This document shows, one piece after another, positions 1 to 64,000 of a DNA stretch of 64,000 nt. A model generated the notes under the pieces. It was not told the DNA's origin. It did no database searches and saw only the letters and a program-made list of their open reading frames with translations. Made by a program: the position numbers and the translations under genes. The first letter of the stretch is position 1; every line of letters starts with the position of its first letter. The DNA is from Filomicrobium sp. (GTDB lineage: Bacteria; Pseudomonadota; Alphaproteobacteria; Rhizobiales; Hyphomicrobiaceae): positions 4,000,501 to 4,064,500 of the forward strand of contig CP051234.1 of assembly GCA_017792465.1 (NCBI GenBank), written 5' to 3'.

Positions 1-126
1 ACACGGGGCGGTATGGCTGGTCATAGCGAGACGGATTAGCACGGGCGAGCGGTTCCGGGACGACGCCGTTCCAGGCCGCTCGCGCGGCCTTAACGGCGAC
101 GTCGATTCCTGAGACTTGAAGTCAGG
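1..126. other. Left window edge, no gene called
   Basis: The 126 bases beyond the stop of the HerA-like gene are too short to assign. No terminator hairpin with a T-run is evident, so a further gene of the same operon could lie outside the window. Confidence 0.4.
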
Positions 127-2169
127 TTACCGGTTGGATCTTTGACTCAACCGCTCGCGCAGTGATTTGAGCGCGACATTGCTGCTGCCTGAGCCTGCTG
201 GTTCGGCTGAAGCAAGTTCAGGCTGTTGGGCAGGTGCAGCGGGTTGGCGTCGAAGTGGTGAAAGGCCGCGGCGTTCGCCTTCGGGTGCTTGCGCCGTTTC
301 GCGACGCAAGGATGGCGCGGGACGCTGCTGCTGAGCAGGCGGCGGTTGCGCGTGTGCGTGCGCGTCTTCCGGGGCTTGCTGCGGATAGCCTCTGGTCTCA
401 CCGTTGTGTGCTGCCGCATTATGATCGGAGTGGGCTGCTCGTTCGGGCGGCATGTGGATGTTCTCGGCCAGCATTGACAGTGTCGTGGTTTCATCGAATT
501 CACCACCGGAACTGCGCCAGCGATCGACCAGATGGTCGAGGAAGTTCTCGTCGATATTGCAATCTTGCCAGCAATCGGAGAAGTGCGCCGTCGAGGATCG
601 GGGCAATGATTCTTCCGGCAGGTCATCGAACTTGATACGGACCGGCAAAGAGACGCCGTCGCCAAACGCGATTGCTTCGCGTTGGCCGAGGGCTGGCAGG
701 AATTCGAGCAGCCCGGACCCGGTGTCTGACACCGCGGAGTGAACGATCGCCTGGTCTTTGTCGTTGGACATGCGCAGTGCGAAGACGGTGTTGCACTGGG
801 ACAGGATCGTCGGGTCGATCTCGGCGGGGCGCTGGGTCACGACACACAACGAGGCACCGTACTTGCGACCTTCCTTGGCGATCTTGGCGATCGCGCGTTT
901 GCAGGGTTCGAAACCTGCGTCGGCGGCTGCAGGGACGTAGCGGTGCGCTTCTTCGCAAACCAGAGTGACCGGAACCTTTCCGTCCGCCCAGACCGCAAAA
1001 TCGAACGTCATGCGGCATAGAACCGAAACGACGACCTTGACGATATCAGGTGGCAGGCCGGTGAGTTCGAAGATTGTGATCGGCTTGCCGTTGACGGGCA
1101 CGCGGAAGATGCGGCCCAGAATTTGAGCCATACCATCATAGACGGTGAGGGAGCCGAACATGAAAGCGTAACGCGCATCCTGCGAAACTTGCTCGATGCG
1201 TGCTTTGACGTTGCGATAGGGGGAGAGGTCTCGTTTGTTTTCGAGCTTACCCATGCGCTCGTCGATCATCGCCGTCAGATCGGAGATGCGATAGGGGACC
1301 GGGGTGTCGACGGTGAAGCGGCCGGGATCGTTGGGATTGCGGCGCAGTCGCCCGTTGCCGCCAGGCTCGCCGTTGCGGCTTACGGCGTACTTTGCCTTGG
1401 CGATCGGGATCAGTTCCTGGAGGATTTCGATTTCGGCCTTGCGCTCGTTACCGGCGAGCAGGACTTCCTGCAGTTCGTCGAACGTCAACAGCCAGAACGG
1501 CAACTGCATGTTGCGCGGGCTGATGATTTCGCCCCATTCCTTGAACGCGGTCGCATATTCGTTGTGCGGATCGAGCAGCACGATGTGCGCGGCGGGGTTC
1601 TGTTTGAGGATCGCGCGCAAGATCAGGGCTGTTGAACACGACTTTCCGGTGCCGGTCGTGCCGAGCACAGCGAAGTGCTTTCCGAGCAGATCATCGACGC
1701 GGACATTGGCCGGGATGCTGACATCCTGGCGCAGCGTTCCAACGCGGACCGTGCGCTGGTCCTGACAGAAAAATGCCAGGCTCAATTCTGTTTTGGATGA
1801 GAGACGAACACGGTCGCCGAGTGCGGGATAAATCGTAACGCCGCGGTTAAAGCTGAGGTTGCCGTCGTCCTGGCGCCAAAGTTCACCGACGAGACCAAGC
1901 TCGGCAATCCACAGTTCGGATTCGCCTTCGCGCTGGGCGGGGACGGGTGCGCTCAACGCCGACACGATCGCCAACACGACAGTCTTGTTGGTGTCGATGG
2001 CAAGAAGCGTTCCCATTTCAGGGCGGTCGTCCATCAGGCGTGCCGAGCCGCTCTTGGAGCTGTCGAGCAGCACAATGGCCTTGGCGCCTGTCACGGACAC
2101 GATGCGGCCGATTGAAGCGTCGGGAGCGCTCTTGGGGTGACGATCTTCTGGATGCATTGGGGTCGTCAT
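127..2169 (-). CDS. HerA-type P-loop ATPase (DUF87/HAS-barrel family)
   Basis: A 680-residue hexameric-type DNA translocase or helicase. A beta-rich HAS-barrel-like region fills roughly residues 15-160. A Walker A motif (GTTGTGKS, about 170-177) and a Walker B motif (VTLVCEEAHR, about 401-410) define the FtsK/HerA-like core, and an arginine-rich 'QRPAEIDPTILSQCNT' segment follows. Residues from about 570 to the end are Pro/Gln/Ala-rich low complexity. HerA proteins usually pair with a NurA nuclease in DNA end processing or phage defence. No nuclease gene is next to this one; instead its ATG overlaps the stop of a histidine kinase gene by 4 bases (ATGA at 2166-2169), implying coupled translation. 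The family call is firm; the function here is unknown. Confidence 0.88.
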   Translation of the reverse strand: MTTPMHPEDRHPKSAPDASIGRIVSVTGAKAIVLLDSSKSGSARLMDDRPEMGTLLAIDTNKTVVLAIVSALSAPVPAQREGESELWIAELGLVGELWRQDDGNLSFNRGVTIYPALGDRVRLSSKTELSLAFFCQDQRTVRVGTLRQDVSIPANVRVDDLLGKHFAVLGTTGTGKSCSTALILRAILKQNPAAHIVLLDPHNEYATAFKEWGEIISPRNMQLPFWLLTFDELQEVLLAGNERKAEIEILQELIPIAKAKYAVSRNGEPGGNGRLRRNPNDPGRFTVDTPVPYRISDLTAMIDERMGKLENKRDLSPYRNVKARIEQVSQDARYAFMFGSLTVYDGMAQILGRIFRVPVNGKPITIFELTGLPPDIVKVVVSVLCRMTFDFAVWADGKVPVTLVCEEAHRYVPAAADAGFEPCKRAIAKIAKEGRKYGASLCVVTQRPAEIDPTILSQCNTVFALRMSNDKDQAIVHSAVSDTGSGLLEFLPALGQREAIAFGDGVSLPVRIKFDDLPEESLPRSSTAHFSDCWQDCNIDENFLDHLVDRWRSSGGEFDETTTLSMLAENIHMPPERAAHSDHNAAAHNGETRGYPQQAPEDAHAHAQPPPAQQQRPAPSLRRETAQAPEGERRGLSPLRRQPAAPAQQPELASAEPAGSGSSNVALKSLRERLSQRSNR

Positions 2170-3062
2170 CGCGATCCTCCCGCCTTCCCGCCGCCACCGA
2201 AGACGGCATCACGGGCGGCAGCTATTGAGAGGTAATTACGTGAGGGGAAATGCAGGACGGCTTCGGTGCCGGCATCCTTTTCACTGCGGATGTTGAGCGT
2301 TCCGCCATGCAGTTCCGTCAGCGACTTGGCGATCGGCAGACCGAGACCTGTGCCCTCGCGCCAGCGCGTGCGAGAACCGTCGACCTGGCCGAATGGTTCC
2401 AGCGCGATCGCCAGTTCTTCCGGGGTCATGCCGACGCCTGTGTCACGAATAATGATCGTCAGGCTTTCGTCTTGCGATGATCTGGATTCAATTTCGACTT
2501 TGCCGCCAGGCAGCGTGAATTTCACGGCGTTCGACAACAGGTTGCCGAAGATCTGGGCCAGCTTGCCATCATCACCGCGGATCGGCGGCAGCGCCTCAGG
2601 AAGAAGATTCTCGATTGCGACCTGGGCTGCTGCGGCATCGTTGCTTATGGCTTCGATTTGGCGGCTGAGAATTTCTTTCACATCCAGTTCGCGTGCGTCG
2701 AGCGTATAGCTTCCTGCCTGAATCTTGGAGATGTCGAGGATGTCGTTGATGACCGTCAGGAGGTGGGCGGCCGCATCGTTGATCAGGTTGGCGTATTCGA
2801 TGACCTGCTCAGCATCCATAGCGCCGCTTTGCTGATTGGCGAGGATCTTCGAAAATCCGATGACCGTATTGAGCGGGGTCCTTAGTTCATGGCTCATATT
2901 GGAGATGAACTCGGATTTCACCTTGCTGGCGAGTTCGGATTCGATGCGGGCCGTGTGTTCAGCGACACGCGTGCGCTCGCGCAAAACGGCTTCGGCCATC
3001 AGCGAGGAATACTCGTGAAGGAGTGCGTTCGATTTGCTGATGCCGTATGCGCCTTGGAGCAT
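2166..3062 (-). CDS. Sensor histidine kinase without a sensor domain
   Basis: A 298-residue kinase of the HisKA + HATPase_c type. The H-box is SHELRTPLN with the phosphorylated His at residue 58. An N-box (NLLSNAVKF), G1 (DTGVGM) and G2 (GTGLGLPIA) follow, so catalysis should be intact. Only about 50 residues, probably a coiled coil, precede the H-box: there is no membrane segment, PAS or GAF domain. The signal must therefore come through a partner. It is the promoter-proximal gene of a two-gene unit with the HerA-like ATPase. No response regulator is adjacent. The core resembles the DivJ/PleC-like kinases common in alphaproteobacteria, but this is not proof of that role. Confidence 0.88.
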   Translation of the reverse strand: MLQGAYGISKSNALLHEYSSLMAEAVLRERTRVAEHTARIESELASKVKSEFISNMSHELRTPLNTVIGFSKILANQQSGAMDAEQVIEYANLINDAAAHLLTVINDILDISKIQAGSYTLDARELDVKEILSRQIEAISNDAAAAQVAIENLLPEALPPIRGDDGKLAQIFGNLLSNAVKFTLPGGKVEIESRSSQDESLTIIIRDTGVGMTPEELAIALEPFGQVDGSRTRWREGTGLGLPIAKSLTELHGGTLNIRSEKDAGTEAVLHFPSRNYLSIAAARDAVFGGGGKAGGSR

Positions 3063-3697
3063 TTTGAATTACGTTCTGTCTCGTTTTTTGACAGCTGGAG
3101 GGTAGTCAGCGAAGCTATAACTTGAAGTTAATGAAAACTGCGGCCTTTCCATTTCCTTGTGCTGTGGTGTGTTTTTTAGTGGAATAGATTTCGGGTGATT
3201 GCGTTTTGGAATTCCATGGTTGTTCGCGTCTAAATTTTTATATTTTTCAATGTGTTGTTATTGTTCGTTGGGGCGTCCGAGGGGGCTTTGGGGTCGGGAA
3301 ATAAATATGTCGTTTATAGGTTTCCTGGTTCCGATACGACGTTAACGTCTTAAATTAAGTTTTCAGTAAATTGTCATTGAAATGTCGGGGCTGACTGCGG
3401 CGTTCATAGCGTCGACGTGTCGAGGCAACTCCATTCCAACGTTCTGTCGTGCATGTGATTGGCTCGACGTTGACGCTTAGCACGTTCGTTAGGGGCCTGT
3501 TCACGCTCCCTTGGTTAAAAGAATGAGAATGCAACAGGCGGCTCAAGTCGTGGCCCACGGTTGCGTCGATGATCTGAATGTGGGCCGGCCTGCAAGGCGC
3601 AAGGCGCAAGGCTCAAGGTGCAAGGTGCAAGGCGGGCAGCGGTCAATCAGGTTATCGCAGTCTCAATCAAGGACGCGAGTTGCGGAGCTGGTTCGAC
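3063..3697. other. Long A+T-rich intergenic region
   Basis: This 635-bp gap separates the divergent kinase and methyltransferase genes. Roughly 3100-3370 is clearly richer in A+T than the surroundings and probably holds the promoters for the leftward kinase-HerA unit. The right part holds the 7-bp tandem repeat described separately. A minus-strand frame at 3355-3609 has no ribosome site or recognisable motif and is not called. Confidence 0.5.
3592..3633. repeat. Six tandem copies of a 7-bp repeat, GCAAGGY
   Basis: Copies start at 3592, 3599, 3606, 3613, 3620 and 3627: GCAAGGC three times, TCAAGGT, GCAAGGT, GCAAGGC. They end 64 bases before the methyltransferase start, so they lie in its leader or promoter. 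Heptameric short tandem repeats are known in intergenic DNA of several bacterial groups and vary in copy number by slippage. Confidence 0.9.
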
Positions 3698-4381
3698 GTG
3701 ACGAGTAACATTCTCAGTTCTCCCAAGACCTGGACGCGCGCAAGGGACGGCGTCGACTACCGCTATCTGGCTGGTGCGAAGCATGCCATCGTGGCTCGGC
3801 TGCCTTTCGACCCGACGGCCTCGGTGTTGGAAATTGGATGTGGTCGCGGTGAGACTGGGGCGCTGGCCATCGCGCAAAACCGGGTTCGACGATATGTCGG
3901 CGTCGAAATGCTGCCGGAGCGGGCGGCGCGCGCGCAGGAAGAACTCTCCGAGGTGATCGTCGGCGATGTCGAGGCGATTGAGCTTGAGTTTTTGCCAGCC
4001 GAATTCGATGCGCTGGTTTTATCGGATGTCGTCCAGCAACTGCGTGAACCGGCGGCTCTCCTTCGTCGCCTGCATCGCTTCGTTCGCCCGGGCGGTTTGG
4101 TGCTTGCCAGCTCACCCAACTTCGCCCATTGGAAAGTCATTCGCGAGCTTTTGTTCGGGCGTTTGGCGGAACCGGTGCACAGCGAAGCCGGACAAGCCGA
4201 CTTACACCGCTTCACGCCGGAGAGCTTTGCGGGGCTATTTGAGCGCTCAGGTTATGATGTCGTTTCGTCTGGGCCCGTTCGGCGTTTTTCGCAAAAGCAG
4301 CGTCTCGTGGCCCGCTTGCTCGGCAACCATTTTCAGCACCTGCTGATGGACGAGATCAATATCGAGGCGGTTCGGCGCTAG
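3698..4381 (+). CDS. Class I SAM-dependent methyltransferase (MetW-like)
   Basis: About 227 residues from the GTG at 3698, chosen because a GCGGAG ribosome site lies 11 bases upstream and the longer frame would read through the tandem repeat. Motif I is VLEIGCGRGETG, the acidic residue ending beta-2 is in VGVEM, and motif IV lies around LVLSDVVQQL; 'FVRPGGLVLAS' is the post-III region. These mark a Rossmann-type methyltransferase (Methyltransf_11/MetW-like). The substrate cannot be read from the sequence. The gene stands alone, 305 bp ahead of hprA on the same strand. Confidence 0.8.
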   Translation: MTSNILSSPKTWTRARDGVDYRYLAGAKHAIVARLPFDPTASVLEIGCGRGETGALAIAQNRVRRYVGVEMLPERAARAQEELSEVIVGDVEAIELEFLPAEFDALVLSDVVQQLREPAALLRRLHRFVRPGGLVLASSPNFAHWKVIRELLFGRLAEPVHSEAGQADLHRFTPESFAGLFERSGYDVVSSGPVRRFSQKQRLVARLLGNHFQHLLMDEINIEAVRR

Positions 4382-4686
4382 CGCGTTCCGCCACAGACTC
4401 GGGCTTGGCTTCTTGTTGCTTATTGCCCGACAGAGCGCTTTTCCGTTCAGGCCCCCTGCCCAATCCTCTTGCACAAACGGCCTCTTTTTTCAGGGCATCA
4501 TGACGCCTGCTCTTAAGATGCAAGCGACCGGAATGGTTAATAAAAGAGCCAAAAAGAATGTTGCGCGGCAGCAAAGTCTGCGCAGATGCGGCATCTCCTA
4601 CGAAAGTCTTGTCAGGGGCGCGTGGCTGCGGCAAAAGCGTCTGGACAGATTTGGTAAATAAGAACCTTCAGAGGAGGGATACGTTC
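4382..4686. other. Intergenic region upstream of hprA
   Basis: These 305 bases carry the hprA promoter and leader. A good ribosome site (GAGGAGG at 4672-4678) precedes the ATG. I see no riboswitch-like fold and no further gene. Confidence 0.4.
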
Positions 4687-5646
4687 ATGACGAAGCGTTT
4701 GTTGATCACGCGGCGTTTGCCGGCTGCGGCGGAGGAGCGCGCGAACCGGGATTATACGGTCGTGCAGAATGCCGACGACCACCAGATGTCGGCTGACGAG
4801 ATCATCGAAAAAGCCGCCGACGTCGACGCGCTTCTGATCACGATTACCGACAAGATGCCTGCCGATGTGATCAACCGGTTGCCGGAACACATCAAGATCC
4901 TGTCGACCTTCTCGATCGGCTACGACCATATCGACCTTGAGGCTTCCAAGGCTCGCGGTATTCAGGTCGGCAACGCGCCGCACGGCGTAACGGTGGCGAC
5001 GGCGGAAATCGCGATGCTGCTATTGCTGGGTGCTGCCCGCCGTGCCGGCGAAGGCGAAAAGATGATCCGTACGCGCAGCTGGCCGGGCTGGGCTCCGCTG
5101 CAGCTCGTCGGTCAGCGTCTTGACGGCAAGAAGCTCGGCATTTTCGGCTTCGGTAAGATCGGCCGGGCGCTGGCACAACGCGCGCGCGGGTTCGATATGG
5201 AGATCCACTATCACGATATCGTCCGCGCCAAGCCGGAGGACGAGAAAGGTGCGATCTATCACGACACGCTCGACAGTCTGCTTTCGGTTTCGCAGTTCTT
5301 CTCGATCAACGCGCCGTCGCTGCCCTCGACCCGCTACTTCTTCAACACGGAAGCCATTGAGAAGATGCCGCAGGGCGCAGTCGTCGTGAACACGGCGCGC
5401 GGCGATTTGGTCAAGGACGAGGACTTGATCGCGGCGCTGAAGTCGGGACGCTTGTCGTATGCCGGCCTTGACGTGTTCGCCGGTGAGCCGAACATCAATG
5501 AAGGCTACTACGACCTGGAAAACACGTTCCTGTTCCCGCACCTTGGATCGGCTGCGATCGAGGCACGTAACCAGATGGGCTTTGAAGCTCTCGATAACGT
5601 CGATGCGGCGTTTGCAGGAAAAGACATGCCGTTCAAGCTGGCTTAA
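4687..5646 (+). CDS. hprA: Hydroxypyruvate reductase / glycerate dehydrogenase (serine cycle)
   Basis: A 319-residue D-2-hydroxyacid dehydrogenase that reduces hydroxypyruvate to D-glycerate with NADH. The start is the ATG at 4687, 8 bases after GAGGAGG; the longer frame from 4558 lacks such support. The NAD site is GFGKIGRA (about 154-161). The catalytic trio is Arg238 (NTARGD), Glu267 (FAGEP) and His285 (FPHLGSA). Long identical stretches, such as the GNAPHGVTVATAEIAM region (about 96-110) and the RTRSWPGW region, match my memory of the Hyphomicrobium methylovorum enzyme (structure 1GDH). In methylotrophs it follows serine-glyoxylate aminotransferase, and a homologue of that enzyme lies at 12.0 kb. 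A strong terminator follows. Confidence 0.93.
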   Translation: MTKRLLITRRLPAAAEERANRDYTVVQNADDHQMSADEIIEKAADVDALLITITDKMPADVINRLPEHIKILSTFSIGYDHIDLEASKARGIQVGNAPHGVTVATAEIAMLLLLGAARRAGEGEKMIRTRSWPGWAPLQLVGQRLDGKKLGIFGFGKIGRALAQRARGFDMEIHYHDIVRAKPEDEKGAIYHDTLDSLLSVSQFFSINAPSLPSTRYFFNTEAIEKMPQGAVVVNTARGDLVKDEDLIAALKSGRLSYAGLDVFAGEPNINEGYYDLENTFLFPHLGSAAIEARNQMGFEALDNVDAAFAGKDMPFKLA

Positions 5647-5694
5647 GGCTGGCTATCGTCAGGACCGATGGGTCCTGATATCGGCAAAAAATTA

Positions 5695-5730
5695 GAGGCG
5701 GCTTCCAAGTTTGGAAGCCGCCTCTTTTTT
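5695..5730 (+). terminator. Rho-independent terminator after hprA, probably bidirectional
   Basis: A perfect 14-bp stem (5695-5708 with 5711-5724) closes a 2-base loop and is followed by TTTTTTGTTTTT. An A-rich stretch on the left (AAAAAATTA) would act as the U-tract for leftward transcription of the convergent gene. Confidence 0.93.
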
Positions 5731-5768
5731 GTTTTTAGCGGGCTATCAGGCCCGGATGGGTTGCTTTG

Positions 5769-6311
5769 TTAGCCGCGGCTGACGATCACGCAACGGGCGT
5801 GGGGGTTCTTGCCGCGGGACTTACGAATACGAAGCTCGCTGCGGCATTCGTTCATGGCGCGATCACAGGCGTTACGACCGTACTTCTTGCCGGCGACACC
5901 CCAGATGCGAGAGCCATTGCCGTAACGCTTCTTGGCTGCGGCGACGCACGAACGGTTCTTGTACTTCGTGTGCTTGTTGTACTTCTTGTTCTTGCCGGTC
6001 CAGATCCCGATACGTTTGCCAGCCAGGTAGGTGTAGGTCTTGCCCAACGGCTTGGTGACGTACTTCGTGATAATGGTAGTCTTCTTGGTGCCGTTCTTCG
6101 ACTTGGTCGTCGTGCGCTTGGTCGATACGACGCCTTTTCTCGTGTGCTTGGTCGACAGGGTCGTGACCTTGTTCCCGGTCTTCTTCTTGATCGTGTAGGA
6201 TTTTGCGGATTTTGAGTGTTTGTGATGGCTGGAAGCAGCCGAAGCATATGTGGCGGCCGTGAGTGGAACGGCTGCGATCAACAGGGTGGCAAGCGCCTTT
6301 CTAGCAAACAT
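5769..6311 (-). CDS. Lysine-rich exported protein of unknown function
   Basis: 180 residues with a clear signal peptide (cleavage probably after TYASA, about residue 25). Residues 30-125 are almost all Lys, Thr, Ser, Arg and Gly, giving a very basic, disordered-looking region. The C-terminal 55 residues differ: four Cys with the pattern C-A-A-A-K..., ACDRAMNEC and ARC, and a WG-V-AG segment, suggesting a small disulfide-bonded domain. GGGAGAGAG sits just upstream of the ATG. The Cys-containing end loosely recalls DUF4189-type domains, but I do not assign it. It may bind cell-wall polyanions. Confidence 0.75.
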   Translation of the reverse strand: MFARKALATLLIAAVPLTAATYASAASSHHKHSKSAKSYTIKKKTGNKVTTLSTKHTRKGVVSTKRTTTKSKNGTKKTTIITKYVTKPLGKTYTYLAGKRIGIWTGKNKKYNKHTKYKNRSCVAAAKKRYGNGSRIWGVAGKKYGRNACDRAMNECRSELRIRKSRGKNPHARCVIVSRG

Positions 6312-6523
6312 TTTCTCTCTCCCATGTCATCGGCCACCACCTCGGTTGGCCGTCCGATGGAAAAGAGAATGGCAAAGTCTATCTGAATGCTTCTTGAGCC
6401 GATTAGTTAGGTCACGTTCATGTAAATTGCGAGGCGTTGCGGCTCAATACGGAATGTTATGACTTGCCGACGGCTGCATCCGCCAGAGGCGCGCCGCAAA
6501 CGATTTGAAGGCCTGCCGCGCAA

Positions 6524-6802
6524 TCAGGTTTCGTCGCCGTTGCTCTTTTTCGAATATGCATCGAGCCAGAAATCGTAGATCGCCATCGCGCTTGAAATGA
6601 GAAGCACGATGCGTAGCGATGTGCTTTGCACCTTGAGGCCGACGATGGCCAGGAAGACGAGAAGGCCGCTCAATGAGGCGGCTGCGATGACCCGGTCATA
6701 ATAGCGAGGCGCAAAGAACCGGGTGGCAATAATGGCAACCGCGATGATCCCGATGTAGACGAGAACGTCGAAGAGCGAAAACTTTCCAAACAAGCCGGGC
6801 AT
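6524..6802 (-). CDS. Small three-TM membrane protein
   Basis: 92 residues with three predicted membrane segments (about 12-30, 36-57 and 62-80) and a charged tail ending KKSNGDET. A GAGAGG ribosome site lies ahead of the ATG. I do not recognise a family. It lies downstream of the amidase gene on the same strand, about 35 bases away, and could be the last gene of the TRAP-amidase unit. Confidence 0.65.
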   Translation of the reverse strand: MPGLFGKFSLFDVLVYIGIIAVAIIATRFFAPRYYDRVIAAASLSGLLVFLAIVGLKVQSTSLRIVLLISSAMAIYDFWLDAYSKKSNGDET

Positions 6803-6836
6803 TGTCAGCCTCTCTCGTGGTCAACTCTGTTTAGCG

Positions 6837-8177
6837 TCAGGTGGATTCAGCCAGATGCTGAGCCAGCCAACGGGCGGTTCGTAACAGTCGTGCATCGTCC
6901 TGGCGCTGTCCGACCAACTGAACGCCAACGGGCAGGCCGTTGATCTCCATGAGCGGAATGCTGACGGCGGGCATGCCCAAGTAGGTCCACAGGCCATTGA
7001 AGATCGGCGAACCGGTGATGCCTTCTTCGAGCTTTGGCGCCGGACCGGGCGCGGCAGGCGTCAGGATGACGGTATAGGTTTCGAATAGTTCGCCGAGGCC
7101 CGCGTAACCTTTGTCGCGCGAAGCGATGGCTTCGATGTAATCGCGTACGGGAACCTTGGCGCCTTCATCGAGACGGGCATTCAGCCCATCGGACAAAGCC
7201 GAGCGGTCCTTGTCCTGGAGCGGGCCGTAATAGGCGGCGTTTTCGGCAAGCTGCACGATGCGCTGCCATTCCAGGACATGATCGAGCCCGGGGACGGTGA
7301 TTTCATCGCAAATGCGGCCGAGGTGATCGCACAGCTCCTGGAATGCTTCGCGCATTGCGGGATCGGCGTATTCGTCCCAGGCCGGCGTCTTCACGAACGC
7401 GAAGGTCGGCGTCATGGGTGGTTCGCTGCCGGCAATCTCGCTGAGATGGGGTTGGCTGCGCGGGTAGCTGACAGGATCAGCGGGATCGTGCGCCGACATG
7501 CAGTCGGTCAGTAGTGCCAAATCGTCGATCGAGCGGGCGAACATGCCGACCGTGTCGAGCGTTGGGGATTGCATCAGCACGCCGCGACGCGAGATGAGGC
7601 CGAGCGTCGGTTTGAAGCCATAGATCCCGCAATATGAGGCCGGGCGCAGAACCGAACCTGCGGTTTGCGAGCCCAGGGCGGCGGGCACCATCAGATCGCC
7701 GACGGCGGCGGCCGAGCCGGCCGACGAGCCGCCTGGCGACCGGTCGAGCGCCAGTGGGTTGCGGGTTTTCGCCGGAGTGAGCAATGCCAGCTCGGTGGTA
7801 ACCGTCTTGCCGAGGATGATGGCGCCGGCGGATTTCAAAGCATCGACGCAAGCGGCATCTTGTTTGCGCCCGTAGTCCTCGTAAAGCGGGCAGCCCATCC
7901 GGGTTGGATAGTCGACGGTATCGAAGATGTCCTTGATCGCGATGGGCACGCCATGCAAGGGCCCGACACCTCGCCCGAAACCGCGGACGGTATCGGCCCG
8001 GCGGGCCTGGTCGAGGGCCTGGTCGGCATCGATTGAGGCCCAGGCGCCGACTTCCCCGTCGCGCGCTTTGATGCGGGCGAGGAAAGCCGTGACCAGTGCT
8101 TCGGATGTGGTCCGGCCATCGGCGATGGCGGCTGCGGCTTGAGATACCGTGAGCTGGACCAGTTCTTCAGATTTCAA
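6837..8177 (-). CDS. Amidase-signature hydrolase
   Basis: 446 residues of the amidase signature family, which hydrolyses carboxamides through a Ser-cisSer-Lys triad. Lys82 (IAIKDIF), the GGSSAGS motif (149-155) and the nucleophile Ser175 (QTAGSV) are all present. The start appears to be a TTG 18 bases after the dctM stop, with GGAG about 10 bases upstream, so the gene is co-transcribed with the TRAP genes. Related members act on glutamyl-tRNA, allophanate, fatty acid amides or other amides; the substrate is unknown. The operon context suggests it releases the transported acid from an amide, or acts on a transported amide. Confidence 0.88.
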   Translation of the reverse strand: MKSEELVQLTVSQAAAAIADGRTTSEALVTAFLARIKARDGEVGAWASIDADQALDQARRADTVRGFGRGVGPLHGVPIAIKDIFDTVDYPTRMGCPLYEDYGRKQDAACVDALKSAGAIILGKTVTTELALLTPAKTRNPLALDRSPGGSSAGSAAAVGDLMVPAALGSQTAGSVLRPASYCGIYGFKPTLGLISRRGVLMQSPTLDTVGMFARSIDDLALLTDCMSAHDPADPVSYPRSQPHLSEIAGSEPPMTPTFAFVKTPAWDEYADPAMREAFQELCDHLGRICDEITVPGLDHVLEWQRIVQLAENAAYYGPLQDKDRSALSDGLNARLDEGAKVPVRDYIEAIASRDKGYAGLGELFETYTVILTPAAPGPAPKLEEGITGSPIFNGLWTYLGMPAVSIPLMEINGLPVGVQLVGQRQDDARLLRTARWLAQHLAEST

Positions 8178-8195
8178 CGTGCGTTGCTCCGGTCG

Positions 8196-9566
8196 TCAGT
8201 GTCCATAGAAATATTCAGGCAGGAAGAGTGCAATGCCTGGGAAGGTGTAGAGCAGGATCATCGAGATCAGCACCATCACCAGATAAGGCATCGTGCCTGA
8301 GAAGATCTGCGTCAATTGCACATGGGGCGGCGCTATCCCTTTTAGGTAATAGGCCGCCATGGCCATGGGCGGTGTTAAGAACGATGTCTGCAGGTTGAGC
8401 GCGATCAGGATGCCAAAGAATAGTGGATCGATATTGAAGTGGTTCAAGAGTGGTAAGAAGATCGGCACGAAGATGATGATGATCTCGGACCATTCCAGCG
8501 GCCAGCCGAGCAGGAAGATGATGAGCTGCGCCAAGATGAGGAACATGATCGGCGACAGGTCGAGCGCGATGACGAAGTCCTTCACCAGCTGCTCTCCACC
8601 CAGATAGGAGAAGACCGAGGAGAAGGTCCAGGAGCCGACGAAGAGCCAGCAGACCATGGCTGAGGTTCTGACCGTCAGATAGACGGATTCCTTTAAGCGA
8701 TCCCAAGTCAATGCGCGGTAGGCGGCTGCCAGGACCAGGCCGCCGAGTGAGCCGACGGCTGCAGCTTCTGACGGGGTCGCCAAGCCGAAAAGGATTGCGC
8801 CGAGGACCGAGAGGATCAGCAATGCGAGCGGCACGAAGGACGTCAGCAGCAGCAGATAAAGTTTCCATCCCGAAATGTCGGGCATGTCTTCGTCGCGCGG
8901 TTTGGGTGCGACCTGCGGCTGAATGGCGGCGCGGCCGACGACGTAAATGAGGTAGAGGCCGGCGAGCATGAAGCCCGGTAGGAAGGCCGCCGCATACAGC
9001 TTGACGACGGAGACGTTGGTTGTCGCCGAATAGACAATCAGCATGATCGACGGCGGAATGAGAATGCCGAGGCAGCCGCCGGCGCAAATCACACCTGAAG
9101 CATACGAGATGTCATAGCGGGCTTTGAGCATTTGCGGGAATGCCAGGAGCCCCATCAGCGTGACGACGGCGCCGACGATCCCGGTCGCGGTGGCGAACAA
9201 CGCGCAGGTGATGAGCGCTGCCACCGCCATGGAGCCGGGCAGATTGCGGGCAGCGACCTGCAGCGTCGTGAACAATCGGTCGACGATGTTGGCGCGTTCG
9301 ACGATGTAGCCCATGAACAAGAAGAGCGGGATTGCCGTCAACACGTCGGACGACATCACCGAGTACGTCTGATTGACGAGCAAGTCGAAGATGCGGTTGT
9401 CGAGGTAGGATAAAAGGTTGGAGGTGTCGATGCGCGTTGCATCGAAATAGGCGTAGTAGCCGAAGATTACGCCCATCGCCATCAAGGTGAAGGCGATCGG
9501 GAAGCCGAGCAGCACGACAAGTATGAAGAGCGTCAGCATCAAAATGGCGACTTGAGGGTCCGTCAT
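8196..9566 (-). CDS. TRAP transporter large permease subunit (DctM-like)
   Basis: 456 residues of almost continuous hydrophobic helices (about 12), the channel subunit of a sodium-driven tripartite transporter. I start it at the ATG at 9566, where it overlaps the dctQ stop as ATGA; the open frame to 9713 adds an arginine-rich, non-membrane N-terminus inside dctQ. Landmarks are GFPIAFTLM near the N-terminus, the CAGGCLGILIPPS region and LNLQTSFLTPP near the C-terminus, all usual in DctM. Confidence 0.93.
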   Translation of the reverse strand: MTDPQVAILMLTLFILVVLLGFPIAFTLMAMGVIFGYYAYFDATRIDTSNLLSYLDNRIFDLLVNQTYSVMSSDVLTAIPLFLFMGYIVERANIVDRLFTTLQVAARNLPGSMAVAALITCALFATATGIVGAVVTLMGLLAFPQMLKARYDISYASGVICAGGCLGILIPPSIMLIVYSATTNVSVVKLYAAAFLPGFMLAGLYLIYVVGRAAIQPQVAPKPRDEDMPDISGWKLYLLLLTSFVPLALLILSVLGAILFGLATPSEAAAVGSLGGLVLAAAYRALTWDRLKESVYLTVRTSAMVCWLFVGSWTFSSVFSYLGGEQLVKDFVIALDLSPIMFLILAQLIIFLLGWPLEWSEIIIIFVPIFLPLLNHFNIDPLFFGILIALNLQTSFLTPPMAMAAYYLKGIAPPHVQLTQIFSGTMPYLVMVLISMILLYTFPGIALFLPEYFYGH

Positions 9567-10177
9567 TTGCCGTCTGCTCCTTTGTCGGCTTCGTAATCTT
9601 GTTGGAGGCGTCGATGGTCTTCGGCCTGGTGCTGCAGGACGGTTTCGAGTTCTTCGACATCTTCCAGTTTGCCAGGCCATTGCCCGGTCTTGAGACAGAT
9701 GAGGCAGCGGCAAACCTGGGCGGTGCCTTGAACGAAGAGCAAGGCTCCGGCGGCCGGGATGATCAGCTTGAACTGCCAGATGGGAATATTTGCAGGGCTC
9801 ATGGAGCTGACTTCGCCCCAGCGGAAGGAGCGTTCGGAGAATTTCCAGCCGGCCAGCACGAGGGCGATGACGCCGGGGAAGAAGAAGATGAAGTACAAGA
9901 ACAGTTCAAGGCGCGCCTGGGTCTTGGGCGACCAGGTCCGGAAGAAGACGTCGCCGCGGACGTGGCTGTCGCGGGCAAGAGCGTAAGCGCCGCCCATCAT
10001 GAACAGCGTGCCGTACATCATGTAAGAGATGTCAAAAGCCCAGGCGGTTGGGTCGCGCAGGACGTAGCGCACGAACACCTCGTAACCGACCCCGAAAATC
10101 ATCACCATGATGCACCACGCAAACGCGTGACCAACCCAGGTCGAAAATTTGTCGACCGCTTCGATATAGCGCTGCAC
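9563..10177 (-). CDS. TRAP transporter small permease subunit (DctQ-like)
   Basis: 204 residues with four membrane helices, typical of the DctQ subunit that pairs with DctM. The first codon is GTG. The last 45 residues are an unusually long, charged, Gln/Glu-rich cytoplasmic tail, probably a coiled coil. The gene sits 230 bp after dctP, and its stop overlaps the dctM start. Confidence 0.88.
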   Translation of the reverse strand: MQRYIEAVDKFSTWVGHAFAWCIMVMIFGVGYEVFVRYVLRDPTAWAFDISYMMYGTLFMMGGAYALARDSHVRGDVFFRTWSPKTQARLELFLYFIFFFPGVIALVLAGWKFSERSFRWGEVSSMSPANIPIWQFKLIIPAAGALLFVQGTAQVCRCLICLKTGQWPGKLEDVEELETVLQHQAEDHRRLQQDYEADKGADGK

Positions 10178-10364
10178 GTCTCGATCCGATCTGTCGCTGT
10201 TTCAGCCCGTCGTAGCAGGCTTCACATTGTTGATCTACAGGCGCGCCGGGGAGAGTTGGCGCCTGATTCAATACTTCGTGGCTGCTGCGAGGGAAATTCG
10301 TTTGGAAGGCGGTCGGGGACCGAATTTGTCTGGCAGCCGTGCCAATTGTGTCTGGCGCAAAGGA

Positions 10365-10389
10365 AGCCGGCGTTAGATGCGCCGGCCTC
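10365..10389 (-). promoter_or_regulatory. GC-rich hairpin between dctP and dctQ
   Basis: A stem of GCCGGCG with CGCCGGC around a short loop lies 20-40 bases after the dctP stop. On the transcribed strand only a short T-run follows, so it reads better as an mRNA-stabilising or attenuating structure than as a full terminator. It would favour expression of the binding protein over the permeases. Confidence 0.5.
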
Positions 10390-10407
10390 CAAAGCTGTCA
10401 GGACTGC

Positions 10408-11553
10408 TTAGATTTCTTTGGACAGTCTGTCTGGGAAGTAATGGTCGAAAGCCAGCTTATAATCGGCTGCGTTCATCAGGTAGTAGTAGGCAACGCGCTC
10501 GGCCCATGCCCGCTGGCTGTCGACGACCTTCTTGAAGAAGGCATCCTGCTCAAGCGTCTCGAGGACCTTGTCCCAGCTCTTCAACTGGGCGGACATGACC
10601 GACTTCGGCGTGCGGTGAACGTTGACGCCGTCTTCCTTCATGAGGCCCTGGAGGTCTTTCGAGTAGCTGTCGAGGCCAAGCGTATAGTTGGCGGTGGAAG
10701 CTGCTTCGGCGCCGTATTCGCAGATCGCCTGGATTTCTTCAGGCAGGGATTCGAATTTCTTCTTGGAGAAGATGATTTCGAAGAACTCTGCAGCCTGATG
10801 GTAGGAACCCAGCATGTAGTCCTTCGAAACGTTCTGAGCGCCGAACTGGCGGTCGGAGGTCGGGTTGTTGAATTCGAAGGCTTCGATGACGCCGCGCTCA
10901 AGTGCCGGGATGATTTCGCCGCCGGGCAGCTGTGTGACCTTGAGGCCCATGCCCTGCATAATGTCGGTGGCCAGACCAACGGTGCGGTACTTCAAGCCCT
11001 GCATGTCGTCAGCCGATTTGATTTCCTTCTTGAACCATCCCAGCGGCTGGGTCGGCATCGGCATGGCGAAGAAGCCGACGACGTCGAGGCCGAGGATGTC
11101 CTGGGTCAGCTCGCGATAGAGTTCGCGGCCGTCTTCGGTCTGGATCCAGGCGAGCATCTGGGTGGCGTCGCAGCCCAGAACCGGGCCGGTGCCGAAGAGC
11201 GAAGCGGCTTTGTTTTTGCCGTACCAGTAAGCCGTCACGGTGTGGGCGCAGTCGATGACGCCGTCAGAGCAGGCGTCCTGGACCTGGAAGGCTTTAACAA
11301 CAGCACCGGAAGGCAGAAGGTCGAACTTGAGGCGACCGCCAGCCATTTTTTCGCAGCGCTCGACGTATTGTTTGGCCATGTCCTGGAAAATCGCGTTTGC
11401 GCCCCAGGAGCTTTGCATCTTTAGCGTGATGGTTTCAGCACGCGAGACGTTCGGCATGGCAACGGTGCCGACAGCTGCGGTGCCGGCGGCGACGGCGCTG
11501 CCTTTCAGGAAACGGCGGCGATTGACCGCGTTCTTATCGACCTTGGACGTCAT
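10408..11553 (-). CDS. TRAP transporter substrate-binding protein (DctP; FcbT1/TakP-like)
   Basis: 381 residues from the ATG at 11553, which has AGGGAGAC upstream; the longer frame has no support. A twin-arginine signal (RRRFLKG, residues 12-18) and a hydrophobic segment ending around SRAE direct it to the periplasm. The mature part is a DctP-family binding protein of the subgroup linked to 2-oxo acids and chloroaromatic acids (COG4663). The Arg that usually binds the ligand carboxylate is probably in the KYRTVG segment. The ligand is likely a monocarboxylate, which agrees with the haloacid and glyoxylate genes next door. Confidence 0.9.
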   Translation of the reverse strand: MTSKVDKNAVNRRRFLKGSAVAAGTAAVGTVAMPNVSRAETITLKMQSSWGANAIFQDMAKQYVERCEKMAGGRLKFDLLPSGAVVKAFQVQDACSDGVIDCAHTVTAYWYGKNKAASLFGTGPVLGCDATQMLAWIQTEDGRELYRELTQDILGLDVVGFFAMPMPTQPLGWFKKEIKSADDMQGLKYRTVGLATDIMQGMGLKVTQLPGGEIIPALERGVIEAFEFNNPTSDRQFGAQNVSKDYMLGSYHQAAEFFEIIFSKKKFESLPEEIQAICEYGAEAASTANYTLGLDSYSKDLQGLMKEDGVNVHRTPKSVMSAQLKSWDKVLETLEQDAFFKKVVDSQRAWAERVAYYYLMNAADYKLAFDHYFPDRLSKEI

Positions 11554-12048
11554 AATGATAGTCTCCCTGGTGGTTTCCAAAATTCTTCGGCCTTTGGCCC
11601 TAGGCTCTTTGGCCTGGTGCCGGCTCATTATTGTTGGGCCTTGCAGTGGAATTCTCTAAGGTGGACACAGCACGTCTGCTGGCTGCAATCCGATATGTCC
11701 TCGGCAAACTCGTATACGAGACCCCTTTCGAACCTAATTGTCGCAGAAGCTCGCGTAAACGGGTTTTTTGTGTTCGCTCGATGTTTTGAACGGTTGGGTG
11801 CCTTCGGCAAACGTGCATATTTTTCAGGCATTTAGCGTCATGTTGCGCGGCCGTCTGAGTTCGCTGCAGTGCCGCAAAAGGCCTTTCTGGCTCGCGGCGT
11901 TGCGACGTCTGTCGCTGCAATTCACGCTTTCGTTGCTTTGACGGCGTCCGTCCGGTGAGATATTCGGCTCATGTCAAATGAGCTCGGCGCGGCAAGCACG
12001 CGCTTGAGCGGTATTCCTTTACAGCAGCGACTCTCAGGACAGAAAAGC
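11554..12048. other. Divergent promoter region, TRAP genes / aminotransferase
   Basis: 495 bases with no convincing gene; small frames in both directions lack ribosome sites and known motifs. It must hold the promoters of the leftward TRAP-amidase unit and the rightward aminotransferase-dehalogenase unit, which could therefore share an operator. No regulator gene is adjacent. Confidence 0.5.
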
Positions 12049-13251
12049 ATGTCGAAGAAGCCGAACCGTGCCGGCCGCCATTTTCTTCAGATTCCGGGAC
12101 CGACACCCGTCCCCAGCCGTATCGAGCGCGCCATGGTCCGCCCGATCATGGACCACCGCAGCCAGGAGTTTTCGGACTTCTCCTTGCGGTTGCTGGAAGA
12201 ACTGAAGGTCCTTTTCAAGACCAAGCACCCGGTCATCATGTTCCCGGCGTCGGGGACCGGCGCATGGGAAGCGGCTTTGACGAACACGCTGTCGGCAGGC
12301 GACAAGATTGTCATGTTCGAGACGGGTCAGTTCTCGATGCTTTGGCAGGTGATGGCCAAACGGCTTGGTCTCAACGTTGAATATATCGAGTCGGATTGGC
12401 GCATCGGTGTCGATTCGAGCGCGATTGCGGAGCGGCTCAAGGCCGACAAGGCTCACGAGATCAAAGCCGTTGCGATCGTTCACAACGAGACCGCGACGGG
12501 CTGCTGCTCGCCGGTCGCTGAGGTTCGCAAGGCTCTCGACGATACCGGCCATCCGGCGCTGCTTCTTGTCGATACAATCTCGTCGCTGGCCTGCGTCGAC
12601 TACCAGCATGATGCCTGGGGCGTCGACGTCACGGTCTGCGGTTCGCAAAAAGGCATGATGCTGCCGCCAGGTCTGTCGTTCACCGCCGTCAGCCCGAAGG
12701 CCTTGGAAGTCTCCAAGTCTGCGAAGCTGCCGAAGGCGTTCTTCTCGTGGGATGACATGCTTGGGCCGAATGAGAAGGGCTTCTATCCCTACACGCCGGC
12801 GATCACGCTCATGTATGGTCTCGAAGAAGCCCTTAAGATGCTGCATGAAGAAGGGCTCGATAACGTTTTTGCCCGTCATGCGAAGCTGGCTGCTGGTGTC
12901 CGGGCCGCCGTCGATGCCTGGGGTCTAGAGAACCAGTGCCGCGATGGGAAATATTATTCTAATGCTGTCACATCGATCCGCATGCCCGACGGGCACAGCG
13001 CCGATGCGTTCCGCAAGCTGGTCCTTGAAAACTTCAACATGTCGCTGGGCGCCGGTCTCAGCAAGGTTGCCGACAAGGTCTTCCGCATCGGTCACCTGGG
13101 CGACACCAACGAACTGACCATCATCGGCGCACTGGGCGGCGTTGAAATGGGGCTTGATCTCGCCGGCGTTCCGCACCGCGCTGGTGGCGTTGATGCGGCA
13201 ATGGCAGAGTTCAAGAAGTATGCCCAGGTTGAACAGGCGAAGGCTGCCTGA
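12049..13251 (+). CDS. Serine-glyoxylate-type aminotransferase (class V)
   Basis: 400 residues of the alanine/serine-glyoxylate aminotransferase family, which transfers an amino group to glyoxylate to give glycine. I start it at 12049 (AGGACAG upstream; the N-terminus then begins just ahead of the conserved FLQIPGPTPVP). The PLP lysine is Lys201 in GSQKGMMLPPG, and Asp175 in LLVDTIS binds the pyridine nitrogen. In methylotrophs this step makes hydroxypyruvate from serine (SgaA). Relatives of this family also include aspartate-glyoxylate (BhcA) and taurine-type enzymes, so the donor is uncertain. The following dehalogenase gene starts 30 bases downstream. Confidence 0.85.
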   Translation: MSKKPNRAGRHFLQIPGPTPVPSRIERAMVRPIMDHRSQEFSDFSLRLLEELKVLFKTKHPVIMFPASGTGAWEAALTNTLSAGDKIVMFETGQFSMLWQVMAKRLGLNVEYIESDWRIGVDSSAIAERLKADKAHEIKAVAIVHNETATGCCSPVAEVRKALDDTGHPALLLVDTISSLACVDYQHDAWGVDVTVCGSQKGMMLPPGLSFTAVSPKALEVSKSAKLPKAFFSWDDMLGPNEKGFYPYTPAITLMYGLEEALKMLHEEGLDNVFARHAKLAAGVRAAVDAWGLENQCRDGKYYSNAVTSIRMPDGHSADAFRKLVLENFNMSLGAGLSKVADKVFRIGHLGDTNELTIIGALGGVEMGLDLAGVPHRAGGVDAAMAEFKKYAQVEQAKAA

Positions 13252-13281
13252 TCAACGTTACCTCAAAAGGGACGAACATCG

Positions 13282-13938
13282 ATGACTGAACCCAAAAGTT
13301 ACGTCTTCGATGCCTACGGCACGTTGTTCGACGTGCATTCGGCGGCCGCGCAGCATGCGGCCGCCATTGGCGAGCGCTGGCAGGTCCTCTCGGAGAACTG
13401 GCGGACCAAGCAGCTGGAGTATTCGTGGGTTCGTGCGCTTGCCGGGCGTCAGGTTTCGTTCTGGCAAATTACCGAAGATGCGCTTGATTTCGCTATCGCC
13501 ACGGCTGGCGGGGCCGGTTCGCAATTGCGCGGCGAGCTTCTGGAAGCCTACCGGCATCTGCAGGCCTACCCGGAAGTCCCCGACGTTCTATCCAAGTTGA
13601 AAGCCCGCGGTGCCAAGGTGGCAATTCTATCGAACGGCGATCCTGACATGCTGGCGACAGCTGTCGGTTCCGCCGGGTTGTCGGGTGCGTTCGATGCGGT
13701 GATGTCGGTCAAAGAGGCTGGGATCTTCAAGCCGGCTCAGCAAGTTTATCAGCTTGCGGTTGATCAAACGGGCGCAAGTCCGAGCGAAATATCATTTCAA
13801 TCGTCGAACCGCTGGGATATCGCGGGGGCTTCTGCCTTCGGCTTCCGGACGGTCTGGATCAATCGCACCTCACGGGCCGACGAATACCAGGACCTGGCGT
13901 CTGATGCCGTTGTGGCCGACCTCACCGGGCTGTTGTGA
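13282..13938 (+). CDS. L-2-haloacid dehalogenase (HAD type II)
   Basis: 218 residues that hydrolyse L-2-haloacids to D-2-hydroxyacids (chloroacetate to glycolate, dichloroacetate to glyoxylate). All residues known to matter in the L-DEX/DhlB enzymes have counterparts: nucleophile Asp10 and Thr14 (FDAYGT), Arg41, Ser117-Asn118 (LSNG), Lys150, Tyr156, and the SSNRWD box (174-179). This complete set makes true dehalogenase chemistry likely rather than generic phosphatase action. The product would feed the neighbouring glyoxylate aminotransferase. Confidence 0.9.
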   Translation: MTEPKSYVFDAYGTLFDVHSAAAQHAAAIGERWQVLSENWRTKQLEYSWVRALAGRQVSFWQITEDALDFAIATAGGAGSQLRGELLEAYRHLQAYPEVPDVLSKLKARGAKVAILSNGDPDMLATAVGSAGLSGAFDAVMSVKEAGIFKPAQQVYQLAVDQTGASPSEISFQSSNRWDIAGASAFGFRTVWINRTSRADEYQDLASDAVVADLTGLL

Positions 13939-14169
13939 TTTTTCCGGTCTCAGGGGGTCGATTTCTGCGTTCCGTCAAAATTTGACTGTCGTCAAGGCGC
14001 TATCTCATCTGTTCGTTGAATATGTAAAACACGTGAGCAGACAGCGGGTCTGGCTCCTGGTTGTCGCGCGACGATCAAAGTCCCACATTCGGAGTCATCC
14101 GTCTCCCGCCGTTTGCGGTGTTGATAATCGCTTCTCGCCCGCAGGCGGAAGCCCCAACGAGGTCATTCA

Positions 14170-14604
14170 ATGTTCAAGCACATTCTGATTGCAACCGACG
14201 GCAGCGAGTTGGCCAATAAGGCGGTTCCCTATGGCCTTGAGCTTGCCAAGTTGACAGGCGCAAAAGTCACTGCGCTGACGGTTCGCCCGCATCTTGACGA
14301 CTTCGTTGCCGAGGGCGTCGTCATCACCGTGACCGATGAAGAAAAGGACGCCTTGAAGCAGGAGGTCGATCACCACCTCGATTTCGCGCGCCGGGAGGCG
14401 GAGACCAAGGGCGTCAAGCTCGAGACGATGCAGATCGAAAGCGGCGAGCCCTGGAAGGCGATTGTCGAAGCGGCCGACAAGACCGGTTGCGATTTGATCA
14501 TCATGGCGAGCCATGGCCGCCGCGGTTTGTCGGCACTTATTTTCGGCAGTGAGACGCAGGGAGTGCTGACGCACTGCGATATCCCGGTTTTGGTCTACCG
14601 TTGA
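14170..14604 (+). CDS. Universal stress protein, UspA family
   Basis: 144 residues forming one Usp domain. The N-terminal strand and loop (ILIATDGS) and the C-terminal nucleotide-binding signature (ASHGRRGLSAL...GS, about 117-133) fit an ATP-binding member of the family. Such proteins accumulate in stress or growth arrest. The gene stands alone; a candidate small RNA follows on the same strand. Confidence 0.93.
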   Translation: MFKHILIATDGSELANKAVPYGLELAKLTGAKVTALTVRPHLDDFVAEGVVITVTDEEKDALKQEVDHHLDFARREAETKGVKLETMQIESGEPWKAIVEAADKTGCDLIIMASHGRRGLSALIFGSETQGVLTHCDIPVLVYR

Positions 14605-14782
14605 TCGACGACCGTTGGCTCAGGCGATGTTATTGCCGGGCCTGATTGGTTGCGTTTTTTGACGATCTCAGAGTTGGCGTCGGGGCATCGTATCCGGCGC
14701 CTTTTTTCAATCGGGCGGGTCCGTTCCATCATTGCGCTGAGCATTGTCTGCAAATTGGTGATGCAATGGTTCGCCAAAGCTG
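14605..14782. other. Intergenic segment after the usp gene
   Basis: The first part of the 427-bp gap between the usp gene and the SLC13 gene. No gene is evident. The remainder of the gap is taken up by the promoter and candidate small RNA that follow. Confidence 0.4.
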
Positions 14783-14810
14783 TTGCACCGCGCGAAAGTA
14801 ACGCTATAAC
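14783..14810 (+). promoter_or_regulatory. Sigma-70-type promoter of a candidate small RNA
   Basis: TTGCAC (14783-14788) and TATAAC (14805-14810) are separated by 16 bases. Transcription would start near 14817. No open frame with a ribosome site follows before the terminator at 14938-14970. Confidence 0.65.
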
Positions 14811-14816
14811 GTTGGC

Positions 14817-14970
14817 AGGGCGTGGGCCGGTTCGTCCGGTCCAAGTCCAGGGAGACGGGAAGGTGTGCCGTTTTGAGGCCACGCTGCGGTGCGCCTTCCC
14901 TCTACTTTGGATTTGAATACGCTACTAAGAAGCTTGCAATGCACCGTATTTCGATACGGTGCATTTTTTT
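14817..14970 (+). ncRNA. Candidate structured small RNA, about 155 nt
   Basis: The transcript predicted between a good promoter and a strong terminator is about 155 nt and highly foldable. A first hairpin pairs GGGCCGG with CCGGTCC. A second has a 13-pair stem, GGGAAGGTGTGCC with GGTGCGCCTTCCC. The 3' end is a 12-bp stem with a TTCG tetraloop. No reading frame in it looks coding. Its length would suit 6S RNA, but I cannot match it to a family from memory. The next gene is convergent, so it is not a leader. Confidence 0.6.
14938..14970 (+). terminator. Rho-independent terminator with TTCG tetraloop
   Basis: A perfect 12-bp stem (14938-14949 with 14954-14965) closed by TTCG and followed by TTTTT. 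It ends the candidate small RNA. Confidence 0.93.
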
Positions 14971-15031
14971 GCTCCCGACGCCTCGGACGCCCGCATTCCT
15001 CCGGGCGATGTCGGTGAGGCTGGCGCGTCTC

Positions 15032-16834
15032 TCATAGGGGCCAAACCATCAGGATCATGGGGACGCCGACCGCCACAACAATGATTTCAAGCGGCAGACC
15101 CATCCGCCAGTAGTCTCCGAAGCGATAGCCACCTGGTCCCATGATCAAGGTGTTGTTCTTATGCCCGATCGGCGTCAGGAAGGCACAACTTGCAGCAACG
15201 GCAACCGCCATCAGGAACGGGTCGGGACTGACACCAAGCGAATTGGCGACTTCGACGGAAATCGGGGCCGCGACCAGTGCCGTTGCCGTATTGTTCAAGA
15301 CGTCCGACAGCGTCATCGTCAGCGCCATCAGAATTGTGAGGACGGCCCACGCCGGCAGGCCTTGCGAGATGTCGACGATGCCTTCTGCGAGAACCTTGGA
15401 GGCGCCGGATTTTTCAAGCGCTGCGCCGATGGGGATCAAAGATCCGATGAGGACGACCACGGGCCATTCGATGGCTTCGTAGAGCTGCTTCAGCGGCACG
15501 ATGTTCAAAAGCACGTAGAGCACGCAGACGAGAGCCAGTGCGACGGGAAGATAGAGAAAACCGAAGCTCGATAAGGTGATGGCGCCGGCAAACAACCCTG
15601 CGGCCAGCACGGCTTTTGAGGTGTTCTTGACTTCGAGCCCGCGCTCAGCCAGGGGCACGAGGCCCATCTCCTCGGCAAAGACTTTTGTGCGTTCCAGCGG
15701 CCCTAGTAGCAACAGCACATCGCCGACGGCAAACGACTCGCGCCGGACTCGTTTTCGTAGCCGGCGGCCTTCGCGCTGGATGCCGATCAGCCAGATCCCG
15801 TAGTTATCGAACAGGTTCATGCTGTTGGAGGAGCGGCCCTCGATGCGTGAGCCAGGGCGGACGACGACTTCGACAAGATCGAGATCGCTATCTTTGAGCT
15901 TTTCTCGCTGGTGTTCGTTGTCGACGTAATTGAGTTTGTGTTCGGCAACGTAGTCGTCGAGGTTTTCTGCGGCGGCTTCGACGAGGAGCACATCGCCCGG
16001 TTTCAGCGGCGTCCAGCCATGGCGTTTGTTGATGTAGCCGTGTTCCTGGATGACGTTGAGGATCTTGACTTCGCTTTTGGCAGAGGTCTCTTCAACCTCG
16101 ACAAGTTGCAGGCCAGCGAAATCGGAGTCTTCCTCGACGGTCAGCTCGGCAATGTAGTCGTTGAGCGTGAACGCTTCTTCGGCACCTCCGGCGCTGCCGG
16201 CCGAACTAGGGATCAGGCGCCAGCCAATGAGCGCTACGAAGGCAATTCCGGCTGCCGCGCAGACGATGCCAACGGGCGTGAAATCGAACATGTGGAAGGG
16301 CTCGCCCAAGGCCTTCTCGCGATAGGTCGAGATGATGATGTTGGGCGGGGTGCCGATCAGCGTGACGAGGCCACCGAGGATTGTCGCAAACGACAGCGGC
16401 ATCAGCGTCCAGGCGGCAGAGCGTTTGGCTTTGCGGGCGGCGTTGATGTCGACGGGCATGAGGAGTGCCAGCGCGCCGACGTTGTTCATGATGCCTGAGA
16501 GGAGGCCGCCGACCGTGGACATCACCGCAATGTGGATGGGGACTGAGCGTCCGGAAGCGGTCAGATGGCGGGCCAAGATGTCGACGGCGCCAGAGGCCGA
16601 TAGTCCGTAGCTGACGACAAGCACCAGCGCGATGATCATCGTGGCGGGATGTCCGAAACCTGAAAAAGCGTCGTCCTTGGAGACAACACCGATGATGACA
16701 GCCGCGACGAGAGCGGCGAAGGCGACGAGGTCGTAACGCCATCTGCCCCAGACGAGCAGAATGAGCACGCCGAGCAGAATGCCAAGGACTTCGAGCTGTT
16801 CGGTATTGAAAGGTAGTGCCGCAATATCAATCAT
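15032..16834 (-). CDS. SLC13-family anion permease with two TrkA-C (RCK_C) domains
   Basis: 600 residues. Two membrane halves, each with the SLC13/CitT hallmarks (IMNNVGALALLMP and GTPPNII in the first, SDVLNNTATALVAAP and TPIGHKNNTLIMGPGG in the second), flank a soluble middle. That middle, about residues 215-380, contains two RCK_C-like ligand-sensing modules, seen as repeated 'L-V-E-V' segments. Relatives move sulfate, dicarboxylates or other anions with sodium or protons. The substrate is not readable. The gene is alone and points towards the small RNA terminator. Confidence 0.88.
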   Translation of the reverse strand: MIDIAALPFNTEQLEVLGILLGVLILLVWGRWRYDLVAFAALVAAVIIGVVSKDDAFSGFGHPATMIIALVLVVSYGLSASGAVDILARHLTASGRSVPIHIAVMSTVGGLLSGIMNNVGALALLMPVDINAARKAKRSAAWTLMPLSFATILGGLVTLIGTPPNIIISTYREKALGEPFHMFDFTPVGIVCAAAGIAFVALIGWRLIPSSAGSAGGAEEAFTLNDYIAELTVEEDSDFAGLQLVEVEETSAKSEVKILNVIQEHGYINKRHGWTPLKPGDVLLVEAAAENLDDYVAEHKLNYVDNEHQREKLKDSDLDLVEVVVRPGSRIEGRSSNSMNLFDNYGIWLIGIQREGRRLRKRVRRESFAVGDVLLLLGPLERTKVFAEEMGLVPLAERGLEVKNTSKAVLAAGLFAGAITLSSFGFLYLPVALALVCVLYVLLNIVPLKQLYEAIEWPVVVLIGSLIPIGAALEKSGASKVLAEGIVDISQGLPAWAVLTILMALTMTLSDVLNNTATALVAAPISVEVANSLGVSPDPFLMAVAVAASCAFLTPIGHKNNTLIMGPGGYRFGDYWRMGLPLEIIVVAVGVPMILMVWPL

Positions 16835-16963
16835 GGTGCGGAGTGTCGCCGAAGGTCGCCGTCAGCTGCAAGCCCTCTTGGTGTGACATTGCGACTTTGC
16901 GCGATTTAGGTGGTTTTGGAGGGACAGGTCGGGGAGAGCATTTCTCGCTCGGTAGCCGACCGT

Positions 16964-17248
16964 TCAGCGTTCGACCGTCACCGTCCAGCCGTGGGAGACG
17001 CAGCGCGCTCCGATTGCGACAGCGCCAAGCTGGAAGACCTGTTTGCAGGATAAGGCAGGTTCGTCGGACATACGCTCGGCGCTTCCGGCGAGCTTCAGGC
17101 CCGCGCCTGAACTGATTGCGAGGAAGTAGGATGTGGGTGGGCCCAGTTCGGAACTCGTCGCATGACCCTGCGGTTGCCAGATGATCAAAGCAAGTCCGGC
17201 GACCCCAAACGTGATGAGCGCAAGTGCCAATCGCTGCGACAACGGCAT
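16964..17248 (-). CDS. Small exported or membrane-anchored protein
   Basis: 94 residues. An N-terminal hydrophobic segment (about 7-25) followed by an Ala-Thr-Ser boundary looks like a signal peptide or anchor. The rest has two Cys residues (about 68 and 83). An AGGGGA ribosome site lies 6 bases upstream of the ATG, which is the main reason to call it. No family is recognised. Confidence 0.55.
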   Translation of the reverse strand: MPLSQRLALALITFGVAGLALIIWQPQGHATSSELGPPTSYFLAISSGAGLKLAGSAERMSDEPALSCKQVFQLGAVAIGARCVSHGWTVTVER

Positions 17249-17472
17249 GACGATCCCCTCATCCCCTATCAGTTGGAAAATTGCTGATTAGAGAAAAGAA
17301 GCGATTCGTTTGCCGTCGTCTTGGTCTGCGTGTCCTCTCGCGTTTTCGAGAGGGTTGGTAGTGCTGAGAAGTTACAGTCTCAGCGCGGCGAAATTGGAGT
17401 CACTAACGTTCGTTCGTTCGAGGTTTCGCCGGCGTCGTCACATCTTCATGACGACGGTGCTCATCTTGCCGA

Positions 17473-17724
17473 TTAGCGGCTGAAGCCTGCTGCTGCGAGC
17501 GTGATCTGGCAGCGGGTGCCCAGTCGCAGGAAATTGCGGCGGACGCAGCTTTTGACTTTTGCAACCGTTGGGTTCTTGCCGATGCACAGACGGCGAACAT
17601 CGGTTTCGCAGGCCGCGCGCATTTGCGGCGTCACTTCCTTTGGCAGCTTGAAGCTTTCAGCTCCGGCGGCGGTTGCGGCGCCGACGGTGACGACAGACAC
17701 GAGCAGTGGGAAGGTCTTCGACAT
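17473..17724 (-). CDS. Small secreted Cys-rich-repeat protein
   Basis: 83 residues with a signal peptide cleaved after about TAAGAES. The mature part has four cysteines in the order AC-x4-RRLC, SC-x-RRN and RC. This pattern (Cys_rich_FGFR/GLG1-like) occurs in many small periplasmic proteins of Hyphomicrobiales. The function is unknown. A conserved Lys/Arg content makes the mature protein basic. Confidence 0.72.
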   Translation of the reverse strand: MSKTFPLLVSVVTVGAATAAGAESFKLPKEVTPQMRAACETDVRRLCIGKNPTVAKVKSCVRRNFLRLGTRCQITLAAAGFSR

Positions 17725-17869
17725 AATATGCCCCCGTTACGACTTATATGACGCGTGAAACGGGGGCGTAAGACGAAACTTTTGGAGCCGCAATGAGGCA
17801 ATTGCTGCACTGCGGCGAGTAACCACAGGGGGTAACGTTGCCCCGATTGGAGGGCGGCGGCCTAAGAGG

Positions 17870-18361
17870 TTATTTCTTTTCGGGTTTTTCGCCGAGCCCG
17901 ACATTGCGCAGGATGTCCGGCAGGACTTCGTTAATGCGGACGGAATCGAGGTCGTCCTTGTGAAGGACCTCGGCCGCGCCGGCTTCGATCAGCTCGATCC
18001 GGCGTTTTCGGGTGGCCAGGCCGCTGACGACGATGATCGGTCCCTCAAAGCCCGTGTGGCGCAGATAGGGGATCGATTCATGGGCGCGGTCTGAGGAGAG
18101 GTCCAGATTGTCATCCAGCAGGATGAGCTGGGGCGTCGATTTCATGACTTCGTCGATCGCGCTCGACAAGGTGTTGGCTTCGCGGACATTGACCTCGTAG
18201 CCATACATCAGATGCAGGGTCGCTTTTAGACGCTTGAGGTCGAGACTGCAGTCGTCGACGACGAGGATGTTGGTGAGCTTGGGGAGATCCTGGCGGGCCT
18301 TGTTCAGGCCGCTCTTCTTATCGAGGAAATCTCCGCCAGAGGTTGACGTTGGCTCGGCCAT
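17870..18361 (-). CDS. Single-domain response regulator
   Basis: 163 residues from the ATG at 18361, preceded by AAGGAG. After a 30-residue flexible lead comes one receiver domain: acidic pair Asp36-Asp37 (VVDD), probable phosphoacceptor Asp83 (LILLDD), Ser113 (VVSG) and Lys135 (LHKDD). There is no output domain. It lies 243 bp downstream of the histidine kinase gene, same strand, and is the natural partner for that kinase, acting by protein contact as CheY does. Confidence 0.87.
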   Translation of the reverse strand: MAEPTSTSGGDFLDKKSGLNKARQDLPKLTNILVVDDCSLDLKRLKATLHLMYGYEVNVREANTLSSAIDEVMKSTPQLILLDDNLDLSSDRAHESIPYLRHTGFEGPIIVVSGLATRKRRIELIEAGAAEVLHKDDLDSVRINEVLPDILRNVGLGEKPEKK

Positions 18362-18604
18362 TGCCCTGATCTCCTTGGTTAAACCCGCAATGTTTATCGT
18401 TTTTGATCGTGTGCGTTTTTTTAAAAACTGGACCACCAAATCTTGATGTTATGAGCTTTGGGTTCTCAAAAGTTCCAGCTTGCAGTCGGTGAGTATCGGG
18501 TTTGCACGCGTCAGCAAGCCGCCGCATGTCATTGACCGATCAGTTGTTGCAGAAAATATTGAGCGCCGCAATCGGGCTATCGAAACGCATTGGGTTCAAT
18601 GCGA

Positions 18605-19816
18605 TTAACCTTTCTGGCTCATCAAAAGCGGCCAACGCACAGTGAACTTGGTTCCACGATGCGTTGCGGGATCTGAATGCAGTTCAACAGCGCCGCCGAC
18701 CGCTTCCAAAGTGCGTTGCACGAAGGCGAGGCCCATTCCGTGTGAGGCTTCTAGGCTTGTGCTCTTTCCTGCCGGGTCATCGGCAAATGTACGGAATGGA
18801 AAGAAGATCGCCTTCTGGTGGGCTTTGGGGATGCCGGGTCCATCGTCGGAAATTTCGATCAATAGCTCATCATTGTTCTGTGACGCATTGATGCCGATCC
18901 GACCGGTGTCGGGGCGGTCATGATGCTTGATGGCGTTGCCGATCAAATTGCGCAGGACTAGGTCGAGCGGGGCGATGTAGGTTTCCAGCTCGGGCCAGTC
19001 GCCGGTGACTTCTATGGCCATGCCCTTGGGTTGCGGCAGGGATGAAATGACGGCGCTGATCAACGCACGGCTGTCGACCTTGTCGATGATGATCTGCTGG
19101 CGGCCGAGGCTCGCGTAATCAAGCAGCTGGGTCAACATCGACGACATCCGGCGAGATTGAGATTTCAAATCCTCGCAAGCTGTACGGGCTTGGGTCTGAT
19201 CGTTTTGATCGAGCGCCGTTTCAATATCGTCTGCGAGATAACGCAACGAGCGCATCGGCGCTTTGAGATCATGAGAGACGATGCTGGCGAAATCTTCCAG
19301 ATCGCGGTTGCAGAGTTCGAGTTCGCGATAGGCGTCATCGAGAGCCAACTTCTGTTGCTCGATTTGCTCCAGGAGAATATGGCGGTCGCGCTGCATTCGA
19401 GCGACGGCAAGGTCATTGCCCGAACGACTTCCAGCGCGCGTCAGGAACAGCAGGAATTGCGTCGTATTGATCAGCTGCCGATCGCTTTCGGCGACGTCGT
19501 GTTCCGGGATTTTGTCTTGATGGCGAAAGACATGGATGTCGACGCGCGGCGGCTGGTCGGGTCCGTCTTTGACAAGAAGGATTCCTGGGAGCTCAAAGCT
19601 GCTCATCGGATCAGCGGGCAGGGCGCGGATGTCGTCTTCGTAGTCAGCCAATATCGGCAGGCCGGCGTAGAGGGGTTCGCCGACTGCAAGTCCGTCGCTT
19701 AGTTCTCCGAAACGAGCGTTGACGATGAAATCGTCGTCGAGCCAGGCCATGCCATAAAGACCGGTGCGCGCCAAGAGGTAGCCTGCGCTCATCAACGGTG
19801 GAAGGGCTGGGGGCAT
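18605..19816 (-). CDS. Histidine kinase of the OmpA/GTPase module
   Basis: 403 residues from the ATG at 19816 (AGGAG 11 bases upstream); a TTG at 19840 that overlaps the GTPase stop is the alternative. The N-terminal 150 residues form a PAS-like sensor (LYGMAWLDDDFIV...FGELSD). A coiled-coil segment (about 145-180) leads to an H-box of the SHDLKAPMR type and then to HATPase_c with NLIGNAIKHH, SDDGPGI and HGMGLAFV. There are no membrane segments, so it is cytoplasmic. It directly follows the GTPase gene and precedes a lone receiver protein. Confidence 0.88.
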   Translation of the reverse strand: MPPALPPLMSAGYLLARTGLYGMAWLDDDFIVNARFGELSDGLAVGEPLYAGLPILADYEDDIRALPADPMSSFELPGILLVKDGPDQPPRVDIHVFRHQDKIPEHDVAESDRQLINTTQFLLFLTRAGSRSGNDLAVARMQRDRHILLEQIEQQKLALDDAYRELELCNRDLEDFASIVSHDLKAPMRSLRYLADDIETALDQNDQTQARTACEDLKSQSRRMSSMLTQLLDYASLGRQQIIIDKVDSRALISAVISSLPQPKGMAIEVTGDWPELETYIAPLDLVLRNLIGNAIKHHDRPDTGRIGINASQNNDELLIEISDDGPGIPKAHQKAIFFPFRTFADDPAGKSTSLEASHGMGLAFVQRTLEAVGGAVELHSDPATHRGTKFTVRWPLLMSQKG

Positions 19817-19836
19817 GTCGTGCAGCGCTCCTGATC

Positions 19837-20352
19837 TCAAAGTCCGCGCCGAACAATTGCGTCGGCGGCAGAAGCGAAGGCCTCGTTGACGCCGTCTCCA
19901 TTCATCGCACTTGTCAAATAGACCGGGGTTGGGGCGCTTGTCGTTTGCGCGTGCAATACCTGACTGCGGCCTTCATCGGGTAGCAGATCGGACTTGTTGA
20001 GGAGGACGCAAGCGGGTCGGCCGGGCATTGCTTGCGTCCAGCCCTTGAGGAGCTGATCTTTTGCTTCCAGCGTCGCGGGCCGCGTGACATCTGCGACAAC
20101 CAGGGTGGCTGCAGCATTCTTCAGATAGACACTTGAAAAAATCGTCTGGCCGAAGTTGCCGTCGGTATCCCAGATCAGAAGTGTCAGTGCGGGACGCTTG
20201 TCGGTTTCGGGGAGATGGTGGGTGTAGATCTCGACGTTGAGTGTCGGCATGTAGTCGGTGCGAAAGCGGCCGTGAACGTAGCGGTTCACCAGAGATGTTT
20301 TGCCGACGCCGATCTCTCCCAACAGCATGATCTTGCGCGATGGCCCGGGCAC
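19837..20352 (-). CDS. Ras/Rab-like small GTPase
   Basis: 171 residues of a compact Ras-superfamily G domain. G1 is GEIGVGKTS (12-20), G2 probably Thr37 (MPTLNVE), G3 WDTDGNF (61-67), G4 NKSD (119-122) and G5 TSA (147-149). In G3 the usual DTAGQE is DTDGNF: the catalytic Gln is replaced by Asn, predicting slow intrinsic hydrolysis and need of a partner. There is no lipidation tail. The GTG start shares one base with the TAG stop of the upstream OmpA-like gene (TAGTG), so the two are coupled. Prokaryotic Ras-like proteins include MglA and the 'Rup' groups; this one is closer in motif style to Rab. Confidence 0.9.
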   Translation of the reverse strand: MPGPSRKIMLLGEIGVGKTSLVNRYVHGRFRTDYMPTLNVEIYTHHLPETDKRPALTLLIWDTDGNFGQTIFSSVYLKNAAATLVVADVTRPATLEAKDQLLKGWTQAMPGRPACVLLNKSDLLPDEGRSQVLHAQTTSAPTPVYLTSAMNGDGVNEAFASAADAIVRRGL

Positions 20353-22529
20353 TACCGCAATTCTCCGACAAACCCCAGTTCGAATTCAACGCGCCGGTTC
20401 GGGCTCGAGTCGCCGGTGACGTTGGAGATGTCCTTGCCGTCGATACGTCCGATGGGGATCAAGAGATCCTCCTTGACGCCACGGCTTTGTAGTGCGCGCT
20501 TGACGGCTTCTGCGCGATCCTTGGACAGCGTTGTGTTTTGCTGGGAGCCGCCTTTTTCGTCGGTGAAGCCAACGATGCGCACCGGCAGATCAGCTTCGTT
20601 GATCAGCTTCGCCAGTTCGTCGAAATGGCTGCTGGCGCGGACGGGGTCGCGGTAGCGGGTGCCATTGGAGAAAAAGATGGCGTGGTCGCGGATCCAGTCG
20701 GCGAGTTTTTCGCGCGGGGTCGGCAGAACTTTTTCGACGACAACGGGTGCCGGTTTGACGCTGGCGGCCTGGGCCAGAGCAACCGCGAGCGTTGCAAACT
20801 GTTCGGTCTGGACGGCCATCGCTTCGGCTTCTGCAACGAGGCCGTTGGCGTTTTCTCCCTGCGTCTTTACCGACTGGGGTCGGAAGCTGGCGGCGTCCGG
20901 GTCGAGCAGCGTGGCAAGCGCTCCGGCTGTGCGAGCAATCCTGTCGCGCATCGCTGCAAGCTTGCTGACCACGTCGCGGGCGCCGGCGTTGCCGTTCGAA
21001 GCTGTCTTCACAAGCGATTGTAGGTCGGTGCGCACGTCGCCGACGGTCTTGTTTGCGGCGGCAACGATTGCACGGGAGTTTTGGTCTTTGACGACTTCGC
21101 TTAAGTGCTGAAGATCGGCGGGAATTCCGTCGAGACGGTGAAGCGTGCGTTCGGCGCTGCGTTCGAAGGCTTCACGCTCCAGGCGCTGCTGGAGCGTATT
21201 GAAGTCTTCGCGCAAGCCTTCGATTTGCGGCGTCGTATCCGGACCGGTGGCGACGACGGTCAATTCATCATTGACGATCGTGCCATCCAGATTGGTTTTG
21301 AGCTTGGAGATGATTTCGTCTTTGGCGTCCCAGGACGGGGCCAGTCCGGCCAGCGAAACCTCGGTGCCGTAATCGGCAACAGACAGGCGCACCGGATATC
21401 CCCGCATCGATTGGGTCTCAGCAATAACTGCATTGGCGCGCTCTCTGACCCATTCGGTGGTTGCGTATTTATAGGTGCTCCACGAGAGCCAACCGACGAG
21501 CAAGAGACCGGCCATCCAACCCAGCCCTTTGAGGATCAGCCAGCCGGTGTTGTCGTTCTCAACGCTTTGGCGCATGTCATCGATGCGGGTCTCGATGCGC
21601 TCGGCGGTCTCGGCCAGAAGCGTCCCGTGGCGTTGGCCGACTGTCGGCTCTTTGGAGGCGAGATCTTCGAAGTCGATCTGCTGGCGCTCGTGCGTTGACA
21701 GAAATTCTTCGTCGATCAAGCGCTCGACGGCTGCGTTCGAATAGCCGGAGCAGCGTGCAGCCAGCAGATAGAGCGGAGAGGCGCGCAGGTAGACGTTGGA
21801 GGTGTTGAGATCGATGTGGCGCAGCGAAGAGGTGTCATCGTTGAAGGCTTCGAGGGAGAACTCGTTGATGGCGGTGAGAATGCCGCTCATCAGATGATCG
21901 CGCTCGGCGCTATTTTCGACATCCGGCCACCGCGCCAGCAGTTCGCCTGAGCCGCGGCGGATGAGGTAGATCTCTTCGACTTTCAGAGCCTGAGATTGTG
22001 CAATCGCGAGTTCTGCGACCGACCGGCCTGTCATCATGCTCTTGATGCGCAGCATCGTCGGGTTGGCGGTCATCTGCGCATTTATGCGATCGGTCAGATC
22101 GCGGATGGCGCTGGCGACATAGGCCTGCACCAGCCGTCCGGTGATGGGATAGAGAGCTTCGACCAGTTCGTCCTGGCTCTCGTTGATCTCGCGCTTGATG
22201 GTGCGCACGACGAGCGGCGCGATGGCTTCGGACAACTGGTCGTGGCGGTCGACTTCGGCCTGACTGAGGGCGCGGTCAAGGACGTCTGCGACGCTGGCCT
22301 TGAACCGTTCTTCAGTGCCGGCCCGATCAAAGACCGACGACAACTGCGTCTTGAGTTCGGTCCTGAACTTGGCTTCGTCGATGGCGAGCTTGTTGAGGTC
22401 GCGTGCCAATGCGGCGCGCTGATCGGTTCCGACCTTGGCGACGGCTTCGATGCGGCGCTGAAGGTCGTTCAGGGCGCGCGCTTCGGTTTCGAACAGAATT
22501 TCTTTGAGTTTTGTAACGCCTTGCGACAT
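20352..22529 (-). CDS. One-TM protein: cytoplasmic longin/roadblock-like region, periplasmic BON-like and OmpA domains
   Basis: 725 residues. The first 180 are helical and coiled. Residues 184-262 (IYLIRRGSGELLAR..., then GILTAINEF and VYLRASPLYLLAA) have the strand-helix layout of longin/roadblock folds, which bind small GTPases. A single membrane helix lies at about 330-350. Outside it, residues 358-426 resemble a BON domain, a helical stretch follows, and an OmpA peptidoglycan-binding domain fills about 605-720, with Asp657 (GFTDEKGG) and Arg712-Arg713 (PNRRVEFE) placed as in meso-diaminopimelate-binding members. It could couple cell-wall contact outside to the GTPase encoded next. Domain calls other than OmpA and the helix are inference. 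Confidence 0.85.
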   Translation of the reverse strand: MSQGVTKLKEILFETEARALNDLQRRIEAVAKVGTDQRAALARDLNKLAIDEAKFRTELKTQLSSVFDRAGTEERFKASVADVLDRALSQAEVDRHDQLSEAIAPLVVRTIKREINESQDELVEALYPITGRLVQAYVASAIRDLTDRINAQMTANPTMLRIKSMMTGRSVAELAIAQSQALKVEEIYLIRRGSGELLARWPDVENSAERDHLMSGILTAINEFSLEAFNDDTSSLRHIDLNTSNVYLRASPLYLLAARCSGYSNAAVERLIDEEFLSTHERQQIDFEDLASKEPTVGQRHGTLLAETAERIETRIDDMRQSVENDNTGWLILKGLGWMAGLLLVGWLSWSTYKYATTEWVRERANAVIAETQSMRGYPVRLSVADYGTEVSLAGLAPSWDAKDEIISKLKTNLDGTIVNDELTVVATGPDTTPQIEGLREDFNTLQQRLEREAFERSAERTLHRLDGIPADLQHLSEVVKDQNSRAIVAAANKTVGDVRTDLQSLVKTASNGNAGARDVVSKLAAMRDRIARTAGALATLLDPDAASFRPQSVKTQGENANGLVAEAEAMAVQTEQFATLAVALAQAASVKPAPVVVEKVLPTPREKLADWIRDHAIFFSNGTRYRDPVRASSHFDELAKLINEADLPVRIVGFTDEKGGSQQNTTLSKDRAEAVKRALQSRGVKEDLLIPIGRIDGKDISNVTGDSSPNRRVEFELGFVGELR

Positions 22530-22621
22530 AGGGAATTTGGCTCTTCGGACTCGCGTTACAGGGCAGGCAGGCGCACTGGTTGCCGCCGTTGGAAAAAGGG
22601 CCTTGGATGGGGCTGCAAAAC

Positions 22622-22930
22622 CTAGATCCGGGACAGGTTCTTAACGCGCTGGCCCAGGTCGGCAATGCCCTTTGACAATTCATCGAATGCTGCGCGCTGG
22701 TTGCCGGCCACTTCGGCCGATAGCGCGTCGAGACGCGCCTGCATCGCGTCGAGGCGGTGATAAACATCCGTTTGCAGGTTTTGCAGATGGGTTTCGAGCG
22801 CGAGTAGGCGCTCATCGGTTCGCCGCAAGTCTTCGCCGAGCAGGAGTTCGCGAACCTGCTCCATCTTTTCATCCGCGATCTTGCGAGTGGGCGCTCCGGT
22901 TCTTAGCGCGTCAAGGGATGTGGCCGTCAT
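22622..22930 (-). CDS. Small coiled-coil protein heading the OmpA/GTPase unit
   Basis: 102 residues from the ATG at 22930. The middle (about 20-90) is a heptad-rich coiled coil (LLALETHLQNLQTDV, LDAMQARLDALSAEV). There is no signal peptide or membrane helix. It lies 92 bp upstream of the OmpA-like gene on the same strand and probably starts the operon. No family is recognised; a scaffold role is a guess. Confidence 0.65.
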   Translation of the reverse strand: MTATSLDALRTGAPTRKIADEKMEQVRELLLGEDLRRTDERLLALETHLQNLQTDVYHRLDAMQARLDALSAEVAGNQRAAFDELSKGIADLGQRVKNLSRI

Positions 22931-23364
22931 TGCGATACTCTCACTACAAATTCGCCCACGCAGAAAGCCAATGGTCAACTTTCTAACGATGGATTGCGGC
23001 GCGGCCCCTGGGCGTCCCGTTTTGTGCCAAGGGTCCCGGCCTTGAAATTCATTGACTGGCTGGAAAACCACTCAATTTCTTTAGCGCATGCCAGGATGGG
23101 GCATGGCGCGTAAAAATCCCTGCATGTTCCAGGCCAAATCAACAAAAAGGCCTCTCATGCTAACATTTCTTGCAATGGGCAATAAAGGACAAATCGCCTT
23201 GACATTACAATGCCAAGCGAATTTCTCGCGCGTTCTGCAACGTTGCGGTCTTGATGAACCGCTGTCCGGTCACCGTTTCGGTTGCCGGACTGCTTGAGGT
23301 GCGGCCGGTTTCGATTAGGTGGATCGCCCGCTCAAGTTGACCGGGCGGTTGCGCGTGCCAGCTG
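22931..23364. other. Intergenic region upstream of the GTPase module
   Basis: 434 bases with no supported gene. The left part should hold the leftward promoter of the coiled-coil/OmpA/GTPase unit. A GC-rich inverted repeat (CGCCCG...CGGGCG, near 23324-23347) lies just past the stop of the DUF2853 gene and could end its transcript, though no T-run follows. Confidence 0.4.
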
Positions 23365-23688
23365 TCAGCCGATGAGGGCGTCAACCTTGCCGTACTTCTC
23401 AGCAAGGAGATAATAGAAGGTGACGCGGTTCTTGCGCTGGTCGGCCTTCATGGCTTCGCAGACTTCCTTGATCGCACCATCAAGCGCTTTGTCATCGTCG
23501 GTCAGAGCCAGTTTCTTCTTGAGCCAGCTATCGCGCACGCGAGCCAGTTCGTCCTTGCTGGAGCAGGATACGAGCGAGGCATCTCTGCTGCGCAATGCGA
23601 TGCCGAGATGTTTGACGATCCCGGCGACTGCGGCTTCGTTGACGTTCTTGGCATAGCGGGCGACGTCATCGACGTATTCCTTGGACAT
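23365..23688 (-). CDS. DUF2853 family protein
   Basis: 107 residues starting at the ATG at 23688, which has GGGAGAG upstream. The sequence pattern (YAKNVNEAAVAGIVKHLG, then SRDASLVSCSS, then VTFYYLLAEKYGK) is that of DUF2853, a small helical cytoplasmic family of proteobacteria without known function. The gene is alone between the GTPase module and a TRAP binding protein gene. Confidence 0.85.
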   Translation of the reverse strand: MSKEYVDDVARYAKNVNEAAVAGIVKHLGIALRSRDASLVSCSSKDELARVRDSWLKKKLALTDDDKALDGAIKEVCEAMKADQRKNRVTFYYLLAEKYGKVDALIG

Positions 23689-23837
23689 TTCGGTGCTCTC
23701 CCTTTTTGGCAAGACCGGCTTCTGGCTGACCCCAAGCGATTGATCGATTGGGGTCAATTCTGGCCGGTTCGTTATGTTGTTAGCCTACGTATCTTTCACA
23801 AGATTCCAGCGAATGTTCAAATAACTGAACGAGTTGT

Positions 23838-24923
23838 TCAGGACGTCATGGCCTCTGTGGGGCCATTGAAACGGCCATTTTCAATATGTTGGCGGAACGC
23901 CATATAGCTGGCGTTGATAGTCTTAGATAATTCATCGCGAGAGGCGACATCGGCAATGATGGCCCGGGCCAGATTGGGCAGGGCGTTGGTCATCTCGCGC
24001 GGCATGGTCTTGACCTTCAGTCCGTGCCTGGCGGTCAATGTCTTCAACAAGACTGTTTCGCTGAGCCGCGCTTCGTTCAGCGTCGATAAATAGGCTTCGC
24101 GTGCGCAGGCTGAGATAATTGCGCGATCTGCGTCGGAGAAGCTCTGCCAGACTTGCGTGGGGACGCGTAAAGCAACGGCCGATCCTGACGCGGACAGGCC
24201 TGGGACATATGCGAACTGGGCATGCTGGGCGAGCCCCGCGCCCATGGCATTCAGCGTCGAACCGTGTTCAATGGCATCGATAGCGCCGCTGGCAAAGGCG
24301 TCTGCCAATTGAGAAGGCGGGCCCTCAACCACGTCAGCGCCCATGGCGCGCAAGAGATTGCCTGACGCAGAGGTGCTGGCGACGCGTAGGCCTTGGAGGC
24401 TTTCCAGTCCGGTGATTTCGACGTGTGACAAGAGAGGCGGGTTTTCTCCCAGATGGCCGGCAAGGAGCGGCTTCATGCCGGTTTCCGAAAGGGCTCGATC
24501 CCATAGCTCCTGTCCTCCGCCGTAGGAGATCCAGGCCTCCAGATCGGTTGGCGAAAGACCCGAGTTGGCAGGAAGGCCGGCAAAGTACATTAGTGCAGGT
24601 GTGCGCAACTGACGGTCGTGCTCGGAGCCATATTCGAAGGCTGCCGTTGCAGAATTTTGAGCGTCTGCCTGGTGGTCACCTTCTATCTCGAAGTCGATGC
24701 GGCCATTGGTGGCTTCCTTGATCCGCAGCGCGAGGCGATGCGCCATATCTGCGGGTCCGGAGACTGTTTTGGGCCAAGGAATTCCTAGTTTGAATTTTTG
24801 TGGGTCGGCGTGGGGCTGCGGGGGTGTCGATGCCGTATTGGCTGCGGCCACCGCAGATGCAGGCGCCGTTGCAGCGAGTGCCGCGGCTGCACCAGTTGAT
24901 GTCAAGAAGTCACGCCGGTCCAT
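23838..24923 (-). CDS. Orphan TRAP-type substrate-binding protein
   Basis: 361 residues from the ATG at 24923 (GAGGAG upstream). DRRDFLTSTG plus a hydrophobic Ala-rich segment forms a signal, Tat-like except that the strict RR-x-FLK is weakened. The mature part has the DctP/TakP layout (FKLGIPWP, LRVASTSASG at the usual Arg position, and AIDAIEHGS). No membrane subunits are nearby, so it must either share permeases (for example those at 8.2-10.2 kb) or act as a sensor or chaperone. Confidence 0.8.
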   Translation of the reverse strand: MDRRDFLTSTGAAAALAATAPASAVAAANTASTPPQPHADPQKFKLGIPWPKTVSGPADMAHRLALRIKEATNGRIDFEIEGDHQADAQNSATAAFEYGSEHDRQLRTPALMYFAGLPANSGLSPTDLEAWISYGGGQELWDRALSETGMKPLLAGHLGENPPLLSHVEITGLESLQGLRVASTSASGNLLRAMGADVVEGPPSQLADAFASGAIDAIEHGSTLNAMGAGLAQHAQFAYVPGLSASGSAVALRVPTQVWQSFSDADRAIISACAREAYLSTLNEARLSETVLLKTLTARHGLKVKTMPREMTNALPNLARAIIADVASRDELSKTINASYMAFRQHIENGRFNGPTEAMTS

Positions 24924-25052
24924 TTGCCATCTCCTCAGTTGGATCAGGACATCCAATAAGGAAGCCGATACAGCATGGAAATGCAACGAGTTTAAGATGT
25001 GCAAGCCGTCGGCAACCTGCGTGTGGCACAGGTTTTGGCGCGATTGGCCGTC

Positions 25053-25451
25053 TTAGAAACCCGGCAGGCCTTTGGTGATATGGTCAATCGCGGCATAAAA
25101 CTCCCGGTGGCCGACGAGGCCGGGAATGCGACCGATCTCCTCGTTGTTTTGTAACACAACGAAGGTCGGGACGATGCCGACAGGCTGGCTGAGGCCCAAG
25201 TTGCCGATTGCCGGATCATTGATATTCACGAAGCGAATTGGGATTTTCTTGCCTTGGCGCGAGGCCTTGTAGTTGGCCAGGTGGCGCTTGCGGAAGACGT
25301 TGCAATAGATGCAGCCGTCGACTTCGAGCACGACGAGTTCCATCTGCGGGATCGCGGCTGGAATGGTCGCGGCGTCGCGTGCGGCCTGGGCCAGGGGAAA
25401 CAAGACGGCCAGGCCCATCGAAAACGCGGCCAGCCAGAGAACAGGCTTCAT
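25053..25451 (-). CDS. Periplasmic thioredoxin-fold protein (SoxS/SoxW-like)
   Basis: 132 residues: a signal peptide (cleavage after AQA, about residue 23), then a thioredoxin fold with the active site CIYC (about 47-50) and cis-Pro in IVPTFVV. The family is that of small periplasmic thiol-disulfide proteins such as SoxS. A divergent or downstream partner is not obvious. It shares its strand with the orphan binding protein 129 bp away. Confidence 0.8.
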   Translation of the reverse strand: MKPVLWLAAFSMGLAVLFPLAQAARDAATIPAAIPQMELVVLEVDGCIYCNVFRKRHLANYKASRQGKKIPIRFVNINDPAIGNLGLSQPVGIVPTFVVLQNNEEIGRIPGLVGHREFYAAIDHITKGLPGF

Positions 25452-25603
25452 TGCAGATCAACCGTGGTTACCAACTGCGGGCGCTTTGCCCGCTCCACTG
25501 AAGGCTATCTGCAATTCGCGTTAACGTGTGGAAACGGTATAAAATCAGTTAATTGGTGTGCCGGCTTTGATCGTCCGCGCAGGGCGTTGAACGGTGATCC
25601 GTC

Positions 25604-26260
25604 TCAGCTTGAGGGACAGATGATCGAGACCGTTTGCGCCAGGCCAATACCGATGTCGCCGCCAAACTGCTGGAGGAATGAATCGCCAAGTTTCTTGGCA
25701 TCTTCGGTTTCGTCGGCTGGCACGGAAACATCGGCTTTGCAGCCGGCTGGCGCATTGTCCGCGAGGGTGACCGGGTTTTTCTTGATCAACTCAAAAGAGA
25801 TGAAAAACGTCGGGTCGTAGACCTGGAAATTGAAGCCTTTGGCGCTGGCCAGCACCGGCTCGGCGAGCGGCAAAGTGAAATGCAACGTCAGGATCTCGCC
25901 GTTGCGCTCCAGCCAATAGTCTTTGGGAGCTGCGACCTTGATCGGCGCGTCGCCGAGCTTGGGGTAAGTGAAGTATTCAAATTCCTTGAGGCCGTCGATG
26001 TTGACCTGGGCCAGTTCGGCCAATTCCTTGCGGTCGTATTTGCCGTCACCGTTCGCATCCAAGCCTTCGACCGCCATCATCGAATAGGCCTCGTCAAAGG
26101 TCCAGGCGAACTGGAAGCCGGAGATTTTGCCGTCTTCGTAGGCCACGGTGGTTTTGACATCGACCCAGACATGCGGGTGAGCTTCGGCGGTTGCGACCCA
26201 TCCTGTCAGGGCGAGGCCCAATGCGAGCAGATAGTTTCTGGCTGAAGCGATGCTGTGCAT
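25604..26260 (-). CDS. DUF1007 family periplasmic protein with an EF-hand loop
   Basis: 218 residues from the ATG at 26260, where a signal peptide (cleaved after ATAEA) gives a mature end HPHVWVD, a His-rich start typical of DUF1007. A canonical 12-residue EF-hand loop (DANGDGKYDRKE) suggests calcium binding. DUF1007 genes usually sit next to NicO/RcnA-type nickel-cobalt exporters; none is adjacent here. An in-frame ATG upstream (about 26329) cannot be excluded. Confidence 0.83.
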   Translation of the reverse strand: MHSIASARNYLLALGLALTGWVATAEAHPHVWVDVKTTVAYEDGKISGFQFAWTFDEAYSMMAVEGLDANGDGKYDRKELAELAQVNIDGLKEFEYFTYPKLGDAPIKVAAPKDYWLERNGEILTLHFTLPLAEPVLASAKGFNFQVYDPTFFISFELIKKNPVTLADNAPAGCKADVSVPADETEDAKKLGDSFLQQFGGDIGIGLAQTVSIICPSS

Positions 26261-26330
26261 GGCGGATTTGACATCTGGCGAATGGCCGCCAGCCCTCTTG
26301 CGGAATGATCTCTTGCTCTGAAACTTCATA

Positions 26331-26363
26331 AAAAAGGCCGCTGCCCAAATTGAGGCAGCGGCC
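26331..26363 (-). terminator. Rho-independent terminator of the L,D-transpeptidase gene
   Basis: On the minus strand a perfect 10-bp stem (GGCCGCTGCC with GGCAGCGGCC) around an 8-base loop is followed by TTTTTTATG. It lies 28 bases after the stop of the L,D-transpeptidase and before the DUF1007 start, so the two genes are separate units. Confidence 0.93.
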
Positions 26364-26390
26364 ATAATGACGCGGGAAATCGAAGCAAAC

Positions 26391-27014
26391 TTACCAGTTG
26401 AAGGTATATTTGTTCGATGCGCTGTTCGCAGCACTGTCGAAGCCGCCGGTCTTGAAGCGGTTCCAGGTCACGATGACTTTTGCGCCGACGCTTGTGCGCT
26501 TGTAGAGGTCGATAACGTCCTCGTTATACATGCGGATGCAACCGGATGATGCAGCCTTGCCGATCGTCCAAGGCGCGTCGGTTCCGTGAATGCGATAGGT
26601 GCTGGAGCCAAGGTAGAGTGCGCGAACACCAAGCGGGTTCATCGGATGGCCGCCTGGGACCCAGCTCGGCAGGCGCGGGTTTTTCTTGAGCATCGAAGGC
26701 GTCGGACGCCAATCCGGATTAACGCGCTTCATCGAAACGGAGGTTACTCCCTGCCAACGAGCGTCCTCACGTGGAATGGCGATCGGGTAGCTCAGAGCTT
26801 TGCCGCGGGACACGATATTGTACAGACGGCGGTCGCCGAAGCTGACAATGATCTGGCCAGCCGAATACTTCTTGTCGAAAGCGACGGTCTGACGGCCACC
26901 GCCCCATTCGCTGCTGCCGCCCCACATTGTCTGGGCGTTCGCGGTCGTCGCCATGACGGCCAGGCCGGTAAAGAGGATCGGCAGAATACGCAAAATGCGG
27001 AAAAAGACGGACAT
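26391..27014 (-). CDS. L,D-transpeptidase (YkuD domain)
   Basis: 207 residues: a signal peptide (cleaved after TTANAQ, about 28), a linker, then a YkuD catalytic domain with the hallmark HGTDAPWTIG...SSGCIRM. The Cys is the nucleophile that forms 3-3 peptidoglycan cross-links or attaches proteins to the wall. It acts in the periplasm. Hyphomicrobiales encode many such enzymes, consistent with walls rich in L,D cross-links. Confidence 0.93.
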   Translation of the reverse strand: MSVFFRILRILPILFTGLAVMATTANAQTMWGGSSEWGGGRQTVAFDKKYSAGQIIVSFGDRRLYNIVSRGKALSYPIAIPREDARWQGVTSVSMKRVNPDWRPTPSMLKKNPRLPSWVPGGHPMNPLGVRALYLGSSTYRIHGTDAPWTIGKAASSGCIRMYNEDVIDLYKRTSVGAKVIVTWNRFKTGGFDSAANSASNKYTFNW

Positions 27015-27319
27015 TAAACCTCGCTCCGTGAGTTTCGCTCAAGGCCAGTTCGGCAGCGTTGCTCGCTGCTTGAGCTGGCGGAAGATCATCTGGAATGGTC
27101 GTCGATCGCGGTATGCATTCGAGTTCCGGGTTTCATCCAAAGCACTGTGCACCGCGTTTGATGAACAGATCGTATAGCAACGTCCCAAAATTTGGCAGAG
27201 CTTAGCGGCCACAGTCATGGCTTGATTGCGCCTATTGATGGTCACATTTTATTCATTGCACGAAAACCAATGACTTGGCGAATGGTTCCCGTTGTGGATT
27301 CATCTTTTGTTCTTTTTGC
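27015..27319. other. Intergenic region upstream of the L,D-transpeptidase
   Basis: About 300 bases holding the leftward promoter of the L,D-transpeptidase gene. No gene or repeat is seen. A rightward promoter follows at 27320. Confidence 0.4.
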
Positions 27320-27348
27320 TTGACGCCCGCGTCGTTGCGGTTTAGAAC
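27320..27348 (+). promoter_or_regulatory. Strong sigma-70-type promoter
   Basis: TTGACG (27320-27325) and TAGAAC (27343-27348) are 17 bases apart, near the ideal spacing. Transcription would begin about 27355 and run rightward to the terminator at 27593-27636. Nothing coding with a ribosome site lies between. Confidence 0.7.
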
Positions 27349-27354
27349 AAACGC

Positions 27355-27636
27355 AGAACTTGAGTGTTGCATCCGACCAACCCGCAGCGGATGTCAGGTT
27401 CAGTTGAGTTGTTCGTGTTTGTTGCGTTCGCGTTGTTGGGTAAAGGCGTTTGAGAGTGCGTTTCTCTAGTCTTGGCGGTCTTCCCCCTCCCCAATTGGCC
27501 CACCGTTCAAGACGTGAAGAGGATCTCGGTTCCAAGGTTTGACCTCTGCGATGCAGAGACCCCGCTGCGTCTGGTGCGAGCCTTGTTGATGGGCCGGAAC
27601 GGTTGATTGCCCTCACCCGTTCCGGCTTTTTTATTT
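27355..27636 (+). ncRNA. Candidate small RNA, about 280 nt
   Basis: A transcript predicted between a strong promoter and a strong terminator, in a gap with no supported frame. Foldable parts include GCATCCG with CGGATGT near the 5' end, a CTCTGC-GAT-GCAGAG hairpin near 27543-27558, and the terminal stem. It runs towards the convergent aat gene, so it is not an mRNA leader. I searched it by eye for the tmRNA tag and for the RNase P and SRP consensus blocks and found none. The family is unknown. Confidence 0.6.
27593..27636 (+). terminator. Rho-independent terminator
   Basis: A 10-bp stem (GCCGGAACGG with CCGTTCCGGC) with a 14-base loop is followed by TTTTTTATTT. It ends the candidate RNA. Confidence 0.92.
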
Positions 27637-27706
27637 GGGTAGGGAAGTCGTGTTTTGGGTAAGCGCGGGTGATTTCAGTAGATCCGCCCGTGCAGGATCG
27701 ATGCGC

Positions 27707-28354
27707 CTAGCGGTCGCCGATTTGAGCGAGAATATCCTCTGGCGATGCATCGTGAGGAAGACGGTTGAAGTCTGCGGATATTTTCAACGCTTCTTCCAGA
27801 CGCAGTTGAAACTCCTCGCGGTCGACTTCGATGGTGCCGAATTGGCGCAAGTGATCCGTGACGAACTGGGTATCGAGAAGAACGAAGCCACCGGCGATCA
27901 GGCGTCCGCAGAGGTGGACCAATGCGATTTTCGAAACGTCGCGTTCGACCGAAAACATGCTTTCGCCAAAGAAGGCGCCGCCGAGTGCCACCCCGTAGAG
28001 ACCACCAATCAAATCAGGGCCGTTCCAGACTTCGACCGAATGGCAGTGTCCGAGTTCGAACAGCTCGCGATAAAGCGTGCGGATGCGCTTGTTGATCCAG
28101 GTCGAGCGGCGACCGGGACGAGAGGCGGCGCATCCTTCAATCACGGCGTCGAAATCGGTATCGACCCGGACATCGAATTCGGTGTTGCGAATGGTGCGCT
28201 TGAGGCGTTTGGGAACGTGGACCCGGTCGAGCGGAAGGATGCCCCGGTGCTGAGGCTCGATCCAGTAAAGGGCTGGATCGTAGGCGCTTTCCGCCATCGG
28301 AAATATCCCGCAGCTGTAGGCCTTCAAGAGGACCTGCGGGGTTATTTCGATCAT
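27707..28354 (-). CDS. aat: Leucyl/phenylalanyl-tRNA-protein transferase
   Basis: 215 residues from the ATG at 28354, which places the conserved N-terminus ([14 protein letters not shown]) correctly; the frame to 28501 adds unrelated residues. The enzyme adds Leu or Phe from tRNA to proteins with N-terminal Lys or Arg, marking them for ClpS-ClpAP. Conserved parts are PMAES, the [19 protein letters not shown] region and the [10 protein letters not shown] region. It follows accC on the same strand with a 310-bp gap. Confidence 0.95.
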
Positions 28355-28664
28355 GATGTCGTCGCGCGAGGCCACGAGTTCACCTGCTCCACATGCCGCA
28401 TAATTGCTGTGCGCTAGAATATTGCACAGTAGACCATGTGAAAACCTTGTTGTCCGAACCGGCAAGGCGACCAAGAGCCCATTCGCGTCGTTGGCGGACA
28501 ATCGTTGCTGCTGGGGTACAATTTAATGCCGCATGAATGTGGCTGGTGGTTGGCAGCTGGCGCGGCCCTACCGGCGGAATTTAGACACGCCACGAGGCGA
28601 TGCGGCCGCGCTGGTCCTCTTGCCCAAGTCTATGACATTTATATGTGTTTTCTTGGTTGCGCGA
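28355..28664. other. Intergenic region between accC and aat
   Basis: 310 bases with no supported gene and no obvious terminator with a T-run. It should contain the aat promoter unless aat is read through from the acc genes. Confidence 0.35.
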
Positions 28665-30005
28665 TCAGGGTTTGCCTAGGAAGCGTTCGAGCCAGTGAAT
28701 ATCGTACATGCCGTTGGCAATATCTGGTTGGCGGATCAACTCGTTAAAGAGTGGGATCGTCGTTTCGATGCCATCGATCACAAATTCGGAAAGCGCACGC
28801 TTCAGGCGCATCAGACATTCGTTCCGAGTCTTGCCGTGCACGATCAGCTTGCCGATCAAGCTGTCGTAGTAGGGCGGGATGTTATAGCCCTGGTAGACGC
28901 CGGAATCGACGCGGACGCCAAGGCCACCGGGGGGATGCCAATAGGTGATCCGGCCAGGTGATGGGCGGAATGTCCGCGGGTTTTCGGCGTTAATCCGGCA
29001 TTCGATGGCGTGACCGGAGAAGGTCACGTCGCTTTGCGAGATCGTCAGCTGGGAGCCCGAAGCGACGCGGATCTGCTCGAGAACCAGGTCGATGCCGGTG
29101 ATCATTTCGGTTACCGGGTGCTCGACCTGCAGGCGGGTGTTCATTTCGATGAAATAGAACTCGCCGTCTTCGTAGAGGAATTCGATCGTACCGGCGCCGC
29201 GGTAGTTCAATTCGCTCATCGCCTTAGCGACGGTCTCGCCGATCTTTTTGCGAGAGTCGGCGTTGAGCGACGGCGATGGCGCTTCTTCGAGAACCTTCTG
29301 GTGGCGGCGCTGCAACGAGCAATCGCGCTCGCCCAAATGGATGGCGTTGCCCTGGCCGTCGCCGAACACCTGGATTTCGATATGGCGGGGCTTGGTCAGG
29401 AATTTCTCGATATAGACGGTGTCGTCGCCGAATGCGGCTTTGGCTTCGCTGCGGGCGGCTGCCATCGAAGACAAGAGGTCGGACTCTTTGGTGACGACTT
29501 TCATGCCGCGTCCGCCGCCGCCTGAAGCGGCTTTGACGAGGACCGGATAACCGATTTCGCCGGCGACTTTGATGGCTTGCTTTTCGTTGGTGATGCCGCC
29601 TTCGGAGCCTGGAACGACGGGAATACCGAGTTTCTGGACGGTTTCCTTGGCGGCGATTTTATCGCCCATGATCCGGATGTGTTCGGACGTTGGGCCGATG
29701 AACGTGATGTTGTGGTCTTCCAGGATCTCAGCAAAGCGGGCATTTTCTGAGAGGAAGCCGTAGCCGGGGTGGACCGCGTCGGCGCCGGTGATTTCGCAGG
29801 CGGCCAATAGGCGCGGGATGTTGAGGTAGCTGTCGGAGGCCTGTGGCGGGCCGATGCAGACGCTTTCGTCGGCGAGGCGAACGTGCATGGCTTCAGCGTC
29901 TGCGGTGGAGTGGACGGCAACCGTCGAGATGCCCAGTTCCTTGCAGGCGCGCTGAATTCTAAGCGCGATTTCGCCGCGGTTGGCTATGAGGACCTTGTCG
30001 AACAT
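28665..30005 (-). CDS. accC: Acetyl-CoA carboxylase, biotin carboxylase subunit
   Basis: 446 residues from the ATG at 30005 (MFDKVLIANRGEIALR is the usual N-terminus). It carboxylates the biotin on AccB using ATP and bicarbonate, the first step of fatty acid synthesis. The ATP-grasp glycine loop (SGGGGRGM), and the EMNTRLQVEHPVTE segment with catalytic Glu and Arg, are intact. Full length. It lies 8 bases after accB. Confidence 0.97.
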   Translation of the reverse strand: MFDKVLIANRGEIALRIQRACKELGISTVAVHSTADAEAMHVRLADESVCIGPPQASDSYLNIPRLLAACEITGADAVHPGYGFLSENARFAEILEDHNITFIGPTSEHIRIMGDKIAAKETVQKLGIPVVPGSEGGITNEKQAIKVAGEIGYPVLVKAASGGGGRGMKVVTKESDLLSSMAAARSEAKAAFGDDTVYIEKFLTKPRHIEIQVFGDGQGNAIHLGERDCSLQRRHQKVLEEAPSPSLNADSRKKIGETVAKAMSELNYRGAGTIEFLYEDGEFYFIEMNTRLQVEHPVTEMITGIDLVLEQIRVASGSQLTISQSDVTFSGHAIECRINAENPRTFRPSPGRITYWHPPGGLGVRVDSGVYQGYNIPPYYDSLIGKLIVHGKTRNECLMRLKRALSEFVIDGIETTIPLFNELIRQPDIANGMYDIHWLERFLGKP

Positions 30006-30013
30006 GGCGCCTG

Positions 30014-30496
30014 TCATTCGATGATCAAGAGAGGTTCGCCAAACTCAACAGGCTGGCCGTTTTCAAACAGGACAGCGGTCACAGTGCCGGCTTTGGGCGC
30101 AGGAATGCTGTTCATCGTCTTCATGGCCTCGATAATGGCCACGGTATCCCCTTGGTTGACACGGCTGCCGACTTCGATGAAGGGCGCGGCGCCGGGCTCG
30201 GGCGCTCGGTAAGCAGTGCCGACCATTGGCGATTTCAAAGCGCCGGGATGGCGGGCGGCGTCGGTGCCGGTCGGTTCGGTGGCCGCGGCCGGTGCAGCGG
30301 CGGCAGCTGCAGCAGGTGCGGCGGCCGGGGCAGCCACGGCTGAAGCCGTCAGACTGATTTGGCGCGCGACGCGCACGCGCAGCCCGCTCTTTTCGATCTC
30401 GATCTCGCTCAGACCGGTCTCATTCAGCAGGTCCGCCAGTTCGCGGATTACTTGACTTTCTGTAAAGGCGCTTTGTTTTGCGTCCTTTGCGGTCAT
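30014..30496 (-). CDS. accB: Acetyl-CoA carboxylase biotin carboxyl carrier protein
   Basis: 160 residues from the ATG at 30496. An N-terminal segment ([19 protein letters not shown]) is followed by an Ala/Pro-rich linker and a biotinyl domain with EAMKTMN, whose Lys carries biotin. A GTG at 30556 overlapping the aroQ stop (GTGA) would add 20 basic residues and is the alternative start. It forms the fatty acid synthesis complex with AccC. Confidence 0.94.
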
Positions 30497-30552
30497 GGCC
30501 TTTTGCCCCTTACTGGTCTGCGGCCGTTTCGCGGGCCGTCTCTTCTTACTCG

Positions 30553-31002
30553 TCACGTTCCCGACTTGCGAACGAGGTCGGCGATCGCCTCGATCGCCAG
30601 CTCGTAGCCTTTAGCGCCCAAGCCGCAGATCACTCCATTTGCGCCTAGCGAAATATAGGAGTGTTGGCGGAAAGCGTCGCGACGAAAAATGTTGGAAAGG
30701 TGAACTTCGATGACGAGAAGTTCGGCCGCCTGCAAGGAATCGAGCAGGGCGACGGAGGTGTGGGTGTAGCCGGCAGCGTTGATGATGAGCGCGCTGGCCT
30801 TCTCGCGGGCTTCCTGGATCCAATCGACCAGGACACCTTCGTGGTTGGATTGGCGGAATTCGATCTCAAGGCCCAGATCTTTGGCGCGTGCGCGTGTGAT
30901 CTGTTCAACATCGGCAAGCGTGGCGGTGCCATAAACTTCCGGTTGGCGCTTACCGAGCAAATTGAGATTTGGTCCGTTGAGGACGTAAACGGGTTTAGCC
31001 AT
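30553..31002 (-). CDS. aroQ: 3-dehydroquinate dehydratase, type II
   Basis: 149 residues, the dodecameric type II enzyme of the shikimate pathway. The N-terminus [19 protein letters not shown] holds the catalytic Arg and Tyr; [13 protein letters not shown] and EVHLSNIF (His) complete the site. It starts at the ATG at 31002. The aroQ-accB-accC order is common in alphaproteobacteria. Confidence 0.96.
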
Positions 31003-31346
31003 GACAACGTTTTCTGGCGCGGACGGCGCATGCGCATGCAATCTGAGTTCGATTGCAGGCAGCAGCCCAATCGCGGATTTCAGGAAGCTTCATGGCAACG
31101 ATCTAACAGCTTTCTTTTTGAAATCAAAGTCTACTGCTGACCTACTCTGGCTGGTTATTCAGCGGCAAAATAGCCTTTTCAACGGGTTTTGGAAAAGCAG
31201 GGATACCGTTGCTGACGCCAACTCATTGGCTGATTTGGAACGCCCCTACCGTGGCACGGGCCAGCGGAAGAGAATGGCCCGGTCCTTTCGAGTGAAAAGG
31301 CCGGGCTCAAATCGTTCTTCAGTTTCTGCAAATATAGCTGCTGGGA
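31003..31346. other. Intergenic region between dsbA-like gene and aroQ
   Basis: 344 bases. A hairpin (GCCCGG...CCGGGC, about 31277-31306, with inner CCTTT/AAAAGG pairing) lies 40 bases past the stop of the DsbA-like gene and probably terminates it leftward, although the T-run is weak. The right portion should hold the aroQ-accBC promoter. Confidence 0.45.
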
Positions 31347-32168
31347 TCAGCAGACTTCGCAGCCTTTGGCGCGCAATTCCTTGATGTGTGCGGACAGCTG
31401 CTCGTGCAGGTTTTCCGGAGCACCGGGGATGGTGCGGTCGCCGACGAGGAAATGCGGGGTGCCGTTGATGCCCATTTTCTGTGCAAGTTCGCGGACACCG
31501 TTGATTTCCGCGGTGACTTCAGCTGAATCCATATCTTTTTTCAGCTTCTCGATGTCCAAACCGTGTTTGCCGGCGATCTTGAGTGCGGTTGCACCGTTAA
31601 CGGCACCTTGATGCTTCAACAATGCTTGGTGGATCTCCCAGTACTTGTCCTGGTTTTTCGCCGCGAGTGCGACGCGGGCGGCTTCTTCGGAGCCCTTCGA
31701 CAGGATCGGCAGCTCTTTGAATATGACCTTAACCTTCTTGTCCTGGTCGATCAGTTCGGCGACCTGCGAGAAGCCGCGTTTGCAGAAGCCGCAGTTGTAA
31801 TCGAAGAATTCGACGACGGTGACGTCGCCCTTGGGATCGCCGGCCATCGGCGCTTTCGGATCGCGATAGAGCTCTTGGGCATTGGATTTGATGGCGGTCT
31901 TGATCTTTTCAGCCTGCAGCTTCTCCATCTTGGCTTCGTAGGCCATCTGGACTTCGTAGAGCAGCTCAGGATTGGAGAGCAGGTAATCACGGACGATTTT
32001 CTCGATTCCGGCTTTTTCTTCGGCGGAATACGATTTGGCTGCAGGTTCGGCGGTGGCAGACTGGTATGGCCCGCCGATCGCTACTGCGCCGCAAGCAACG
32101 GCTGCTGCGGCGGCTAAAATCGTCCACTTCGATTTTCTGGGTCCGAAATTCGCGTTCGTCGGGCTCAT
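31347..32168 (-). CDS. DsbA-family thiol-disulfide oxidoreductase
   Basis: 273 residues from the ATG at 32168, with AAGGAA upstream. An N-terminal membrane or signal segment (about 15-35) leads to a helical lead (DUF-like 'IVRDYLLSNPELLYE') and a DsbA/Com1-type thioredoxin fold with active site CGFC and cis-Pro in GTPHF. It should oxidise or isomerise disulfides in the periplasm. Unusually the protein ends in a second CxxC (CEVC as the last four residues). Confidence 0.9.
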   Translation of the reverse strand: MSPTNANFGPRKSKWTILAAAAAVACGAVAIGGPYQSATAEPAAKSYSAEEKAGIEKIVRDYLLSNPELLYEVQMAYEAKMEKLQAEKIKTAIKSNAQELYRDPKAPMAGDPKGDVTVVEFFDYNCGFCKRGFSQVAELIDQDKKVKVIFKELPILSKGSEEAARVALAAKNQDKYWEIHQALLKHQGAVNGATALKIAGKHGLDIEKLKKDMDSAEVTAEINGVRELAQKMGINGTPHFLVGDRTIPGAPENLHEQLSAHIKELRAKGCEVC

Positions 32169-32324
32169 TTGTGTTCCTTCAATCGTTTCCGCCGCGACGG
32201 GCGGCGATCTGGTCATCGTGACCTGTAGATGCATGAAGATAGGGCTTATAAGGCAGAAACCACAGCCTTTCGTCATTTCCGTGTTAATTCGCGCGGGGCT
32301 GACGGCTGAGTTCTGACTTAGGCC

Positions 32325-33698
32325 TTAACCGCGTGGTTCATAGCGCAGGATATCCTCATTTTTGATCCATTCGGGTGAACCTGCCTTCAAAGCTCTGTGA
32401 GCACGCGTTGCGAAGATCTGAGCCTGCTGGAGGTTTCCTTCAAGGAAATAGGCCTGTGCGGTCATCGCATCGGCTTTCGGCCGGGCGCCCTGGTTGTAGT
32501 AGGCGGTAGCCAGAAGCCGATAGGCACGGGGGTTCTGGTCGTCGATCAGCGATGATTTCAGCAGCTTGATCGATTTCGGAACGGAGTTGTTCTGGCCCGA
32601 GTTCTGGAGTGCCGTTGCAAGCTGGACCTGCATCAGCGAAACGCTGCTTTTCGACAGCTTGATGGCTTTCTGCAGGTAGGGGATCGCCGCGACGGATTTT
32701 CCTGAGCGCATGAGCAGATCGCCTTTGACTTCCCAGAAGTAGGGATAATTAGGTCGCGCGGCGATCAACTGGTCGATTTCTGCAAGAGCCGCTTCCAGCG
32801 CGCCGTGGCCGCCTTGGAAGAAGCGGGCGATGCCCCGGGCGTAGCGAGCCGGCAGGGTGGTGTCGGTCCTTGGATAGCGGTTCAGGACTGTCGCCGGGGA
32901 TTCTAGATAGCCCGATAGCTTGGCGCGCATCAGATCGTGGCGAAGCTGGAGGTCCGGGGAATCGACCTTGTTGTAATATTTGCTGCCTTCGACCTTCGAG
33001 CGCAGGCGCGCCAGACGATCAGTGGCGACAGGGTGGCTGCGGACGAAGGGGTCTTTATATTGGTCGGAGATATATTCCTGCTGGGCGAAACGCTCGAAGG
33101 TCTCAAGCATGCCGCGGCCCGATTGTTGGGTGGCACTGAGGAAGCTCAAGCCTGCCTGGTCGGCCGCGGATTCTTGCGAGCGGCGCTCGGCCAGGAGCGA
33201 ACGGATCATCAGACCGGGGCCGGTGCTGAGACCGGCGCCGCCAAGGCCCGTCACTTCGCTATTGCCAGCAACGCCGCCGCCGACCATCAGGCCGATGCTC
33301 AAGATTTGCAGAAGCAATGCGCGGGTCTGGTCCTGCTTGATGCGCTGGCGTAGCGCGGCCATGTGGCCACCGGTGATGTGGCCGGCTTCGTGAGCGATGA
33401 CGCCGATCACCTGGTTGGGCGTATCGGACTGCATCAACATACCGGTGTGGACGAAGACGTTGCGGCCGTCGATGACAAAGGCGTTGAAGGCGTCGTTGCG
33501 GACGATCCTGATCTGGATGCGGCCGCCGCCGAGGCCGGCGGCCCGGAAGATCGGGCTGGCGTAATCGTTGAGGAGGGCTTCGATTTCGCTGTCGCGGATG
33601 AGCGCCAGACCCTGAGCTTTGGCAGGAAGCGATTTGACGCAGATTACAAGGCAAACCAATCCCAGGGACAGGACTGCCCGAAGCTTAGCGAAAGCCAT
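32325..33698 (-). CDS. Periplasmic M48 metalloprotease with TPR repeats (BepA-like)
   Basis: 457 residues with a signal peptide (cleaved after PAKAQ). The M48 domain has the zinc site HEAGH and the third ligand in ESAADQAG. The C-terminal half (about 240-450) is made of TPR-type helices. BepA and its relatives degrade or help fold outer-membrane assembly clients such as LptD. I place the start at 33698 because GGGGA is then about 8 bases upstream; the ATG at 33704 is also possible. Confidence 0.9.
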   Translation of the reverse strand: MAFAKLRAVLSLGLVCLVICVKSLPAKAQGLALIRDSEIEALLNDYASPIFRAAGLGGGRIQIRIVRNDAFNAFVIDGRNVFVHTGMLMQSDTPNQVIGVIAHEAGHITGGHMAALRQRIKQDQTRALLLQILSIGLMVGGGVAGNSEVTGLGGAGLSTGPGLMIRSLLAERRSQESAADQAGLSFLSATQQSGRGMLETFERFAQQEYISDQYKDPFVRSHPVATDRLARLRSKVEGSKYYNKVDSPDLQLRHDLMRAKLSGYLESPATVLNRYPRTDTTLPARYARGIARFFQGGHGALEAALAEIDQLIAARPNYPYFWEVKGDLLMRSGKSVAAIPYLQKAIKLSKSSVSLMQVQLATALQNSGQNNSVPKSIKLLKSSLIDDQNPRAYRLLATAYYNQGARPKADAMTAQAYFLEGNLQQAQIFATRAHRALKAGSPEWIKNEDILRYEPRG

Positions 33699-34075
33699 AT
33701 TCATTTTCCCCGAAACGTAAACCGGCATGTGCCGATTGCATCGCCTTGCTCCGGCAAGGCACCTTGACCTTGTTGGCAAAAATCCGTTTTGCCTCTCGTT
33801 CGCGATGCGACAAGGCTGCAGCAACTCCCAATTGCAGCCAAACTAGTAAGCGCCATTCTAGGCGTCAACGCGTCGGACGATACGTTTGCAACTTGCAGAC
33901 AGGCACGGCGTTTCAATTTATTGTGCTGCAGCTGCGAAATAAACTTCATCTGCCGGCCCGCGCAATTGGCGAGAAACTTGCGTGATGAATGTGTTTTATT
34001 GCGGCGCAAGCATGGCGTTAGTGCACAATTCTCAGGCGTTCTTGTGGCGGCTCAAGCTTTGGAGCGATGAATACC
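33699..34075. other. Divergent promoter region, M48 protease / aminotransferase
   Basis: 377 bases without a supported gene. It must contain both promoters. No palindrome strong enough to call an operator was seen. Confidence 0.4.
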
Positions 34076-35332
34076 ATGACAAAGCCAACTGGCGGGCCGA
34101 AGGCAAAGGTGCTGGAGCACCGGGCCGACGAGGTGCCGGACGCGGCCGATCAGGGGCTCAAGCCATCGACCCGGAGCGATATCGATAGCTTTATCGTGAT
34201 GGATGTGATGTCGGCGGCGGCCGCCAAGGAAGCGGACGGCCAGCGCATCATCCATATGGAAGTCGGTCAGCCGGGAACGCCCGCGCCGCAATCGGCCCGG
34301 GATGCCGTGAGCGCCGCACTTGCCGACGACCATCTTGGCTACTCGTTGGCGCTTGGAGAGGAAAAGCTGCGCAAGCGCATCGCTGAACACTATGGCGAGA
34401 TGTACGGGGTTGATATGGACCCTAACAGGGTGGTCGTGACGGCAGGCTCGTCGGGCGCGTTCGTTTTGGCGTTCACCGCGCTCTTTAATGCGGGCGAAAG
34501 GGTCGGGTTGCCGTCGCCGGGTTATCCCTGCTATCGGCAAATTCTCAAGTCACTCGATTTGCAACCGGCTCTGATCCGGACAAGCGAAAGCGATCGCTGG
34601 ATGCCGACTGGCGATGCGGTTGAAGCCAGACACGCAGACGATGCTTTGAGCGGACTTCTGGTGGCTTCGCCGGCCAATCCGACCGGCACCATGCTTGAGC
34701 CTGATCGGTTGCAAGACCTGACCCAGGTGAGCGAAGAGCTTGGGCTGTGGTTTATTTCCGATGAGATCTATCACGGCCTGACCTACGATCAGCCGGCCGT
34801 GACGGCGCTTTCCTATAGCGACGAAGCGATCGTCATCAATAGCTTCTCGAAGTACTTTTCGATGACGGGCTGGCGTGTTGGCTGGATGGTCGTGCCGGAG
34901 CGGCTCGTTCGGGTTTTCGAAAGGCTTGCCCAGAACCTTTTCATCTGCGCGCCGGCGGTCTCTCAGGTGGCAGCGCTTGGAGCATTCGACGCCAAAGAAG
35001 AGCTCGAGGCGAATAAGCAGATTTATGCGGCTAATCGTGAGCTGTTGCTTTCTGAATTACCGAAAGCTGGTTTTACGAAGATCGTTCCGGCCGATGGCGC
35101 GTTCTATCTTTATTGCGATATCAGCGATCTGGTGGATGAGGGCAGTACCAGCATCGACCTGGCTGCCGAGATCCTCGATGAAGCCGGTGTGGCCGTGACG
35201 CCGGGGCTCGATTTCGATCCTGAGCGTGGCGGACAGTTTCTGCGTTTCTCATATGCGCGCTCGACGGCGGACATGGAGCAGGCAGCGAAGCAATTGATCG
35301 AATGGCACGACCGCCGCGGACGTTTGACCTGA
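34076..35332 (+). CDS. Class I/II PLP-dependent aminotransferase
   Basis: 418 residues from the ATG at 34076, which has GGAG 11 bases upstream. The PLP lysine is in SFSKYFSMTGWRVGW; SPANPTGT, the Asp in ISDEIY and the substrate-binding Arg in LRFSYAR are conserved. This is the aspartate/alanine-type fold. The exact amino donor is not clear. The gene is often found near the M48-dsbA-aroQ block in this order. Confidence 0.9.
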   Translation: MTKPTGGPKAKVLEHRADEVPDAADQGLKPSTRSDIDSFIVMDVMSAAAAKEADGQRIIHMEVGQPGTPAPQSARDAVSAALADDHLGYSLALGEEKLRKRIAEHYGEMYGVDMDPNRVVVTAGSSGAFVLAFTALFNAGERVGLPSPGYPCYRQILKSLDLQPALIRTSESDRWMPTGDAVEARHADDALSGLLVASPANPTGTMLEPDRLQDLTQVSEELGLWFISDEIYHGLTYDQPAVTALSYSDEAIVINSFSKYFSMTGWRVGWMVVPERLVRVFERLAQNLFICAPAVSQVAALGAFDAKEELEANKQIYAANRELLLSELPKAGFTKIVPADGAFYLYCDISDLVDEGSTSIDLAAEILDEAGVAVTPGLDFDPERGGQFLRFSYARSTADMEQAAKQLIEWHDRRGRLT

Positions 35333-35375
35333 CGACCACCCATCCTTTGTTAGAAACTGATCTCTTGCGATCAAC

Positions 35376-35407
35376 AAAAAACCGCCGGTCCTTCGACCGG
35401 CGGTTTT
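35376..35407. terminator. Bidirectional rho-independent terminator
   Basis: A 10-bp perfect stem (ACCGCCGGTC with GACCGGCGGT) with loop CTTC is flanked by AAAAA on the left and TTT on the right. It separates the aminotransferase from the convergent gene. Confidence 0.9.
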
Positions 35408-35443
35408 GCGTAGTTCTGGAATTCGATCGAAGCTCTGTTGAGC

Positions 35444-36211
35444 TTAGTCGCATTCGAGGTATCCGGTGTAGCTCAACAGGTTGTTGCGCTCGTTGGTCTC
35501 GTCGATCAGGTTATAGGGATCGACAACAGCGAAGATCGTGATCTTGGTGCGGCCCTGGTCGTCTTTGATGTTCTGAGGGCCTTGAGTGTCCGAACCACCT
35601 GGTGCCAGTTCGGAGATCTTTTCTGCGGTTGCAGCGTTCCATTCACCGTCGCCTGAGAGGCCGGCGCTTCTTTGGAAAGCCGCGAGGGCGCGCTTGGAGC
35701 CAGATCCCCAGTCGCCGTCGACCGTGATCGAATAAGCGCGGTCCTTGAGGAACTGCTGGACAATCCGGGCGAGATCTTCATCGTCGTCCAAAGCGTTGGC
35801 ATCGGTCGGCAGGCCTGAGCCGCTCTGAGTGCCGTCGAAGCCGTTATAATTGCGGCCACGCTTCAGCTTGCCTTTGCCAATGGAGAATTCAATCGCACGC
35901 TGTTCGCCAGGCTCGATCTTGCTGCGGCGGGTGTCTTTGTCGATGAGATCAATGTTTTCTGGAACATAGACGGCGACGAAGCTGCGGAAGAACTCGCTTG
36001 CCCCACGCAGGTTGGCTTCCGAGTCGCCTTCGTTGCGGATCACGATGCGGCCTTTCGCGAGAGGCTGGCCTTCTTCGCATCCGACGAATTCGACGACGGA
36101 GTCTGCACCCTGGATGACGAGATCGGGGGTGGCTTGTGCTGCCTGGGTGAAAGCAGCGAAACTTGCAGCGGCGCCAAAACCAATTGCTATTCTACGAGAC
36201 CAACTAACCAT
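35444..36211 (-). CDS. Exported protein with a peptidoglycan-binding domain inside a CARDB-like fold
   Basis: 255 residues from the ATG at 36211. After a signal peptide (cleaved after AAQA) comes a beta-rich region (DLVIQGADSVVEFVGC...GRIVIRNEGDSEA) like the start of a CARDB adhesion domain. Residues about 145-205 look like PG_binding_1 (IVQQFLKDR...VDGDWGSGSKRALAAFQRSAGLSGDGEW). The end (VVDPYNLIDETNERNN) is the closing part of the CARDB fold. The peptidoglycan-binding module thus appears inserted. It is probably periplasmic and wall-bound. Confidence 0.75.
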   Translation of the reverse strand: MVSWSRRIAIGFGAAASFAAFTQAAQATPDLVIQGADSVVEFVGCEEGQPLAKGRIVIRNEGDSEANLRGASEFFRSFVAVYVPENIDLIDKDTRRSKIEPGEQRAIEFSIGKGKLKRGRNYNGFDGTQSGSGLPTDANALDDDEDLARIVQQFLKDRAYSITVDGDWGSGSKRALAAFQRSAGLSGDGEWNAATAEKISELAPGGSDTQGPQNIKDDQGRTKITIFAVVDPYNLIDETNERNNLLSYTGYLECD

Positions 36212-36469
36212 CGTTTTTCCCTCAGTTTCGTTCATTATTTTGAATGGCACGCCGCGCGAACTTGCAGAAACTCCGTTAGCGAATCAAGCAGCGCACCATC
36301 AGCCATCCTTGTCTGTGGCATAAGGTGTTGCACCCTTACCTCTGTCATTGGCAACGGGCAGTGGCCGCAACGAGGCGCATTCAGGGCGCAAAATCGGGAA
36401 AGCCTGGATATTTTGATGGCTTGCCGGCCGTGGCCGAGAAACTCACAATAGCTGTGGAAGAGAAGCTAT
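36212..36469. other. Intergenic region left of the guaA-linked insertion
   Basis: This 258-bp segment holds the promoter of the exported PG-binding protein gene and was presumably the original guaA downstream flank before the insertion. No gene is seen. Confidence 0.4.
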
Positions 36470-36483
36470 TCCCACTCGATCGT
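36470..36483. repeat. Distal attachment-site copy: duplicated guaA 3' end
   Basis: TCCCACTCGATCGT here equals 38049-38062 at the end of guaA. Read on the minus strand it gives ACG ATC GAG TGG GAA TAG, i.e. Thr-Ile-Glu-Trp-Glu-stop, the conserved C-terminus of GuaA. The 3' end of guaA is a known integration site of genomic islands. Confidence 0.8.
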
Positions 36484-36722
36484 TCTACATTCTGATAGTT
36501 TTCTCTTTCGCCGTCGCCCAAATCCGAGCCAAGGTCCAATGGAATGTCAGAGTATTGATTTGAAATGCATATAAGCGCGCAAAATTCTGGCGTGAATTTA
36601 AAACCTTTCCAAGCCATTCTCCTGTCGAATCTGTTTTGGCGACTGGGATAGGTCGCACTGCGAACTCGTAAGCTATTGTCACTGACCTCGTATCGCTGCG
36701 ACGCTCTTCGCCCGCCCTGGAG
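36484..36722. other. A+T-richer non-coding end of the mini-island
   Basis: 239 bases, visibly poorer in G+C than the core genes. Short minus-strand frames here show no recombinase motif (no R-HxxR-Y set) and no ribosome site. It may be remnant integrase or island-end DNA too decayed to identify. Confidence 0.45.
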
Positions 36723-37994
36723 TTATGCAAGCGATATCCCTCTATCCGGTGACCAGATAACCAAATCGCGCAGGTGCCCTCGGAAAGGTTGTCCCAATAG
36801 GGCTAAACCGTCGCGGAAAAGCGCATATCGGTACGGCTCTTCTGCGTCGGTCCCGACAATGAGATCTCCTGAAGAAAGTGTAAATCCTGTCGGATCGATG
36901 GTTGGAAGTCTCAACGTCGCTGTGGGTGCAACTTCTCGGTCGCGGATCATGTTACTTAGTGCATTCAAGAATTCGGTCCCTGCTTTTTCTTCGATCACGA
37001 ACAATCCATAGTCAGAGTCTGTGTCAATTGGGCGCGAGAACAGCGCACGCCGAGCAAACTGCCACCAGCGAGGATGATCGAACAAATCATCGAACCACCT
37101 CTGCGTGCTGCCTGGTCGCATGAACCATGGCGACGCTGCCAGATAAGTCCGACGGTCATAGTCAAATCGAAGAAGAGGAACATCGGTTTGTTCCGGCAGC
37201 GCGGAATCCGGCGAGTGGAGCCAATCGATCCAGGCTGTTACTTCCGATGCGCCCATCAGCAGAAAGTTCGAACGATGCGTAGCAAGTGCCATCGTTGCTC
37301 TCGTTTGTTCGGGTGCTGTGTCCGCCTGAGCGGTACCTGCGGTTGTGGTCTTTTTTCGCGGCCTCCGGATCAGCGTCTCCGAAACGGCCAAGAAGCTCCC
37401 GACTGTCGTCGGCTTTGACCCGAATGCAATCGAATAGCCGTGGATTATCTTTCCGAATGGGGATGGCCCCGCGACAAAGGGCTTTACCTGTTTGATGTAC
37501 TTTTTCTTGGCTGCGTTCGCTATTTTGGCTGCGCTCGCATCTTTGGCGAAGGAGCCGTGCGCCTCGACGAGCACAACACCGTGGCCGGACGCGTTGCCAC
37601 CTTCGTAGATAAAATCCGCATGGGGATCGAGCGCCGACGACAGGCACGCCGCATTCGCGCGCCATGCGTAACCGAGAGCGTCCATGTAGAGGTGGGCAAT
37701 GCCGGCACCGACTTTAGCCGCAAACTGCGACCCAGCAGTATCTGCGAGGAATTCGAAATGAGATTCGAGAGCAAATGTCGATCCGTCATGGAGCAAGGTA
37801 TCCAGTTCGATCAAAGCGCTTTGTCGCAATCCATCGAGTAAGACGACAGGTGCATCATTCCAAGTGGTCGCCGTTCGTGCGATTGCTGCGCTCAGAGAAA
37901 TTGAGTTGAAGTACAGGTTCGACTGAACGGGAGGCGCTACAAATGATGGGCAAACCGGACTCGGTATATGTCGGTGCCTTGTGTGCTTGGTCAT
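36723..37994 (-). CDS. Island cargo protein of unknown function
   Basis: 423 residues from the ATG at 37994, with GGAG 11 bases upstream; GTG at 38054 (inside the guaA end) and ATG at 38003 are alternatives. No signal peptide or membrane helix. I recognise no family. Residues 124-146 (PHADFIYEGG, then VVLVEAHGSF) recall the core of PD-(D/E)xK nucleases (Asp127, Glu144) with His146 where Lys is usual, and a following KYIKQV...HGYSIAFGS fits the usual later Gln helix and strand. This is a weak reading. The C-terminal half (about 240-423) is rich in Trp, Arg and Asp. The gene follows guaA by 51 bases and could be expressed by read-through. Confidence 0.8.
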   Translation of the reverse strand: MTKHTRHRHIPSPVCPSFVAPPVQSNLYFNSISLSAAIARTATTWNDAPVVLLDGLRQSALIELDTLLHDGSTFALESHFEFLADTAGSQFAAKVGAGIAHLYMDALGYAWRANAACLSSALDPHADFIYEGGNASGHGVVLVEAHGSFAKDASAAKIANAAKKKYIKQVKPFVAGPSPFGKIIHGYSIAFGSKPTTVGSFLAVSETLIRRPRKKTTTAGTAQADTAPEQTRATMALATHRSNFLLMGASEVTAWIDWLHSPDSALPEQTDVPLLRFDYDRRTYLAASPWFMRPGSTQRWFDDLFDHPRWWQFARRALFSRPIDTDSDYGLFVIEEKAGTEFLNALSNMIRDREVAPTATLRLPTIDPTGFTLSSGDLIVGTDAEEPYRYALFRDGLALLGQPFRGHLRDLVIWSPDRGISLA

Positions 37995-38044
37995 TCCGAC
38001 CATTTTCTCCGATTGGCCTAATTTTATCGGGATGCACACTTCCC

Positions 38045-39592
38045 TCACTCCCACTCGATCGTGCCGGGCGGCTTTGAGGTGATGTCGTAGACGACGCGGT
38101 TGATGCCGTTCACTTCGTTGATAATTCGGGTGCTGGCGCGGCCCAGAAATTCGTGGCTGAAATCATAGTAGTCGGCGGTCATGCCGTCGGTCGAGGTGAC
38201 GGCGCGCAAGGCGCAAACGAAATCGTAGGTTCTTGAATCGCCCATGACGCCGACGGTGCGGACCGGCAACAAGACGGCAAAGGCCTGCCAGATCTTGTCG
38301 TAAAGGCCGGCCTTGCGGATCTCTTCCAGGTAGATTTTGTCGGCCTTGCGCAGGATTTCGAGTTTCTCGTCTGTGATGTCGCCGGGCATGCGGATCGCAA
38401 GGCCGGGCCCGGGGAAGGGATGGCGGTTGACGAAGTTTTCCGGCAGGCCGAGTTCGCGACCAAGTGCGCGGACTTCGTCCTTGAAGAGTTCACGCAGCGG
38501 TTCGACGAGTTTCAGGTTCATGCGCTCGGGCAGGCCGCCGACGTTGTGGTGGGATTTGATCGTCACCGATGGGCCACCGGTAAACGAGACGCTTTCGATG
38601 ACGTCAGGATAAAGCGTGCCCTGGGCGAGAAAATCGGCGCCGCCGATCTTATTTGCTTCTTCCTCGAAGACTTCGATGAACAGGCCGCCGATGATTTTGC
38701 GTTTTCTCTCCGGGTCGTCGACACCGGCCAGCGCTGCGAGAAAACGTTCGCGAGCGTCGACGTGAACGAGCGGAATATTATAGGCGCCGCGGAACATGTT
38801 GACGACTTCGTCGGCTTCATCGGCGCGCATCAGTCCATGATCGACAAAGATGCAGGTGAGCTGGTCGCCGATCGCTTCGTGGATGAGGACGGAGGCGACG
38901 GCGGAATCGACGCCGCCGGACAGGCCGGAAATGACGCGTGCGCCGCCGACCTGGTTCTTGATTTTCTCGACTTCGCTTGAGCGGAAGTGGGCCATCGTCC
39001 AATCGCCGGGCAGGCCTGCGATCTTATGGACGAAGTTGCTGATGAGGGCCGCACCTTGCGGCGTGTGCACGACTTCGGGGTGGAACTGGACGCCATAAAA
39101 GCGGCGCGCTTCGTCGGCGATGGCGGCAAACGGTGCGCCTTCGGAAATGGCGACGACTTCAAAGCCATCGGGCAAGCTCGTGACGCGGTCGCCGTGGCTC
39201 ATCCAAACTTGGGTTTTCTCGCCTGGTGCCAGCACGCCGTCGAAGAGCGCGCAGGAGGATTTCACTTCTATTTCGGCGCGTCCGAATTCCCGCGAGTGCC
39301 CGGCTTCGACGCCACCGCCGAGCTGGGAGACCATGGTCTGCTCGCCGTAGCAAATGCCGAGGACCGGCAGGCCGGAGGTCCACACCCATTCGGGTGCGCG
39401 CGGGGTTCCCATTTCGGTGACGCTGGCCGGGCCGCCTGACAGGATCACGGCTTTAGGTTGCAGCCGCTCGAAAGCGCCATCGGTGTGATTGAAGGGGACG
39501 ATCTCGGAATAGACGCCGGCTTCGCGGACACGTCTGGCAATGAGCTGGGTGACCTGGCTGCCAAAATCGATAATGAGAACGGTGTTCGTCAT
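38045..39592 (-). CDS. guaA: GMP synthase (glutamine-hydrolysing)
   Basis: 515 residues, full length. An N-terminal class I glutamine amidotransferase domain (nucleophile Cys in GICYGEQ, His and Glu in FHPEV) passes ammonia to the ATP-pyrophosphatase domain (P-loop SGGVDSAV) and a C-terminal dimerisation domain ([11 protein letters not shown]). It converts XMP to GMP. It ends [12 protein letters not shown] dehydrogenase, the preceding step, is encoded at 43.1-44.6 kb. The last 14 bases or so act as an island attachment site. Confidence 0.98.
38049..38062. repeat. Proximal attachment-site copy within guaA
   Basis: TCCCACTCGATCGT, the reverse complement of the final guaA codons ACG ATC GAG TGG GAG. 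Its exact copy lies at 36470-36483. Confidence 0.8.
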
Positions 39593-39757
39593 GGGAGTCC
39601 GCTTTTAGACTTTGTGGGCTTAAGAAAATGGAAGAGTTTCGTAGATCATTCGCGCCCGATGGCGTCAAGGCGGCGCGATTGCACGCTTGGCAGCATTTTT
39701 GGCCCGGTGGACCGCCAACCTCGCGGTTGTTCAGCGTTGTTTTCGTAGGCGCTCAGT

Positions 39758-40210
39758 TTAGGAATTCAGCTGCAGAACGGCGAAATTCAAGGCAGCTGCG
39801 AAGCTCACCCAGGCCAAATAAGGCACGAAAAGCAAAACAGCCAGGCGGTTCACGCGCCAGGAGGCTAAGATGAAGGCGGCAATGGCCAGCCAGAGCGCGG
39901 AGATATCGATCATGGCGGTGGAGATATCGTGCTGGCCGAACATGAAATAGGACCACAGGCCGTTCAGCGCCAATTGCACGAACCACCAAAATAGCGCTGG
40001 GCCAAGGCCTTGAGATCGCCAGACGAGCCAGCCCGCGAAGGCAATAAACAGATAGATCAGCGACCAGACCGGGCCGAAGATCCAGTTGGGCGGCGTCCAT
40101 TCGGGTTTCGCCAGTCCCTCGTACCAGGCGCCTGGAACGAAGGCCGATGCGGTGGAGGCGACGAGGGTCGTCAGGACGAGAAAGACGAAAAGTGAAATGT
40201 ACCTGCGCAT
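39758..40210 (-). CDS. tspO: TspO/MBR family protein
   Basis: 150 residues from the ATG at 40210, five membrane helices, rich in Trp. The signature WYEGLAKPEWTPPNWIFGPVW and the region ALNGLWSYFMFG are typical. TspO binds porphyrins and in alphaproteobacteria tunes photosynthesis or stress genes and tetrapyrrole traffic. It lies between guaA and an alpha/beta hydrolase gene, same strand. Confidence 0.95.
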   Translation of the reverse strand: MRRYISLFVFLVLTTLVASTASAFVPGAWYEGLAKPEWTPPNWIFGPVWSLIYLFIAFAGWLVWRSQGLGPALFWWFVQLALNGLWSYFMFGQHDISTAMIDISALWLAIAAFILASWRVNRLAVLLFVPYLAWVSFAAALNFAVLQLNS

Positions 40211-40286
40211 TGTTTTTCCGGTTTTTCGCGCGGCTTGTTGTTGAAAGCCCTTTTGCAGCACTGGCGGGTTGTTTACTGCGATGAAG

Positions 40287-41192
40287 CTAGCTGCGTCTAG
40301 AGATGCCGGCCAAGGCTTCCAATATTTCGTCGACGTGATCGTAAACCCAGAAGTGTCCTGCGTCCTTCAAGCGTTCCAGGCGGCAGTTGGGGAGGCGAGA
40401 GGCAAGCCACAAGGTTGCTGGCGGCGGAACGATGCCGTCGGATGTGCCTTGCCAGATGATGGTCGGTTGGGTGACGCGCTGGTAATTTATTTTCCACGGC
40501 TTTGAATAAATCGTCAGGTCGGCGACGCCGCCTGATACGCCAGGGCGAATGGCCTCCAGTGTCATGGCAATCAGGCTCTCGCGGACATGGTCCTGGGCGA
40601 GGACGCGGGTATCGGCTTCGGTCAGGAAGCGCGCAAACAGCGATGCAAACGATTGCGGGGCTGCCTTGAACGCATGCGCACTCATGGACGCCTGAATTTC
40701 CAGCATTTGCGGATGCTTGGGCAGATCGAGGAAGAACAGCTTCTGGCGAAGCGAGAGCCGCCCGAGTTCCTTGGCCACGTGGCCGTCGAGACGGTTTTCC
40801 CTGAATTCAACGAGCGGTCCGAGCGGGCTGACAAGCGCCATTCCCAGTATCCGGTCGCCGAGGCGTTCGGCCAGTGCGACCGCGTAGGGACCGCCGCCGG
40901 AGACGCCCAGGATCGAGAAGCGTCCCAGACCGAGGCAGTTGGCGATGTGTTCCAGATCGGCGGCGCGAGACGCAAGCGATGGATCGTCGTCCATCTTGGT
41001 GATGCCGTAGCCGGGCCGCTCCGGGCAGAGGATGCGCAAGCCCAGCTTTTTGGCGGCCGCATCGGTGACATCGAACATGATGCGTGAGGCCGGCGCGCCG
41101 TGCAGGGCCAGGACAGGGATGCCCGTGCTCGCACCATAGGCGGCGAGGCCAAAGCGGCGTCCATCGGCCAGCTCTACATAGTTCTTCGTCAA
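40287..41192 (-). CDS. Alpha/beta hydrolase
   Basis: 301 residues. The oxyanion strand LALHGAPASR, the nucleophile elbow GVSGGGPYA (Ser) and a late GHFWVYDH (His) give a full catalytic triad; the Asp is probably in IWQGTSDGIV. The start seems to be a TTG overlapping the rsmB stop (TTGA at 41189-41192), so it is translated after rsmB. The substrate is unknown. Confidence 0.87.
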   Translation of the reverse strand: MTKNYVELADGRRFGLAAYGASTGIPVLALHGAPASRIMFDVTDAAAKKLGLRILCPERPGYGITKMDDDPSLASRAADLEHIANCLGLGRFSILGVSGGGPYAVALAERLGDRILGMALVSPLGPLVEFRENRLDGHVAKELGRLSLRQKLFFLDLPKHPQMLEIQASMSAHAFKAAPQSFASLFARFLTEADTRVLAQDHVRESLIAMTLEAIRPGVSGGVADLTIYSKPWKINYQRVTQPTIIWQGTSDGIVPPPATLWLASRLPNCRLERLKDAGHFWVYDHVDEILEALAGISRRS

Positions 41193-42490
41193 TTTGCCTG
41201 CCGCTCCAGAACTGCGATGAAGAACCCGTCGGTGTTATGTGAGGCCGGTGTCAGCAAAAGCGTATCGGTGGCGCCATCGGCTGATGGGGGCGGCGCGCCG
41301 CCGATCGTCTTTTCCCAGTGTTTGGCGATGGGCGAGACTGCGAATTCCGGATGGCGCTCGATGAATGCTGTCACCTGCTCGGTATTCTCGCGCTCCAGGA
41401 TCGAGCACGTGACATAGACGAGGCGTCCACCGGGTTTGACGAGCGGTGCGGCCAGATCGAGGACGGCGCGCTGTTCTGCGAGGCGTTCGTCGATGGCTTC
41501 GGGCTTCAAGCGCCATTTGGAATCCGGTCGGCGCCGCCAAGTGCCTGAACCGGTGCAAGGCGCGTCGACGAAGACGAGATCGAACCGGGGCCCAAGTGCG
41601 CCAAGGGCGTCCTCATCGCCGGCTTCGAACGTCTGGACATTGCGGGCGCCGGCTCGTTTGAGGCGTTCGAAGATCGGACGGAGTTGGCTGCGCGAAGCGT
41701 CGTAGGCGTAGATCTGACCGGTGTTCTGCATGCCCGATGCCATGGCGAGCGTCTTGCCGCCGGCACCGGCGCACAGATCGAGGACTTGTTCGCGCGGGCC
41801 GGCTCCGGCAATGAGTGCGGCAATCTGGCTACCTTCATCCTGGACTTCGAACCAGCCTTTGCCGTGGGCCTGATCGGCTTCGACGTTGGGCGCCTTGGCG
41901 CTGCCCGCGGGGGCAGGAATGCGCACGCCAAGCGGGGAGATGGGTGTCGGCTCAGCGTTGAATTTGGCAAAAGCCTTGAGGACTTTTTCGCGCGTCGCCT
42001 TCAAGCCGTTGGTGCGCAGATCGATGGGAGCTCTCTGGCTCAGCGCCTGGCCTTCGGCTTCGGTGCGATCCTTGAATGTTTTTTCGAATTCGGGGCAGAG
42101 CCATTCGGGCAAATCGGCCCTGATGAAAAGCGGTGTGTCGGCGGGCAACGCTTCTGTCGAGAGGCTTGCGATTTCGGCTTCGCTGAGCGGGGGAACGGAA
42201 TGTTCGGAGCCGTCGGCAAGCTTGCTGATGTCTTCAACGCTGAGGCCGAGAGCGTTCGGGGCGGCGGCAAGTGCAAGAGCGCGAGGCGCATCGCTTTGCA
42301 TCTTATGGGCGAAGGACAATTTGCGGCGCAGGGCGTCGAACACGAGGGTGCCGATTGCGGCGCGATCGCCGGAGCCGGCAAAGCGGTGGGTGCGTCCCCA
42401 ATCCGCCAAAGCCGTCGCGGCCGGGCGATGGTTTTCGAAGATGTCGGTCAACACTTCGATTGCCGCTGCTAGTCTCCCGCCTGGTCTCAT
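41189..42490 (-). CDS. rsmB: RsmB/NOP2-family RNA cytosine-C5 methyltransferase
   Basis: 433 residues from the ATG at 42490 (AAGGAAG upstream). A NusB-like N-terminal part (about 1-80) is followed by an RNA-binding lead and a class I methyltransferase with LDLCAGAGGKTLAM, DAPCTGSGTWRRRPD (a catalytic Cys region) and VTCSILEREN (second Cys). The family makes m5C in 16S rRNA (C967 in E. coli). The guaB-MAPEG-rsmB-guaA order is conserved in this order of bacteria. Confidence 0.9.
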   Translation of the reverse strand: MRPGGRLAAAIEVLTDIFENHRPAATALADWGRTHRFAGSGDRAAIGTLVFDALRRKLSFAHKMQSDAPRALALAAAPNALGLSVEDISKLADGSEHSVPPLSEAEIASLSTEALPADTPLFIRADLPEWLCPEFEKTFKDRTEAEGQALSQRAPIDLRTNGLKATREKVLKAFAKFNAEPTPISPLGVRIPAPAGSAKAPNVEADQAHGKGWFEVQDEGSQIAALIAGAGPREQVLDLCAGAGGKTLAMASGMQNTGQIYAYDASRSQLRPIFERLKRAGARNVQTFEAGDEDALGALGPRFDLVFVDAPCTGSGTWRRRPDSKWRLKPEAIDERLAEQRAVLDLAAPLVKPGGRLVYVTCSILERENTEQVTAFIERHPEFAVSPIAKHWEKTIGGAPPPSADGATDTLLLTPASHNTDGFFIAVLERQAN

Positions 42491-42498
42491 GGTCTTCC

Positions 42499-42873
42499 TT
42501 AAAATCCCGCCGTTGCGAAATGCGCTGCAATCCTGATCCACATGCCCGTCACTGCCAGGGCCGCGATTGCCAAAATCACGGCCGCGACGGCATGGTTTCC
42601 CGAGAAGACTTCCAGCGAGGTTGCGATTGCGAAGGACAGAACGAACCCGAGCGCCATGAGCAGCTGCCATTCATCGACCAAGCGGAACGAATAGGCAAAT
42701 GCGACGGCGCTATAAAAAAGTAGGGGGAGTTCGAATTGTTTCTTGTTCGCGTTTTCCAAGGCGGCGGTTTTTAGTCCGCGTATTTCGGCCAGCCAGTGGG
42801 TGCACCACACCGTCAGCGTCACGGCCACCTGGGCCAGGATGGGAACGACGATCAGGTATTGGGTGACGCGCAT
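42499..42873 (-). CDS. MAPEG family membrane protein
   Basis: 124 residues with four membrane helices; FELPLLFYSAVAFAY and a following LVDEWQ fit the MAPEG fold (membrane-associated eicosanoid/glutathione family). Bacterial members are mostly uncharacterised. It lies 8 bases ahead of rsmB, same strand, so is probably co-transcribed. Confidence 0.85.
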   Translation of the reverse strand: MRVTQYLIVVPILAQVAVTLTVWCTHWLAEIRGLKTAALENANKKQFELPLLFYSAVAFAYSFRLVDEWQLLMALGFVLSFAIATSLEVFSGNHAVAAVILAIAALAVTGMWIRIAAHFATAGF

Positions 42874-43020
42874 CTGGGGGTTGTCTTTTCGGGGTTTGCT
42901 TATGGCTCAAAGCAAACCTGATTGGTCGGCAATGGTTCCTGAAGTGGCTGCGGCTCTTTGCAACCTTGGGGCGCTGGGCGTTATGGCGCGACGTGTGCCA
43001 CCCAGACTTAAAGATGTGAG

Positions 43021-43056
43021 CCAAAAAAGCTTTCGGCCCCGCGGTTGCAGGGCCGA
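43021..43056 (-). terminator. Terminator of guaB
   Basis: On the minus strand TCGGCCC pairs with GGGGCCGA around a loop of about 10 bases, followed by AAGCTTTTTTGG. It lies 25 bases past the guaB stop. Confidence 0.8.
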
Positions 43057-43080
43057 TCAGCAATTTTCTCGTCGTGTTGT

Positions 43081-45722
<2,642 letters not shown>

Positions 45723-45776
45723 GATGGTGGTCCACGCAGAGTGGGAACGAGATGGGTCGGCGCAAGCCGGTGGCAG

Positions 45777-47588
45777 TTATTGCCCGCGTGCGATGCCTTC
45801 TCTTCGGGGATCGGCAGCCCCTGTCAATGATCCTTGCTGGTCTTTGACGATAATATGGGTGCCGGACGTCATGAGATCGGGCGCGATGGTGTGGCCGTAG
45901 GGTTTGACTTTCAGGCCCTGCCAGATGGTGTCGAGACCCAGTTCGACTTCGAAAGCTCCACCGCGGCTGCCGAAATTCGGCAGGTCGGCGATTTCTTTGG
46001 CGCTCATTTTCCAGTCGATCAGCCCGACCAGCGATTTGGCGACATAGAGAATGATGCGCGACCCGCCGACCGAGCCCAGGACTGAATGGAGACTGCCGTC
46101 TTCGTTGAAGACAAGCGTTGGGGACATGGAGCTGCGCGGACGCTTGCCAGGCTCGACGCGGTTGGCGATTGGGCGGCCCTCGGCGTCGGTCGGGGCGAAC
46201 GAAAAGTCGGTCAATTCGTTGTTCAGCAAAAAGCCAGACGCCCAAAGCCCGGAGCCGAAGCCGCCTTCGATGGTCGTTGTCATGGAGACGGCGTTGCCGT
46301 TACCGTCGATGATCGAAATGTGGCTGGTGCCGGCGCGCTCAATCGTTTCGTCGATTCCGAAATCGGTGTGCGCGGAGGCTTGCGGGTTGCCGGGCTGGGG
46401 GCGCGACATGGAACGGCTTGGCGAAATCAGTTTGCGGCGGCGCGCGATGTAGTCGTCGGCGAGCAGTCCGCTGGGAGGTTTTACGAAATCGCTGTCGGCG
46501 AGGTAGCGGTTGCGATCGGCGTAGGCGAGTTTTTCGGCTTCTGTGATGAGGTGCAGGGCGAGAGGTTGCATCCGGCCGCGGCCGCCATCTGTAAGATCGA
46601 AGCCTTCAAGGAGCTTTAGCGTCTGGGCGACCGTGATACCGCCCGACGAAGGCGGGGGCATGCCGCAGATGCGCTTCTTGCGATAGCTCGTGCAGACCGG
46701 TTCGCGCTCTATCGCGCGGTAGCTTTCGATATCGCTTGGCGTGATGACGGCGGTGGCGTTCGGAGCGTTGGCGACGGCGTCGATGATCGACTGTGAAATC
46801 TCGCCGGGGCCGTAAAAGGCTGCTGTGCCGCCGGAAGCGATCTTGCGCAGGCTCGCTGCAAAGGCGGGGTTCTTGAGCAGTTGGCCGACCGGTTTGGGTT
46901 CGTTGTTTGCGTCGAAGAAGTAGGTGCGGGCTTTGGGTGTAAAGCGGTCCGGTCCGAACCAGATCAGCAGCATGTTGAGGCGCGGCGAGATTTCAAAGCC
47001 GGCTTCGGCGAGCTTGATCGCTGGCTGGAACAATTCCGCCCAAGGAAGCCTGCCGTGTTGTTGGTGCGCGAGTTCCATGACGCGCAGCGTGCCGGGGATG
47101 CCGACCGACAACCCGGAGTTGACGGCAGTGCGAAAGGACATGCGTTTGCCATCGCGCATGAACCGGTCCGGGCGTGCTGCAGAGGGTGTGGTTTCGCGTC
47201 CGTCGTAGGCTTGGACTTTGCTGCGTGTATGGTCGAAATGCAGGATGAACGCGCCGCCGCCAATCCCGGACGATTGAGGCTCGACGAGGTTGAGGACGAG
47301 CTGGGTGGCGATTGCAGCGTCGATGGCGCTGCCGCCTTTTTGCAGGATTTCGTATCCGGCGTTGACGGCCAGCGGGTTTGCGGCGGCGACCATGAAGTGG
47401 TTGGCCTGTGCCTGTGTTTTTTCTTCGAGGCCGGACGCGCCTTCAGGTGCGATGCGGCCGCGTGTGCCGGCATCCTGGGCGGCTAGCGGTGATGCAGCGA
47501 GTCCGCCTAAGCAAAGTGCTGCAATGATCGTCGCGGCGATCGCGGATCGCGCTCCTTGCAGCTTTGTTTTGGCGGTCCTGCCCATCAA
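45777..47588 (-). CDS. ggt: Gamma-glutamyltransferase
   Basis: 603 residues. A signal peptide (cleaved after PLAAQ) sends it to the periplasm. The autoprocessing Thr starts the small subunit at TSHISIIDGNGNAVS (about residue 421), and the GGGAFILHFD and SSGGITVAQ segments are conserved. It cleaves glutathione and other gamma-glutamyl compounds. Full length. Confidence 0.94.
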   Translation of the reverse strand: MMGRTAKTKLQGARSAIAATIIAALCLGGLAASPLAAQDAGTRGRIAPEGASGLEEKTQAQANHFMVAAANPLAVNAGYEILQKGGSAIDAAIATQLVLNLVEPQSSGIGGGAFILHFDHTRSKVQAYDGRETTPSAARPDRFMRDGKRMSFRTAVNSGLSVGIPGTLRVMELAHQQHGRLPWAELFQPAIKLAEAGFEISPRLNMLLIWFGPDRFTPKARTYFFDANNEPKPVGQLLKNPAFAASLRKIASGGTAAFYGPGEISQSIIDAVANAPNATAVITPSDIESYRAIEREPVCTSYRKKRICGMPPPSSGGITVAQTLKLLEGFDLTDGGRGRMQPLALHLITEAEKLAYADRNRYLADSDFVKPPSGLLADDYIARRRKLISPSRSMSRPQPGNPQASAHTDFGIDETIERAGTSHISIIDGNGNAVSMTTTIEGGFGSGLWASGFLLNNELTDFSFAPTDAEGRPIANRVEPGKRPRSSMSPTLVFNEDGSLHSVLGSVGGSRIILYVAKSLVGLIDWKMSAKEIADLPNFGSRGGAFEVELGLDTIWQGLKVKPYGHTIAPDLMTSGTHIIVKDQQGSLTGAADPRREGIARGQ

Positions 47589-47799
47589 ATCCCATGTCTT
47601 AGGCCCAGATTTGAGACATGCCCCAGCAGCACCTGCAGGTCAAACCGGGAGCCTGTCACATTCGTGTTGTCGGCACGTTTTTCGTGCGTTGTCGGCCATT
47701 TGGTGGCGACGTCCGTGAGGCCAAAAAGTTCCGCCGGCCAGAAAATGAGATGGAGTCACCTGGGGAACAGGCTGGCAGTCAGAAAGAGGCTAGGCTCAT
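47589..47799. other. Intergenic region upstream of ggt
   Basis: About 210 bases of a 473-bp gap between ggt and rne. It should hold the leftward ggt promoter. No gene is supported. Confidence 0.35.
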
Positions 47800-47990
47800 T
47801 TCTGTCGCCGAGAGCCAAGCCCCTCCTCGCGCTCCCCCAACGGGCCTAATGCCCCGGCGATCGGAAACGGTGTTGTCACGGGTTCTTCCCCCGTCCTTCC
47901 CCGCTAGGCTGTACCTCCCTGTCAGCCGCTCGTGGCAACCCTGAAGGGACCTCCCATCGCAGCATGTACGATGGGAGGTCTTCTTCGTTT
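47800..47990 (+). ncRNA. Candidate structured RNA ending at a terminator
   Basis: This segment is rich in short hairpins (CGGGC-CTAAT-GCCCG, ACGGG...CCCGT, GGCTG...CAGCC) and ends in a strong terminator pointing away from ggt and towards the stop of rne. No reading frame is convincing. The 5' end is unclear because I find no good promoter, so the left border is arbitrary. It could be a 6S-like or other small RNA; I cannot name the family. Confidence 0.45.
47948..47990 (+). terminator. Rho-independent terminator
   Basis: A perfect 12-bp stem (47948-47959 with 47969-47980) with a 9-base loop is followed by TTCTTCGTTT. On the opposite strand no T-run follows, so rightward use is more likely than termination of rne. 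Confidence 0.8.
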
Positions 47991-48061
47991 GGGATCGGGT
48001 TCCAGCTTAGCTGATCGCGTCACGCGAAATTGCGTTCGACATTGCCGTCAGCTTTCAGGCC

Positions 48062-51000
48062 TCAGGCTTCGCCAAGCAGCTTGCGCTGCCACCAGCCGCG
48101 TCGGGCTGGTTTTTCGGCAGTCGCTTCGGCGTCGTCGTTGCCTTCGGCATCAGCTTCGCCTGATTGCGTTTCAGCCGCGGCCGGGTTGTCAGGGCTGACC
48201 TTGATGCGCTCGACGCGGGGCGCGCTGGAAACCGGTTCACCTCTTGAGCGCCGTGGCGTCTCAGATGCTTCCTCAACGAGGTCGGCAGCTTGTTCGCCGT
48301 TCACCTGATCGTCAGCGTCATGCTCAGCGACGGGCGGCTCGACGACTTCGGCCGTTGGTGCACTTTCCTCGGTGGCGCTGACAGCAGCTTCGGGTGTTTC
48401 TTCGGCTGCTGCCGTTTCGGCTTGGTCGCCTGCGGTTTTTATTTCGATCGGCGTGACCAGGCTTGCTGCGTTGGCGATCGCTGGTTGCGCGTCGTCTTCG
48501 CCGGAGGTCGCCGTCACGGGTGATGCGTCCTCGGTTGCTTCGGCAGAAGATTGGCTATCGCCTGCGTCGTGATCGTCGCTGCCTTGATCTGCTTCAGCAG
48601 ATGCAGCGAGTTCATCGCCCTCGCCGGATTCGCCGTCACCGTTTTCAGCGGCGTTCTCGTCACGATTGCGGGACCGATTGCGACGGCCACCGCGGCGTCC
48701 GCGACGACGGCGACGGGTTGATTTGTCGTCCTGGCCGTCGGCACTGGCTTCGGCGGTTTCGCCATCGCTATCGGCATCGGAGGCACTGTCGGCCTCTTCA
48801 TCGTCAGCGGTATCGGATGCGCTGAGGCTGTCGGCGTCGACGTTCTCGTCCTCGGTGTTGGAGCGTTCGCCCGAACGGCGGCCCCCGCGGCGGCGACGGC
48901 GACGTCGCGATTTGCCTTCGGCGGGTTTGTCGTCGGATTTGGCGGTCTCTTCTGTTTCTTCCGAAGAGCTTTCGCCATCTTCGTCGAAGCCCCAGTCGAC
49001 GCTGATCGCATCCGCGCGCGCCTTTTGAACCGGCGCTGCGGGCGCATCGCCTTTTTCAATCGAATAGGTTGCGCCGATCATCTTCGAGGACGCTTCAATC
49101 GCGATCGGCATGCCGAGGCGATTTTCCATCGCGATGACGAATTCGCGCTTGTTGTTGAGGATGTAGAGCGCGACTTCTGCGGTCGTGTAGGCGATCAGCG
49201 AATGGCGGCAGCCGCCCATCACCGTATCTTCCAGGCCACGCAAAACGGCCAACGCAACCGACTCCACCGAGCGGATGATGCCGGTTCCCTGGCAGTGTGG
49301 ACATGGCGACGTCGAGCCTTCGAGCACGCCGGTGCGCAAGCGTTGGCGTGACATTTCCAAAAGGCCGAACGGGCTGATGCGGCCGACCTGAATGCGGGCG
49401 CGGTCCTCGCGCAACGCATCGCGCATGCGGCGCTCGACGTTGCGGTTGTTGCGGCGCTCTTCCATGTCGATGAAGTCGACGACGACGAGGCCTGCGAGGT
49501 CGCGAAGCTTCAGTTGGCGCGCAACTTCATCGGCTGCTTCGAGGTTGGTATTGAGCGCGGTTTCCTCGATCGAGAATTCGCGCGTCGAGCGGCCCGAGTT
49601 GACGTCGATGGCGACCAGTGCCTCGGTCTGGTTGATGACGAGGTAGCCGCCTGAGGGCAGGTGCACGTATGGGCTGAACATGGCGTTGAGCTGGCGCTCG
49701 ATGCCATGGCGCGTGAATAGCGGCTCGGGATCTTCGTAATGGACGACGTTCTTGGCATGGCTCGGCATGAGCATGCGCATGAAGTTCTTGGCGCCGCGGT
49801 AGGCGTCTTCGCCGGCGACCAGGACCTGATCGACGTCTTTATTGTAGAGGTCGCGGATCGAGCGCTTGATCAGATCGCCTTCCTCGTAGACGAGGGCCGG
49901 GGCGGTTGATTGCAGGGTCAGTTCGCGAACGCTTTCCCAGAGTCGCAGCAGGTATTCGAAATCGCGACGGATTTCCTGCTTGGTCCGGGCGGCGCCGGCG
50001 GTGCGGATGATCAGTCCCATGCCTTCAGGCACATCCAGTTCGGCGGCAATCGCCTTCAAGCGCTTACGATCTTGCGGCGCGGTGATCTTGCGGGAGATGC
50101 CACCGCCGCGTGCGGTATTCGGCATCAGCACGGTGTAGCGGCCGGCCAGCGACAGGTAGGTGGTCAGAGCGGCGCCCTTGTTGCCGCGCTCTTCCTTGAC
50201 GACCTGGATCAGCATCACCTGGCGGCGTTTGACGACTTCCTGGATCTTGTAGCTGCGGCGCGAGCGGCGTGGGCGGCTCGGCAGCTCTTCGAGAGCGTCC
50301 TCGTTGCCGACCTGATCGACAGAACCGGTGTCTTCGTCCGAGCCTTCGTCGCCGTTCGAACGACGGCGGCCGCGGGGCTGGCGACGGCGGCGATCGGAGT
50401 TGCCGCCACGCGAGGATGAACGCCGGCCACGGCCACCGCGCGAGCGGCGTGTCCTGCGGCCTTCGGTTGCTTCGCCCTTTTCCTCGGCGTCGTCTTCGCT
50501 GGTCTCGCCGGAGGCTTCGACAGCGTCGGCCGTCTCGGCTCCCTTATCGTCGGAGCCGGACTCGTCAGTTTCTGCAGCTTCTACAGATTTTTCGGCAGCC
50601 TCGGGTGCGTCGGTCGCCTCGCCTTCGGCTGGCGAAGAAGCGGTTTCGGACGCAGTGGCTTCGGCTTTTTCAGCCTCAGCGTTGTCATTGGACGCGACGA
50701 CAGGGGCTTGCTCGGTCGCTTCAACGTCCGTGGCAGCTTCTGATTCAGCTTCGGCCGTCTGAGGCGCGTAGTCTTCGCTGACCTGATCGTCGCGTTGCAT
50801 CGATTGAGACAGTACGGTCGAGCGCGAGCCAGGGTTGTCGTCATCGGAATCGTCGGAGGCATCCGCCTGTTCAGCAGATGGCTCATCTGACTGTGCCTCA
50901 GCGGGGGTGGCCGAAGTTTCGTCTTCTGGCGCATCTTCTGAGGACGCATCGAGGCTGGAGCCAGACGTTGCGCGAACGTCGGCTTCTTCCTCTTCTTCTT

Positions 51001-51508
51001 CATCGTCATCACTGTCGTCGATGCGATCGTCATCGGCTTCGTCGTCATCCTCGTCTTCCTCGATGATTTGGTCGAGGTCGACAGGTTGGTCGTCGAGGTC
51101 GTCGTCGTCGTTTTCCTCATCGTCGTCGTCATCGGTCGAATCGGACGCATCATCGGTTGCTTCAACGCTATCGGGCGCTTCGGCTTCCAAATCGTCGTCA
51201 TCGTCCTCTTCGACGGCTTCGGCAGCTTCTTCTTCGAGAAGAGCCAGCCGGTCGGCGACGGGGATCTGGTAGTAATCGGGGTGGATTTCGTTGAACGCGA
51301 GAAAACCGTGACGGTTTCCGCCGTAGTCGACGAAAGCCGCCTGAAGTGCCGGTTCGACCCGGGTCACTTTGGCAAGGTAGATATTTCCACGCAGCTGCTT
51401 ACGGGCAGCCGATTCGTAATCGAACTCCTCTACCCGGCCTCCGCGAAGTACCACGACCCGGGTTTCTTCCGGGTGCGCGGCATCGATAAGCATTTTGTTA
51501 TCTGACAT
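48062..51508 (-). CDS. rne: Ribonuclease E
   Basis: 1148 residues, the endonuclease core of mRNA decay and rRNA processing. The catalytic half has VAIDVNSGRST and VVDFIDMEE (the two metal-binding Asp), and the zinc link CPHCQG. The S1 domain begins near residue 38 (RGNIYLAKVTRVEP) but is interrupted after about residue 90 by some 325 residues and resumes at KIQEVVKRRQVMLIQVVKEERG (about 421). The insert is Asp/Glu-rich to about 345, then Arg/Gly-rich (350-385). The C-terminal 300 residues are also disordered, alternating acidic runs with Arg clusters, as expected for a degradosome scaffold. AAGGA precedes the ATG. Confidence 0.96.
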   Translation of the reverse strand: MSDNKMLIDAAHPEETRVVVLRGGRVEEFDYESAARKQLRGNIYLAKVTRVEPALQAAFVDYGGNRHGFLAFNEIHPDYYQIPVADRLALLEEEAAEAVEEDDDDDLEAEAPDSVEATDDASDSTDDDDDEENDDDDLDDQPVDLDQIIEEDEDDDEADDDRIDDSDDDEEEEEEADVRATSGSSLDASSEDAPEDETSATPAEAQSDEPSAEQADASDDSDDDNPGSRSTVLSQSMQRDDQVSEDYAPQTAEAESEAATDVEATEQAPVVASNDNAEAEKAEATASETASSPAEGEATDAPEAAEKSVEAAETDESGSDDKGAETADAVEASGETSEDDAEEKGEATEGRRTRRSRGGRGRRSSSRGGNSDRRRRQPRGRRRSNGDEGSDEDTGSVDQVGNEDALEELPSRPRRSRRSYKIQEVVKRRQVMLIQVVKEERGNKGAALTTYLSLAGRYTVLMPNTARGGGISRKITAPQDRKRLKAIAAELDVPEGMGLIIRTAGAARTKQEIRRDFEYLLRLWESVRELTLQSTAPALVYEEGDLIKRSIRDLYNKDVDQVLVAGEDAYRGAKNFMRMLMPSHAKNVVHYEDPEPLFTRHGIERQLNAMFSPYVHLPSGGYLVINQTEALVAIDVNSGRSTREFSIEETALNTNLEAADEVARQLKLRDLAGLVVVDFIDMEERRNNRNVERRMRDALREDRARIQVGRISPFGLLEMSRQRLRTGVLEGSTSPCPHCQGTGIIRSVESVALAVLRGLEDTVMGGCRHSLIAYTTAEVALYILNNKREFVIAMENRLGMPIAIEASSKMIGATYSIEKGDAPAAPVQKARADAISVDWGFDEDGESSSEETEETAKSDDKPAEGKSRRRRRRRGGRRSGERSNTEDENVDADSLSASDTADDEEADSASDADSDGETAEASADGQDDKSTRRRRRGRRGGRRNRSRNRDENAAENGDGESGEGDELAASAEADQGSDDHDAGDSQSSAEATEDASPVTATSGEDDAQPAIANAASLVTPIEIKTAGDQAETAAAEETPEAAVSATEESAPTAEVVEPPVAEHDADDQVNGEQAADLVEEASETPRRSRGEPVSSAPRVERIKVSPDNPAAAETQSGEADAEGNDDAEATAEKPARRGWWQRKLLGEA

Positions 51509-52397
51509 CGATGCTGATCCTTAGCGCGCCGAGTGATCCTCGTGGCTGGGCATGCCGGAAAGCCTTCGGCAGCAGGTCGCCGCGGGGCGGCGCGCGCTTG
51601 TGAGATTGTGCTGTTAAAATTGAGATTGGCGGTCGCGTCGCTCATCAGCGTCTGGTTGCGCACGGTATGGCGCGACTGCACAGGCGCCCGGAGGGGCGAC
51701 CGGCATTCAGAACAAGCTGACGAGTGTGCATTCTGCATTAGTCAAAGCTTTCAGATCCGGCCGCTCTGCTGCGCTTCCTTTTGGCGCGAACGGCCGGTTA
51801 TTGACCTTCCCGAGAGAAGGATTTGTTTGGATGAACCGATGTTCCGCGGATGCGGAGCGCCGGTTATCCGGTTGGCCGAGGCCGGCAATGCGACGCGAAA
51901 TTCCGCGCTGCAGCGGCCGGGGCCAGATTTGCGCTCGTCGGACTTTCCCATTCAGAGCGCATCGAAAGGCTTAATAATGGCCTCTTCCAGATACGACTCA
52001 CAATTAGGGCTCAGGTCCCGGCCGCTGTCACGAAAATTTCGGCATGGCGGTTTCGAGCAAACTGGACGCTGAAGTGTGTAGCGTTTGTCCCAGGCGAAAC
52101 GTTGATCTTCAAAGGTAATTTCGGACCCCTGCCAGGAGTCCTTCAACCCCCTTCGAGGGTTCAAACGCATCTAACCGTTAGAATGTTTAGGGCCAAGAAG
52201 TCAGACATGCAAGTGTCATGCATTCTTGTGCACCGAGCAATAGGCAGGACTCACCGATGATCAGGAGTCGGGATTAACAAGTGGTTAATTTCTTTCCGGG
52301 ACTGGCTAATTGGTGGTGCGAACGGCTAGTATTTGGCGCATATGCCGTGTCGAGACTGGGGAGGATCACTCGGTAGACTTAGACGTCGAGCTTTTCG
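51509..52397. other. Long intergenic region between rne and amiC
   Basis: 889 bases between divergent genes, with no supported frame. It is likely to include a long rne 5' leader, which in many bacteria mediates RNase E autoregulation, and the amiC promoter. Small hairpins are visible near 52121-52165 (GGACCCCTGCC/AGGAGTCC and AACCC/GGGTT). Confidence 0.5.
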
Positions 52398-53648
52398 ATG
52401 TTGGGGGCATTTTTGACCGTTTTGAGCAAAATCAAGGCTGTTACAACTTTGATTCTGGCTCTTGTTCTGGGGTTCGGCGTCGTCGAGCCGCTCCAGGCGG
52501 CGCAGCTTGGCGTTGTCGCCACCGATGCCAAGATCGTCGGCGGGGAAGATGTCACGGACTTCTCTTTGCGGTTATCTCAAGGGGTGACGGTCGAAGTTTT
52601 TACGCTGGCCAATCCCTATCGCGTCATCCTCGACATGCCGGATGTGTCTTTCAAGCTGCCGAAATCGGCGGGGCGCAAGGGCGAAGGCCTCGTCAAAGCC
52701 TTTCGCTACGGGCTTTTTGCGGCTCGAAAGGCACGAGTCGTCATCGATACGCTGTCGCCTGTCAGTATCGAACAGGCGGTGATGGATCCCGCCGGTGGGC
52801 AAGCGGTGAAGCTGAGGTTGAGGCTCAAGGCCATCGACGCCGAGACATTTGGGTCGGGGACGGGGGCGGCAATGGCATCGGCCCATCGGGCTGCACCGTC
52901 GTCAGCGACGATCAGGCCCAAATCGTCGCGGCCTGGATATCGGCCGGTCATTGTTATCGATCCCGGCCATGGTGGCATCGATCCCGGGACGATCGGTCCC
53001 AACAACATTTACGAAAAAGACGTCGTCTTGAAGGTGGGCTTGGCGCTCAGAGCCGAGCTCGTCGGGCGGGGCGGGTTCGATGTGAAAATGACACGCACCG
53101 ATGATGTGTTTGTGCAACTCGATAAGCGTCTTGCCTTTTCGCGGGAGAAGGACGCGGATCTGTTCATTTCGCTGCATGCGGATGCGATCGCCGATAAGCG
53201 GTATGTCTCCAAGGTTCGAGGCGCCACCGTCTATACGCTTTCGGAGCGGGCCTCGGATGAAGCCGCCCGGCAGGCTGCCGAAAAAGAGAACAGCGCGGAT
53301 GCGATCGCCGGTTTGCCAAGTACCGCCGATGATGATGTGGGCGAGGTGCGCGATATCCTGATCGATCTGGTGAAGCGGGAAACCGCGAACTTTTCAGCCG
53401 ATTTTTCCAGCATTCTGGTTGATCGGCTGGGGCGGAAGATCCGTTTGTCGAGCAAACCGCGCCGGGCAGCAGCGTTTAAAGTGCTGCGCCAGACCAGTAC
53501 GCCGTCGGTTCTTGTCGAGCTTGGCTATCTGAGCAATCGGGAAGACGAAAAGAGCCTGACGTCGCCGGCCTGGCATAAAAAGACGGCCCAATCGATCACC
53601 CGGGCCATTGAATCCTACTTTGCGCGGCGAACGGCCCTGTCCAAGTAG
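52398..53648 (+). CDS. amiC: N-acetylmuramoyl-L-alanine amidase (AMIN + Amidase_3)
   Basis: 416 residues: signal peptide (cleaved near PLQAAQ), AMIN domain (about 40-150) for septal or peptidoglycan targeting, linker, and Amidase_3 domain (about 190-410). Zinc ligands are in IDPGHGG (His), IYEKD (Glu) and ISLHAD (His), with the catalytic Glu in LVELGYLSN. It splits daughter-cell wall. A TTG at 52416 after GGGGG is another possible start. It heads the amiC-mrcA-prfB series, divergent from rne. Confidence 0.94.
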   Translation: MLGAFLTVLSKIKAVTTLILALVLGFGVVEPLQAAQLGVVATDAKIVGGEDVTDFSLRLSQGVTVEVFTLANPYRVILDMPDVSFKLPKSAGRKGEGLVKAFRYGLFAARKARVVIDTLSPVSIEQAVMDPAGGQAVKLRLRLKAIDAETFGSGTGAAMASAHRAAPSSATIRPKSSRPGYRPVIVIDPGHGGIDPGTIGPNNIYEKDVVLKVGLALRAELVGRGGFDVKMTRTDDVFVQLDKRLAFSREKDADLFISLHADAIADKRYVSKVRGATVYTLSERASDEAARQAAEKENSADAIAGLPSTADDDVGEVRDILIDLVKRETANFSADFSSILVDRLGRKIRLSSKPRRAAAFKVLRQTSTPSVLVELGYLSNREDEKSLTSPAWHKKTAQSITRAIESYFARRTALSK

Positions 53649-54015
53649 GAATTCTTAGAAGTATATGTCCGGACAAGGAACTTTCTTTGTGGAGATGGAG
53701 GCTTGACCCTTTTATCGCCACTGTCACAAGGGCATCAGCATGGCGGCTCTTTTTGTCTCGCGGTTTTGAGGCTTTGTGCTGAAGTGTGCGGAAACTGACT
53801 GTTGCATCGCAGTACCGCTCAGCCGACATTGGGCGCATTTAGAGTCGCGTTAACGAAGCGTCGTGAAACGCCTGTTATTTCAGATGGGCGAAAGCGCGAC
53901 GACGTGATGCCACATTGAAGGCTAAGTTAGTCTGGGGCATCTGGCGCCTTTTGCAGTGCAGCAAAGTTGCGCTACTAACTCGAACGATGAAATCCGCGTG
54001 CCGGGCCGAGGGTTG
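53649..54015. other. Intergenic region between amiC and mrcA
   Basis: 367 bases with no supported gene or clear terminator. It should contain the mrcA promoter. Confidence 0.35.
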
Positions 54016-56574
54016 ATGAAATCTCCAGTTCTTCCACCTCCTGCGCCGAAGAAAAAGGCCAAGAAGCGCCGTAGCCGCAGTCTTCTCCTGAGTTTCTTGG
54101 GATTTGGCTTCGCTGCTTCGGTGGTGCTTTTTGTCGTCGGCTCTGCAGTTGCCGGCTATATGCTGATGCGCGCGTCCGAGGATCTGCCGAATTACGAGAA
54201 ACTGGCCGAATATTCACCGCCGGTGATGACCCGCATCCACGCCAACGACGGCTCGCTGATTGCCGAATTTGCGCGTGAGAGGCGGATCTTCGTGCCGATC
54301 AACACGGTTCCGAAGCGCGTTATCGCGGCCTTCCTGTCAGCTGAAGACAGCCGGTTCTACGAGCACGGCGGGCTCGACTTCCAGGGCATTGCGCGTGCCG
54401 TCATCAAACTCGTTCTCGACAAGGTTCAGGGCCGCCGTTCGCGCGCTCAAGGTGCCTCGACGATTACCCAGCAGGTCGCCAAGAACTTCCTGTTGACGAG
54501 CGACAGGACCCTCGATCGGAAATTGAAGGAAGCGATCCTGGCGATCCGCATTGAGCGGACGTTTACGAAGGACAAGATCCTCGAGCTTTATCTCAACGAG
54601 ATTTATCTGGGCATCGGCTCTTATGGTGTTGCCGCGGCCAGCCTCAATTATTTCGACAAGGAACTGCAGGATCTGTCGATCGAAGAGGCGGCCTATCTGG
54701 CGGCTTTGCCGAAGGCGCCCAACAACTATCATCCGATCCGCCATACCGAAAAAGCAACTGCGCGGCGGAACTGGATCATCGGGCAGATGTATGACAACGG
54801 CTATATCTCGAAAGAGGAGGCCGAAGCGTCGCGGGCCAAGCCGCTGACCGTCAACCTGCGCAAGTTCGGGGCGCATATTTTTGCCGCCGATTTCTTCGCC
54901 GAAGAGGTACGCCGGGCGCTGTTGTCGGAATATGGCGAGAGCAAGCTTTATGGTGGCGGGATGTCAGTTCGTACGACGCTCGATCCGAAGCTGCAGCGGT
55001 ATGCGCGCAAGGCGCTGATCGATGGTCTGGTCGCGTTCGACCGCCGCAAAGGCTGGCGCGGAGCCTATAAGCAGATCGACATCACGGGCGACTGGGGCAA
55101 AACGCTATTTGAGGTCAACGCGCCGAGCGATTTGCAGCCCTGGCGTCTGGGCGTTGTCCTTAATAGCGATGACAAGAACGCGGTTGTCGGGCTCAAACCA
55201 CGCAAGGGCCGGGACGGGAAACTCGAAGAAAAGCGCGAAGCGGTTCGGCTGGACTTGAAGCATGTCGAGTGGGCCAAGAAAGTTGGCGGTGGCGGCAAGC
55301 CGAAAGCGGTGAAAGACGTGCTCAGCGAGGGCGATGTCGTTTTCGTATCGCCGGATGACGCGCTCGACCCGACCGGCGATTGGTCGCTGATGCAAATTCC
55401 TGAGGTCGGCGGCGGTATCGTTGCGATGGACCCGCATACTGGTCGTGTGCTGGCCGTCGTCGGAGGCTTCTCATTCGACATGAGCCAGTTCGACCGCGCG
55501 ATTCAGGCCAAGCGGCAGCCGGGCTCGGCGTTCAAGCCGTTCGTTTATGCGGCCGCTCTTGATAACGGCTACAAGCCAACCAGCATCGTGCTCGATGCGC
55601 CCATCGAAATCGAGCAGGGGCCGGGTCAGGACGTCTGGAAGCCTGAGAACTACAACAAGAGCAAGTCCTACGGGCCGACGACGCTGCGTATCGGGATCGA
55701 GAAGTCACGTAACCAGATGACGGTGCGGCTGGCTCAGGATATGGGCATGCCGCTCATTACCGAATATGCGAAGCGTTTTGGGATCTATGACGACCTCCTG
55801 CCGGTTCTGTCGATGTCGCTGGGCGCCGGCGAAACAACGCTTCTGCGCATGGCGACCGCCTACTGCATGTTGGCGAACGGCGGCAAGGAAGTGAAGCCGA
55901 CCTTGATCGACCGCATCCAGGACCGTTGGGGCAAAACGATGTGGCGGCACGATCAGCGGCCATGCGACGGCTGTAAGGCCGATTCCTGGCAGCATCAACG
56001 TGAGCCGGAAATTCCTGACGACAGGCGGCAGATCATCGACCCGCACTCGGCTTTTCAGATGACGTCGATTCTGCAAGGCGTTGTTGAGCGGGGTACGGCG
56101 CGCAGTCTTAAAAAACTTGGTGTGCCACTGGCCGGTAAGACAGGTACGACGAACGAAGAGAAAGACGCTTGGTTCATGGGCTATTCGCCGGACCTCGTGG
56201 CCGGTGTGTTTGTCGGCTATGATACGCCGCGAGCGATGGGCAAAGGCATGACAGGCGGCCAGGTGGCGGCGCCGATTTTCGGTGAATTCATGAAAATGGC
56301 GCTCGACGGCAAGCCGATTACGCCATTCCGCCAGCCGCCGGGCATCGTTCTGGCGCGCATCAACCCGAAGACCGGCCTGCGGGCGCAGCCTGGCGACAAG
56401 ACCGCTATCATGGAGGCTTTCAAGCCTTTCGAAGGGCCGGATGATGAATATAACATCATCGGTATCGGCGAAGATGGCGATGGCGGCGCTTTTGGCGGGC
56501 AGGCGACGGCAACTAGTTCGGCCGCCGAACGGCCGCCACGCAGCGTCGGCAACGGCTCTGGCGGGCTTTGGTAG
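54016..56574 (+). CDS. mrcA: Penicillin-binding protein 1A
   Basis: 852 residues from the ATG at 54016; a GTG at 53956 would add 20 residues. A basic cytoplasmic tail (KKKAKKRRSR) and one membrane helix (about 25-50) anchor it. The GT51 domain has the catalytic Glu in AEDSRFYEHGGLD and QGASTITQQVAKN. The transpeptidase domain has SAFK (PGSAFKPF), SRN (EKSRNQM) and KTGTT. An insertion-like OB region lies between (about 360-480). It polymerises and cross-links peptidoglycan in the periplasm. Confidence 0.96.
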   Translation: MKSPVLPPPAPKKKAKKRRSRSLLLSFLGFGFAASVVLFVVGSAVAGYMLMRASEDLPNYEKLAEYSPPVMTRIHANDGSLIAEFARERRIFVPINTVPKRVIAAFLSAEDSRFYEHGGLDFQGIARAVIKLVLDKVQGRRSRAQGASTITQQVAKNFLLTSDRTLDRKLKEAILAIRIERTFTKDKILELYLNEIYLGIGSYGVAAASLNYFDKELQDLSIEEAAYLAALPKAPNNYHPIRHTEKATARRNWIIGQMYDNGYISKEEAEASRAKPLTVNLRKFGAHIFAADFFAEEVRRALLSEYGESKLYGGGMSVRTTLDPKLQRYARKALIDGLVAFDRRKGWRGAYKQIDITGDWGKTLFEVNAPSDLQPWRLGVVLNSDDKNAVVGLKPRKGRDGKLEEKREAVRLDLKHVEWAKKVGGGGKPKAVKDVLSEGDVVFVSPDDALDPTGDWSLMQIPEVGGGIVAMDPHTGRVLAVVGGFSFDMSQFDRAIQAKRQPGSAFKPFVYAAALDNGYKPTSIVLDAPIEIEQGPGQDVWKPENYNKSKSYGPTTLRIGIEKSRNQMTVRLAQDMGMPLITEYAKRFGIYDDLLPVLSMSLGAGETTLLRMATAYCMLANGGKEVKPTLIDRIQDRWGKTMWRHDQRPCDGCKADSWQHQREPEIPDDRRQIIDPHSAFQMTSILQGVVERGTARSLKKLGVPLAGKTGTTNEEKDAWFMGYSPDLVAGVFVGYDTPRAMGKGMTGGQVAAPIFGEFMKMALDGKPITPFRQPPGIVLARINPKTGLRAQPGDKTAIMEAFKPFEGPDDEYNIIGIGEDGDGGAFGGQATATSSAAERPPRSVGNGSGGLW

Positions 56575-56780
56575 CCTAATTGCCCAATTCTTGGCCCTGC
56601 CGCGACGTTTGGTCGGAATATTTGTGGGTTCGTTTACAATTCGGGTCTTGGAATTTATACGGACGTCCTAACATTTACGTCTGACCTTTCTCGAACAGGC
56701 GCGGCCGTGATCTCAACACGGCTAATGCAACGATTGCGTGCTCGCCTGTCGAAACACACACATCACCAAAGGAGCTTCTT

Positions 56781-57909
56781 ATGCGCGCTGAGTCGCAGAA
56801 GCATGTCGATTCCATCAAGGAGGCAATGGCTCTCCTAAGGAGGCATCTTTGACTGGGATACAGCCAAAGCCCGTCTGGAAGAGCTAAACGCCCAAGCTGA
56901 AGACCCCGCCTTCTGGAACGATCAGAAAAAGGCGCAGAAGGTCATGCGCGAGCGCCAGTCGCTGGAACGCGCGATCAACAGCTACGAGAGCCTGGAGCGC
57001 GATCTTGATGACTGCGTCACGCTGATCGAACTGGGCGAAGCCGAAAACGACGAGGCGACCGTTCAGGAAGGCGAGACGCAACTGGCCAATCTGGACCAGG
57101 ATGCGCAGCGCCGCTCGGTGCAGGCGCTGCTTTCGGGCGAAGCCGATGGCAACGACTCGTTTGTCGAGATCCATGCGGGCGCCGGCGGCACCGAAAGCCA
57201 GGACTGGGCGCAGATGCTGACGCGGATGTATCGGCGCTGGGCGGAAAAGGCTGGTTATAGAGTCAGCCTGATCGAAGAGAGTCCGGGCGAAGAGGCGGGC
57301 ATCAAGTCGGCGACCTTGGAAATCAAGGGCGAGGATGCCTATGGCTGGCTCAAGACGGAATCCGGGGTGCATCGCCTGGTGCGCATTTCGCCTTATGATT
57401 CCAACGCGCGCCGGCACACGAGTTTCGCGTCGGTCTGGGTCTTCCCGGTGATCGACGATGACATTGAGATCGACATCAACGAGGGCGATTGCCGGATCGA
57501 TACCTATCGCGCTTCGGGTGCGGGCGGGCAGCACGTCAACACGACGGACTCGGCGGTGCGTATTACGCACATTCCGACGAATATCGTGGTGGCCAGTCAG
57601 CAGGAGCGCTCGCAGATCAAGAACCGGGCGATAGCCTGGGCGATGTTGAAGTCTCGGCTTTATGAGCTGGAGCTCAAGAAGCGCGAGGAAAAAGCCAATG
57701 CTGAGGCGGCTTCCAAGACCGAGATCGGGTGGGGGCATCAGATCCGCTCGTACGTGCTGCAGCCCTATCAGCTCGTCAAGGATCTGCGGACAGGCTCGCA
57801 AAGCACTGATCCGCAAGGTGTGCTTGATGGTGATATCGACCAGTTCATGGAAGCCGCGCTGGCTCAGCGGGTGACGGGCGACAAGATCGAGGTCGAGGAC
57901 GTCGACTAG
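56781..57909 (+). CDS. prfB: Peptide chain release factor 2, with programmed +1 frameshift
   Basis: 375 residues made from two frames. Translation starts at the ATG at 56781 (GGAG at 56771) and reads 23 codons to CTT TGA (56847-56852); a +1 shift continues at GAC (56851) to the stop at 57907-57909. The shift site CTTTGAC and an internal AGGAGG (56839-56844) just upstream are the standard autoregulatory signal: low RF2 delays reading of UGA and favours the shift. The peptidyl-hydrolysis motif is GGQ (SGAGGQHVN). The stop-codon recognition tripeptide reads SPY (ISPYDSN), a variant of SPF. Confidence 0.96.
56839..56853 (+). promoter_or_regulatory. prfB +1 frameshift site with stimulatory Shine-Dalgarno
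   Basis: AGGAGG, then CAT, then CTT TGA C. The in-frame UGA at 56850-56852 is bypassed by slippage of the Leu codon CUU to UUU. Confidence 0.95.
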
Positions 57910-58037
57910 CGCGCGGTGGCGCTGAAAACGAGCCGGGGCGTTTAGCAAGGGGCTATCAGTGGCTTGAGCAATTGTGGCTGGTGGGCCTACAGTGGTCAGA
58001 TTGTCGCTTCCAGCCGTTTGTCAGCACAGGTGCCACC

Positions 58038-58412
58038 ATGACCGAAACGACCGCCTTCGACTTCAGTCTGCTGACGCAGGGCAGCATTCCGCTGAAGGCC
58101 TATGAGGCCGACGCGAAAATCTTTCTGGCCGGTGAAAGCGGGTCGGAAATGTTTATCGTGCGAACGGGCAAGGTCGCGATCAAGGCGGGCGGCATGATCG
58201 TCGAGAACGTTGGGCCTGGCGGTGTGTTCGGCGAGATGTCGCTGATCGATGGCAGTCCGCGCAGTGCGACGGCGGTGGCCGCTGAGCCAAGTGAGATCGC
58301 GGTGATCGGCAAGGATGGGTTTCGGGCGCTCGTTCAAAAAAGCCCGGAATTCGCGCTGACTGTTATGCAGATCATGGCGCGGCGTATTCGGCGGACGAAT
58401 GAGAGCCTTTAA
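58038..58412 (+). CDS. Cyclic-nucleotide-binding domain protein
   Basis: 124 residues from the ATG at 58038 (AGGTG upstream), a single cNMP-binding beta-barrel: IFLAGESGSEMFIV, then GGVFGEMSLIDGSPRSATAVA, which contains the phosphate-binding cassette with its Glu and Arg. There is no DNA-binding or kinase domain. Such stand-alone domains are common in Hyphomicrobiales and their partners are unknown. Its stop overlaps the end of the convergent gene by 4 bases. Confidence 0.88.
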   Translation: MTETTAFDFSLLTQGSIPLKAYEADAKIFLAGESGSEMFIVRTGKVAIKAGGMIVENVGPGGVFGEMSLIDGSPRSATAVAAEPSEIAVIGKDGFRALVQKSPEFALTVMQIMARRIRRTNESL

Positions 58413-58693
58413 TCAAAAAATGCGTGATTTGCCGGATCCAAATTTTCCATAGCCGCTTCGCGATCGGGCAGCCAAGGTTCGAACTTGCTTCGCGCCACTT
58501 CGATTTGTTCGGCAATGTGGTCTTCGCTGCATCCATCTTCGCGCAAAAATGCATCGATTTCCGCTCTGATGTCGGGCCAACCGACTTGTTGTGAGCGCAG
58601 CTTCGCCAACCACTCAAATGCGTTTTGCTCTTGGGTTGGGTGGAAGGCAAATAATCGATCTTCTCTATCGAAACAGGCTTCAAGTTCAACCAT
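58409..58693 (-). CDS. Small acidic hypothetical protein
   Basis: 94 residues, acidic, soluble, rich in Glu, Asp, Ala and Trp (FEWLAKLRSQQVGWPDIRAEI). AAGG lies about 8 bases before the ATG. No family is recognised. It looks like a real small protein because the amino-acid balance is protein-like and helix-forming; proof is lacking. Confidence 0.55.
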   Translation of the reverse strand: MVELEACFDREDRLFAFHPTQEQNAFEWLAKLRSQQVGWPDIRAEIDAFLREDGCSEDHIAEQIEVARSKFEPWLPDREAAMENLDPANHAFFD

Positions 58694-59313
58694 GGTTCAG
58701 CCTTTTGCGTTGCGTTTCCGCCAACGGCCTGTTCGATCATCTCGGCTGCGTTCAAGGCTCGTTTAAGCAGAACCGAACGATGTCTCGAAGCGTTGACGCC
58801 GCCAGAACCTATGTTCTGCCGGTGGGAGACGTCGGTTGGAGCTGATCAAATCGCGCTTTGTTTTGCGCTTAGGGTGTTGGGATGTCACCAGTGCCGAATT
58901 GATCGGGCAACTATTACCGCGTCTTGGACCTGCGGCTTCCGCTCACTTACAGATGCGGAAACTGCCTTTGACGCCGGGTTCCTACCCTCGGAGCTGAAAC
59001 ACGACTATTGCGTGCGTCTTGAAAAGAATTTGCCAGCGAAATTTCTCAAAGTTTTGGAGAAGAAAATTGGCAAGAATTCTTCCGTTTAGACAACCATACA
59101 TGTTGGCGCAATAATGTTAAAGCTTCAAATTGCAGGCCGGCAAATTGATCTAACCTTTCGTAATCGTTGAAGGATGAACTGCGAATTACTCGGATCAACT
59201 GATCGGCGTACGAAGTTGTTCCATTTTTCTTTGAAATTTGCGGACAGGTGACGGATGGGCGCGGAATGTGCTAGCTGGCAATTCTTCTGAAGATGCAAAT
59301 TTGGCCGCGGTGA
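58694..59313. other. A+T-richer intergenic region
   Basis: 620 bases. A plus-strand frame at 58793-59089 (98 codons) has no clear ribosome site or motif, though its end (KFLKVLEKKIGKNSS) is protein-like; it may be a gene remnant. The last 200 bases are noticeably A+T-rich and include the promoter for the methyltransferase genes. Confidence 0.4.
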
Positions 59314-60240
59314 ATGGCGCTTAAAGTTCCCGAAATTTACGACCTAATCAAAACACATGGCTTTGCCGATTATGAGCTGCTGGATTCCGGCGGCGGGCGG
59401 AAGCTTGAGCGTTTCGGTGAGGTGTTTGTCGACAGGCCGGAACCGCAAGCGTTGTGGGCTCCGCGCTTGCCGGATGATCGGTGGGCGCAGGTGCATGCCG
59501 TTTTTTCGGCGTCGGGCGAAGACGAGGAAAAGGGCAAGTGGCGCATCGATCGCAAGGTGCCTGAGAGCTGGCCGGTCAGACTTGCCGTTGGGAAATGCGC
59601 CGACGTCACGATGCTCTGCCGCTTGCAGGGTTTGTGGCATTTGGGGCTTTTTCCCGAACAGCTTCCACACTGGGAATGGATGCTGGAGCAAATCGCTGCC
59701 GCGCAGGTCGCGGGGGTCGAGCGTCCGCGTGTCTTGAACCTTTTTGGATATACAGGTGCCGCCACACTCCTTGCCGCAGCAGCGGGCGCGGAAGTCGTGC
59801 ATGTCGATGCGTCGAAGAAAGCAATTCAATGGGCGCGCGAAAATCAGGCTGCGTCGGGGTTGGATGCGGCTCCGGTGCGCTGGATGCTGGATGACGCGCG
59901 GAAGTTTCTGGCGCGCGAGGTTCGTCGTGGCCGGGACTATCATGTGCTGCTTGTCGATCCGCCGAAGTTCGGGCGTGGACCCAAGAACGAAACGTGGGAT
60001 CTTTTTACGGACCTGCCACTCTTGATGGACGATTGCGCGGCGGTGGCGGCGAAGGATAAAGCGGCGATGGTGCTGACAGTTTATGCGATCCGCGCGTCGG
60101 GCTTGGCGTTTGGCGAACTGGTAGCGGAAAAGATGGCGGGCGCGGGCGGACGTTTGCAGGTTGGCGAGTTGGCGATCCGTTCGAAGGATGACCGTGCGAT
60201 GGTTCCGACGTCGTTGTTTGTGCGCTGGGCGAGGGGTTGA
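59314..60240 (+). CDS. SAM-dependent methyltransferase (RlmI/RlmK-like)
   Basis: 308 residues. The C-terminal half is a class I methyltransferase of the COG1092 type: NLFGYTGAATLLAA (motif I), VVHVDASKKAIQWARENQ (motif II) and DPPKFGRGP (motif IV, the usual DPP). E. coli RlmI, a related protein, makes m5C in 23S rRNA, but this protein lacks the N-terminal PUA domain, so the target may differ. First of three consecutive methyltransferase genes. Confidence 0.87.
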   Translation: MALKVPEIYDLIKTHGFADYELLDSGGGRKLERFGEVFVDRPEPQALWAPRLPDDRWAQVHAVFSASGEDEEKGKWRIDRKVPESWPVRLAVGKCADVTMLCRLQGLWHLGLFPEQLPHWEWMLEQIAAAQVAGVERPRVLNLFGYTGAATLLAAAAGAEVVHVDASKKAIQWARENQAASGLDAAPVRWMLDDARKFLAREVRRGRDYHVLLVDPPKFGRGPKNETWDLFTDLPLLMDDCAAVAAKDKAAMVLTVYAIRASGLAFGELVAEKMAGAGGRLQVGELAIRSKDDRAMVPTSLFVRWARG

Positions 60241-60243
60241 GCC

Positions 60244-61101
60244 ATGTCGCAATTTCGCACGCCAAAGCCGGCACGGCGTCCTGAACACTCGTCAGGTCCA
60301 AAACCGATCACTAGTTTGCAGAACGACAAGATCAAAGCCGTTCGCGCGCTCGACATGCGCAAGACGCGTCGGGATACGGGGCTGTTTGTTGCCGAAGGGG
60401 CGTCGGTTCTGATCAGCGCGCGGGATGCCGGATGGAGCCCGCAGACGCTACTTTACGAACCCAGCGGCGCGCAAAGCGATCTGATCCGCGGGCTTGTCAA
60501 AAATGCCTTGGGCGCTGGCGCAGATGTTCTGGAAGTCACACCCGCCGTGCTGGCCAAGGTGGCGTCGAAGGACAATCCGCAAGCGGTGCTCGGCGTCTTT
60601 GCGCAGCGCTGGGCGAATGTGCCGGCTGTTGGTGACCTCGCTGCCGATCAGCTTTGGCTGGCGCTTGAAGAGGTTCGCGATCCGGGCAATCTGGGGACCA
60701 TTATTCGCACCGTCGATGCGGTCGGAGCGGCTGGGATCATTCTGATCGGCAACTGCTGCGATCCTTATGCGCGCGAATGCATCCGTGCGACGATGGGCTC
60801 GATTTTCGCCGTTCCGCTCGTCCGCATGACACAGGATGAGTTTGCCCTTTGGCAGAAGGATTGGCCGGGCGATACTGCGGGCCTGCATCTCAAAGGTGCG
60901 GAAGATTTTCGAACGGCGCAGATGAAAGAGCCGGTGCTTGTTGTCATGGGGAGTGAAGGGCCGGGTTTGTCGGAGCGGCTGACGTCGCTTTGCACACGGC
61001 GTTTGAAGATCCCGATGGCGGGTCGACTCGATTCCCTCAATCTGGCTGTTGCCACCGCGTTGACGCTCTATCAATTGCGCGGTTCGCGGCTGAGCTTGTG
61101 A
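60244..61101 (+). CDS. SpoU/TrmH-family RNA 2'-O-methyltransferase
   Basis: 285 residues. An N-terminal substrate-binding lead (ITSLQNDKIKAVRALDMRKTRRDTGLFVAEG) is followed by a SPOUT knot: EEVRDPGNLGTIIRTVDAVGA (motif 1), VVMGSEGPGLS (motif 2) and IPMAGRLDSLNLAVATAL (motif 3). The target is a ribose in rRNA or tRNA. It begins 3 bases after the previous stop. Confidence 0.94.
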   Translation: MSQFRTPKPARRPEHSSGPKPITSLQNDKIKAVRALDMRKTRRDTGLFVAEGASVLISARDAGWSPQTLLYEPSGAQSDLIRGLVKNALGAGADVLEVTPAVLAKVASKDNPQAVLGVFAQRWANVPAVGDLAADQLWLALEEVRDPGNLGTIIRTVDAVGAAGIILIGNCCDPYARECIRATMGSIFAVPLVRMTQDEFALWQKDWPGDTAGLHLKGAEDFRTAQMKEPVLVVMGSEGPGLSERLTSLCTRRLKIPMAGRLDSLNLAVATALTLYQLRGSRLSL

Positions 61102-61114
61102 AGGCACACACGAG

Positions 61115-62056
61115 ATGCGTATCGAATATCATCGCACGCTGATTGCCGACCACGTCCGCAACGACGTTTTGTTCAAAGCGCTCAAGGCAAATATAAAGCC
61201 GGGTGTTTCGGTCGTCAGCGACATTGGTGCAGGCAGCGGTCTGCTCGGCTTGATGGCGGCAAAGCTCGGGGCGAAGGACGTCTATCTTTATGAGACGGCA
61301 GAAGTCGGCGGCGTTGCCGAAGAGGTGATTGCTGCGAGCGGTTTATCGAATTGCTTCTTGATGCCCTGCCATTCAACCGAGATGCAGGATCCGCCGAAGT
61401 CGGATGTCATCATCTCCGAGACACTGGGGAATTACGCGTTCGAGGAAGATATCATCACGACCTTGAACGACGCGCGGGAGAGGTTTCTTGCTCCCGGCGG
61501 CGTGATGCTGCCCGACCGCGTTCGGCAATTTGCGGCGCCGGTTGTTTCGCCGAGGATCGATCAGGAACTCAATGCCTGGCGGGAGACCGGCGCGACCTAT
61601 GGGTTTGATCTTTCGCTGCCGCAGTTGATGAGCTGCAACAACGCCTATGTGCGGAAGTTGAAGGCTTCTGAACTTCTCCCCGGCAGCGCCAGCCTCTGGG
61701 ACGAGGTTCAATTCAACCAGCCCTGCTTGGGCGAGCGCTCGGGCGAACTCAGCTGGACTATGACGTCGGCAACGGACGTTTACGGGTTTGCCGTTTGGTG
61801 GGAAGCCAGCTTCGGAGAGGGTCTCACCTTGTCGACCGGGCCTGATGCCCCCGAGACGCATTGGGAACAGCTCTATTTCCCGGTTGAGCGCGCGCCGATC
61901 AAACTGAAGGAAGGCATGGAACTGACGTTCGAAATCCGTTCGCAAAGCGGACCGGAGACTGGAACGCATCTGGCTTGGCGAGCAACGACAGTCACAGCTG
62001 ACGGTGAGATCGTCGATCAGCAGGAAATGGATCTCGACCGGGGTTATTTGCCTTGA
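61115..62056 (+). CDS. Bacterial protein arginine methyltransferase-like enzyme
   Basis: 313 residues. Motif I is SDIGAGSGLLGLMAAKLGAK with Glu60 ending beta-2 (YLYE), as in PRMTs. The double-E loop SETLGNYAFEE places Glu102 and Glu111 nine residues apart, exactly as in PRMT1, where they hold the arginine. A THW loop is present (ETHWEQLYFP, 247-256), followed by a PRMT-like beta-barrel (LKEGMELTFEIRS). These three features together are specific for PRMTs. Substrates are unknown; the preceding RNA methyltransferase genes suggest ribosomal or RNA-binding proteins. It starts 13 bases after the TrmH-type gene. Confidence 0.82.
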   Translation: MRIEYHRTLIADHVRNDVLFKALKANIKPGVSVVSDIGAGSGLLGLMAAKLGAKDVYLYETAEVGGVAEEVIAASGLSNCFLMPCHSTEMQDPPKSDVIISETLGNYAFEEDIITTLNDARERFLAPGGVMLPDRVRQFAAPVVSPRIDQELNAWRETGATYGFDLSLPQLMSCNNAYVRKLKASELLPGSASLWDEVQFNQPCLGERSGELSWTMTSATDVYGFAVWWEASFGEGLTLSTGPDAPETHWEQLYFPVERAPIKLKEGMELTFEIRSQSGPETGTHLAWRATTVTADGEIVDQQEMDLDRGYLP

Positions 62057-62706
62057 AATGAAATCCAGCGAAGGCGCGGCGGTGGCAATGCGTCTTCGTT
62101 GCTCGCCTGGGCTCCATCATCGGGGGCCATCGTTTCGGCGGTCGCCGTCGTTGCGATCTCAGTTGTCGCCTTTTTCGCCGATAAATTGAGCTTCTCAAAA
62201 CCTTCGGGAAGCCCGAACAAAATCGCTGCAACGATGGATACGATAAACGCCGTCACGAAGATCGTAATGGCGAACGAAGCTGCGGTGCGGAACATGATTG
62301 AGCGGCGGCTGCGCTTTGACGATTTGAGCCAGCGTTCACGCGTTTCGGTTGGCGACAGCTTTGGTGCTCTTGCTTGAACCCCGATCAGGGTTTCATCGAG
62401 GTGCGTTTCTGTTTGCGCCGGCACAGCATCGATATCTGGGGTTTCGTGAGCGCCATTTTCTTCTGCGGTGTCGCTCAGGTCCTCAGACCCGATGAAGGCG
62501 AGTTCGTCATCGATGAAGTCTTCGAAGGTCTGGTGATCCGAGCCTGGTTTGGGCTGACGTGCCAGGATCACCGCGAGATCGCGCTCAAGCTGGAGTTCGC
62601 CGGCGGGTTCGTTTGCAGAAGGATCGAGCTGAGCTGTGGCTGCCGCATTGACTGCCGCCTTGCCGGATTGCGATTGGCTCTTCAATCCAAGGGCTTGCAA
62701 AATCAT
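62044..62706 (-). CDS. One-TM protein of unknown function
   Basis: 220 residues from the ATG at 62706 (GTG at 62724 is possible). The first 120 are acidic and probably disordered cytoplasm, a basic patch (RWLKSSKRSRRS) precedes a single membrane helix (about 140-165), and about 50 residues end outside. The 3' end overlaps that of the PRMT-like gene by 13 bases, tail to tail. No family is recognised. Confidence 0.65.
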   Translation of the reverse strand: MILQALGLKSQSQSGKAAVNAAATAQLDPSANEPAGELQLERDLAVILARQPKPGSDHQTFEDFIDDELAFIGSEDLSDTAEENGAHETPDIDAVPAQTETHLDETLIGVQARAPKLSPTETRERWLKSSKRSRRSIMFRTAASFAITIFVTAFIVSIVAAILFGLPEGFEKLNLSAKKATTEIATTATAETMAPDDGAQASNEDALPPPRLRWISFQGK

Positions 62707-63045
62707 AGCACGGCCCGTCCGCACTTGTTGCCGTGCAGCCCAACCTGACTGTTTAGTCTTTTTGTCATTCGGGTCATTGGAGTGTCCCCCCCTCCTTGAG
62801 ACCCAAGCCCACCGCTACTCAGGCTGAATGATCTTTGTTGATACGATCTTGGTTCGCCGGACCCTCCCCCGGCAGTTATGCACAGTATATTGCTAGATGC
62901 GACCCTGCAACACTTGCATTTTGTTTTCTGCTCATTCGCCATTTCGGAAAAAGTGCCTGCGAGCCGATAAAATCCGGCAAATTGCGTGGCTAGAAAAGGC
63001 GTGGCATGACTACGCTTGATTTCACCACTTGGAGTGTTCCCAAAC
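62707..63045. other. Divergent promoter region
   Basis: 339 bases between the one-TM protein gene and nnrU, with no gene seen. It should hold both promoters. Confidence 0.35.
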
Positions 63046-63630
63046 ATGTTCTTGATGATCGTCGGACTGGTGGCGTTCTTTACCCTTCACCTGGTTCCTG
63101 CAAATCGCGAACTGCGTGATGGATTGGTCGCCAGGTTTGGCGAGGGGCCCTACAAAATCGGGTTTTCGATCCTGTCGTTGATCGCATTCGTCGTTATCAT
63201 TATGGGCTTCGCCAAGATGCAGGATCCGCATTACCTGGGATCGAAGAATCCAATTTTGTGGTATCCGCCGGTTTGGAGCCGGCATCTAGCCATGTTGTTG
63301 ATGCTGCCGGCCTTTATCGCGCTGGTCTCGGCTTATGTCCCGTCGCGTATCGGAGCGGTGCTGAAACACCCGATGCTTGTGGCGGTGAAAATCTGGGCGC
63401 TGGCTCACTTGCTTGCGAATGGCGATGCGGCGGGACTGGTGCTGTTCAGTTCGTTCCTGGCTTATGCGGTTTACGACCGGATCTCGCTGAAGCGGCGGGG
63501 CAATGTCGGCAAATCTGCTGCCGGCGTGTCGGTGATCAACGATGCGATCGTTGTCGGTATCGGGCTGACGCTCTTCATCCTGATGCTGTTTTACGGACAT
63601 CCGCTGCTGATCGGAAAGCCGGTCATCTAA
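63046..63630 (+). CDS. NnrU family membrane protein
   Basis: 194 residues from the ATG at 63046 (GGAG 11 bases upstream), with six membrane helices. FTLHLVPANRELRD at the start and the GYKIGF-like segment GPYKIGFSILSL fit NnrU, a family tied to nitric oxide reductase expression and heme metabolism in alphaproteobacteria. No nitric oxide reductase genes are in view. Confidence 0.88.
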   Translation: MFLMIVGLVAFFTLHLVPANRELRDGLVARFGEGPYKIGFSILSLIAFVVIIMGFAKMQDPHYLGSKNPILWYPPVWSRHLAMLLMLPAFIALVSAYVPSRIGAVLKHPMLVAVKIWALAHLLANGDAAGLVLFSSFLAYAVYDRISLKRRGNVGKSAAGVSVINDAIVVGIGLTLFILMLFYGHPLLIGKPVI

Positions 63631-63735
63631 TTTCGTTGGGCGCACTGGCTCATCGCGGTTGTTGTCAGTGGCTGTCTGTCTCGGTGATCGCACCGCGGAG
63701 TGCGATGGCCTAATGTTGGACACCGCAATCAGGCG

Positions 63736-64000
63736 TCAAATCCAGTCCTTCGAGATCGACTGCTTGGTGACCCGGGGCAGGTCCTTTTGCAGGTCCTGCC
63801 ATAGGAGGTTTGCGGCCGCGATGCGTTCAGCGTCCGTTGCCGGGGCGGCATCGCGCCAGCCGAATTTGCGGCGCCTGGCGTAGAAGCGATAGTTATGTTC
63901 CTTGTCGAGAAATTCTCCCGCGTGGCGTGTGATCGGGCCTTCGTCGGGAAAGAAGTACATCTCGGTATAGCCGCGCATGGTTGGCTTCGTGCGGTTTGTC
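63736..64000 (-). CDS. Hypothetical protein, 5' end beyond the window
   Basis: The frame stays open to the right edge. An ATG at 63978 has no ribosome site, so the true start probably lies outside. The visible 80-odd residues are soluble, rich in Arg, Lys and aromatic residues (EMYFFPDEGPI, YRFYARRRKFGW), ending SKDWI. No family is recognised. Confidence 0.6.
   Translation of the reverse strand, partial: TNRTKPTMRGYTEMYFFPDEGPITRHAGEFLDKEHNYRFYARRRKFGWRDAAPATDAERIAAANLLWQDLQKDLPRVTKQSISKDWI

Follow-up and report, generated by a model that had tools for sequence, protein, structure and literature searches.

A Five-Gene Locus in the Filomicrobium Genome

The stretch of Filomicrobium sp. DNA analysed here (64,000 nucleotides, hereafter the window) comes from the 4.47 Mb, single-contig genome of a soil/water bacterium. 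Open reading frame analysis places five co-oriented genes at 17870-22930, all on the minus strand, which encode a coiled-coil protein, an OmpA-roadblock membrane protein, a Ras-like GTPase, a histidine kinase and a stand-alone receiver (Table 1). These are the five genes described in the original prediction, and the Pfam matches to OmpA, Ras, HisKA/HATPase_c, and Response_reg are all clear. The stop codon of the OmpA-roadblock gene and the start codon of the GTPase gene have one base in common (TAGTG, 20350-20354), as had been read from the sequence at the outset. The stop codon of the GTPase gene overlaps the TTG start of the kinase gene (TTGA), with a 4-base overlap of these two genes also seen in five relatives, and an intergenic gap of 243 bases separates the kinase and receiver genes. 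Scans of the operon for sigma-70 promoters and terminators gave nothing above shuffled sequences.

Directly upstream of the module, on the same strand and ~430 bases away, is a gene for a DUF2853 protein, 23365-23757 (-). The window also holds an L,D-transpeptidase (YkuD) gene 3.5 kb from the module, 26391-27014 (-), and a class A penicillin-binding protein gene 31 kb from it, 53956-56574 (+).

Table 1. Genes, domains and motifs of the five-gene module (window positions).
Feature	Position	Strand	Size or residues	Evidence or remark
Coiled-coil protein gene	22622-22930	-	102 aa	Cytoplasmic; ORF and relatives
Docking-like motif MEQVRELLLG of the coiled-coil protein	22835..22864	-		Pattern conservation
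OmpA-roadblock membrane protein gene	20352-22529	-	725 aa
Membrane-protein N-terminal motif LKEILFETE	22482..22508	-		Same type as the coiled-coil protein motif
Roadblock/longin-fold domain (predicted)	21672..21989	-	Residues 181-286	AlphaFold2, Foldseek, VIA-align, weak Pfam
Single TM segment	21483..21539	-	Residues about 331-349	Kyte-Doolittle maximum 1.63 over 19 residues
BON-like stretch (weak)	21252..21458	-	Residues 358-426	Pfam BON E 0.014; between TM segment and OmpA domain
OmpA peptidoglycan-binding domain	20424..20636	-	Residues 632-702	Pfam PF00691 E 3.3e-12
GTPase gene	19837-20352	-	171 aa
Histidine kinase gene	18605-19840	-	411 aa from TTG	Alternative ATG at 19816
PAS-fold N-terminal domain of the kinase (predicted)	19433..19807	-	Residues 12-136	AlphaFold2 pLDDT 89.9
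Linker-helix residues of the kinase	19391..19399	-	R148-M149-Q150	Site of the "invariant" Gln of relatives
Stand-alone receiver gene	17870-18361	-	163 aa from ATG	189 aa from upstream TTG

The Membrane Protein Combines an OmpA Domain With a Predicted Roadblock/Longin Domain

The membrane protein consists, in order, of a helical N-terminus, the predicted roadblock/longin domain, the TM segment, the BON-like stretch, a coiled coil and the OmpA domain. The expectation of a one-TM protein with an OmpA domain was borne out, with one hydrophobic segment identified and an OmpA score of 47.1 bits against a cut-off of 27.2. The Asp and Arg of the predicted peptidoglycan-binding site are retained (GFTDEKG...LSKDRAEAV). 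The BON-like stretch falls below the Pfam curated cut-off in the window, and some relatives match BON or BON_like.

In an AlphaFold2 model built from 13 aligned sequences, residues 171-282 are arranged as helix-strand-strand-helix-strand-strand-strand-helix, and the predicted topology of residues 181-286 fits the beta-beta-alpha-beta-beta-beta-alpha roadblock/longin fold (Z up to 11.1 over ~100 residues). Confidence within the domain was mostly at pLDDT 74-88, with an overall mean of 69 and weaker flanking helical parts. The best structural match (Foldseek, VIA-align) was a Streptomyces roadblock/LC7 protein (3kye, Z 11.1 over 102 residues), and others included TRAPP (2j3t, Z 10.7), the MglB-MglA complex (6h5b, Z 10.6), Ragulator (5x6u, Z 10.3), and Mon1-Ccz1 (Z about 10). 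The leading matches are roadblock or longin proteins, and many of them are GTPase-binding.

Sequence comparison of the domain across 34 relatives placed two Pfam families at the top, the MON1/FUZ/HPS1 longin family (Fuz_longin_1; 3 of the 34, best E 0.0017) and Robl_LC7 (one of the 34, E 0.022), with both below the Pfam cut-off. These matches are weak, yet they are independent of the model and point in the same direction as the predicted fold. The domain in the window itself gave no match to Robl_LC7 (PF03259), and no canonical protein of that family was identified at E 0.01 in the whole host genome. A search of PDB sequences with a 34-member profile of the domain produced no match at E 10, and the fold assignment consequently draws on structure prediction together with the Pfam matches. 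From these data we predict a roadblock/longin fold for residues 181-286, in agreement with the original proposal, in which the domain had a shorter extent (184-262). The fold by itself cannot tell a guanine nucleotide exchange factor (GEF) from a GTPase-activating protein (GAP) or a scaffold.

Of 111 relatives, 98 have a detected OmpA domain. In Bacteroidota, five partners (L097, L099, L101, L102, and L104; about 7800-8780) are roadblock/longin-type proteins of 269-278 aa that have neither a TM segment nor an OmpA domain, and in eight further relatives, some of which are truncated where a contig stops, no OmpA domain was detected. Since these Bacteroidota partners lack both elements, wall contact cannot be a universal input to the module; wall anchoring is a widespread yet dispensable one. 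Wall sensing by the module is a plausible role, which we infer.

The GTPase Has the Features of the Group 1 Rup Type

Rup GTPases have been proposed as the closest bacterial relatives of Rab, Ras and Rho. The GTPase encoded in the window is a single-domain member of the Ras superfamily (Pfam Ras E 1.1e-21, residues 7-166), is Rab-like by sequence, and has Rabs as its closest solved structures. It is the one small Ras-type GTPase of the host genome, other matches lying in larger proteins with scores near the cut-off. Its G3 motif, WDTDGN, keeps the Asp and lacks the equivalent of Gln61, and a Gln at the catalytic position was found in none of the 105 relatives with a readable G3 motif. Retention of the G3 Asp and absence of the catalytic Gln are the criteria for Group 1 Rup proteins (PMC4316618), and the length of 171 aa is inside their range of 150-240 aa. 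By its G3 features and gene neighborhood we class the protein as a GTPase of the Group 1 Rup type.

The neighborhood of Group 1 Rup genes was described by Wuichet and Søgaard-Andersen (2014; PMC4316618) as consisting of a gene for a coiled-coil protein, a gene for a protein with a conserved domain, an inner-membrane helix and an OmpA domain, and an output gene for a kinase or GGDEF/EAL protein. The layout in the window is therefore not new in itself, as its first four genes match that neighborhood. To that description the present analysis adds the roadblock/longin prediction, class III cyclases among the outputs, the predicted PAS fold of the kinase N-terminus, the stand-alone receiver and a motif found in both the coiled-coil and membrane proteins (see below). 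In the 2014 description, the partner domain was left as a "conserved domain of unknown function" and Rup proteins were concluded to be uncoupled to MglB homologs (PMC4316618). The predicted fold revises this conclusion at the structural level, and the putative roadblock/longin identity of the Rup partner domain is newly recognized here. We found no experimental study of Group 1 Rup proteins in the open-access literature searched, and no report in the literature searched that ties a Rup GTPase to a regulator. The module is genuine, conserved and apparently uncharacterised, and of a published kind.

The OmpA-Roadblock and GTPase Genes Are Nearly Inseparable

Searches of the order with a membrane-protein query (residues 1-350) and a GTPase-alignment query returned the identical 13 of 121 genomes. 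Scanning the whole collection with the N-terminal part of the membrane protein identified 260 relatives, the nearest being in Filomicrobium and Hyphomicrobium-type genomes, and the best 80 of these loci were read. Among the 76 of the best 80 that contain a GTPase gene, the GTPase gene comes directly after the membrane-protein gene, with both on one strand, in 75, and the sole exception is a divergent arrangement in Rhodomicrobium (L085). A survey that started instead from the GTPase gave the order coiled coil, membrane protein, GTPase in 29 of 30 loci, the thirtieth being at a contig end. Where the two genes adjoin, the OmpA-roadblock gene has a coiled-coil gene upstream in 70 of the 75 loci from the first survey (again from the best 80 of 260) and in 29 of 29 from the second; no separate coiled-coil gene was found in L096, L098, or L105. 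The GTPase is unevenly distributed, with 8 of 385 genomes carrying it in a sample of the class and 52 of 398 in a sample of the phylum. The core gene order is found repeatedly in both Pseudomonadota and Bacteroidota, which indicates that the arrangement is not due to chance. A strain of Mesorhizobium loti (L071), the species from which the reference Rup of 2014 came (PMC4316618), also has the three-gene core.

Several loci depart from the common arrangement. The GTPase gene is divergent from the coiled-coil/OmpA pair in L085, L023, and L024, and the operon order is thus not absolute. At L103 (the same locus as L158) tandem membrane roadblock-type genes (225-2882 and 3435-5108) flank one coiled-coil gene and precede a single GTPase gene. 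L086 has coiled-coil and OmpA-roadblock genes (7424-9635) and no recognizable GTPase gene within the 16.7-kb locus; its GTPase is possibly encoded elsewhere in the genome.

A Motif Common to the Coiled-Coil and Membrane Proteins

The coiled-coil protein gave a match to HSBP1 just under the cut-off, which we set aside as a reflection of coiled-coil composition. A motif of the type (V/L)(K/R)xLLFG is common to the coiled-coil and OmpA proteins. The coiled-coil proteins carry sequences of the type IDQ(I/V)RELLFG, and the pattern [LIVM][KR]x[LIVM][LIVM][FLIVM] occurs in 102 of 104 of them against 4.7 expected from shuffles; in the membrane proteins the sequence LKxLLFxxE sits close to the N-terminus, and the pattern falls within the first 60 residues in 100 of 111 against 3.4 expected. 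As shuffles ignore common ancestry, these counts measure conservation within each family and not independent origins. The occurrence of the motif in both proteins may mean that they bind the same partner, or that the two segments share one origin.

Interchangeable Output Enzymes Behind One Front End

The kinase is soluble, with no strong hydrophobic segment, and is organized as a PAS domain, a long linker helix, HisKA (E 1.4e-6), and HATPase_c (E 1.2e-22). In the model of its N-terminus, which covers the kinase and no other output class, the fold is predicted to be that of a PAS domain (VIA Z 10.0 to a PAS domain, with PAS/PYP as the top matches), in line with the cytoplasmic PAS-like kinase that had been anticipated. 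The receiver (Response_reg E 5.1e-11) is encoded after the kinase in Filomicrobium/Hyphomicrobium-type loci and in loci labeled "Devosia," and in one Geminicoccaceae locus the kinase gene is followed by a gene for a sigma-54 activator with a receiver.

The slot of the kinase is occupied in other lineages by a class III cyclase (Guanylate_cyc, PF00211) or by a GGDEF-EAL protein, and in loci of Mesorhizobium and Rhodoblastus there is no evident adjoining output gene. The kinase is thereby ruled out as a fixed partner. Cyclase genes lie directly 3′ of the Rup-type GTPase gene in L152 (6882-8087), L166 (5611-6642), L168 (6911-7933), and L175 (5068-6141), the cyclase-bearing loci coming from several proteobacterial genomes, some within and some beyond the class of the window. 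A class III cyclase output is absent from the Group 1 Rup description in the part of PMC4316618 used here. As a consequence of the substitutions and the loci with no adjoining output, GTPase homologs commonly occur without the kinase, and hardly ever without the OmpA-roadblock gene. Of the fixed gene co-occurrence originally expected, the part concerning the OmpA-roadblock and GTPase genes stands, and the part concerning the kinase does not. Phosphotransfer, originally proposed as the end of the GTPase signal, is one of several outputs.

The many relatives without an adjoining kinase gene, along with the 243-base gap between the kinase and receiver genes, are what might be expected if an ordinary two-component system, acting alone, simply lay beside an unrelated OmpA/GTPase pair. 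We regard this as highly improbable, because the kinase gene runs into or directly adjoins the GTPase gene, both in the window and in relatives from several lineages, including Bacteroidota, and because one kinase has an N-terminus clearly related to those of the cyclases that share the slot. A profile of the kinase N-terminus matches the N-termini of cyclases and GGDEF proteins weakly; the kinase at L159 has an N-terminus of the cyclase type (53.5 bits), which argues that front parts have been swapped between output enzymes. Kinase, c-di-GMP enzyme and nucleotide cyclase interchange behind one front end, and this is a modular signaling system.

The same observations bear on a second alternative, in which the proteins form a structural envelope complex (e.g., a polar or division-site landmark) that the GTPase places as MglA does in Myxococcus, with the enzyme merely recruited. 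There is a precedent in the MglA modules that set polarity (e.g., PMC9481161), anchoring by OmpA would fix a position on the wall, and the coiled-coil protein is conserved. However, the exchange of outputs in one slot, together with the L159 kinase, suggests regulation rather than passive recruitment, and the Bacteroidota partner has neither TM segment nor OmpA domain, leading us to consider a structural complex distinctly improbable.

A Glutamine Proposed to Act in Trans

An invariant Gln in the N-terminal region of the output protein has been proposed to act in trans on the Group 1 Rup GTPase (PMC4316618). Of 57 output proteins from three enzyme classes, 50 have a Gln in one of two neighboring columns within the linker helix. 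Neither column has a Gln in the window, in its five closest relatives or in L044. The window and the five close relatives have Arg in the main column; in the window this is Arg148, with Gln150 two residues on. The register of the Gln moves by one residue between lineages, and a one-residue gap could shift that of the window, where the Gln is out of register. The site is in the linker helix that follows the PAS domain, outside the PAS core. A register shift is possible, and the proposal of a Gln acting in trans is weakened without being disproved.

An extension of the published proposal would give the role of GAP to the output enzyme's linker helix, which would supply the Gln, instead of to the roadblock domain; the kinase would then double as effector and GAP, leaving the roadblock domain only to anchor the GTPase at the membrane. 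The absence of a catalytic-position Gln from all 105 GTPases and its presence in the linker of 50 of 57 outputs speak for such an arrangement; the shifting register, the Arg in the main column in the clade of the window, the location of the residue outside the PAS core, and the loci with no evident adjoining output gene speak against it. On balance we think it unlikely, although less so than a structural complex.

A Proposed Pathway

The reading we prefer, and hold to be probable, is that the locus encodes a Group 1 Rup module in which a wall-anchored roadblock/longin protein regulates the GTPase, which in turn drives an adjacent, interchangeable enzyme. Its basis in direct observation is the gene order, the co-occurrence, the predicted folds, the conservation of the motif and the exchange of output genes. 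The membrane protein would be a single-pass inner-membrane protein whose OmpA domain, in the periplasm, ties it to peptidoglycan and whose roadblock/longin domain lies in the cytoplasm. This domain would bind the GTPase, keep it at the membrane and set its nucleotide state, as a GEF, GAP or scaffold, like MglB, Ragulator, and Mon1-Ccz1. The coiled-coil protein, by way of its LLFG-type motif, probably joins the membrane protein at, or competes with it for, a common partner. Once switched, the GTPase would act on the adjoining enzyme at its PAS and linker-helix region: here, the histidine kinase would phosphorylate the neighboring receiver, and in other lineages a c-di-GMP enzyme or class III cyclase would be driven by this front end. 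We infer the binding, the direction of regulation, the control of the enzyme, the phosphotransfer and the state of the cell wall as the physiological input.

A wider formulation is more tentative, and we give it somewhat less than an even chance: that these loci represent a modular bacterial G-protein pathway, with a peptidoglycan-tethered longin/roadblock domain governing a Rab-like GTPase and this GTPase in turn gating exchangeable enzymes (PAS histidine kinase, c-di-GMP enzyme or class III cyclase), with the state of the wall as input in the OmpA-bearing lineages. If true, the pathway would be a bacterial counterpart both of Ragulator/Mon1-type platforms and of G-protein-controlled adenylyl cyclase. 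The predicted roadblock/longin domain is a candidate regulator for the whole Rup group, and whether it acts as GEF or GAP becomes directly testable.

Relation to Other GTPase Systems

In human cells, Rab and Rag GTPases are handled by roadblock/longin domains. Ragulator, TRAPP, and Mon1-Ccz1 resemble the predicted arrangement here in being membrane-held roadblock/longin domains that bind and control Ras-superfamily GTPases (structural Z about 10); they differ in being multi-subunit and in having no wall anchor or bacterial enzyme output. The likeness suggests that the GTPase-longin partnership of eukaryotic trafficking and nutrient signaling may also occur in Gram-negative bacteria, fused to a wall anchor.

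The MglA/MglB system of Myxococcus and Thermus similarly pairs a Ras-like GTPase with a roadblock protein and has links to response regulators. However, MglA is without the conserved G3 Asp (PMC4316618), which the GTPase here possesses (WDTDG), and, unlike MglB, the putative roadblock domain shares one polypeptide with a TM segment and an OmpA domain and falls under the Robl_LC7 sequence cut-off.

The actinobacterial conservon CvnA-D is likewise an operon with a histidine kinase, a roadblock protein, a protein of unknown function and a small GTPase. The conservon kinase is a membrane protein with a C-terminal LPxR motif and the roadblock protein is separate, whereas here the kinase is soluble and the predicted roadblock domain is part of the membrane protein; the conservon GTPase is of the MglA type, in contrast to the Rup-type GTPase and additional receiver gene of the Filomicrobium locus.
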